From IMG/VR virus record IMGVR_UViG_3300045141_000297, positions 1 to 25,023 of that record: a DNA stretch of 25,023 bases; one strand, given 5' to 3'. The DNA comes from a virus. The position numbers and the translations under genes are program-made. Each line of letters starts with the position of its first letter. The first letter of the stretch is position 1. Shown piece after piece: positions 1-25,023 of this stretch. The notes under the pieces were generated by a model, which worked only from the letters and a program-made list of their open reading frames with translations, searched no databases and had not been told where the DNA came from.

Positions 1-269
1 GTCAGCGGGGGTGTTCGTGGCTCAAAGAACGCGCGCCGCCGGGCCAGGATCCACGCCATCGACCGTGCACTGTTGCACCGCACGCACGACGCGACCAGGT
101 TGGCCGGGTCATCACCTCCACCGTCCGCCTTGGGTCGGACGTGGTCGACGGAGCGGGCCGGGTCGCCGCACCAGTGGCACACCCACCCGTCGCGGGCGAG
201 GATGCGCAGGCGCAGCTGCTGCCATCCCCAGCCGTAGCCCTGCTGGCTGGTGGTGCGACGTGGGGTCAC
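1..269 (-). CDS. HNH endonuclease, N-terminal part (cut by the left window edge)
   Basis: Small phage HNH nuclease. The GTG start at 269 overlaps the TGA of the zinc-ribbon gene upstream (GTGA). The visible 89 residues contain ILARDGWVCHWCGD, then SVDHVRPKADGG, then NLVASCVRCNSAR. These are the paired CxxC zinc sites, the catalytic DH and the N of the HNH fold. Such genes usually sit just upstream of the terminase genes in HK97-like phages, and the product acts with the terminase in DNA packaging and end formation. The reading frame is open at base 1. If the window is circular it continues at 25023 and ends at 24921, giving 123 residues, a normal size for the family. Identity is clear from the motifs; the missing C-terminus is inference. 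Confidence 0.9.
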   Translation of the reverse strand, partial: MTPRRTTSQQGYGWGWQQLRLRILARDGWVCHWCGDPARSVDHVRPKADGGGDDPANLVASCVRCNSARSMAWILARRRAFFEPRTPPL

Positions 270-406
270 GGTGTCGTGCCGTCGTCGGGGTCGGCGAGGT
301 CGTCGCCGGTGTAGTCGTGGCAGCGGGCGCAGTAGCCGTGGCGGATGTCGTCAGGGTGGTAGCTGATCGCACCGCAGCGCGGACAGATGAACGGATCGAC
401 GTTCAT
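266..406 (-). CDS. small zinc-ribbon protein, 46 aa
   Basis: Short acidic protein starting MNVDPFICPRCGA and continuing HPDDIRHGYCARCHDYTGDD, so it carries two CxxC pairs (CPRC and CARCH) typical of a single zinc ribbon. Proteins of this size and pattern are common hypothetical genes in actinophages; their role is unknown to me. Its stop overlaps the HNH gene start by GTGA, so the two are probably translated together. The start MNVDPF resembles the NEPPF leader of the small genes at 1.4-2.5 kb, which suggests a diverged member of that set. The opposite-strand cassette begins just upstream. Confidence 0.8.
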   Translation of the reverse strand: MNVDPFICPRCGAISYHPDDIRHGYCARCHDYTGDDLADPDDGTTP

Positions 407-418
407 GACAACCCGAGG

Positions 419-453
419 TTGCCAGCCACAGACTGACAAGGTAGACTTGTCAG
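419..453 (+). promoter_or_regulatory. promoter with overlapping palindromic operator for the toxin-antitoxin-like cassette
   Basis: TTGCCA (419-424) and TAGACT (442-447) are separated by exactly 17 bp and fit a sigma-70/SigA-type promoter. A perfect inverted repeat, CTGACAAG (433-440) and CTTGTCAG (446-453), covers the -10 box. The GTG start of the next gene lies at 455, about where transcription should begin, and no Shine-Dalgarno sequence can be present, so the message is probably leaderless. A palindrome over the -10 element is the usual arrangement for autorepression by an antitoxin. Only the sequence pattern supports this. Confidence 0.65.
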
Positions 454-454
454 T

Positions 455-673
455 GTGAGGTTCGCTGACAGCGCACACAAGCACGGCGTGTCCGAAGCGG
501 ACATCCGCCACGCGCTGGCCAACCAGTGGCGCGCGGACCCCAACGACGACGGCTTCGAGATGGTCATCGGGCTCGACACCCGTGGCCGCTGGCTCGAGGT
601 CGGCGTCCTCACCGACGACGGCGAGACCGTCGTGATCCACGCCATGCCTGCCCGGCCCAAGCACCTGAGGTGA
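455..673 (+). CDS. BrnT-like toxin candidate, 72 aa
   Basis: The sequence runs RFADSAHKHGVSEADIRHAL, then a strand pattern ending LEVGVLTDDGETVVIHAMPA and RPKHLR. This matches the general layout of small BrnT-like (RelE-superfamily-like) toxins abundant in Actinomycetota: an N-terminal helix with SAxKHGVS, central beta strands, and a conserved VIHAMPxRPK ending. It begins with GTG at 455 directly behind a promoter-operator. Its TGA overlaps a possible GTG of the next gene. The family call comes from remembered pattern similarity; toxicity or RNase activity is not shown. It is the first gene of a cassette oriented against its surroundings, as expected for an acquired moron. Confidence 0.65.
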   Translation: MRFADSAHKHGVSEADIRHALANQWRADPNDDGFEMVIGLDTRGRWLEVGVLTDDGETVVIHAMPARPKHLR

Positions 674-678
674 ACACG

Positions 679-975
679 ATGACCAAGATCCCTGACCACA
701 TCCGCCGCGAGGACTTCGCCGACGAGGAGGCGTACTTCGACGCTGTCGCCGCATGGGTCGAGTCCGATGAGTTCGAAGCCGGCGAGATGCGGGACGCGAC
801 GCCGCTGTGGCGGGTGCGTGCCGCCCGCGAGGCGCTCGATCGGGCCGAGGCGTTCCTCGATGCCGAGGTGCGCGCTGTTCACGATCTCGGGTTCTCCTGG
901 ACGCTGATCGGCGTGCAGCTCGGCGTGTCGCGCCAGGCCGCCCGGCAGCGGTTCGGCGTGCCGGCGCACAGCTGA
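679..975 (+). CDS. HTH protein, probable antitoxin partner, 98 aa
   Basis: Acidic N-terminus (IPDHIRREDFADEEAYFDAV) followed by a helical region and a C-terminal helix-turn-helix, GFSWTLIGVQLGVSRQAARQ. This HTH type is seen in antitoxin partners of BrnT-like toxins in actinobacteria. ATG at 679 was chosen because GAGG at 667-670 lies 8 nt upstream; a GTG at 670 overlapping the preceding TGA is the alternative and adds three residues. Likely role: DNA-binding antitoxin and autorepressor acting on the palindrome at 433-453. The pairing is inferred from context. Confidence 0.7.
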   Translation: MTKIPDHIRREDFADEEAYFDAVAAWVESDEFEAGEMRDATPLWRVRAAREALDRAEAFLDAEVRAVHDLGFSWTLIGVQLGVSRQAARQRFGVPAHS

Positions 976-987
976 GAGCGAGCTGAG

Positions 988-1395
988 ATGGAGAAGTACC
1001 GAGTCCACGCACACCGGTCGGATGGCTGGTGGGCGCTGGAGTTCACCGAGGTCGACGACAGGCTCCACTCACAGGTGCGCCGTCTCGACCAGGCCGCCGA
1101 GATGGCGGCCGACGCGATCACGATGTGGCGCGCCGAGGAAGGTCTCGGCGCGGTGACCGCCGACCAGATCGAGGTGGTGCCGGTGCTCGCCGAGCTGCTC
1201 GACAAGGATCTGCGACGGGCGCTCGAGCGTCGCCGGGACGCCGATGTTGCGGCGGCCGAGGCGATGACGGCGACGCGGTTGCTGGTCGCTGATTGTCTGG
1301 CCGAGGGGATGTCGATGCGCGACGTCGGCGTGCTGCTGCACGTGTCGCACCAGTACATCGGCAAGCTCGCCAAGGAGCTCCAGGCCGCCGGCTGA
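988..1395 (+). CDS. HicB-like N-terminal domain with C-terminal HTH, 135 aa
   Basis: The first 45 residues (YRVHAHRSDGWWALEFTEVD, then an AAEMAADAITMW helix) follow the HicB-type antitoxin fold: a short beta sheet with a WW motif, then a helix. The C-terminal 40 residues hold a helix-turn-helix, GMSMRDVGVLLHVSHQYIGK. No HicA partner is visible; the gene follows the toxin/HTH pair after 12 bp on the same strand. It could be a second regulator of the pair or the orphan antitoxin of a lost HicA. The right end of the cassette coincides with its stop codon. Fold assignment is by pattern only. Confidence 0.7.
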   Translation: MEKYRVHAHRSDGWWALEFTEVDDRLHSQVRRLDQAAEMAADAITMWRAEEGLGAVTADQIEVVPVLAELLDKDLRRALERRRDADVAAAEAMTATRLLVADCLAEGMSMRDVGVLLHVSHQYIGKLAKELQAAG

Positions 1396-1415
1396 AACGG
1401 CGGTTGATTGTTCAT
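1396..1415 (-). pseudogene. orphan NEPPF-type leader, gene body missing
   Basis: Reading leftward from ATG at 1415 gives MNNQPPF, in the same ATGA overlap with the preceding stop as the functional leaders at 1567, 2134 and 2533. After about seven codons the frame runs into the antisense of the cassette gene ending at 1395. It stays open to 879 but then encodes serine/arginine-rich sequence typical of a shadow frame. The leader is intact and the body is gone, so I read it as the remnant of a gene cut by insertion of the 0.43-1.395 kb cassette. Confidence 0.55.
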
Positions 1416-1567
1416 CGGCCGACGGTCCCGGTGCGTTCGGGCGGCCAGCACGGGCCCACCCACTCGTGACGGTCGCGGTCCCAGTGGCAGCGGTCGGGTG
1501 CGTCGGGCAGGCAGTAGCACGCGCCGATGTCCGGCCGCCAGAGACTGAACGGCGGATCGTTAGCCAT
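1412..1567 (-). CDS. NEPPF-family small protein, 51 aa, Cys/Trp-rich
   Basis: Starts MANDPPFSLWRPDIGACYCL and continues with PDRCHWDRDRHEWVGPCW. It has four cysteines and five tryptophans in 51 residues, so it is probably a small metal-binding or disulfide-bonded fold. I do not recognise a family. ATG at 1567 overlaps the stop of the gene upstream (ATGGCTAA), and its own TGA overlaps the orphan leader ATG. Coding is supported by the leader shared with its neighbours, the overlap architecture and the non-random residue use. Confidence 0.65.
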   Translation of the reverse strand: MANDPPFSLWRPDIGACYCLPDAPDRCHWDRDRHEWVGPCWPPERTGTVGR

Positions 1568-1766
1568 CGCTGGGCTCGAACGTGACGGTGGTGGAGATGG
1601 TGACGGTGTGCGGCGGGAACACCGGCTCGTCCATCATGGTGTCGAACCAGATGTCGCACCCGCCGGGGCACTGAGCGATGTGATGCCGGGTGTTCACGAA
1701 CACGGCCGGGCCACCGGGGCAGTAGCGCCGGGAATCGATCGGCGGTTCAGTGCGGTCCTCAGGCAT
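1560..1766 (-). CDS. NEPPF-family zinc-binding small protein, 68 aa (paralogue of 2131-2328)
   Basis: Leader MPEDRTEPPIDS, then YCPGGPAVFVNT, QCPGGCDIWFDT and MMDEPVFPPHTV. The order CPGGPAV, CxxxC/CxxC, F.T, DEPV..PH is the same as in the protein at 2131-2328, so the two are duplicates that have diverged. The cysteines suggest a zinc ribbon. Its start overlaps the preceding stop, so it is translationally coupled. Function unknown. Confidence 0.7.
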   Translation of the reverse strand: MPEDRTEPPIDSRRYCPGGPAVFVNTRHHIAQCPGGCDIWFDTMMDEPVFPPHTVTISTTVTFEPSDG

Positions 1767-1989
1767 CGGGGTCCGTCCGTTCCCGCGCCCGCCGCGCCAG
1801 TTCCCGCGCTGCCTGACGGCGGTGCAACCCCGACCACCACTCGGTGTCGGCGGCGACGGCGGCCAACTCGTCGTCGCTGAGGTCGGTCGTCCAGCGGGGC
1901 GCGTCGCTCATGTGAGTAAGAGTCCGCGGGCGTCGCTCGCGTAACAGTTCGCCGCGGGAATCGATCGGCGGTTCAGTGCGATCACTCAT
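1759..1989 (-). CDS. NEPPF-family small protein, 76 aa
   Basis: Leader MSDRTEPPIDSRG followed by an internal methionine (MSDAPRWTTDLSDDELAAVA) and a basic C-terminal helix, RRQAARELARRARERTD. The ATGAGTGA start overlaps the previous stop by 8 nt, which favours 1989 as start. An internal ATG at residue 27 would give a 50-residue protein without the leader, so the leader may have been added in front of an existing gene. Function unknown. Confidence 0.6.
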   Translation of the reverse strand: MSDRTEPPIDSRGELLRERRPRTLTHMSDAPRWTTDLSDDELAAVAADTEWWSGLHRRQAARELARRARERTDPDA

Positions 1990-2134
1990 GGATCGCCCCG
2001 ATCAGTTGCTGGCCGATGTGCTCGGTGTAGGCCGGCGGTTCCGTTCGCTTCCCTGAGCATCGGTCGCAGTACGGGTCGGGACCGCTGGTCGGGCGACCGC
2101 ACGCCGCGCAATCGAACGGCGGTTCGTTACTCAT
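1982..2134 (-). CDS. NEPPF-family zinc-ribbon protein, 50 aa
   Basis: Leader MSNEPPFDCAACGR, then DPYCDRCSGKRTEPP and a C-terminal helix EHIGQQLIGAIHE. CAAC and CDRC form a plausible single zinc site. The ATG at 2134 overlaps the preceding TGA, and its stop lies inside the ATGAGTGA of the next gene. EPP occurs a second time in the middle of the protein. Function unknown; it may contact nucleic acid or protein through the ribbon. Confidence 0.7.
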   Translation of the reverse strand: MSNEPPFDCAACGRPTSGPDPYCDRCSGKRTEPPAYTEHIGQQLIGAIHE

Positions 2135-2328
2135 CGGCGGTCACTCCGTCGCGCTGTCTGTCCGCCGAACGTGATCCAGTCACCGGAGGTCCGGTGTGGC
2201 GCTAGCACCGGCTCGTCAGTCAGCGTGAAGAACCGATAGCCGCAGTCGAGGCACTCGCCTTCAAATCGCCCGACCTTCACGGCGGGTCCACCTGGGCAAT
2301 CGAACGGCGGTTCGTTGCGATCACTCAT
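2131..2328 (-). CDS. NEPPF-family zinc-binding small protein, 65 aa
   Basis: MSDRNEPPFDCPGGPAV, then GECLDCGYRFFTLTDEPVLA and PHRTSGDW. CLDC with the earlier cysteine suggests a zinc site. It is paralogous to the protein at 1560-1766 (same CPGGPAV and DEPV..PH blocks). The start is ATGAGTGA overlapping the upstream stop. Function unknown. Confidence 0.7.
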   Translation of the reverse strand: MSDRNEPPFDCPGGPAVKVGRFEGECLDCGYRFFTLTDEPVLAPHRTSGDWITFGGQTARRSDRR

Positions 2329-2533
2329 CGTTCGGCCGCCAGTCGCGAAGGCGTTCCCCGCGGTTGTATCGCGGTTGCTGCTCTCCCATCGGCGTGTCGA
2401 CCACGACGACGCGGTACCGGTCGTCTCCCGGCACGTCGAAGGTTCGGATCACCCGAACGTCGTGCCCGGCCCACTCGTACCGGTCGCCAGGCTTCACATC
2501 CCACGCAGTGATGAACGGCGGTTCGTTACTCAT
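2321..2533 (-). CDS. NEPPF-family small protein, 70 aa, beta-rich
   Basis: Leader MSNEPPFITAWDVKPGDRYE followed by alternating hydrophobic strands (HDVRVIRTFDV, RYRVVVVDT). This resembles a small SH3-like or OB-like barrel, and the phrase VKPGDRYEWAGHDVRV is often seen in compact phage beta proteins. No catalytic motif. The ATGAGTAA start overlaps the preceding stop. It is the most upstream member of the leader series. Function unknown. Confidence 0.7.
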   Translation of the reverse strand: MSNEPPFITAWDVKPGDRYEWAGHDVRVIRTFDVPGDDRYRVVVVDTPMGEQQPRYNRGERLRDWRPNDE

Positions 2534-2813
2534 CGGCCATCTGCCCGTTCTTCGACTGCGACACAAGTCGGTACGCCTGTGACCTTGACACGCCGAGATC
2601 TGACATCACCGCCGGGACGCCGCCACGGCGATGGGCGACCATGACCGCGGCTCGACGGAACGTGTCGACGGTGTGACGCCTGCGTCCGTCATCAGGGATC
2701 AACGGAACCGTCTCGACGATGACGACGCGGTCGATGACAGTGTCACAGTGTGGACACCGATACTCAGTCGGCGGTCCGATTCCCCCACCCGCAGAATCGG
2801 AGCTCGAGTTCAC
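2526..2813 (-). CDS. small zinc/HTH DNA-binding protein, 95 aa
   Basis: N-terminal TEYRCPHCDTVIDRVVIVET carries a CPHC knuckle. The C-terminal half, HTVDTFRRAAVMVAHRRGGV, is followed by MSDLGVSRSQAYRLVSQSKN, a helix-turn-helix of the GVxxVMxxLGVSRSQAYR type. It may be a regulator or a small terminase-like DNA binder. The GTG at 2813 overlaps the previous TGA (GTGA). The same frame stays open upstream and encodes plausible sequence (FLGCLDPHCPRLVVATLLER), so the true N-terminus may be longer, but no start codon is obvious there. Confidence 0.6.
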   Translation of the reverse strand: MNSSSDSAGGGIGPPTEYRCPHCDTVIDRVVIVETVPLIPDDGRRRHTVDTFRRAAVMVAHRRGGVPAVMSDLGVSRSQAYRLVSQSKNGQMADE

Positions 2814-2989
2814 GACGCGGAGCCTATGGGACGAGCTCGGCGAGCCTCGGACGATCGAGGAGGCGTACGGACGTTCGAGGAGGGTAGCGACGACGAGACG
2901 GGGGCAGTGCGGGTCCAGGCACCCAAGGAACGCGGGGGCGCGGACGCCCGCGCGTCGCGTCGGCGGACGACGACGATCGCGCCCGTCAT
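2810..2989 (-). CDS. uncertain small ORF, 59 aa
   Basis: ATG at 2989 overlaps the upstream stop (ATGA), and its TGA overlaps the downstream GTG (GTGA). The product begins MTGAIVVVRRRDARAS and is then rich in Ser/Arg/Pro, which is what out-of-frame high-GC DNA also gives. The competing frame, in phase with the gene at 2526, contains a more protein-like stretch here. I keep it because both overlaps follow the local rule, but one of the two frames is probably not translated. Confidence 0.3.
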   Translation of the reverse strand: MTGAIVVVRRRDARASAPPRSLGAWTRTAPVSSSLPSSNVRTPPRSSEARRARPIGSAS

Positions 2990-3390
2990 CGGTCGGCGCC
3001 CGGCCACGGGAGCGAGAGCCCCGACGTCTCGACCTTCGCCGCTCGAGGCACGGCCGGGACCATCGCCGGCGTGACGCCGAAGAGGGCGAAGGCGGTCGGC
3101 ACCACCCGGCCGACGTGGCAGTACCGACACTCCGGCCACGGCGCACGAGGCTCGCCCTTGCGAGGACCTCGCGAGATGGGCGGCTGCACGGCGACCGAGG
3201 TCCGCTCGCCGCAGTGCTCGCACACTCCGACGGCGTGTCCGTCTCGCCGTCCGCATCGAGTGACTCGGCGCCACGCCTCCTCGTCTTCAAACCTCGGCGG
3301 CGACCCGTGTGCGTCGTGTCGAGTGGAGTGGGCGGGCGCTCCGCGCCCGACCCTACACCCACTCCACTCACACGACGCAACTACACCCAT
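2986..3390 (-). CDS. zinc-finger protein, 134 aa
   Basis: The central part is convincing: FEDEEAWRRVTRCGRRDG, then VGVCEHCGERTSVAVQPPIS, then WPECRYCHVGRVVPTAFALF. CEHC and CRYC make a four-cysteine zinc site. The N-terminal 28 residues (ATG at 3390) contain CEWSGC and HSTRH spaced like a C2H2 finger, but they overlap the large hairpin at 3311-3378, so this start is uncertain and no later ATG or GTG fits well. It lies just downstream of the primase-helicase gene. Function unknown. Confidence 0.55.
   Translation of the reverse strand: MGVVASCEWSGCRVGRGAPAHSTRHDAHGSPPRFEDEEAWRRVTRCGRRDGHAVGVCEHCGERTSVAVQPPISRGPRKGEPRAPWPECRYCHVGRVVPTAFALFGVTPAMVPAVPRAAKVETSGLSLPWPGADR
3311..3378. repeat. nested inverted repeat (long hairpin with inner GC hairpin)
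   Basis: The arm at 3311-3332 (GCGTCGTGT, one bulged C, GAGTGGAGTGGG) pairs with the 21 bases at 3358-3378. Inside the loop a second perfect hairpin, CGGGCGC-TCC-GCGCCCG, occupies 3333-3349. No T-tract follows on either strand, so an intrinsic terminator is unlikely. It lies 45 bp beyond the primase-helicase stop. Confidence 0.8.
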
Positions 3391-3431
3391 CGAGTGATCG
3401 AGTGCACTTGATGTCCACTCGATCACTCGAT
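3389..3431. repeat. perfect 16-bp inverted repeat at the end of the primase-helicase gene
   Basis: ATCGAGTGATCGAGTG (3389-3404) is the exact reverse complement of 3416-3431, with an 11-nt loop. Each arm is itself a tandem of ATCGAGTG, so the site holds four copies of an 8-bp unit, two in each orientation. It covers the stop codon (3423-3425) of the primase-helicase gene and the likely ATG of the next gene. Repeated units beside a replication gene could be an origin or a binding site for the primase-helicase or a regulator. No T-run follows. Confidence 0.8.
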
Positions 3432-5438
3432 ACCCCGTACGAACGTGTGGAGCTTGGCTCGACCGTGGTTGCGGACGGCGGCGAAGCCACGTCGGACGGC
3501 GTCGTCGAGAGCGTCGTTCACCTTCCCGTCGTCGAAGCTGCACCCGGCTTCGCGCAGTCCAGAGCGCACCACTCCCTTGCCGTGTTCGCCCGGGTTCTCT
3601 CGGAGCCACCCGACGACGAGCTCGAGCCACGAGGTCCGCCGTCGGTCCGTGGCGTCGCCCTCCTCGACGGCCGGGCGAAGCTCGAGCTCGGACCGTCCGG
3701 TCGTCACGTCGAGCGGCGACATCACGAGCTCGGCGACCGTGTCTCCTCGGCGGTAGTTGCCGTGGCGGTCCTTGCCGCAGCGCAGCAGGACGCGCCCGCC
3801 CTCGGCGAGCGTGAACGGGTCGAGCGCCACGGTGAGCCACGAGGTCCCGGTGATCACGGCCCGCTTGCGCTTCGAGCCCGACGGGTGGAGCGGGTTGTCG
3901 GCCGCCTTCGTGATGTGATCGACGAGCGTGACGCCGGCGCCGGTCGTGTCGATCAGGTGACGCACGACGTGGAGGAGCCACGGCGCGACCTCGGCGTCGA
4001 CGTTCTCGTCGATCCCGTCGAGGGCGAAGGCTTCGCCGAGCGAGTCGACGAAGACGTGGGCGACCTGCTCGCGGCGCACGACGTCGACGAGGCGGGCGCC
4101 GCCGCCGCGCCGGAACGAAGCATCCGGGTGGACGAAGACCACGGTGTCGAGGATGGCGTCATCGCTCACTCCGATCTGACGGAGGCGGGCGACGAGCGGC
4201 GCCGGGTTGTCCTCCAGGTCGACGACGAGCGCCCGGCGCCCGCTCGCCGCGAGCTCGCGCACGGCGAGCGCGACGAGCCACGACTTGCCGGCGCCGGAGT
4301 CGCCGTGGACTCCGTTGAGACGCTCGGCGTAGAGGAGCGCCCGGCCGTCGTCGAGGCGCAGCAGGTCGGGCGCCACGACGGCGACGGTCCCGGCCACCCA
4401 CGGCCCGAGCTCGACCGGCTCGAAGGATGCGAAGAGGTCCTCGAGCGTTGGCACGATCGAGCCGCCGGCGGCAACGAGCTCACCCATCCGCTCCGACACG
4501 AGGCGCGCCTCGGCGTCGTACGTCGTCGCCTCACGGCGTATCTCCTCGATCCGCTCCGGGTCGGTGAGCGCCTGCGCCACGGCCCACCGGACGATCGACG
4601 GGAACTCTCGCTCCGACGGGCGCCGGCCACGGGACGCGGCGACCGACTGCCACCATCCGCCGAGGAGCTCGAAGCCTTCCCGGGCGTTGACGACGTCGGC
4701 GCAGACCTCGCGGGCGACCCAACAGGCGAGCTCGACGGCCGTGTCGTGGCGTGAGACGTCGACCGTCCACTCTTCGAGACGGGTGCGGTACCCGGCCAGC
4801 TTGCCCGGCCGGCTCGGCGCCGCCGAGTGCTCGAGGAGCCACTCGCGGAGCTCCTCGAGGTCGAGTGGGACGACGTCGACGCCGGCGTCGGTGAGCCACT
4901 CCGGACGCGGGAACGGGCGGATGCGCCCGAGTTGCCCGACGTCGAATCCCGGCCGGTCGGGTCCGGCGACGATGACGTACCCGCCGGCGCCACGGACCTC
5001 GCCCCATCCGCGCGACGGGAAGGCGCTCGTCCCGTTGCCGATCCGGCGGCCGTCGGGTTGCCGGTAGATCAGATGCATCCCGCGCGCCGTCATGTTGACG
5101 GCGACGTCTTCGGGGAGCAGGTCGGTCCACCACACGGGCGCCTCGGCGGCGTCGAGGTCGAGGGCGAGGCAGCCATCGAGCCCGAGCGCCCACCCGACGC
5201 CGACGTTCGCCTCGCCGAGGCGCCCGACTGCGTCGACGACGTCCTCGACGACCTCGTTTACTCGCGCCGAGGCGCGCTCCTTCCACAGGTACCCGTGCGG
5301 CGGCCTCTTCCCGAACTTCCCGTCGGCGTCGCGGCGCATGTCGACCGGGAACACCCGCATCCCGGCGCGGGCGTAGCCGACGGCGAGCTCGAGGACGGGT
5401 GTCGCGAGGTCCTCGAGCCCGGCGTCGAGCTCGCTCAC
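3423..5438 (-). CDS. primase-polymerase / RecA-like helicase fusion, 671 aa
   Basis: The N-terminal domain (about residues 1-200) is prim-pol-like: ARAGMRVFPVD, then the metal-binding LALDLDAAEAP near residue 95, RGMHLIYRQPDG and GGYVIVAGP. The C-terminal part holds a RecA/RepA-type ATPase: Walker A GVHGDSGAGKSW near residue 375, a Walker B-like AHVFVDSLGEAFALDG, then LVDHITKAAD and ITGTSWLTVALDPF. A winged-helix-like tail ends the protein. This is a self-contained replication protein that primes and unwinds, typical of small temperate phages without a separate DnaB. GTG at 5438 follows GGAG closely. The gene overlaps the 16-bp inverted repeat at its stop. Confidence 0.9.
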   Translation of the reverse strand: MSELDAGLEDLATPVLELAVGYARAGMRVFPVDMRRDADGKFGKRPPHGYLWKERASARVNEVVEDVVDAVGRLGEANVGVGWALGLDGCLALDLDAAEAPVWWTDLLPEDVAVNMTARGMHLIYRQPDGRRIGNGTSAFPSRGWGEVRGAGGYVIVAGPDRPGFDVGQLGRIRPFPRPEWLTDAGVDVVPLDLEELREWLLEHSAAPSRPGKLAGYRTRLEEWTVDVSRHDTAVELACWVAREVCADVVNAREGFELLGGWWQSVAASRGRRPSEREFPSIVRWAVAQALTDPERIEEIRREATTYDAEARLVSERMGELVAAGGSIVPTLEDLFASFEPVELGPWVAGTVAVVAPDLLRLDDGRALLYAERLNGVHGDSGAGKSWLVALAVRELAASGRRALVVDLEDNPAPLVARLRQIGVSDDAILDTVVFVHPDASFRRGGGARLVDVVRREQVAHVFVDSLGEAFALDGIDENVDAEVAPWLLHVVRHLIDTTGAGVTLVDHITKAADNPLHPSGSKRKRAVITGTSWLTVALDPFTLAEGGRVLLRCGKDRHGNYRRGDTVAELVMSPLDVTTGRSELELRPAVEEGDATDRRRTSWLELVVGWLRENPGEHGKGVVRSGLREAGCSFDDGKVNDALDDAVRRGFAAVRNHGRAKLHTFVRGIE

Positions 5439-5439
5439 G

Positions 5440-5895
5440 TCACTCCTCGGAGAACAGATCGGAGACGGGAACCGAGGCGGCGGCCGGCGTGTACTTCGCC
5501 CGGTAGAGCTTCGGCGCGTTGGCTCCACGCTTCGGCGCCTTCCCGAGTCCGGAGTGAACGACCTCGAGGCGGGCGCCGCGCTCGATGGCGGTACCGCCGG
5601 CGGCGACGACGGCGTCGACGATGGCGCTCTCGAGCGACGTGCCTTCGCCCTCGACGACTTCGTACTTCCCGCCGCGGGCGTAGAGCGCCCGCTCCTCGCC
5701 GTCGACCTCGAGGCGCACGACCGTCATCATCCGCGGGTCGCCGTTGCTCCATGACAGCGCCTCGCCGGTGTCGAAGTCCGTTTGCTGCTGTCGGCGGACG
5801 GCGGTGATCACGCCGGAGACGCGGTCGCCGACGGTGTCGAACTTGATCGAGGGCGACGAGATGAGGTCGGAGATGGGGAGGGAGTCGTTGCTCAT
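5440..5895 (-). CDS. possible OB-fold single-strand DNA-binding protein, 151 aa
   Basis: Starts MSNDSLPISDLISSPSIKFD, then GDRVSGVITAVRRQQQTDFD, WSNGDPRMMTVVRLEVDGEE and RGARLEVVHSGLGKAPKRGA. The strand-rich pattern with PRMMTVV and a basic C-terminal segment looks like an OB-fold family found beside RecB-like nucleases in actinophages. The last residues are acidic (SDLFSEE), like SSB tails that dock partners. ATG at 5895 overlaps the nuclease stop (ATGA). It lies between nuclease and primase, so a role in replication or recombination is likely. Fold assignment is tentative. Confidence 0.55.
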   Translation of the reverse strand: MSNDSLPISDLISSPSIKFDTVGDRVSGVITAVRRQQQTDFDTGEALSWSNGDPRMMTVVRLEVDGEERALYARGGKYEVVEGEGTSLESAIVDAVVAAGGTAIERGARLEVVHSGLGKAPKRGANAPKLYRAKYTPAAASVPVSDLFSEE

Positions 5896-7244
5896 GGGTC
5901 CTTCGTTTCGTGGATCGTGGTACTGGGGAACGCGCCGAGGAGGGCGGCGAGCCATCCTTCGGGGCGAGGTCCGCCCGGGCGCGACGGCCCGAACGGGATC
6001 GAGTGGCGCGCCTCGACGTCGTCGAGGACGCGCTCGATGAGGGCGAGCTCGTCGGTCGTGTGTGCCTCGGAGCGGCGCAGCGTCGGGACGCCGGGCGGCC
6101 ACGCCGCGACCACGTGGGCGCGGGCGGCCTCGTGTCGGCCGCAGACGTCGACGCGCGCTTGGAGCCACGCCCGGACCTCCGCCTCGAGCTCGGGTCCGGC
6201 GATCAGCGACTCGGGGACGCCTCGGGCGCGCAGCGAGGCGGCGAGCTCCTCTTCGAGCCGGGAAGGCGAAGCGACCTCGACGGTCGTCGCCACGGGTCCT
6301 TCGACCGACTGCCCGAAGACGCCGCCGGTCGTCGACCAATCGCGCGCCGCGCAGGCGAGCTCACCGGCGAGGCGGCCGGCTTCGAGGTCGACGTGCCAGA
6401 GCGTCGCCGTGACGACGTCGGTGTCGAGGGCGTCGGCGATGTCGAGGTGCAAGATGAGCCCGTCACCCTGGTCGACCGGCCACGGGAACGGCTCCCGGTG
6501 CTCGTTGTCGCCCTCGATCACGTAGAGGCATCCCTGTGCGTAGCTGCGGAGTTGGATCGCGTATGCGCCCCAGTACCGCGGCTCGCCGGCGCGGACGCGC
6601 AGGGCGCCCGTCTTGAGGTCGAGCACGACGACGGTCCCGGCGCGGATGACGACGCCGCCGCCGAAGACGAGGTCGCGGACGAGGCGTACGAAGCGGTCGG
6701 CGGTCCCGGCGAGGCGCCACACGTCGTCGACGACGTGGACCTCCGAGGCGAGGACCTCGAGTCCGTAGCGGGCGAGCGTGGCGAGGTAGGCGTCCTCGAT
6801 CGCTCGCATGAGCTCCGGCGAGAGCCCGAGCTCGTCGAGGTTCGCGAGCAGGTCGCGCTCGGCGTGCTCGAGGTCGTGGAGGGCGTGCGTCGCTTGGTGC
6901 GCGAGGGTGCCACGGTCGGCCGCGAGACGGGCGCCGGCGACGTGCTTCGCCCGGGCGATCGTCGTGTCCGGGTCGCCCTCGTCGATTGGCTCGTCGTCGT
7001 CGATCATCCGGCAGAGTCCGACGAGGAGCATCCGCTCGGACCATCGCTCGAGGGCGATCCCGTTGTCGACCCATCGATGGAAGCCCGACGGTCGGCCGTA
7101 GACGAGCGAGCGGACCTTCCCGGAGCGGGTGAGGGCGCCGGTCGGGTCGAGCACGAAGGGCGGCCCCTCGGCGCCACGGCGGCGGTAGCCGCCCGGCTCG
7201 CGGGTCGCCGGCGGCTCGGTGATGGTGTCGAGCTCGAGGCTCAC
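5892..7244 (-). CDS. RecB/Cas4-like PD-(D/E)XK nuclease, 450 aa
   Basis: The catalytic region is visible at LAGTADRFVRLVRDLVFGGG (about residue 180) and VVVLDLKTGALRV (about residue 206): the D and DxK of the PD-(D/E)XK core, followed by a YAIQLRSYAQG helix as in RecB-type nucleases (QLxxYA). The upstream segment AADRGTLAHQATHALHDLE matches the entry motif GTxxH of the same group. The C-terminal part is helical and unassigned. Probable role: 5' exonuclease for recombination. No separate single-strand annealing protein is evident unless the 5440-5895 gene serves. GTG at 7244 overlaps the previous TGA. Confidence 0.85.
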   Translation of the reverse strand: MSLELDTITEPPATREPGGYRRRGAEGPPFVLDPTGALTRSGKVRSLVYGRPSGFHRWVDNGIALERWSERMLLVGLCRMIDDDEPIDEGDPDTTIARAKHVAGARLAADRGTLAHQATHALHDLEHAERDLLANLDELGLSPELMRAIEDAYLATLARYGLEVLASEVHVVDDVWRLAGTADRFVRLVRDLVFGGGVVIRAGTVVVLDLKTGALRVRAGEPRYWGAYAIQLRSYAQGCLYVIEGDNEHREPFPWPVDQGDGLILHLDIADALDTDVVTATLWHVDLEAGRLAGELACAARDWSTTGGVFGQSVEGPVATTVEVASPSRLEEELAASLRARGVPESLIAGPELEAEVRAWLQARVDVCGRHEAARAHVVAAWPPGVPTLRRSEAHTTDELALIERVLDDVEARHSIPFGPSRPGGPRPEGWLAALLGAFPSTTIHETKDP

Positions 7245-7576
7245 GAGACGTCGACCTCCTCGAGGGCGTAGCGGGTCCGTGGTCCGCCCGGTTGCCACCA
7301 TCCGTGGATGACGAGCCGCCATCCGGCCTCGCGCAGCGCTGCGACGTGTTCGCTCTCGGCGATCTTGCGGGCGCGGCGGGAGAGCTCGCCCTTCGTCGTC
7401 GTCTGGACTCCGAGCGTCTCGTCTCCACGGATGGCGACGAGGTCCAAGATGCCGAAGAGGTCGCGCCGCACCTGCGGTCCGCCGGCGCCGGCCGGGACCC
7501 ATCGCTCGACGACGTCGACGACGTATCCGAGCCCGCGCAGGTAGTCGAGCGAGAGCTTCGTGGTCGACGCGTTCAC
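7241..7576 (-). CDS. PD-(D/E)XK-fold protein, probable small endonuclease, 111 aa
   Basis: The sequence LSLDYLRGLGYVVDVVERWV, then RRDLFGILDLVAIRGDETLG, VQTTTKGELSRRARKI and LREAGWRLVIHGWW has the restriction-endonuclease-like layout: helix with Y.V..VE, DxxGxxD strand, GVQ.T strand, conserved R..KI helix. This type is frequent in phage replication regions. The usual E-x-K is replaced by Q-T-T, as in several phage relatives I recall, so activity is uncertain. GTG at 7576 overlaps the stop upstream, and its stop overlaps the RecB-like gene. Confidence 0.7.
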   Translation of the reverse strand: MNASTTKLSLDYLRGLGYVVDVVERWVPAGAGGPQVRRDLFGILDLVAIRGDETLGVQTTTKGELSRRARKIAESEHVAALREAGWRLVIHGWWQPGGPRTRYALEEVDVS

Positions 7577-7950
7577 GACGCGCCGCCCGGGAACGGGTGC
7601 TCGGCGCAGACCTGCTCCCAAATGTCCGCGCAGAGGAGCGCCCAAAGCTCCGCTCGAGCGTTGGCGACTGCCATGAACTCGAAGGGCATGTGATGCGCGC
7701 AGTACCCGACCTCGGGAAGCCACGGTGACGCCCCCATCCCGCACGGTTCCTCGGCCGCTTCGACCCACACCCGCTCGTAGTCGTAGGTCGCGCCGTTTGG
7801 ACGACGGACCGGCCTCCCGTCGCCGTCGCGCTTGTTCGTCCAGTGCCCGTCGACGAGACGGGTCCCGGAGCATCGTCGCGACGGCGACGGCGGACGTGCC
7901 GCGTTGCGGACCATCTGCCGCACGGCGGCGCGGTGTGATACTTGTCCCAC
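7573..7950 (-). CDS. unknown early protein, 125 aa
   Basis: GTG at 7950 overlaps the upstream stop (TAGTG). The basic N-terminus, QVSHRAAVRQMVRNAARPPS, is followed by GTRLVDGHWTNKRDGDG, YDYERVWVEAAEEPCGMGAS and EVGYCAHHMPFEFMAVANAR. The C and H residues (CGMG, CAHH) could bind a metal. It lies in the overlapping early operon between a membrane protein and the nuclease genes. I do not recognise a family. Confidence 0.65.
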   Translation of the reverse strand: MGQVSHRAAVRQMVRNAARPPSPSRRCSGTRLVDGHWTNKRDGDGRPVRRPNGATYDYERVWVEAAEEPCGMGASPWLPEVGYCAHHMPFEFMAVANARAELWALLCADIWEQVCAEHPFPGGAS

Positions 7951-8108
7951 TACCGACGCCCGCCGGTGCGGTCGAGCGTGCGCAGCATCGCGACACGGTC
8001 CCGCTCGAGCTCGCGGCGCCGCTGGACGCCGTACCCGTCGCGCCAGAGCTCGAGCACGACGTCGAGGACGAGGGCGCCGGCGAGGAGGACGAGGACGAGC
8101 TCGACCAT
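7950..8108 (-). CDS. small single-pass membrane protein, 52 aa
   Basis: ATG at 8108 overlaps the upstream TGA (TGATG). Residues 2-19 (VELVLVLLAGALVLDVVL) form one transmembrane helix; the rest is a basic, charged helix, RRRELERDRVAMLRTLDR. The layout is like the 49-residue protein at 10697-10846, which ends with VAMLRRRDARAEL: both share VAMLR after the membrane segment, so they may be related. Early expression of a small membrane protein would fit superinfection exclusion or host inhibition, but nothing proves this. Confidence 0.6.
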   Translation of the reverse strand: MVELVLVLLAGALVLDVVLELWRDGYGVQRRRELERDRVAMLRTLDRTGGRR

Positions 8109-8365
8109 CACGGCGCCTCGTCGAGCATCGCCGGCGGTCCCCATGTGGCGCGTCTCGACGAGCGGGTCGCCGCCGTCATCTTGCCGGTGGCGTAGACCTC
8201 GAGGAGGACCTGCGACCCGTCCTCGAAGTTCCCGACGTAGTGCTCGCTCCGGGCGCCACGGAGGTCGAGCTCGAGTTGCTCGTCCTCGGCCGAGTGCGCC
8301 TCGAGGTACTCCCGGACGGTCGGGTACCAATAGCCGTGGCAGGCGCAGCGCAAGACGCCGCTCAC
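8108..8365 (-). CDS. unknown early protein, 85 aa
   Basis: GTG at 8365 overlaps the stop of the HTH gene (GTGA). The first half is clearly protein-like: VLRCACHGYWYPTVREYLEA, then EDEQLELDLRGARSEHYVGN and DGSQVLLEVYATGK. CACH near the start could be half of a zinc site. The last 20 residues are of low quality and may just be read-through to the next stop. No known family. Confidence 0.6.
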   Translation of the reverse strand: MSGVLRCACHGYWYPTVREYLEAHSAEDEQLELDLRGARSEHYVGNFEDGSQVLLEVYATGKMTAATRSSRRATWGPPAMLDEAP

Positions 8366-8709
8366 GATGCCTTCTCCTTGCCGGCGAGGTAGGCGTCGAG
8401 GGCGTTGACGTGGAACCGTTTACCTCGACGGCCGTCCGCCCACGGTCGCTCCGTGTAGGCGAGGGCGCCGCCGGCGACGAGGCGGGAGAGATGCCGGTAC
8501 GACACGCCGAGGTACGCCGCCGCCTCGGAGTGCGTGAGCCAGGGGCGTGCCGTGTGATCGGCGCCGAGGCGGGCGCGTAGGGTGGCGAGTTGCTCCTGTG
8601 AGAGCTTGAGCTCGAGGCGGAGCTCGCGGTCGCCGGGCGCGGTCGGGACTTTGGTCCGCCGGCGAACGGCGCGTGACGGAGGCGTGTCGGGAGTGTGACG
8701 GGCGGGCAC
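8362..8709 (-). CDS. xis: excisionase-like HTH protein, 115 aa
   Basis: The C-terminal half has the excisionase/MerR-type winged helix: WLTHSEAAAYLGVSYRHLSR, then GALAYTERPW and GKRFHVNALDAYLAGKEK. The helix AAAYLGVS, the wing with GKR.F, and the closing V.ALDAYL helix are characteristic. The N-terminus is a basic, proline-rich tail. It is the first gene of the leftward early operon beside the repressor remnant, the usual place for a Cro/Xis type directionality factor controlling the integrase at 9519-10697. The symbol reflects likely role; a general early regulator is the alternative. GTG at 8709 has no clear Shine-Dalgarno sequence. Confidence 0.7.
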   Translation of the reverse strand: MPARHTPDTPPSRAVRRRTKVPTAPGDRELRLELKLSQEQLATLRARLGADHTARPWLTHSEAAAYLGVSYRHLSRLVAGGALAYTERPWADGRRGKRFHVNALDAYLAGKEKAS

Positions 8710-8748
8710 AAGACGGGACCGTACGCCATCCCACTACACCCGGCGAGC

Positions 8749-8817
8749 GGACATGTCGGGCGGTCTGCGGACTTCTACGCAGGGTAAACTCGCCTAGCAG
8801 GTAGGACATGACGGGAC
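8749..8817 (+). promoter_or_regulatory. candidate repressor operators in the 8.71-8.85 kb control region
   Basis: The 137 bp between the divergent starts at 8709 and 8847 hold two related sites, GGACATGTCGGG (8749-8760) and GGACATGACGGGAC (8804-8817). A third copy, GGACATCACGGGAC, lies inverted at 10967-10980 by the attachment region. Sites 2 and 3 agree over 16 of 17 bases when extended (GTAGGACATNACGGGAC). A shorter ACGGGAC occurs at 8713-8719. Repeated sites between divergent early promoters fit operators of the immunity repressor. I find no convincing -35/-10 pair, though TTACAT (8835-8840) just before the GTG at 8847 could be a -10 for a leaderless message. Confidence 0.5.
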
Positions 8818-8846
8818 GTTTAAGGACACTGTGATTACATACTCAC

Positions 8847-9228
8847 GTGCCTAACGCTCAACGCAGAACGATCGGCGACGTCGTCAGAGAGAGACGCGAG
8901 GAGCTCGGCTTCACCAAGTCCGAGCTCGCGAGACGAGCTCGACCAGCGTCACAATCTGCAGCCGCGCACCTATCACGCCCTCGACCAAGCACTCGAATGG
9001 CGCTCGGGCGAACTACGTCGACGCACGGGCGAGGTCGTCGCCGACACGAAGACTCACCATCCGACGGTCTACGAACGCTACGAAGTTGCAGAGCTCCGTC
9101 TCGTGTTCGACGCGCTCATGGAAGCACTCGAGGAGGAACGCCTGCTCCACGAGCGACTCCTCGAGGTCCTCTTGAAGTGCGGATTCGAGGCGCCGAAGTA
9201 CTCCGTCAAGCGCGAGACGAAAGCCTAG
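8847..9228 (+). pseudogene. XRE-type immunity repressor, frameshifted and missing its recognition helix
   Basis: Frame 1 (GTG at 8847) encodes RTIGDVVRERREELGFTKSE and LARRA, the first helices of an XRE HTH. Then it loses sense. One frame over, from about 8938, the rest follows to TAG at 9228: LDQRHNLQPRTYHALDQALE, WRSGELRRRTG, and a coiled C-terminus, LRLVFDALMEALEEERLLHE. In the family the turn and recognition helix (about GVSxxTIxxLE) sit between ELARRA and the QRHNLQPRTYHAL block; here they are absent. The junction carries GAGCTCG twice (within 8923-8945), so a deletion between short repeats is a simple cause. A sequencing error alone would not explain the missing helix. Confidence 0.65.
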
Positions 9229-9458
9229 TCAGCCTCGTTCGACGTTCGGGCGGCCTCGGCGCGCTCACGCTCACGCTCGCGCTCGATCCTTGCAACGGCG
9301 AGGCGGAGATGGTCCTCGGACTCGACGTACGCATCCCACTGCGCAGCACTGTCGAGGTCGTGCGCCTCGGCGTACTCCAAGTCGAGCTCGGCGTGATGCC
9401 ACGCCACGGCGGCGCGCTCGAGTCCATCGAGAGCGAGCGCAATGTGCCCTCCCGCCAT
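9225..9458 (-). CDS. small helical protein, 77 aa
   Basis: Begins MAGGHIALALDGLERAAVAW and continues as an amphipathic, highly charged helix (HLRLAVARIERERERERAEA). It is probably a coiled coil of unknown function. ATG at 9458 is preceded by a G-rich ribosome-binding-like stretch. It follows the integrase by 60 bp in the same direction. Its stop and the stop of the opposing repressor remnant share the palindrome CTAG at 9225-9228. Confidence 0.65.
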   Translation of the reverse strand: MAGGHIALALDGLERAAVAWHHAELDLEYAEAHDLDSAAQWDAYVESEDHLRLAVARIERERERERAEAARTSNEAD

Positions 9459-9518
9459 GTGTCACCCCCCGGTGATTCGACGCTGCGCCCGCGACCGTAC
9501 TCCTGTTCTCTCGTGACG

Positions 9519-10697
9519 TCACCCGGCAACTAACCGATCGAGGGCGGCGGCCGTCGGGACGACGTCGTCGAGGGCGTGCCCGTACGTCGTAGCCACCATC
9601 CGGGCGTCGACGTGCCCCATCGCCCGGGCGACGGCCGGCATCGGCAGCCCGGCGTCGAGCGCCACGGAGGCGAAGGTGTGACGTAGTCCCTTGACGTCGA
9701 TACCGTCGAGCTCGAGACAATCGCAGGCGTCACGTACGGCGCGACGCAGGTTCGCCGGGTCGAGCGCGGTCCCGGTCCTCGTCGTGAAGACGAGCGTCGG
9801 CTCCGGCCACGAAGCGGCGACGAGCCGACGCTCGGCCTGCGCCCGATGCTCCGCCCGCAGCGCGGCGACGAGGTCGGCCGTGAGCTCGAGGCGACGCTTC
9901 GCCGTCGGGACCTTGAGCTCGTCGACGACGCGGCGCCGACGGTTCGACTGGACCTGTAGGGCCGAGCGCACGGCGAGCGTGGCGCCGTCGAGGTCGACGT
10001 TGCTCCATCGCAGCCCGGCCGCCTCGCCCGGGCGCAATCCGGTGAGGAGGCTCGCGAGCAGGAGTGTGTGGACGGTCGAGCGATGCTCGACGAGGTACTC
10101 GCGCATCGCCCGGTAGCCGTCGCGGTCGAGGTACTTCGGGTTCCGCGCCTTCGCCGCCGACTTCGGGATCATGATCGAGCGGGCGACGTTCGCCGTCGTC
10201 CACTCCTGCGCCATCGCGTAGTCGAGCGCCATCCCGAGATGCGAGCGGACCTTGACCAGTGAGCCCTTCCCGAGCGGGCGCCGGCGCCCGAGCGACGGCC
10301 GGGCGGTGAGGTCCTCGAAGAGCCGGTTGAGCTCGCCGAGGCGGAGATCGACGAGGCGGACGTCGCCGAGCTCGGCGCACAGGATGCGGGCGGAGTTGCG
10401 GTACTGCGCGATCGTCTGCGGCGCGCCCTCGACGCCGTGCTCGAGCCATCGCTCGAGCAGCATCGGGAGCGTCGTGCGTCCGCCGTCGGCGAGCTCGGCG
10501 GCAAGCTCGACGGCCTCGGCGCGGTCGGCGAGGCACTCATCGCGAGCGAGCAGGACGGACTGCCACGAGGAGTCGCCGCGATGGCGACAACGCTTGCGGT
10601 CGACGAGATGGTCGAGCACGCAGTGCCCGCGCTGGTCGTCCCACCAGAGCGAACCTTCGCCTCGGCGCAGCTTCGGCGTCGTGCGAGGGCGCGCCAT
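9519..10697 (-). CDS. int: tyrosine-type site-specific integrase, 392 aa
   Basis: Catalyses integration at the attachment core at about 11.03-11.08 kb. The N-terminus (RRGEGSLWWDDQRGHCVL) resembles an AP2-like arm-binding domain; the SAM-like core-binding domain spans about 75-175. Catalytic residues are R222 in LLTGLRPGEAAGLRW, a lysine near 262-268, R339 and H340 in VKGLRHTFAS, H362 in MGHVDARM and nucleophile Y372 in TTYGHAL. The usual first histidine of HxxR is a lysine (K336). ATG at 10697 was chosen because it overlaps the stop of the membrane gene (TGATG). Integrase lies next to its attachment site, as is normal. Confidence 0.95.
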   Translation of the reverse strand: MARPRTTPKLRRGEGSLWWDDQRGHCVLDHLVDRKRCRHRGDSSWQSVLLARDECLADRAEAVELAAELADGGRTTLPMLLERWLEHGVEGAPQTIAQYRNSARILCAELGDVRLVDLRLGELNRLFEDLTARPSLGRRRPLGKGSLVKVRSHLGMALDYAMAQEWTTANVARSIMIPKSAAKARNPKYLDRDGYRAMREYLVEHRSTVHTLLLASLLTGLRPGEAAGLRWSNVDLDGATLAVRSALQVQSNRRRRVVDELKVPTAKRRLELTADLVAALRAEHRAQAERRLVAASWPEPTLVFTTRTGTALDPANLRRAVRDACDCLELDGIDVKGLRHTFASVALDAGLPMPAVARAMGHVDARMVATTYGHALDDVVPTAAALDRLVAG

Positions 10698-10846
10698 CAC
10701 GTCCCGCCTTCGAGCTCGGCGCGGGCGTCACGCCGGCGCAGCATCGCGACGGTCCCGTAAGCCACCCACGTCGCCCACATGACGACGACCGTGGCAAGGA
10801 AGAATCCGACGAGGAGGACGGCGATCCACGTCGCGACGACGGTCAT
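10697..10846 (-). CDS. small membrane protein upstream of integrase, 49 aa
   Basis: MTVVATWIAVLLVGFFLATV continues VVMWATWVAYGTVAMLRRRD, so residues 3-32 are one long or two tight membrane helices, followed by a charged tail RRRDARAELEGG. GGAAGAGG lies 2-9 nt before ATG at 10846. Its TGA overlaps the integrase ATG. It shares VAMLR and the size and layout with the protein at 7950-8108. Its place between attachment site and integrase suggests lysogenic expression (for example exclusion), but this is inference. Confidence 0.65.
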   Translation of the reverse strand: MTVVATWIAVLLVGFFLATVVVMWATWVAYGTVAMLRRRDARAELEGGT

Positions 10847-10920
10847 GACCTCTTCCTTGTCGCGGAAGTCGACGCCGCAGCGAGCGGCCCGTTCACGACA
10901 GGACCGGACGCCGGACGACT

Positions 10921-10945
10921 GGGAGCACTTCTGGTAGCACTTCTG
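10921..10945 (+). repeat. integrase arm-type sites, left arm (two 12-bp units)
   Basis: GGGAGCACTTCT and GGTAGCACTTCT stand in tandem, followed by G. The same unit recurs at 11132-11155 on the other side of the tRNA-like core. Direct 12-bp repeats on both arms of the attachment core fit binding sites for the integrase N-terminal domain. Confidence 0.65.
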
Positions 10946-10966
10946 TTCACGAAGAGGACCCTACAT

Positions 10967-10980
10967 GTCCCGTGATGTCC
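10967..10980 (-). promoter_or_regulatory. third copy of the GGACATNACGGGAC site
   Basis: On the minus strand this reads GGACATCACGGGAC, with a 16/17 match to the site at 8801-8817 when extended by GTA. It lies between the attachment core and the integrase operon and may let the immunity repressor or an excision factor act here. CTACATGT (10961-10968) next to it is inverted as ACATGTAG at 11017-11024, before the core. Confidence 0.45.
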
Positions 10981-11033
10981 TACGAAACCCCAGCTAGCAG
11001 GAAGTTTGCACGTCGTGACATGTAGTCCCGGGA

Positions 11034-11080
11034 CGCATGGCATGGAAGAGGTCAGGGGTTCGATTCCCCTCAGCTCCACC
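11034..11080 (+). other. attP: attP core: 3' half of a tRNA-Ala (GGC) gene
   Basis: From ATGGCAT (anticodon loop with GGC) through GGAAG (3' anticodon stem), AGGGG-TTCGATT-CCCCT (T arm) to CAGCTCC-A (acceptor strand and discriminator) this matches a tRNA-Ala 3' half, followed by CCC where CCA could be. The bases before the loop (GACGC) do not pair with GGAAG, and no D arm or 5' acceptor strand precedes, so this is not a tRNA gene. A core starting in the anticodon loop is a classic tyrosine-integrase target. The segment 10847-11181 (335 bp) otherwise holds only arm-type repeats and putative operators, no gene. Confidence 0.85.
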
Positions 11081-11131
11081 CCAGGTAGATGGCACAATCC
11101 GGCTCCGTCCGGAGGGGCCGAAATCCGGTCT

Positions 11132-11198
11132 GGGAGCACTTCTGGGAGCACTCCTGCACGGAGGAGCGCAACCTGGGAGCGCTACTCGGAGCGCTCGT
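11132..11198 (+). repeat. integrase arm-type sites, right arm (12-bp units)
   Basis: GGGAGCACTTCT and GGGAGCACTCCT at 11132-11155 match the left-arm units at 10921-10944. A weaker pair, GGGAGCGCTACT and CGGAGCGCTCGT, follows at 11175-11198, with another GGAGCGC at 11163-11169. The last units run into the 3' end of the lysis-region gene that stops at 11182. Confidence 0.6.
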
Positions 11199-11463
11199 CG
11201 ACCTCCTCGAGGGCGGCGTCGCGGTCGTTGCGGGTGATTCGCTCGGCGGCCCGGAACCCGATGTAGGACCCGAGGACGCCGATGATCCCGCCGAAGGCGG
11301 CGATGACGACCTGCGTCGCGTTCTCGGAGAGTCCAGGCGTGTCGGAGCGAACGGCGTCCCACACGACGCCGCCCATCAACATGCACAGCGCCAGGGACAG
11401 ACCAGAGGCGAGGATGATGGCAACCCACTCCCGGCCGCGCTCGGGCGGCGGCGACGACGCCAT
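11182..11463 (-). CDS. membrane protein of the lysis region, holin-like, 93 aa
   Basis: Two membrane helices are visible: EWVAIILASGLSLALCMLMG and VVIAAFGGIIGVLGSYIGF, separated by about 25 polar residues, with a charged C-terminal tail. This is the layout of a class II holin or a DUF-type phage membrane protein located after the endolysin. The ATG at 11463 overlaps the upstream TGA (TGATG). It is the last gene before the attachment site. Which of the three small membrane proteins is the true holin cannot be decided from sequence. Confidence 0.65.
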   Translation of the reverse strand: MASSPPPERGREWVAIILASGLSLALCMLMGGVVWDAVRSDTPGLSENATQVVIAAFGGIIGVLGSYIGFRAAERITRNDRDAALEEVDERSE

Positions 11464-11720
11464 CAGTCGTACTCGCCGGGATCAAAGCTCGGAGCCGGCG
11501 GCTGCGGCACGTCCATGCCGGCGTCGATCATCGTCGTCGCCAGCCCGTAGATGTAGCGCCGCTGCTCGAGCAGCAGCGCCCGCAGCGCCGCGACCTCATC
11601 GGTGAGGTCGTCGATCTCGCGGCGGGTGACCCGACGCTCACGTCGTCGCCATTCGTGGACTGCGACGACGACGCCGCCGACGCCCGCCACGACCGCGGCG
11701 AGCGCCTCGAGCAGGTCCAC
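11463..11720 (-). CDS. membrane-anchored coiled-coil protein of the lysis region, 85 aa
   Basis: GTG start at 11720. An N-terminal membrane helix (LLEALAAVVAGVGGVVVAV) is followed by a basic stretch and a heptad-like helix, EIDDLTDEVAALRALLLEQR, then a proline-rich tail. Single-pass coiled-coil proteins beside holins in actinophages are often annotated as second holins or envelope-disrupting partners. It overlaps the next gene by TGATG. Confidence 0.65.
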   Translation of the reverse strand: MDLLEALAAVVAGVGGVVVAVHEWRRRERRVTRREIDDLTDEVAALRALLLEQRRYIYGLATTMIDAGMDVPQPPAPSFDPGEYD

Positions 11721-11729
11721 ACGGCGGCA

Positions 11730-11903
11730 CTACAGGATGAGCCACGCGACGGCGAGGAGGGCGAGTCCGCCGGCGACGAGGATGCCTCCATGGTCCGGCT
11801 TGCGGAGGAGCTCGAGCACGGCGGCGATGCCGAAGAGGACGGCGGCGATGAGGAAGAGGGCATCGCCGCCGGCGGAGTGCCCGGTCGCGATGTCGGCGAG
11901 CAT
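11730..11903 (-). CDS. small holin candidate, 57 aa
   Basis: Two membrane helices, ALFLIAAVLFGIAAVLELL and GILVAGGLALLAVAWLIL, are joined by a short turn, RKPDHG. Size and topology are those of a minimal holin or antiholin. The ATG at 11903 overlaps the endolysin stop (TGATG), which couples it to the endolysin, so of the three membrane proteins it is the best holin candidate. Confidence 0.65.
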   Translation of the reverse strand: MLADIATGHSAGGDALFLIAAVLFGIAAVLELLRKPDHGGILVAGGLALLAVAWLIL

Positions 11904-12835
11904 CAGGCGTACCCGGCGGGCGGCGCGAGCTTGTCGTCCCAGCCGGAGGCGATCATGTCGCGAAGCTGCGCCTTGGTGAAGTTCGTGAGCGGTGTCGATG
12001 ACGGGTTCGAGTAGACGCCGACCACCCGGCCGACATCGACTTGGGTGGTGGAGCGGACGGCGCCGATCTTGCGGCCGTCCCACCAGAAGTAGGGGCCGGT
12101 CCTGTCATCGGATGCCTGGAGGATCGCGGATGCCATGTCGTCGTCATCTCCTGTCGGGGTCGGCCCGGGCGTGGGCGGGGTCGGTGTCGGGCCGGGCGGG
12201 GTCGGGCCGGGCGCGGGGGCGGCGCCACAGCGGCGGCGGTGCTCGGCGACGAGGTCGTTGAGCTCCCACGTGCCCGAACTGGTGCAGCTGCCCGGCTTCC
12301 ACGGTCCCTGCACGGCGGTGGCGCGGGCGGGGTCGATCTTGCGGCCCGGGGCGTAGTTGTAGTGCTGGCAGACGTCTCCGGCATCGAGGCCGAGGGCCTT
12401 GACGATGGCGACGGAGGCGGCGAAGGCGGCGTCGATCTGGACCTGCGGGTACGCCTCACCGACGCCGCTGTTGGCGATCTCCATCCCGATGGCGTAGCTG
12501 TTCATGCTGTCGGCCGGCACCGTGCCCCGCGACCACTTCCAGCCGTTGCCCTTCCCGTTCGTGTTCGTGCAGCCGGCGGCGAGCACCCACACCGAGCCGT
12601 CGCGGGCGATGAGGAGGTTGGCGATCGGCCGGTCCGAGCTGCCGTTGCACATGTACGAGGCGTCGTTCTGCGGAGAGGTCTGGCTGGCCGTGTGGTGCCA
12701 CATCACTCCCCACGGCCGGCCCGACGCGTAACCGCCGGAGGAGCGGGCACGGGTCTGCCAGCCGGAGTACTCGGTGACGTTGCAACCGGCGGCGCGCAGC
12801 CAGTCGGCGAGCGACGTGAGGTAGGTGCCGCTCAC
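11903..12835 (-). CDS. endolysin: N-acetylmuramoyl-L-alanine amidase with C-terminal wall-binding domain, 310 aa
   Basis: Residues about 35-200 are an Amidase_2/PGRP-type domain: VMWHHTASQTSP (first zinc histidine near 47), SYAIGMEIANSG, and VCQHYNYAPGRKIDP (second zinc histidine and lysine near 158-167). It cuts the amide between muramic acid and the stem peptide. A Pro/Gly/Thr linker (about 207-229) leads to a 75-residue C-terminal domain with FWWDGRKIGAVRST and TNFTKAQLRDMIASGWDD, presumably for wall binding. There is no signal peptide, so export needs the holin. GTG at 12835 overlaps the previous stop; a GTG at 12850 is possible. Confidence 0.9.
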   Translation of the reverse strand: MSGTYLTSLADWLRAAGCNVTEYSGWQTRARSSGGYASGRPWGVMWHHTASQTSPQNDASYMCNGSSDRPIANLLIARDGSVWVLAAGCTNTNGKGNGWKWSRGTVPADSMNSYAIGMEIANSGVGEAYPQVQIDAAFAASVAIVKALGLDAGDVCQHYNYAPGRKIDPARATAVQGPWKPGSCTSSGTWELNDLVAEHRRRCGAAPAPGPTPPGPTPTPPTPGPTPTGDDDDMASAILQASDDRTGPYFWWDGRKIGAVRSTTQVDVGRVVGVYSNPSSTPLTNFTKAQLRDMIASGWDDKLAPPAGYA

Positions 12836-13113
12836 AGCCGGTTGTTCCACAGGTAGGTGATGTCGGCGTCGAGCTCGTCGGCACGTTCGAGGTCATGACC
12901 GGTGAGCCGGCGCTGGCGGGCGACGGCGACCAGTTCGGAGAGGCAGCGCAGCGAGTCGAGCAGGTTGTCGGTCGGCACCGCGACGGGGTCTCGCTCGAGC
13001 AGGGCGACGCGGCGGATGAGGTCAGCGACGAGCACGTCGGTCGGGTCGTCGGGGTCCCAGGCGTCCTCGGGCTCGTCATCACCCCACTCGAATGGCGGCT
13101 CTTCGTCGCTCAC
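12832..13113 (-). CDS. small acidic structural-region protein with NEPPF-like start, 93 aa
   Basis: GTG at 13113 overlaps the previous stop (GTGA) and gives MSDEEPPFEWGDDEPEDAWD, echoing the leader of the small genes at 1.4-2.5 kb; an ATG at 13137 would add eight residues. The rest is helical: VADLIRRVALLERDPVAVPT, then LDSLRCLSELVAVARQRRLT. It lies between tail and endolysin genes. Function unknown; a minor structural protein or lysis regulator is possible. Confidence 0.65.
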   Translation of the reverse strand: MSDEEPPFEWGDDEPEDAWDPDDPTDVLVADLIRRVALLERDPVAVPTDNLLDSLRCLSELVAVARQRRLTGHDLERADELDADITYLWNNRL

Positions 13114-13418
13114 GCCGCCGCCGTCTCCGTCGGCCATGACGCCTGGACGGCGGACAGGATCATGGCGTCGGTGACCACCGTCGGGTCGCCGCCCGGGTTG
13201 GGGTTGCCGCCGATGACGGCGGACTCGTAGGCGGCCTCCGTGTTGAGCGCCACCGGCCACGAGAACGCGGCGAAGATGTCTGCGGACGCGTCGATCACGG
13301 CGGCGGCGAACGGGGTGCCGACCCCGGAGCCCTCCCGGGCCTCCTGCTGGACACAGGCGGCGGTGCGCGACTGGAGTGCCGTGTCGGCGGCGGCCCGGGC
13401 GAGCGAGCTGAATGACAT
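13110..13418 (-). CDS. unknown tail-region protein, 102 aa
   Basis: ATG at 13418 has a perfect AGGAGG five bases upstream, the strongest ribosome-binding site seen in the window, so the product is probably abundant. Sequence: MSFSSLARAAADTALQSRTA, then FAAAVIDASADIFAAFSWPV and PTVVTDAMILSAVQASWPT. It is alanine-rich and helical. Proteins of this type follow tail fibre genes in actinophages, but I know no assigned function. Confidence 0.65.
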   Translation of the reverse strand: MSFSSLARAAADTALQSRTAACVQQEAREGSGVGTPFAAAVIDASADIFAAFSWPVALNTEAAYESAVIGGNPNPGGDPTVVTDAMILSAVQASWPTETAAA

Positions 13419-13428
13419 TGGTTCCTCC

Positions 13429-14241
13429 TCAGACGATGCGGTCGGCGGTGATCCAGCCGCCGGGGACGACCGTGTAGGTGAGGCCGGCCGGCGTGACGTT
13501 CTGCATGCGGGTCGCCACATACCAGTTCCACGTCCCGGGGGGCACCGTCGCGAACTCGGTGAAGTAGAGCTGCATGACCTGCCCGATGGACGGGACGTTG
13601 CGGTACTCGAAGGCGCCCGACGCCTGGTTGTTGATGTTCTCGTTGAACTGGGCGAGCATCTGCATGACGGTCGGGACGGCGGAGTAGTTGAAGACCACCT
13701 TGGCGTTGAACTGCACCACGGTCGGCGATGACACGGTGAAGCTGACGCCGAAGTTCGGGATCCGGGTGAACGTCGATGCGTTGAGGCCGAGCGAGGTTGA
13801 CGTCGAGTTGTAGAGCGTCGTGCCGAGCCGGCGGAACCCGGAGACCGGGTCGGCCCACGTCCGCAGATCAGTGAGGGCGGAGCCGACGATCTGGGCGATC
13901 GGTAGCTCCCACACGCCGAGAGGGTTCTGCGTCGGCGTCGAGATCCCGTCGCGGTAGAGCAGCTCGGCGGTGTTCGCTGCGGGGTCGAAGCGGACCACGG
14001 TGAGCCCGTTCGCCGTCGTCGTGAGGACCTGATCGGAGGCCAGCTCGCAGTAGTGGCCGTCGACCCAGGCGGCGCCTGAGCGCACCGTCAGGTTGGTGCC
14101 GGCGAGCGACGGCGCCATCTGGCCGCCCTGCCCGGGCGCGACGCCGGACGGCGCCCACAGCCGGCCCATCTTGCGCCAGCGCAGCTCGGTGGAGACGGCG
14201 CCGTCAGAGCCGTCGGTGGGCCAGACGGACATCAGCACCAT
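13429..14241 (-). CDS. minor tail / baseplate fibre-like protein, 270 aa
   Basis: The N-terminal half resembles phage receptor-binding or baseplate upper-type proteins: MGRLWAPSGVAPGQGG, SLAGTNLTVRSGAAWVDGHY and LTVVRFDPAANTAELLYRDG are typical of actinophage proteins that precede tail fibres. The C-terminal 130 residues (STSTSLGLNASTFTRIPNFG, then FNYSAVPTVMQM and PPGTWNWYVATRM) look like a compact beta sandwich. It lies six bases after the upstream stop. Likely role: host contact at the tail tip. ATG at 14232 is an alternative start. Confidence 0.7.
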   Translation of the reverse strand: MVLMSVWPTDGSDGAVSTELRWRKMGRLWAPSGVAPGQGGQMAPSLAGTNLTVRSGAAWVDGHYCELASDQVLTTTANGLTVVRFDPAANTAELLYRDGISTPTQNPLGVWELPIAQIVGSALTDLRTWADPVSGFRRLGTTLYNSTSTSLGLNASTFTRIPNFGVSFTVSSPTVVQFNAKVVFNYSAVPTVMQMLAQFNENINNQASGAFEYRNVPSIGQVMQLYFTEFATVPPGTWNWYVATRMQNVTPAGLTYTVVPGGWITADRIV

Positions 14242-14247
14242 GGCCGG

Positions 14248-15351
14248 TCACACCCTTTCGAGTTGTCGGACCCGCCGGTCAAGACCGGCGAGCGAGCGGA
14301 ACAGGGCGAGGTCGCCGGCCGGGGCGCCGACCGAGGGGACGACGGTGGCGTCGTTGTCGTCAAGCGTGACGTGGATCTGGCGAACCTGGTCGTGCACGGT
14401 GAGCGCCCCGGCGTACACGGTGACCAAGTCGCCCAGGTTCCAGTCCTTCCGGAACGTCTGCCCGGGCGTGTCGAGCGGGGTGAACACCACCGTGGTCGGC
14501 GTCACCGACTGGGCGAGCGAGTCGGTCCCGGCCTGATCGAGCTGCGCCGTGTCCGTCGTGTCGCGGCGGTCCACGAACGTCTCAGCCAGCCCCCATGTGG
14601 CGATTGAGCCGGCGTTGGAGACCTCCCGGATGATCCGGGCGGCGAGCAGGCCTCCTCCGGCGACGACGACCTTGTTGGCGGTCGGCGCCGGAGCGGTGAG
14701 GGTCCACGCCGCGAGGGTCTCCAGGCCGGCGGCGAACACGACCCCGTTGTCCGCCGGCAGGCGGGCACCGAACGTGAGGTTGACGACGTCGAAGAGGAGC
14801 CCGGCGGAGCGGGCGGTGTCCTGGCACAGCGTGAGGAGGTTCTGCCAGCGGGCGTTCACCGTGACCGTCGGCCCGGCCGGCGCCGGCACCGGGACGGTCA
14901 GCCCCGGCACCTGGCGGGCCGCCACGGCGGACGGGCCGGCGTTCACCCGGACCAGCTCGGCGAGCACCGTCGACACGGCGCCGGTGTGGACGTCATATGC
15001 GCTCGTGCTGTACGGAGGTGCCGCCGTCCCGGGCTGCGGGTGAGCGTTGCGGCGGGCCAGCCACACGGTGTCGTCGACCCCGGTGACGGTGAGCATGTCG
15101 CCGTCCAAGTCGACGGTGCGTTCCAGGTTGGTGACCGGCCCGGAGCGCCACGGGACGTCATCGACGGCGACCTCGAGGCGGGTGAACAGGTTGGTGGCGA
15201 ACATCTGCCCGGCCGCCGTGTTGGTCGGCAGGGTCAGCGTCCAGGTCGACACGTCGTTGGCGTTGGCGAACACCTCCGCCGTCTCGTAGACGTCGATCTG
15301 CGCCTGGCGGACCCCGACCTGATCGGTGGCGTAGAGGGTCCAGCGGTTCAT
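14248..15351 (-). CDS. tail-associated minor tail protein (Gp37-like/Tal type), 367 aa
   Basis: Starts MNRWTLYATDQVGVRQAQID and VYETAEVFANANDVSTWTLT, then LFTRLEVAVDDVPWRSGPVT, the common opening of the siphovirus ReqiPepy6 Gp37-like family. Later LGDLVTVYAGALTVHDQVRQ is its conserved C-terminal part. The last residues form a helix, RSLAGLDRRVRQLERV. It follows the distal tail protein, where the tail-associated hub protein of siphoviruses lies. ATG at 15351 overlaps the stop upstream (ATGA). Confidence 0.85.
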   Translation of the reverse strand: MNRWTLYATDQVGVRQAQIDVYETAEVFANANDVSTWTLTLPTNTAAGQMFATNLFTRLEVAVDDVPWRSGPVTNLERTVDLDGDMLTVTGVDDTVWLARRNAHPQPGTAAPPYSTSAYDVHTGAVSTVLAELVRVNAGPSAVAARQVPGLTVPVPAPAGPTVTVNARWQNLLTLCQDTARSAGLLFDVVNLTFGARLPADNGVVFAAGLETLAAWTLTAPAPTANKVVVAGGGLLAARIIREVSNAGSIATWGLAETFVDRRDTTDTAQLDQAGTDSLAQSVTPTTVVFTPLDTPGQTFRKDWNLGDLVTVYAGALTVHDQVRQIHVTLDDNDATVVPSVGAPAGDLALFRSLAGLDRRVRQLERV

Positions 15352-16226
15352 GCGGCGAGCCACCGGTTGCGCCAGGTGAACGTGGCGAGGCTGTCCACCG
15401 TGGCGGTGGCGAACCCGATCGTGATCCGGTTCGGGCCGGTCACGAGCGGCCACAGCGTGGAGTCCGGGGTGAGCCGGCCGAAGGCGTTGAACCCGTCCAC
15501 CGTCACCGTCTTGCGGCCGGGCCGGGTGTCGATGATCACGGTGGAGCCCGCCGCGATCGTGCCGGTGAGGTGCTCGTGGAGCCCGGTCGTCTGGTTGGTG
15601 ATCGTCAGGTCGGTGCCGGGCCCGACGACGTTGATGACCGGCCAGGTGTCGACGTCGCCGTTGTTGGCAATGGTGACGGCGGCGAACACGTCGGAGGCTC
15701 CGAGGATGAGCGGCTGCGCCGGGAACGAGCCGGCGAACGGGAACCACTTGTAGGCCGTCGTGTTGATCCCGGCGACCACGTTCGACTCGATGGAGTCCTG
15801 CCAGTACGGGTCGGCCGCCCGGAACGCCAGCGTGGTGAGGCCGAGTAGCGGGTACTCCTCGGCGAAGTCGTCGAGCCCGGCGTCGTAGACGCACACCAGT
15901 TGACGTCCCGCCCACGGCCCGACCACGACGGTGAGCGTGCCCTGCCCCTTCAGCGGGTCGAGCGCCATCGCCCAGCGGCGCAGCTCGTCACGGCCCGACT
16001 GCGGGCCGGGGACCACGACCGGGAGGGCGAGGAGCCGTTCCTCGTGGCGTGCGCTGCGCCACCGGGAGCCCTGCGCCTGCGGCACCCGGATCGTCGTGTT
16101 CGTGACCGGCGGCATCATCCGTGCCTGTGCTTCGGTGCGGGTCACGAACCGGACCACGTCACCCCGGGCGGACCGCCACTCATGGGTCTCGCAGCCGTCC
16201 CACGGCTCCCACGGCTCGTCGCTCAC
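15348..16226 (-). CDS. distal tail protein (Dit-like), 292 aa
   Basis: It follows the tape measure gene with an ATGA overlap. DPLKGQGTLTVVVGPWAGRQ, then YPLLGLTTLAFRAADPYWQD is the phage_tail-type middle region (ADPYW), and a galectin-like C-terminus follows: VTIANNGDVDTWPVINVVGP, then GRKTVTVDGFNAFGRLTPDS and LWPLVTGPNRITIGF. This is the standard organisation of actinophage Dit proteins, which form the hexameric hub linking tail tube and tip. It begins MSDEPWEPWDG. Confidence 0.85.
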   Translation of the reverse strand: MSDEPWEPWDGCETHEWRSARGDVVRFVTRTEAQARMMPPVTNTTIRVPQAQGSRWRSARHEERLLALPVVVPGPQSGRDELRRWAMALDPLKGQGTLTVVVGPWAGRQLVCVYDAGLDDFAEEYPLLGLTTLAFRAADPYWQDSIESNVVAGINTTAYKWFPFAGSFPAQPLILGASDVFAAVTIANNGDVDTWPVINVVGPGTDLTITNQTTGLHEHLTGTIAAGSTVIIDTRPGRKTVTVDGFNAFGRLTPDSTLWPLVTGPNRITIGFATATVDSLATFTWRNRWLAA

Positions 16227-17941
16227 TGGAGACCGGCCAGCAGTTCGAGCCGGCGGAACCCGTAGGCGATGTCGGCGGCATCGGCGGTGCGCGGGTACAG
16301 GTTCAGCGTGTAGTGGCCGCCGCCCTCCTCGCGGATGATCGACCGCAGCAACGACTCGGGGGCGACGACCTCACGGCCCGCCTCTCCGCCCAAGAACAGG
16401 GTCGGTGAGGTGAGGACGGCGCCTGAGGCGAGGTGCGGGATGTTCGGGAACCCGAACGACCAGCCACCGAACGACTGCCCGCCGAAGCTGCCGAGCGGGC
16501 CGAGGTCGACGTGGGGCAGCGAGATGGGCGGCACCCGAAACTCGATGTTGTTCCAGCCGGAGATGAGCGCGTTGATCGGCGACTTGATCGCCGAGACGAC
16601 CCGGCCGATGGCGCCGGCGATGGTGCCGACGACACCGGAGATGGCGCCGGCGATGGCGTCGAACTTGTCGCGCACCCACGTGAACATCGCGGTCGCGGCC
16701 TGCTTGATGGTGTCCCAGTTGCGGATGATGGCGAGGGTTGCGGCGCCGATCGGGCCGGTCAGGATGGCGACGAGCAGCGGCCAGTTCGTCCGCACCCATG
16801 AGATGACCGCAGCGACCCCGTTGCGGATCGTGTCCCAGTTGCGCATGACGATGAGGACGGCGGCGCCGATCGGGCCGGTGATCACCGCCAGCAGCAGCGG
16901 CCAGTTCGCCTTGATCCAGTTGAACGCGGCGCGCACTGCGCCGGTCACAGCGTCCCAGGCGGCCTTGGTGGCGGCGACGATCGTCGACCAGTTGTGGATG
17001 ATCAGGAACGCCAGCGCGGCGATCACCGCACCGATCGCGATGAACGGCGCCGCCGCGAGCAGCATGGCCGCGGCGGCGGCGGCAGCGGAGCCGGCCAACG
17101 CGATCAAGGCTGGCACCAGGCTGGCCAGGATGATCGCGCCGACCCCGGCGAGTCCGATGCCGAGAGCTTCGATCACGTCCAGGTGGCCGGAGATCCAGTC
17201 GGCGATCGCCGCCAGCGCCGGGATCAGGGTGCCGGTGAGGAACGTCGACAGGGTGGCGATCACCGGTAACAAGGCTGAGCCGATCTGTTCTTGGAACTCG
17301 CCGAACGCGATCTGCGCCGCCTTCATCCGCCCCGCCGTCGAATCCGCCGCCGCCGCCGCCTGCCCCTTGAACGTCTTGGCCATGTTCGCCATGATCTGGT
17401 CGAGCGACAGCGCCTTGCCCGACGAGTCCTTGGTGGCGACACCGAGCCGGCCGAGCGCCCCGGTGTTGCCGTTGGCCGCCTTGGCCATCGCGTCGGTGAC
17501 CGTCGACAGGTCCTTGCCGGTGCCCGCGGCGACGTCGGTGGCGAGCGACAGGGCGTCCTGCGCCTTGCCGGTGTCATGGAAGCCGCGGGCCAGCGTGGCG
17601 AGCGCCGGGCGCAGATCGTCATCGGCGATCGCGGCGGACTTCGACAGTTTCGAGATGAAGCCCTCGGCCGAGGCCACCTGGGCGTCAGTGGCGCCGGACG
17701 TGTTCTTGAGCGCGGCGGCGAGCTGGGCCTGTGAGGCGGCGTCGGCGGCGGCAGCCTCGACCGAGCTCTTGCCGAACTCGACGATCTTGTCGACGGCGAA
17801 CGCCCCGCCGAGCGCGAGCGCCGCCTTCTTGGCGAAGCTGCCGATCGACGTCTGCGAGCTCGAGGTGGCCTTGTCGACCTGTGACGTCATCTGCGACGTG
17901 TCGGCCATGAACTTGGCGACGATCGATGGGCCGGACGCCAT
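16223..17941 (-). CDS. tape measure protein, 572 aa
   Basis: MASGPSIVAKFMADTSQMTS and QVDKATSSSQTSIGSFAKKA begin the typical TMP N-terminus. GTGKDLSTVTDAMAKAANGN and TGALGRLGVATKD are its most conserved parts. A hydrophobic Ala/Ile-rich region lies at about residues 220-335, then 40-residue repeats. The C-terminal part is GREVVAPESLLRSIIREEGG, as in many siphovirus tape measures. It sets tail length: 572 residues is short, implying a tail of very roughly 85 nm if each residue spans 0.15 nm. It starts three bases after the chaperone stop. Confidence 0.95.
   Translation of the reverse strand: MASGPSIVAKFMADTSQMTSQVDKATSSSQTSIGSFAKKAALALGGAFAVDKIVEFGKSSVEAAAADAASQAQLAAALKNTSGATDAQVASAEGFISKLSKSAAIADDDLRPALATLARGFHDTGKAQDALSLATDVAAGTGKDLSTVTDAMAKAANGNTGALGRLGVATKDSSGKALSLDQIMANMAKTFKGQAAAAADSTAGRMKAAQIAFGEFQEQIGSALLPVIATLSTFLTGTLIPALAAIADWISGHLDVIEALGIGLAGVGAIILASLVPALIALAGSAAAAAAAMLLAAAPFIAIGAVIAALAFLIIHNWSTIVAATKAAWDAVTGAVRAAFNWIKANWPLLLAVITGPIGAAVLIVMRNWDTIRNGVAAVISWVRTNWPLLVAILTGPIGAATLAIIRNWDTIKQAATAMFTWVRDKFDAIAGAISGVVGTIAGAIGRVVSAIKSPINALISGWNNIEFRVPPISLPHVDLGPLGSFGGQSFGGWSFGFPNIPHLASGAVLTSPTLFLGGEAGREVVAPESLLRSIIREEGGGHYTLNLYPRTADAADIAYGFRRLELLAGLQ
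16681..16920 (-). repeat. two 120-bp tandem repeats inside the tape measure gene
   Basis: Blocks 16681-16800 and 16801-16920 are similar with an exact 120-bp period: CGGCGCCGATCGGGCCGGT starts at 16741 and 16861, and TGTCCCAGTTGCG at 16711 and 16831. Each encodes 40 residues with NWPLLxAxxTGPIGAA and RNWDTI. A weaker third unit (NWSTI, FNWIKA) precedes. Whole units can change tail length in 40-residue steps. Confidence 0.8.
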
Positions 17942-17944
17942 CGG

Positions 17945-18106
17945 CTATCGCTTCCTGCGCGCCGCGCGCTCGCGGGCGCGGATCTCTTCTCGCATGTAGG
18001 CGACGAACGCCCGGTAGGTGTCGTCGTCCATCTCGTAGGCCTCGGTCGGGCTCAGCCGCCAGAATCGGCAGAAGGCGGCGAGCTCTCGGAGACGACGAGC
18101 CTCGTA
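17945..18106 (-). CDS. tail assembly chaperone extension (gpT-like), made by -1 frameshift
   Basis: This frame has no start codon of its own and encodes YEARRLRELAAFCRFWRLSP, then TEAYEMDDDTYRAFVAYMRE and a basic C-terminus. It lies in the -1 frame relative to the upstream chaperone and ends four bases before the tape measure gene, exactly where the T part of a G-GT chaperone pair is expected. The likeliest slip is at CCCT (18109-18106), where tRNA-Pro can shift from CCU to CCC, giving VDP joined to YEARR and a 152-residue product. No classic heptamer is visible, so the exact site is inference. Confidence 0.6.
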   Translation of the reverse strand, partial: YEARRLRELAAFCRFWRLSPTEAYEMDDDTYRAFVAYMREEIRARERAARRKR

Positions 18107-18402
18107 GGGTCCACGTCGAGGGCGCCCTCCTCGACCTGCACCTCGACATCGGCACAGGCGTCCCAGGCGAGGCCGGGGAACTGGCGGCGCAGCTTCAGCC
18201 AGATCAGCGTCTGGATCCGGTCGGCGCCGTCGGCGTCGGGGCCGCACAACTGGTCGAAGCCGCGGCCGGTCTGCGCCTTCAGCTCGCGTTGCGCGCCCGG
18301 CGAGGGGATGCGCCGCGCCTCCTCGGCGGCCAGGTGGACGCGCTCGGGCAGCGCCTGGGCGACGAGCTCGTCGCCGTTCATCACGTGGACGGTGTCGACC
18401 AT
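18052..18402 (-). CDS. tail assembly chaperone (gpG-like), 116 aa
   Basis: MVDTVHVMNGDELVAQALPE, then LIWLKLRRQFPGLAWDACAD and VEVQVEEGALDVDP. Its location between tail proteins and the tape measure, its size, and the overlapping -1 frame that extends it identify a tail chaperone. GGGAGG lies six bases before ATG at 18402, a strong ribosome-binding site. The gene overlaps the end of the preceding gene by 22 bp. In lambda-like phages this protein coats the tape measure during tail assembly. Confidence 0.75.
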   Translation of the reverse strand: MVDTVHVMNGDELVAQALPERVHLAAEEARRIPSPGAQRELKAQTGRGFDQLCGPDADGADRIQTLIWLKLRRQFPGLAWDACADVEVQVEEGALDVDPTRLVVSESSPPSADSGG

Positions 18403-18782
18403 GAGAACCTCCCGACCGTGTCGGCCGCGGTGTGCGATGCCATCTCGACGTACTCGTCCTGCGCCTCGAGGGCCGACGGGTAGACGTAGCGGCCGTCGGG
18501 GACGTATGGGCGGCCGCGGCTGCCGCCGAACTCGATCCAGCCGGCGTAGACGACGCCGGCACCCATCGACACCTCGACGCCGTCGTCGGCTTCGCTCGAC
18601 TCGACGGACCCGGCCAGCTGCCCGGTGAGGTGCGGGACGCGTCCGCGCACGACGTCGGCGACCCGGTGGGCGAACGGCTCGGCCGCCTTGTTCACCGCCG
18701 GGGCGACCTGATCGGCCCATCGGCGGATGTCGGCCATCGCCTGGGGGCCGCCGACGAGCTCGACTCGTGCCGGCTCGGTCAC
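18381..18782 (-). CDS. HK97 gp10-like tail completion/terminator protein, 133 aa
   Basis: Helical start VELVGGPQAMADIRRWADQV, then VRGRVPHLTGQLAGSVESSE, VVYAGWIEFGGSRGRPYVPD and GRYVYPSALEAQDEY. The P.LTGxLxxSV and YAxxIEFGG...RPYV...RY.YPA pattern is that of the HK97 gp10-like family. GTG at 18782 overlaps the preceding stop (GTGA). Here the gene follows, rather than precedes, the major tail protein. That order differs from HK97 but is seen in some actinophages. Confidence 0.8.
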   Translation of the reverse strand: MTEPARVELVGGPQAMADIRRWADQVAPAVNKAAEPFAHRVADVVRGRVPHLTGQLAGSVESSEADDGVEVSMGAGVVYAGWIEFGGSRGRPYVPDGRYVYPSALEAQDEYVEMASHTAADTVGRFSWSTPST

Positions 18783-19261
18783 GTCGCGCCGACCGTCTCC
18801 GCCTCGGCCCCGGTGGTCGCCACACCACCGTCGGGGACGATGTTCGTCGTCGGCACGTCGAGCCAGCCGGAGATCGACCACTCGAGGTCGACGGAGGAGG
18901 CGTCGCCGATGTCGCCTGACAACGGGGTGAACGGCTGCGGGATGAGGTCGCCGGTGAACTCGGGGTTGGTGTCCGAGATCGGCTGGTTCGAGTTGGGGAC
19001 GACGGTGAACGGCACCGGGACGCGACCGGCGACCGCCGCCGTCAGGACCTCGTTCGTGCCTTCGGGGTCGAAGCAGTGGTACAGCGACGCCTTCAGCGTC
19101 CACTTCACGGTGCCGGGGTACTCGCGGACGCCGCACGACGTCTTGACCTCGACGGTCGACACGTCGGGGTTCATCTCGATGTGCGACATCAGGCACTTGA
19201 GCGACGTCCCGGAGATGGTGAGTTCGGGGCTGTACAGGATCACGGGTTCTAGCTCGGCCAT
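18779..19261 (-). CDS. major tail (tube) protein, 160 aa
   Basis: MAELEPVILYSPELTISGTS, then HIEMNPDVSTVEVKTSCGVR, YPGTVKWTLKASLYHCFDPE and TNEVLTAAVAGRVPVPFTV. It ends with SSVDLEWSISGWLDV, the final strand typical of siphovirus tube proteins. Position between connectors and chaperones agrees. ATG at 19261 overlaps the stop upstream (TGATG). Confidence 0.8.
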   Translation of the reverse strand: MAELEPVILYSPELTISGTSLKCLMSHIEMNPDVSTVEVKTSCGVREYPGTVKWTLKASLYHCFDPEGTNEVLTAAVAGRVPVPFTVVPNSNQPISDTNPEFTGDLIPQPFTPLSGDIGDASSVDLEWSISGWLDVPTTNIVPDGGVATTGAEAETVGAT

Positions 19262-19644
19262 CACGGGCCTCCTTGGATCGGGACGCGCAGCGTGATCCGC
19301 GCGGCCAGGTAGTTGATGTTGCCGATGGTGAACACGCGCGGCCCGGACACGACGTCGAGCGGCCAGACCCCGCCGTCCACGTGCAGCCGGCCGAGCGTGT
19401 AGTCGACGAGCCCCTCGAGGGTCTCGACGCCGGCGCCGGGCACCAGCCGGCTCGCCACGCAGGTCGTGACGAGCCGGCCGGTGCGCAGACACGCGGTGTC
19501 CGGTGTCAGCCACGGCTCACCCCACCCGATCATCAGCGCGGGCGGCTCCAGCGAGTCGACGAGATCGACCAGCACGGTCGGGTCGCCGTCGTCGAGCGGG
19601 GCGAGCGCGGCGGCCAGCTTGGCACGGGCGTCGAGCAGGTTCAC
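19261..19644 (-). CDS. head-tail connector or tail terminator, 127 aa
   Basis: LLDARAKLAAALAPLDDGDP, then PPALMIGWGEPWLTPDTACL, TGRLVTTCVASRLVPGAGVE, TLEGLVDYTLGRLHVDGGVW and NYLAARITLRVPIQG. The alternating helix and strands with L...V..L resemble phage tail terminators or completion proteins. It lies between the gp6-like connector and major tail protein. GTG at 19644 overlaps the preceding TGA. Exact role unresolved. Confidence 0.65.
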   Translation of the reverse strand: MNLLDARAKLAAALAPLDDGDPTVLVDLVDSLEPPALMIGWGEPWLTPDTACLRTGRLVTTCVASRLVPGAGVETLEGLVDYTLGRLHVDGGVWPLDVVSGPRVFTIGNINYLAARITLRVPIQGGP

Positions 19645-19973
19645 GCGATGCCCCAAGCCAGCTTGTGCTGGGTGATCGTCACGGCGTGGCGGGCGAACCC
19701 GTCCTTGGGGGCCTGCAGCAGGCCGATCTGCTCGAAGCCGACGATGCCGTAGGCGGCGTCGGTCGCCTTGAACCACTCGACGGCCCGGTTGACGTTGCAC
19801 CGGTTGACTGCTGCCGGCGGCGGGTCCGGCAGCGGGTCGGCGCCACGGTCCAGGTCGTGGTCGATCTCCTCGGCCGCCGCGTCGAGGCACGCCTGAAGAA
19901 CCGCCGTGTTGGCCGGGTTGACCCGGATGTGCAGAGCGTCGGCGAGCTCGGCAGGGCTGGCGTAGGCCACCAT
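19641..19973 (-). CDS. head-tail connector (gp6-like adaptor), 110 aa
   Basis: MVAYASPAELADALHIRVNP, then ANTAVLQACLDAAAEEIDHD and NVNRAVEWFKATDAAYGIVG. This helical layout (a first helix Y.SP.ELA..L, a second long A..L..A..EID helix and a third R.VEWFK.. helix) is typical of the HK97 gp6-like DNA-packaging adaptors. The ATG at 19973 overlaps the preceding stop (TGATG). Confidence 0.75.
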   Translation of the reverse strand: MVAYASPAELADALHIRVNPANTAVLQACLDAAAEEIDHDLDRGADPLPDPPPAAVNRCNVNRAVEWFKATDAAYGIVGFEQIGLLQAPKDGFARHAVTITQHKLAWGIA

Positions 19974-20161
19974 CAGCGCGCCGCCAGCCAGTCGAGCAGC
20001 GTGACACGGGCCTTGCCGGCCTGCTCGGCGGCGGCGATGGCGGCGGCCGTGTCCGGGTTGGCCTCGACATAGGTCTGGACCTCGGCGATCGTGTGATCGC
20101 CGGGGTCGAAGGTTGCGCCTTCAGCGGCCGGAGCGGGTGGCGCGCTCGCCGTCCGGGCCAC
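19973..20161 (-). CDS. small head-region protein, 62 aa
   Basis: GTG at 20161 overlaps the capsid stop (TAGTG). The core, DHTIAEVQTYVEANPDTAAA and IAAAEQAGKARVTLLDWL, is a two-helix motif of the kind that regularly follows capsid genes in actinophages (EV..Y...NPD.A..I...E..GKAR..LL). Its function is not known; small head proteins in this position can be decoration or connector-associated. Confidence 0.7.
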   Translation of the reverse strand: MARTASAPPAPAAEGATFDPGDHTIAEVQTYVEANPDTAAAIAAAEQAGKARVTLLDWLAAR

Positions 20162-21480
20162 TAAGGGGTTGACGCCTCCTCGGCGTCGAGGCCGGCCATC
20201 GGCGAGAACTTGCGCAGCCCCTCCGGCTCGACGGCGTTGTAGGCGACGTAGCCGCCGTAGGCGACCTGGACTCCGAACAGCGACGGCTCGACCGCCGACA
20301 GCACGCCCACGACCTCCTCGTAGACCTCGTAGGCCTCGGCGATGCCGAGCACCATCGTGGCGGCCGGGAAGCTGGGCACGACGACGCGCGGGACGGCGAA
20401 CATGTTGCCCCCGAACCCGGCGACGCCCTGGGACGACATGAGCTCGGTGATCTGCGATCCGGCGTTGAGGAGGGCGACGTCGACGAGCGGGCCGTACTTG
20501 GCCCACACGTCGAGGCTCATCCACAGCCGGTTCGGCAGCCGCATCGGCGTCGTCGTCCCGTAGATCTGGGACGCCGCGGCGTAGAGCGCCTGGGCGAGGC
20601 CGTCGAGGTCGGGCGTGCCCACCGGCACGGCGGCGGCGGAGATCGTGGTCACGAAGTGGTCGGCGACGGTGTTCTCGACCTCCTCGCCGTAGACGGCGGC
20701 GAGATCGCCGAGCAGGATGTCCCACGCTGACGGAACCGTCCAGTCGATGTCCTGGCGGCTGACGTCGACCGTCCCGCCCTTGGTCGACTTGGTGAACGGG
20801 ACCGATCCGATGGTCATCTTGCGACTCGGCAGCTGGGTCTTCTCCGCTGTCTGATCACCGACGAGCGTGTGCTGGGTGATCTTGGGGCGGGAGAACGTCT
20901 TGCCGGGGATGCCGCCCATCGGCTTGGCCCCGCCGATCGACGACAGGAACGGCTGCACGGCGGTCTTGGCGCCGATGACGGTGCCGACGATCGGGGTCGG
21001 CAGGATCCCTGGCGTGTCGGCCGTCGTCTGGTCCGACAGGGCGCGCTGCAGGTAGGGCGCCATCCGCTCGATGGCGACCGGGTCCGGGTTGGTGACCTGG
21101 CCCATGAGGTCGCGCATTCCGCCGCGGGCACGCAGCCAGTCGACGAGGAACTCGCCCGGAGACCGCCACGGCATCGTCTCGCCGTCGCGCTGGATCGGGG
21201 CGGGCTGCTGGGCCTCGGTGCCGCGCTGGGCGCCGCGGGCACCGCCGCGCTGCAGGATCGCCGAGGCGTCACGCGAGGCGTGACGCTGCTCCTCGAGGTC
21301 GAGCTGCTCGACGATCATCGGCTCGAGCTCACCGAGGCGGCTGCGGTACCGGGTGAGCAACTGGCGCTCGGCTTCGGACGGGTCGCGCTCATCCTCGGCG
21401 GACGCCTCGTTCACGTGGTCGATGTCGCGGTTGATCTGCTCGCGCTCGTCGACGAGCCGCTGAAGGACGGAGTTGGTCAT
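20161..21480 (-). CDS. major capsid protein, HK97 fold, with N-terminal scaffold domain, 439 aa
   Basis: MTNSVLQRLVDEREQINRDI starts a coiled N-terminal region (about 1-115) that acts as the removable scaffold domain. The capsid domain follows: PTPIVGTVIGAKTAVQPFLS, then GKTFSRPKITQHTLVGDQTA, SKTKG-type linker and VDVSRQDIDWTVPSAWDILL. It ends AVEPSLFGVQVAYGGYVAYN, as in HK97-like capsids. ATG at 21480 follows GAGGTG at 5-bp distance. An in-frame GTG at 21549 would add 23 residues over a repeat region and is less likely. Confidence 0.9.
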   Translation of the reverse strand: MTNSVLQRLVDEREQINRDIDHVNEASAEDERDPSEAERQLLTRYRSRLGELEPMIVEQLDLEEQRHASRDASAILQRGGARGAQRGTEAQQPAPIQRDGETMPWRSPGEFLVDWLRARGGMRDLMGQVTNPDPVAIERMAPYLQRALSDQTTADTPGILPTPIVGTVIGAKTAVQPFLSSIGGAKPMGGIPGKTFSRPKITQHTLVGDQTAEKTQLPSRKMTIGSVPFTKSTKGGTVDVSRQDIDWTVPSAWDILLGDLAAVYGEEVENTVADHFVTTISAAAVPVGTPDLDGLAQALYAAASQIYGTTTPMRLPNRLWMSLDVWAKYGPLVDVALLNAGSQITELMSSQGVAGFGGNMFAVPRVVVPSFPAATMVLGIAEAYEVYEEVVGVLSAVEPSLFGVQVAYGGYVAYNAVEPEGLRKFSPMAGLDAEEASTP

Positions 21481-21518
21481 GGCACACCTCACAGGTGGTC
21501 GCTGGGACTCAGTTCCTT

Positions 21519-21588
21519 GCGGGGTGTCGCGGTGCGAGGTGTCGATCACCGCCTGACGGCGGGCGGGGTGTCGCGGTGCGAGGTGTCG
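21519..21588. repeat. 26-bp perfect direct repeat upstream of the capsid gene
   Basis: Bases 21519-21544 and 21563-21588 are identical (26 bp, period 44). Each copy carries two decamers of form CGACACCYCG on the minus strand, so four such decamers precede the capsid start. Between them lies a small hairpin, CCGCC-TGAC-GGCGG (21549-21562). GGGCGCGCGCCC at 21607-21618 is a palindrome nearer the protease stop. The 146-bp gap is the largest inside the late operon, so it may regulate capsid expression. Confidence 0.8.
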
Positions 21589-21626
21589 CCTCGACGGCGC
21601 AGGCTAGGGCGCGCGCCCGGATCAGG

Positions 21627-22205
21627 TCAACGACCGACGCGGATGCCGACGGCGGCGAGGCGGGCGAGCTGCTCGTCGGACGGCCGCTCAGGCAACTGCA
21701 GCTCGCTGCGGGTGCGGCGCACCGAGACGACCGCACCGGCATAGGCGGGCTCCTCACAGAGCCCGACGGCGGTGAGGAACACCTGCTGACGGACCACCAC
21801 GCCGTCGGCGCTGCGGGTCTGTCGGCGCGGTGTCCCGGCGACAGACAGGCCGGGCAGGAACCCGTCGTCGACGAGGCTCAACGCCTGGTCACCGACGACG
21901 CCATCGCGGACCCGGAACATGCCCCACAGGCCGTCGTCGCGCTCTTCGAGCTGCGTGGCGTGGCCGATGCGGTCGAGCAGCCCGTCGCCGTGCCGGTAGG
22001 TCAACTCGACCCGGTTCGGCGCGCTCAGATGCTGACGGAAGGCGCCGCGCACGAACATCTCGCGGTAGGCGGGCCCGCCGTTGTCGGACACCGTGGCCGG
22101 GATGTTGTACGGGACGCAGCGTCCGCCGAGGGTGCGCTGATCGGCGCCGCTGCGGGTGAGCGTGGCGGGGAAGCTGCGGCGAATGGTCGCCTCGGTATCG
22201 GTCAT
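21627..22205 (-). CDS. HK97-family prohead maturation protease, 192 aa
   Basis: ATIRRSFPATLTR opens the fold; GGRCVPYNIPATVSDNGGPA, then YREMFVRGAFRQHL, VELTYRHGDGLLDRIGHATQ and LEERDDGLWGMFRV are conserved blocks. The catalytic histidine is in YRHGDG and the serine in GFLPGLSVAG. Cleaves the capsid N-terminal scaffold. ATG at 22205 overlaps the portal stop (ATGA). Confidence 0.92.
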   Translation of the reverse strand: MTDTEATIRRSFPATLTRSGADQRTLGGRCVPYNIPATVSDNGGPAYREMFVRGAFRQHLSAPNRVELTYRHGDGLLDRIGHATQLEERDDGLWGMFRVRDGVVGDQALSLVDDGFLPGLSVAGTPRRQTRSADGVVVRQQVFLTAVGLCEEPAYAGAVVSVRRTRSELQLPERPSDEQLARLAAVGIRVGR

Positions 22206-23425
22206 GATGCGACCACCTCCAGGGCGGGCGTGACGGGTGCGGTGGCCGGATCGATCGGCGAGACGTTGGCGCCGGGCGGCTCGTCGATCAGGTCGAGCGC
22301 CGGACCTTCGGCAAGCGGCGGCAGGTCGAGCACGGCGGCGCGCACCTCGTCGTCGGTGACGATGCCGGCCGTCTGCAACGCCAGCCACGTCGTCGTCATC
22401 GTGGCGAGGTCGGGCTTGAGCGTCGCGGACGGGTCGAACTCGACCCAGTTGCCACGCGGCAGCCACACGGACAGGGCGGACTCGATGCGCCGGCCCACCG
22501 GGTAGAGCTCGGTCCGCCACCACGTCTCGAACAGCATCTCCGGGTTCGTGTAGTTGAGCCCGCCGGCCTGATCCAGGTTGAGCATGAAGGCGGGCACGCC
22601 GAACGCGGCGGCGATCTGCTTGGCGTCCCACTCGCGGGACTCGAGCAGCAGCAGGTCCTTCGGGTTGAACTGGAACTGCTGGAACTCGACGTCGGGCGGC
22701 AACACCGCCGGGGCGCCGTTGCGGGCGTTGGCCCGGTCGACCCACTGCGCCTGCAGGTCGGCGGCCTGGGTCGAGTCGAGCCGGCGCTGCGGCTTGAGCG
22801 CCCCCCACGGGACGCCGCCGGCGAGGAAGAAGCTGGCGGCGAACGACTCGGCCGCGCTGGCACTGGTCAGGTTCGACACGTAGGCGGTCAGCGCGCTCGT
22901 CGAGCGCAGCGCCCCGTTCGGGCAGCGCGACACCTGGATCACGTCATAGCCGTCGAGCAGCACACCGCCGGCCCGGTAGCGGCGCCCGCCGGCCGGATCG
23001 GCGTCGACACTGACCGCGGCCGGGTCGAGCACGGTGAACAGCCGCGGGTAGCCGGTCGTCTCGTAGCGGTCGGTGACGTACAGGAAGGCGTCACCCCACG
23101 CGTAGATCGACCAGACGACGGCGAACACGGCGTCGCCGATGCCGTTGGGGAACCACACCGGATCGGGGTTGGTGACCCACACCGGCTCGAAGTTGCCCCG
23201 GAACCGCAGCGGCATCGTCGAGATCTGCTGGCACACCAACTGCAGGCACCGGTTCGCCGAGCCGACGTTGCCGCCGCCGCTCGCCGCCACGGTCGGGTCG
23301 GCTCCACGCCAGCGGGCGACGACCGAGCTCGGCTCGATCCGAGAGGCGATCGCCCGCGCCCGGAAGTCGCCGAGGGCATCACGGGCGGTGGTCGCGGCAC
23401 GCTCGACGCGCTCCCTCAGACGCAC
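22202..23425 (-). CDS. portal protein, 407 aa
   Basis: NRCLQLVCQQISTMPLRFRG, then NGIGDAVFAVVWSIYAWGDA, FLYVTDRYETTGYPRLFTVL and LKPQRRLDSTQAADLQAQWV are typical of HK97-like portals. EWDAKQIAAAFGVPAFMLNL is the most conserved family motif (IA..FGVP..ML). The portal forms the dodecameric DNA gate at one vertex. GTG at 23425 (VRLRERVE) was preferred; AGGAG lies 14 bp upstream, somewhat far. The gene follows terminase by 29 bp. Confidence 0.9.
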   Translation of the reverse strand: MRLRERVERAATTARDALGDFRARAIASRIEPSSVVARWRGADPTVAASGGGNVGSANRCLQLVCQQISTMPLRFRGNFEPVWVTNPDPVWFPNGIGDAVFAVVWSIYAWGDAFLYVTDRYETTGYPRLFTVLDPAAVSVDADPAGGRRYRAGGVLLDGYDVIQVSRCPNGALRSTSALTAYVSNLTSASAAESFAASFFLAGGVPWGALKPQRRLDSTQAADLQAQWVDRANARNGAPAVLPPDVEFQQFQFNPKDLLLLESREWDAKQIAAAFGVPAFMLNLDQAGGLNYTNPEMLFETWWRTELYPVGRRIESALSVWLPRGNWVEFDPSATLKPDLATMTTTWLALQTAGIVTDDEVRAAVLDLPPLAEGPALDLIDEPPGANVSPIDPATAPVTPALEVVAS

Positions 23426-23454
23426 GGCCGCCCACGCTACTCCTGACCCGTCCG

Positions 23455-24924
23455 TCAGTAGATGACCGGCGCGCCCCCACCGAAGCGGTCGGCGAGATCG
23501 ACGGCCCGCGACCACGCCATCCGCGCCGCCCGCGCCGCGTCGACCGAGCGCCCGTCATCGGGTGCCACCAGCCGCAGCGACCCGTCCGACGTCGACCGCG
23601 CCACGCTCGCGGCGACATGCTCGGCGAGCAACGGGTGATGGTCGTGCGGCACCCTGCCCTCGACGATCGCCCGCCGCCACTCCGTCGCCGACGTCACCTC
23701 CACATCGACCCGGCTCGGCCACACCTCGACCGGCGCCCTGTCGTCGCCGAGACGGGCGACCAGGTTGCCACGACAGCGCGGCGCAACGACCACCTCGGCG
23801 ACTCGCCACCGCTCGAACGCGGCGGCCAGCACCGAGGCGAGCTCGTCGTCAGTCGCCGTCTCGGCCGCCCACGCCACGAACACCGCCCCGTCCAACGTCG
23901 CCCCGACGACAGCGACCGAGCTCGTCCACGTCCCCGCCAACGCCAACACCACCTCGACCCCCTCACCCGGCGCCTCGACCTGCGGGCACGCCTCCCACGC
24001 CCCTGACGGCAGCCAGTCGGCGACCACCGCGTCGACCCACTGACCGAGCCGGTAGCAACGAAACTCGGCCTCGGTCACCAACGCCAACTCGGACTCGAGG
24101 ACGTCGGCGTGCAGCAGGCCGGCCCGCAACGCCGGGTTGGCCGCCGCCCACGCCGCGCGATCATCGAGCGCACACCCGGCCGGCGCGGCGTACTCCACCC
24201 ACGCCACCGACCCCGCCTGGCCGCGCAGGTTGAACAGCGCCGAGTCCTGCGCCCCCGGCGCCGGCGTCCCGATCGCCAGCACCAGCGACGCCGCCCGCTT
24301 CCCCGCCCCCTGCAACACCGCGGAGAGCACCGCCGGCGGCAGCGTCTGCGCCTCGTCGATCAACGCCACCGTCGGGTTCAACCCCTGCAGCCGCTCGGCG
24401 CTTGCCGGCAACGGCAGCAGCTCACCGTCGTTCCACGCCGACCACGCCCGCCGATCGTTCGTCGCTGTGTACACCGCCACGCGCGCCTCGAGCTCCGGGC
24501 ACGCCCGAACCATCGACCGCACCGGGCGCATCAGCGTGCGCTGCGCCTGCAGCGAGTTGAACGCCACCAGCGGCACCTGCGGCGAGTCCGGATGATCACA
24601 CAGCGCCCACAGCCCGACCGCCGCCCACAGCGTCGACTTGGCGTTGCCCCGCGGGATCTGCTCCCCACCGGTGCGCACCCCCTCGGCGAGCAGCACCTCG
24701 AGTGAGTGGCGCTGGTAGCGGTGCAGCCGGATCAGCTCGCCGGCGCCGACCCCCGACGGCACCCGGCAGTACGTCTCGATGAACCGGATCGCCCGCGCCG
24801 CCCGCGACCGGGTCCGCCACGACCGCCACGGCGGCAGCGACCGGTCGACCCGCTGATCCTTGGCGCCACGCCGCTCACCGACCTCGGACCCCGCGGCCCG
24901 CTCGGCGAGCGCGCCGGTCGTCAT
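23455..24924 (-). CDS. terL: terminase large subunit, 489 aa, nuclease site degenerate
   Basis: Packaging motor. ATPase: Walker A QIPRGNAKSTLWA (near 89-101), Walker B VALIDEAQ (186-193), and LAIGTPAPG as the coupling motif. C-terminal RNase H-like nuclease: the first strand reads VVLALAGTWTSSVAVVG (325-341), where the family normally has the catalytic Asp (DGS) and a second Asp; the next block reads VVVAPRCRGN, where D-P is usual; the third, SVDAARAARMAW, keeps its Asp. So two of three expected acidic positions are missing. The ATG at 24924 overlaps the upstream stop (ATGA). Confidence 0.93.
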   Translation of the reverse strand: MTTGALAERAAGSEVGERRGAKDQRVDRSLPPWRSWRTRSRAARAIRFIETYCRVPSGVGAGELIRLHRYQRHSLEVLLAEGVRTGGEQIPRGNAKSTLWAAVGLWALCDHPDSPQVPLVAFNSLQAQRTLMRPVRSMVRACPELEARVAVYTATNDRRAWSAWNDGELLPLPASAERLQGLNPTVALIDEAQTLPPAVLSAVLQGAGKRAASLVLAIGTPAPGAQDSALFNLRGQAGSVAWVEYAAPAGCALDDRAAWAAANPALRAGLLHADVLESELALVTEAEFRCYRLGQWVDAVVADWLPSGAWEACPQVEAPGEGVEVVLALAGTWTSSVAVVGATLDGAVFVAWAAETATDDELASVLAAAFERWRVAEVVVAPRCRGNLVARLGDDRAPVEVWPSRVDVEVTSATEWRRAIVEGRVPHDHHPLLAEHVAASVARSTSDGSLRLVAPDDGRSVDAARAARMAWSRAVDLADRFGGGAPVIY

Positions 24925-25023
24925 CGGCCCGGATCCGTCAGCAGCGCCGCCAGCACGCCCGTCGCCGGCCGCATCGGGCCCGATCGGGCCGGGCGGGGCT
25001 GGATGCGCCCGTGATCGGCTGAG
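24921..25023 (-). CDS. C-terminal end of the gene upstream of terminase, probably the HNH endonuclease tail
   Basis: The minus strand is open from the right edge to a TGA at 24921 that overlaps the terminase ATG. It encodes SADHGRIQPRPARSG, then PMRPATGVLAALLTDPGR, a proline/arginine-rich tail. When base 25023 is joined to base 1 the frame continues exactly from the HNH gene leaving at base 1 (269 + 103 = 372 bp, 124 codons). Proline-rich tails after the last CN..R motif are normal in phage HNH proteins. It could otherwise be the end of a separate small terminase. Confidence 0.55.
   Translation of the reverse strand, partial: SADHGRIQPRPARSGPMRPATGVLAALLTDPGR

What the first reader, a model, noticed from the sequence alone, without database searches (positions are those of the whole stretch)
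419..1395. Opposite-strand toxin-antitoxin-like moron with two HTH proteins
Three plus-strand genes stand inside an otherwise leftward operon: a BrnT-like toxin candidate, an HTH partner overlapping it, and a HicB-like protein with its own HTH. Two DNA-binding partners for one toxin is not the standard two-gene layout. Such a cassette on a temperate phage could stabilise lysogens or exclude other phages.
Basis: partly seen in the sequence, partly recalled or inferred. Interest (0 to 1): 0.6.

Follow-up and report, generated by a model that had tools for sequence, protein, structure and literature searches.

The report
Phage RelS-RelI toxin pair plus HicB
A bacterial virus carries a small poison-and-antidote gene pair of a recently described family, with a clear DNA switch in front of it and a stray second antidote-like gene behind it; the switch suggests how the whole family may control itself.

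Summary
The three plus-strand genes are real. The first two form an ordinary two-gene toxin-antitoxin unit: P0001 (455-673) and P0002 (679-975) match the two chains of PDB 9SDC, the RelS-RelI system of Mycobacterium tuberculosis (PMC13284704). RelS cleaves 16S rRNA; its tested residues K9, H10, H64, R69 are present. P0001 folds like BrnT. The third gene (988-1395) is a HicB-type antitoxin with its own HTH, but without HicA. It is not a regular part of the unit: among 80 genome loci of the toxin family only one has such a gene nearby. So 'two DNA-binding partners for one toxin' is not the family's design.

The unexpected part is the promoter. A perfect palindrome (432-454) covers the -10 box, and a weaker copy lies 28 bases upstream. 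Of 92 distinct related RelS-RelI promoters, 60 carry CAAG-N3-6-CTTG, against 0 of 34 and 0 of 11 toxin loci with ribbon-helix-helix partners. The half-site follows one recognition-helix residue in 68 of 73 typed loci. The RelS-RelI paper reports no evidence of DNA binding and no inverted repeats in M. tuberculosis; this makes RelI autoregulation directly testable. The third gene's function stays open.

The parts
406..424 (.). second, imperfect operator-like palindrome TGACAA-CCCGAGG-TTGCCA over the -35 box; its left end touches the start codon of the leftward gene
   Evidence: 3 mismatches to TGACAAG-N5-CTTGTCA; centre 28 nt from the perfect site, as in 14 relatives with two sites 26-29 nt apart
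419..447 (+). promoter: -35 TTGCCA 419-424, 17 nt, -10 TAGACT 442-447; start site expected near 454, so probably a leaderless mRNA from GTG 455 (inference)
   Evidence: only promoter-like site in 300-1600; shuffles mean 0.1
432..454 (.). perfect palindrome ACTGACAAG-GTAGA-CTTGTCAGT, presumed RelI-type operator, over the -10 box and ending at the start codon
   Evidence: same element in relatives
455..673 (+). RelS-like (BrnT-fold) toxin P0001, 72 aa
679..975 (+). RelI-like HTH antitoxin P0002, 98 aa (possible GTG start at 670)
988..1395 (+). orphan HicB-type antitoxin with C-terminal long helix and HTH, P0003, 135 aa
1383..1405 (+). weak terminator-like hairpin at the end of P0003
   Evidence: 2 found, shuffles mean 0.3
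1395..1415 (-). remnant of a leftward gene: start codon and first codons MNNQPPF, cut by the 3' end of P0003
   Evidence: shares AACCGCCGTT with three other leftward gene starts; motif at 4 minus-strand sites, none on plus
266..406 (-). leftward zinc-ribbon-like small gene flanking the cassette

Best explanation
Window 406-1395 is a rightward cassette set into a leftward array of small phage genes. Its core is a phage-borne RelS-RelI type II toxin-antitoxin pair. P0001 is a BECR/RelE-fold RNase that, if it acts like RelS, cuts the 3' end of 16S rRNA; P0002 dimerises through its long helix and blocks the active site with its N-terminal helix. Inferred regulation: free P0002 dimers bind two palindromes over the -35 and -10 boxes through their HTH and repress the operon; excess toxin, which occupies the HTH face in the RelS-RelI crystal, would lift repression. 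P0003, probably co-transcribed, is a HicB antitoxin that has lost or left its HicA; it most likely survives as a DNA-binding regulator or as an antidote against HicA toxins. Shown: families, fold, residues, layout, operator conservation and covariation. Inferred: toxicity, neutralisation, DNA binding, co-transcription, and all of P0003's role.
For: Profiles of both genes find both chains of one solved complex, 9SDC: A1 to toxin 9.9e-27, A2 to RelI 2e-28; single sequences 2.5e-4 and 3e-12. K9, H10, H62, R67 of P0001 are invariant in the 12 rows of A1 and align with RelS K9, H10, H64, R69. AlphaFold model pLDDT 95.5, best PDB fold BrnT. Of 80 genome loci of the toxin family, 50 have the HTH gene directly downstream, 24 an RHH gene upstream, 1 an RHH gene downstream, 5 neither (2 of these cut by a contig end). 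CAAGN3-6CTTG stands in 60 of 92 distinct HTH-type promoters, 0 of 34 RHH-upstream and 0 of 11 RHH-downstream; earlier set 41 of 55, shuffle mean 0.39. Half-site follows residue X of (R/G)(Q/E)AA-X-QR: 68 of 73 typed loci, shuffle mean 40.8, maximum 53. Close kin of RelS-RelI (93-94% / 83-90%) have such palindromes twice.
Against: PMC13284704 (section 27) reports no inverted repeats upstream of M. tuberculosis relS, and that the putative HTH region is engaged with toxin in the crystal. RelI D8, which contacts the RelS active site, is not acidic in P0002 (A24); only D12 has a counterpart (E28). P0002 is a long branch (2.22) in the family tree. Of 92 HTH-type loci, 11 have a recognisable helix but no typed operator and 8 lack the helix motif; 5 of 73 break the residue-half-site rule. 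A motif-free palindrome score separates promoter from control less sharply (30 of 92 against 6 of 91 at score 7 or more). P0001 itself matches no Pfam family above cut-off. No expression or toxicity data exist.
Confidence: 0.82

Rival explanations
1. A BrnT-BrnA module in the strict sense: ribosome-independent mRNase toxin with a ribbon-helix-helix antitoxin.
For: BrnT is the best PDB fold match; phage annotators call relatives 'BrnT-like toxin'; 5 of 12 toxin-family members match Pfam BrnT_toxin at E up to 1, best 5.1e-7.
Against: The partner is an HTH protein of the RelI family, not an RHH protein. P0001 itself does not match PF04365. RHH-partnered relatives form other layouts with other promoters.
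Confidence: 0.07
2. A true three-component toxin-antitoxin system in which P0003 is a needed second antitoxin or co-repressor for P0001.
For: 12-nt gap and same strand; P0003's helix-HTH half is related to P0002 and RelI (A2 profile to the P0003 frame 3.3e-4; A3 profile to RelI 0.0056); a distant orphan HicB-HTH gene lies about 310 nt upstream of a RelS-RelI pair in Gordonia rhizosphera without HicA.
Against: 1 of 80 genome loci of the toxin family and 1 of 21 full-length HicB-HTH places in 296 genomes (contigs compared by eye) are co-located, in another gene order. RelS-RelI alone is sufficient in M. tuberculosis (PMC13284704, section 22). The HicB-HTH family's usual promoter motif, searched as GTCTA-N4-9-TAGAC, is absent from the window.
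Confidence: 0.2
3. P0003 is a counter-defence or anti-addiction antidote: a phage-carried HicB that neutralises HicA toxins of the host or of resident prophages.
For: HicB-HTH genes without HicA recur: 6 of 17 examined loci from the 296-genome sample, scattered over the family tree (10 changes). The model keeps the HicB N-terminal fold.
Against: P0003 has lost the PE-x-PG-(L/V)F stretch that most HicA-linked relatives keep and has a 6-residue insertion, which may mean it no longer binds HicA; one HicA-linked relative (L025) also lacks the stretch.
Confidence: 0.25
4. P0003 is a decaying passenger left by an earlier hicAB module, without present function.
For: No HicA in the window; loss of conserved HicB residues.
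Against: Open 135-codon frame and a confident complete model (pLDDT 96.0); HTH residues kept.
Confidence: 0.25

Closest known systems
RelS-RelI (Rv2663-Rv2664, M. tuberculosis; PDB 9SDC; PMC13284704)
   Same: Toxin-first order, toxin and antitoxin families, active-site residues, helix-HTH antitoxin core
   Different: Phage-borne; P0002 has about 16 more N-terminal residues before the region aligned with RelI; clear double palindrome at the promoter; third gene P0003. Target not tested.
BrnT-BrnA (Brucella abortus; PDB 3u97)
   Same: Toxin fold and the catalytic pair K/H
   Different: Antitoxin family (RHH there, as recalled; HTH here); mRNA target reported for BrnT against rRNA for RelS in PMC13284704
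HicA-HicB with HTH-type HicB (actinobacterial plasmids and prophages)
   Same: P0003 has the HicB-like N-terminal domain, long helix and HTH
   Different: HicA missing; downstream of a RelS-RelI pair; no GTCTA-TAGAC operator
Attis / AlumE / prophiGD104-2 'BrnT-like toxin' loci of actinophages
   Same: Same toxin family followed by the same HTH partner
   Different: No annotated HicB-HTH third gene within the 2.5 kb flanks shown

Membership tests
RelS-RelI | toxin homologous to RelS | tested here: met
   A1 profile to 9sdc_C 9.9e-27; P0001 alone 2.5e-4
RelS-RelI | essential residues K9, H10, H64 (plus R69) | tested here: met
   K9, H10, H62, R67 of P0001 align and are invariant in 12 rows; residue roles from PMC13284704 sections 23-24 (section 23 part 1 and passages of 24 read)
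RelS-RelI | antitoxin homologous to RelI, encoded directly downstream | tested here: met
   P0002 to 9sdc_A 3e-12; gap 5 nt
RelS-RelI | antitoxin N-terminal acidic residues D8 and D12 that cap the active site | tested here: inconclusive
   aligned residues are A24 and E28 in P0002
RelS-RelI | cleavage of 16S rRNA between C1520 and U1521; neutralisation; heterooctamer | not testable with these tools
   needs bench work
BrnT-BrnA | BrnT fold | tested here: met
   3u97 first hit, probability 1.00, TM 0.69
BrnT-BrnA | ribbon-helix-helix antitoxin BrnA | tested here: not met
   partner is a RelI-type HTH protein
BrnT-BrnA | match to Pfam PF04365 by the toxin itself | tested here: not met
   only DUF4258 at 0.045
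HicA-HicB | HicB-like N-terminal domain | tested here: met
   phrog_8245 3e-14; 3k6q and 6g1c with probability 0.91-0.98 but E-values 0.14-0.26
HicA-HicB | HicA toxin next to it | tested here: not met
   no hit of the HicA profile A5 in any window frame
HicA-HicB | PE-x-PG stretch of HicB | tested here: not met
   FTEVDDRLHSQ in P0003

The most novel reading that the evidence does not exclude
The phage has merged two toxin-antitoxin control circuits. P0003 and P0002 share a dimerising-helix plus HTH module, so P0003 may form mixed dimers with P0002 or compete at the double operator, making toxin release depend on a HicB-domain sensor. More broadly, RelI-family antitoxins are sequence-specific repressors whose half-site is set by one recognition-helix residue (R: CAAG, Q: GTCAA, F/Y: GTAAA), against the present view that RelI may not bind DNA.
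Probability: 0.2. Interest if true: 0.68.

Novelty: new variant of a known kind. Interest (0 to 1): 0.52.

Why it matters
[quoted passage not shown] The palindromes found here, their restriction to HTH-partnered loci and their covariation with one residue give a direct, cheap test (gel shift with swapped half-sites) of how this actinobacterial family regulates itself. The phage copy extends the family to mobile elements whose lysogens could depend on it. The orphan HicB next to it is a natural case of one antitoxin family standing beside another family's operon.

Tried and rejected
Close-relative scans of viral contigs with P0001 or P0003 alone found nothing. NCBIfam and PADLOC gave no match for the three proteins. 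tblastn of P0003 in the phage collection found nothing. P0002 in phages found 2 records, of which one is only a short HTH match. Considered and rejected: the operator belongs to P0003 (relatives without P0003 have it; HicB-HTH loci use another motif); strict BrnTA (antitoxin family differs); three-gene block conserved elsewhere (1 of 80, other order). A first count of the residue-operator rule (67 of 73) mispaired the two copies in L065; the corrected count is 68 of 73. L219, counted as a violation, also carries a GTAAA palindrome next to the start codon. The tree has few columns, long branches and many unresolved forks, so the independence of the operator changes is only suggestive; it still contains the L065 mispairing. 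The PDB copy used for Foldseek ends in April 2026 and 9SDC was not among the rows shown. Paper searches for orphan HicB in phages and for HTH-type HicB listed nothing that I opened.

Full report
What is there. The window is a 25,023-base IMG/VR virus record, probably a fragment, of a temperate siphophage with integrase, portal, major head, tape-measure and terminase genes, those named here all leftward. Three plus-strand ORFs stand at 455-673, 679-975 and 988-1395. PHROG matches are toxin (5e-14), HTH protein (1.4e-6) and HicB-like antitoxin (3e-14).

Genes 1 and 2 are a RelS-RelI pair. Profiles built from phage and plasmid relatives (A1, 12 rows; A2, 9 rows) find the two chains of one solved complex, 9SDC, at 9.9e-27 and 2e-28. 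The single proteins find the same chains at 2.5e-4 and 3e-12. 9SDC is RelS-RelI of M. tuberculosis (PMC13284704; I read the abstract, section 22, part 1 of sections 23 and 27, and passages found by term search in other sections). There RelS cuts 16S rRNA in the anti-Shine-Dalgarno region, and K9A, H10A and H64A severely reduce toxicity. P0001 has K9, H10, H62 and R67 at the places of K9, H10, H64 and R69, and all are invariant in A1. The AlphaFold model of P0001 on 51 rows has pLDDT 95.5 and its best PDB match is BrnT 3u97, which fits the paper's own RelS-BrnT comparison.

The pair is common. P0001 relatives occur in 34 phage records, all from Gordonia or Mycobacterium, and 17 plasmid records. 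Of 80 genome loci (best 80 of 84 kept by the scan), 50 have the HTH gene downstream, 24 an RHH gene upstream, 1 an RHH gene downstream and 5 neither; 2 of those 5 end at a contig edge (counted by eye from its table). Thus one toxin family has exchanged its antitoxin several ways.

The promoter. The only sigma-70-like site in 300-1600 is TTGCCA-17-TAGACT at 419-447. A perfect palindrome ACTGACAAG-N5-CTTGTCAGT lies at 432-454, over the -10 box and up to the GTG start codon. A weaker copy lies at 406-424 over the -35 box, centres 28 nt apart. In 92 HTH-type loci with distinct upstream sequence, 60 carry CAAGN3-6CTTG between -60 and +6; RHH-upstream loci 0 of 34, RHH-downstream loci 0 of 11. In the first set, 41 of 55 against a shuffle mean of 0.39. 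Fourteen loci have two copies 26-29 nt apart. Two loci, L200 and L201, have operators almost identical to the window's.

Operator and helix vary together. Of the 92 loci, 8 lacked the helix motif and 11 had no typed operator; of the 73 left, residue X in (R/G)(Q/E)AA-X-QR is R with CAAG in 51, Q with GTCAA in 11, F or Y with GTAAA in 6, and 5 break the rule. Shuffling the types gives 40.8 on average and at most 53. Relatedness inflates this. In the tree built with the helix masked, R with GACAAG appears in the window, in L155 and in L200/L201 inside a part of the tree that otherwise has mostly Q, F or Y, which suggests repeated joint change, but support is weak. The three closest kin of the M. 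tuberculosis pair (93-94% to RelS and 83-90% to RelI over the typed fragments) have GTAAAG palindromes, two in each locus, one of them imperfect. The paper found no inverted repeats in M. tuberculosis and no evidence of DNA binding; a search for RelI, RelS, inverted repeat and antitoxin (at least three of four) found only that paper.

Gene 3. P0003 models as a HicB-like domain, a 37-residue helix and an HTH (pLDDT 96.0, pTM 0.67); the fold matches are HicB-type antitoxins with good probability but weak E-values. In 15 of 17 viral relatives HicA is directly upstream; of the two others, one starts at a contig edge. In the 296-genome sample there are 21 places above 50 bits; 17 of these were held as loci, 11 with HicA and 6 without. 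Orphans are scattered over the tree. The window has no HicA. P0003 lacks the PE-x-PG stretch. Its helix-HTH half is distantly related to P0002 and RelI. Co-location with a RelS-type toxin was found once: Gordonia rhizosphera, HicB-HTH upstream of the pair.

Setting. The leftward genes at 1567-2530 share a start motif encoding (N/D)xEPPF or a near form. The same start, MNNQPPF, is present at 1415 and is cut by the end of P0003. This reads as an insertion or replacement scar, so all three plus-strand genes may have come in together; this is inference.

Verdict. The pair is a new phage member of RelS-RelI; the three-gene arrangement is a variant not seen elsewhere here; the operator evidence is the part worth following.

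Noticed in passing
window 1412-2530, minus strand: Six consecutive overlapping small ORFs begin with a shared start-proximal motif encoding (N/D)xPPF, EPPF or EPPI (DNA GAACCGCCG or close), reminiscent of start-associated repeats of other actinophages (recalled)..
   Followed up: partly
L065 650-1139 and 1914-2419: Two RelS-RelI pairs side by side in one contig with different operators (GTCAA against CAAG types) and different recognition residues (Q against R)..
   Followed up: partly
L014-L036, L126-L134: HicA-HicB-HTH loci carry their own promoter palindromes of the form GTCTA-N-TAGAC overlapping the -10 box, often doubled.
   Followed up: partly
L157, L161, L166, L171, L182, L202: RelS-family toxins with a downstream RHH gene show a TTCGTAGTACGA-like palindrome near the start codon, a third regulatory class.
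   Followed up: no
window 1-241, minus strand: HNH-endonuclease-like protein (C-x-x-C, DHVRP, NLV-x-x-C-x-x-CN read by eye; motif recalled) at one end of the record, with the terminase large subunit at the other end.
   Followed up: no
window 10843-11151, minus strand: Translated stretch GVELRGIEPLTSSMP next to the integrase resembles peptides read from tRNA 3' ends (recalled), perhaps the attachment site; ARAGORN found no tRNA.
   Followed up: no
L016 1289-1498: A HicA-like gene is annotated 'ribonuclease PH' in a Cryobacterium plasmid record, apparently a misannotation.
   Followed up: no
L219 upstream of relS: One locus has both half-site types: a GTCAAG palindrome further up and a GTAAAG palindrome next to the start codon.
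   Followed up: no

Follow-up and report, generated by a model that had tools for sequence, protein, structure and literature searches.

We find that an array of small, overlapping genes in an uncultured phage begins with a common coding leader, and that this leader recurs at gene starts of other phages, is joined to different gene bodies, is conserved at synonymous positions, and carries within it the stop codon of the preceding gene. Beyond these observations, we infer a trans-acting reader, an effect on expression, and a route of spread: we give an about even chance to the account in which the leader is a portable start cassette with a core maintained at the nucleic-acid level, spread by recombination and read by a putative phage-specific factor.

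The window, i.e., the whole stretch of DNA analysed here, spans 25,023 bp and corresponds to an IMG/VR record in its entirety. The genome is that of a temperate, siphophage-like virus; its minus strand encodes terL, portal, capsid, tape measure, lysin, integrase, and PrimPol, several of these names being based on position and sequence rather than on a profile. Its terL has close relatives in other uncultured viral contigs (65-75%) and distant kin among actinobacterial phages and prophages, including those of Streptomyces and Mycobacterium. Adjoining the integrase, positions 11041-11079 (GGAAGAGGTCAGGGGTTCGATTCCCCTCAGCTCCAC) resemble a tRNA 3′ end, and CTGGGAGCACTTCTG direct repeats lie nearby (10919-11199); together they are candidates for an attP core and its arm-type sites. 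ARAGORN returned no complete tRNA, and an Rfam search of the window gave no match. Three plus-strand genes (455-1395), the last of them HicB-antitoxin-like, are inserted against the minus-strand early operon, and they are possibly a toxin-antitoxin module that severed the body of the orphan leader. The leader array itself lies at 1395-2533 and is composed, with its neighbours, as follows:

2526-2837, minus strand: gene upstream of the array, with a CxxC pair and an HTH_23-like domain; its stop lies inside leader 1 and its own start is uncertain
2526-2533, minus strand: junction, ATGAGTAA
2510-2533, minus strand: leader copy 1, ATGAGTAAC GAACCGCCGTTC ATC; 8-nt overlap between its start and the stop of the upstream HTH/Zn gene
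2321-2533, minus strand: gene g1, 70 aa, body DVKPGDRYEW... without zinc motif; no Pfam or PHROG match
2321-2328, minus strand: junction, ATGAGTGA
2296-2328, minus strand: leader copy 2, ATGAGTGATCGCAAC GAACCGCCGTTC GATTGC
2131-2328, minus strand: gene g2, 65 aa, CPGGPAV body; paralogue of g5
2131-2134, minus strand: junction, ATGA
2108-2134, minus strand: leader copy 3, ATGAGTAAC GAACCGCCGTTC GATTGC
1982-2134, minus strand: gene g3, 50 aa, with two CxxC pairs and a weak, below-cut-off match to a double zinc ribbon (E 0.005)
1982-1989, minus strand: junction, ATGAGTGA
1957-1989, minus strand: leader copy 4, ATGAGTGATCGCACT GAACCGCCGATC GATTCC
1759-1989, minus strand: gene g4, 76 aa, with a second in-frame ATG (MSDAPRW) at about 1914
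1759-1766, minus strand: junction, ATGCCTGA
1731-1766, minus strand: leader copy 5, ATGCCTGAGGACCGCACT GAACCGCCGATC GATTCC
1560-1766, minus strand: gene g5, 68 aa, paralogue of g2
1560-1567, minus strand: junction, ATGGCTAA
1547-1567, minus strand: leader copy 6, with a divergent core, ATGGCTAAC GATCCGCCGTTC
1412-1567, minus strand: gene g6, 51 aa
1412-1415, minus strand: junction, ATGA
1395-1415, minus strand: orphan leader, ATGAACAAT CAACCGCCGTTT; its final codon reaches into the stop of the convergent HicB-like gene
988-1395, plus strand: convergent HicB-like gene (phrog_8245, E 3e-14), abutting the orphan leader

The original prediction of a common leader on six consecutive genes and on an orphan start at 1415 is borne out at all seven starts, with the six genes overlapping on the minus strand, and at each of the seven junctions the start overlaps the preceding stop, as had been proposed. 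The repeated DNA block was likewise recovered: AACGAACCGCCGTTCGA (with at most 3 mismatches) occurs six times in the window, every time in the array, where 0.14 occurrences are expected by chance. The core of the window leaders reads GAA-CCG-CCG-TTC, and the seven leader 15-mers have a mean identity of 12.6/15 (random windows from the same region: 4.3, maximum 6.6). After the leader, the bodies of the array are mostly unrelated. The body of g4 may originally have started at the internal ATG near 1914, in which case some 75 nt before it are a leader-derived extension. Two further proposed members did not hold up: MSDEEPPFEW (near 13113) is spelled with the codons GAG-CCG-CCA and has a homologue without EPPF in another phage record (G014), and MNVDPF (at 406) lacks the CCGCCG core as well as an overlapping upstream gene.

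Related phages carry the leader pattern as well. Our curated set comprises 36 leaders in 14 contigs (the window and 13 further uncultured viral contigs), and the phages that carry them belong to at least two unrelated late-gene lineages. With terL as bait we found relatives of the window, among which L013 alone (terL 49% identical) has a leader array, in which three consecutive starts bear leaders of the SDRIEPLNDS type; these agree with the window leaders at the DNA level (GAGTGATCGCAYTGAACCGCYG) and have the stop of the upstream gene embedded in them. A DNA pattern built from the window and L013 leaders then yielded G014 (43.6 kb), with four more leaders and late genes unrelated to those of the window. 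The lysin common to the window and G014 served as a leader-independent bait and selected 80 contigs, which were scanned at the amino-acid level with all synonymous codons allowed; leaders were present in L131, L132, L134, L143, L159, L167, L199, L202, L205, and L207. Because several other contigs were picked with core-containing patterns, only the lysin-selected contigs constitute an unbiased sample. When whole records were scanned, a further array, of four genes, came to light in the record of L173. In record G440 of L167, a leader-bearing DUF3102 protein (L242, 1078-1833) heads a four-leader array.

Other searches delimited this distribution. An exact, peptide-degenerate MS(N/D/S)EPPFDC pattern had no match in viral contigs, nor had a narrower DNA form of the leader pattern, and PrimPol as bait found no relatives. 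Among the prophages of isolates, terL relatives (24-39%) had no array. The MPSDR form of the leader was absent from 397 phylum-sampled genomes, and a 9-nt form matched only two tsaD-like housekeeping genes in 247 class-sampled genomes. A blastn search of the leaders against isolated phages gave only tRNA T-arm look-alikes and chance junctions; most leader copies lack the T-arm resemblance (GGTTCGAT). Contigs L115 and L117 were discarded as leader carriers since their pattern matches were due to chance. Adjacent start pairs that share other N-termini (PMADD..., MLVQVRNRCS) were seen at L028 2591-2796 and at L114 6773 and 7819, and these are possibly other leader families.

Across the curated set the leader has a consistent anatomy. 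Its core, GAA-CCG-CYG-NNC (GAACCGCYGNNC), is read in frame as E-P-(P/L)-x and is often followed by GATTCC. GAACCGCYG lies in frame 9-27 nt downstream of the start in nearly all copies; the distance is 9 nt in 16 copies, 18 nt in 13, and otherwise 12, 15, 21, or 27 nt, all multiples of 3. A stop-start overlap with the upstream gene is present in 35 of the 36 leaders, with the upstream stop at offset +1 (ATGA), +5 (ATGnnTRA), +8 (ATGnnGAGTGA), or +17, so that upstream frames 1 and 2 terminate inside the cassette. Where the incoming upstream frame is frame 0, the leader ends up inside a fused protein, as at L013 879-1358 and in L167 (MQSERIEPLDDS...TGIEPLNDSRQ). Four 5′ types (ATGAGTAAC, ATGCCTGAnCC, ATGGCTGAC, and ATGCCGAGTGA) are shared between phages and are joined to different bodies. 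Bodies found behind leaders include an HNH nuclease, a conserved phage protein of 214 aa, and a DUF3102 protein. There are also leaders with no body at all (MPSDRIEPLFST, MTIEPPFICPRSTP, MREIEPLIKSREVK, and MKDAGYDEPPIQ); the one in G014 stands at the end of a run, in tail-to-tail overlap with a convergent gene, as in the window. No leader site was found at any candidate promoter.

The 214-aa protein (ALYVE...DPWD..RDAR..HPPC..W; L207 18523-19167 and L205 13724-14338; no Pfam match) illustrates how the leader is added. Similarity of the L207 protein and its L205 orthologue to phage proteins (Pseudomonas, Caulobacter, and other phages) begins only at residue 10-11: where the protein of Pseudomonas phage Persinger starts M/IAALYVE, that of L205 starts MGNEPPF/IAALYVE, the junction being M + IAALYVETDGAYF versus MGNEPPF + IAALYVERDGAYA or, read more fully, M-IAALYVETDGAYFGLDGVDPWD where L205 has MGNEPPF-IAALYVERDGAYAGLEHVDPWD. 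The protein also occurs in Xanthomonas phages and in microviruses, besides the Pseudomonas and Caulobacter phages, and in the Persinger record (MT613935) no CDS is annotated across most of it. Similarly, an HNH gene bears the leader in L143 (VADEPLFVSRPYAEPVYR) and lacks it in L131 (VSPYAEPAYR). Upstream of the latter, L131 4930-5000 holds a decayed leader, ATC-GCG-CCG-CTG-CTC-GAT-TCC, followed by an 8-nt insertion and then the HNH start; in its core, GAA has become GCG and TTC has become CTC. We read this copy as an evolutionary intermediate in which the uncoupled core lost GAA and TTC. The leader is a removable and precise N-terminal addition.

These properties are what would be expected if the leader were nothing but a neutral stretch of homology, itself functionless, that spread along with exchanged bodies: the addition is optional, orphan leaders lie at module edges, and the common 5′ types are paired with different bodies in different phages. 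We nevertheless regard such a pure recombination patch as rather unlikely, although of the competing explanations it fares best. Conservation is much higher in the 12-nt core than in the sequence immediately flanking it, and a neutral patch should decay, as did the sole uncoupled copy, in L131. Furthermore, the three variable bases of the core are uniform within phages (agreement 0.82 within versus 0.47 between phages, permutation p 0.001) whereas the flanks are not (3′ flank 0.49 within and 0.48 between; 5′ flank 0.43 and 0.37). This pattern also speaks against simple duplication or conversion of whole leaders, in which case the flanks would match too; recent conversion restricted to the core could account for part of the uniformity. 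By analogy with stoperators, and as suggested for ESAS, a phage-specific core could arise from a reader with phage-specific specificity.

The association of the core with gene starts is evident at the DNA level. The 12-mer GAACCGCYGNHC occurs 34 times in 1.04 Mb of related phage DNA, and 29 of these sites lie within 40 nt after a stop-overlapping start; for six permuted 12-mers used as controls, 1-7 of 5-40 sites do so. In the amino-acid-level census, where synonyms were allowed, the core Glu codon is GAA in 33 copies and GAG in 2, while GAA makes up 15 of the 180 Glu codons of the window genes. Counting one draw per phage, the fixation of GAA has P = 2e-7 against general codon usage and P = 2e-4 if the higher use of GAA near starts is assumed (35/65 in codons 2-13); the core Pro codon is CCG in 36 of 36 copies (P = 2e-5, one draw per phage). 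The codon backgrounds outside the window derive from uncurated long ORFs and are approximate. The leaders thus do not diverge at synonymous sites in the way that the bodies do, and their spelling is conserved at the nucleic-acid level beyond what a shared peptide would need.

It is this spelling that makes a docking or sorting peptide, E-P-(P/L)-x, recognized by a phage or host protein, an improbable explanation. The leader is always in frame, its Glu-Pro is kept, and the phage-specific fourth residue could mirror a co-evolving receptor. Yet the third codon positions are as frozen as the first and second, while residue 4 of the core is free to change (F, I, N, D, S, T, or K occur there), and the between-phage differences over E-P-X, 7/48/7 by codon position, are the reverse of amino-acid constraint. 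In addition, the same proteins exist without the leader. Among the readings offered earlier, the docking peptide is therefore disfavoured, whereas the other two gained ground: a homology patch by the precise N-terminal addition and the orphan leaders at module edges, and a start or coupling signal by the nearly invariant core and the stop-start overlaps.

A nucleic-acid signal could also be a LexA (SOS) box, tCGAAC-N4-GNNCGa, that sits in gene starts and silences them until DNA damage. Several copies fit CGAAC-N4-GTTCG, the GNNC part fits the LexA motif of Streptomyces venezuelae (PMC9380542), and GAACN4GTTC occurs three times in the window, each time in a leader. However, GAACN4GTTC lies at a start in 15 of 16 cases when its middle is CGCY and in 17 of 62, the background rate, when it has any other middle; the halves do not co-vary, about half of the copies lack GTTC, and the window has no site elsewhere. 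While some leader copies thus match the actinobacterial TCGAAC-N4-GNNCGA box (PMC9380542), the leader differs from it in its invariant CGCY middle (the N4 of LexA being free), its coding position, and its decayed right half, which renders this explanation very improbable. We give hardly any credence to an origin in which a single small zinc-protein gene was duplicated in tandem and the bodies of the copies then diverged: g2 and g5 are indeed paralogues, as had been noted (45% over 53 aa, E 2e-10), and g2 and g3 both have cysteine pairs, but g2 and g5 are the only homologous bodies found within the window, the other bodies (HNH nuclease, DUF3102 protein, 214-aa phage protein) are mutually unrelated, and the homologues of the 214-aa protein begin exactly after the leader. 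Least credible is an RNA element that promotes re-initiation through a post-start hairpin or 16S rRNA pairing, for although the consensus ATCGAACCGCTGTTCGAT is self-complementary and nearly all copies lie at stop-start overlaps, its arms show no covariation, the folds are generally no stronger than those of shuffled sequences (ordinary energies for most copies, no common structure), and matches to E. coli 16S rRNA are short (at most 7-8 nt).

Several known repeats resemble the leader. In-frame repeats within many unrelated proteins are known from the Rickettsia palindromic elements, which are longer, internal, and palindromic; the leader shares with them its carriage in frame by many unrelated proteins, but it is ~20-36 nt long, always at the start codon, and does not maintain palindromy. 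The start-associated sequence (SAS) of Cluster K mycobacteriophages is a 13-bp GGGATAGGAGCCC-like repeat that occupies the ribosome-binding position, 3-7 bp before the start, and the ESAS consensus varies by subcluster, its left half being better conserved than its right (PMC3203893); similar start-associated motifs occur in Microbacterium Cluster EF phages (PMC7302621). The comparison with SAS that was drawn at the outset is apt as an analogy. Both are short repeats, present in several copies of uniform orientation, that mark the starts of non-structural genes from various families, and the leader core has the same association with starts (29 of 34 core sites) ahead of unrelated bodies. Position and sequence differ: the core GAACCGCYGNNC shows no similarity to GGGATAGGAGCCC, and in all 36 leaders it follows the start by 9-27 nt and is translated in frame, whereas SAS lies upstream. 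Stoperators of Cluster A mycobacteriophages, which bind the repressor, are found genome-wide, with the early promoter and the repressor gene among their locations (PMC6550527). Like the leader, they are asymmetric repeats in one orientation with a motif that is uniform within a phage and varies between phages (for the leader, at core positions only), but the leader-core matches in the window are confined to the array at gene starts rather than dispersed.

In the portable-cassette account, the cassette would consist of a start codon whose first 4-11 nt hold the stop of the incoming upstream frame, a short, variable 5′ part, and the core. Recombination would re-assort cassettes and bodies, such that a captured body would at once gain a start coupled to the preceding gene. 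What would keep the core is its recognition, in DNA or RNA form, at the starts of genes; the most probable reader would be a protein or RNA specific to the phage, which would bring the small leader genes together as one co-regulated set. The cassette would then act like the actinophage start-associated repeats (SAS/ESAS), but from within the coding sequence. A counterpoint to a DNA or RNA signal is that frame-0 reading in every accepted copy exceeds what such a signal needs; descent of all copies from one in-frame cassette explains this. More tentatively, and with somewhat less confidence than an even chance, we propose that this 20-36 nt in-frame module is transferable, ending one gene and starting the next, so that a captured ORF would be coupled and would join a phage-specific regulon.

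The leader is a coding, in-frame relative of the actinophage start-associated repeats, a variant that is real, recurrent, and, as far as our limited search reached, not described in the literature. For annotation it counsels caution, because homologous proteins may differ by a transferable leader, and common N-termini here do not signify common function. The conserved core offers a handle, in the form of a DNA pattern, for finding small accessory genes in uncultured phages. If the account is true, the cassette would give phages a concrete mechanism for the uptake and immediate expression of small foreign ORFs.
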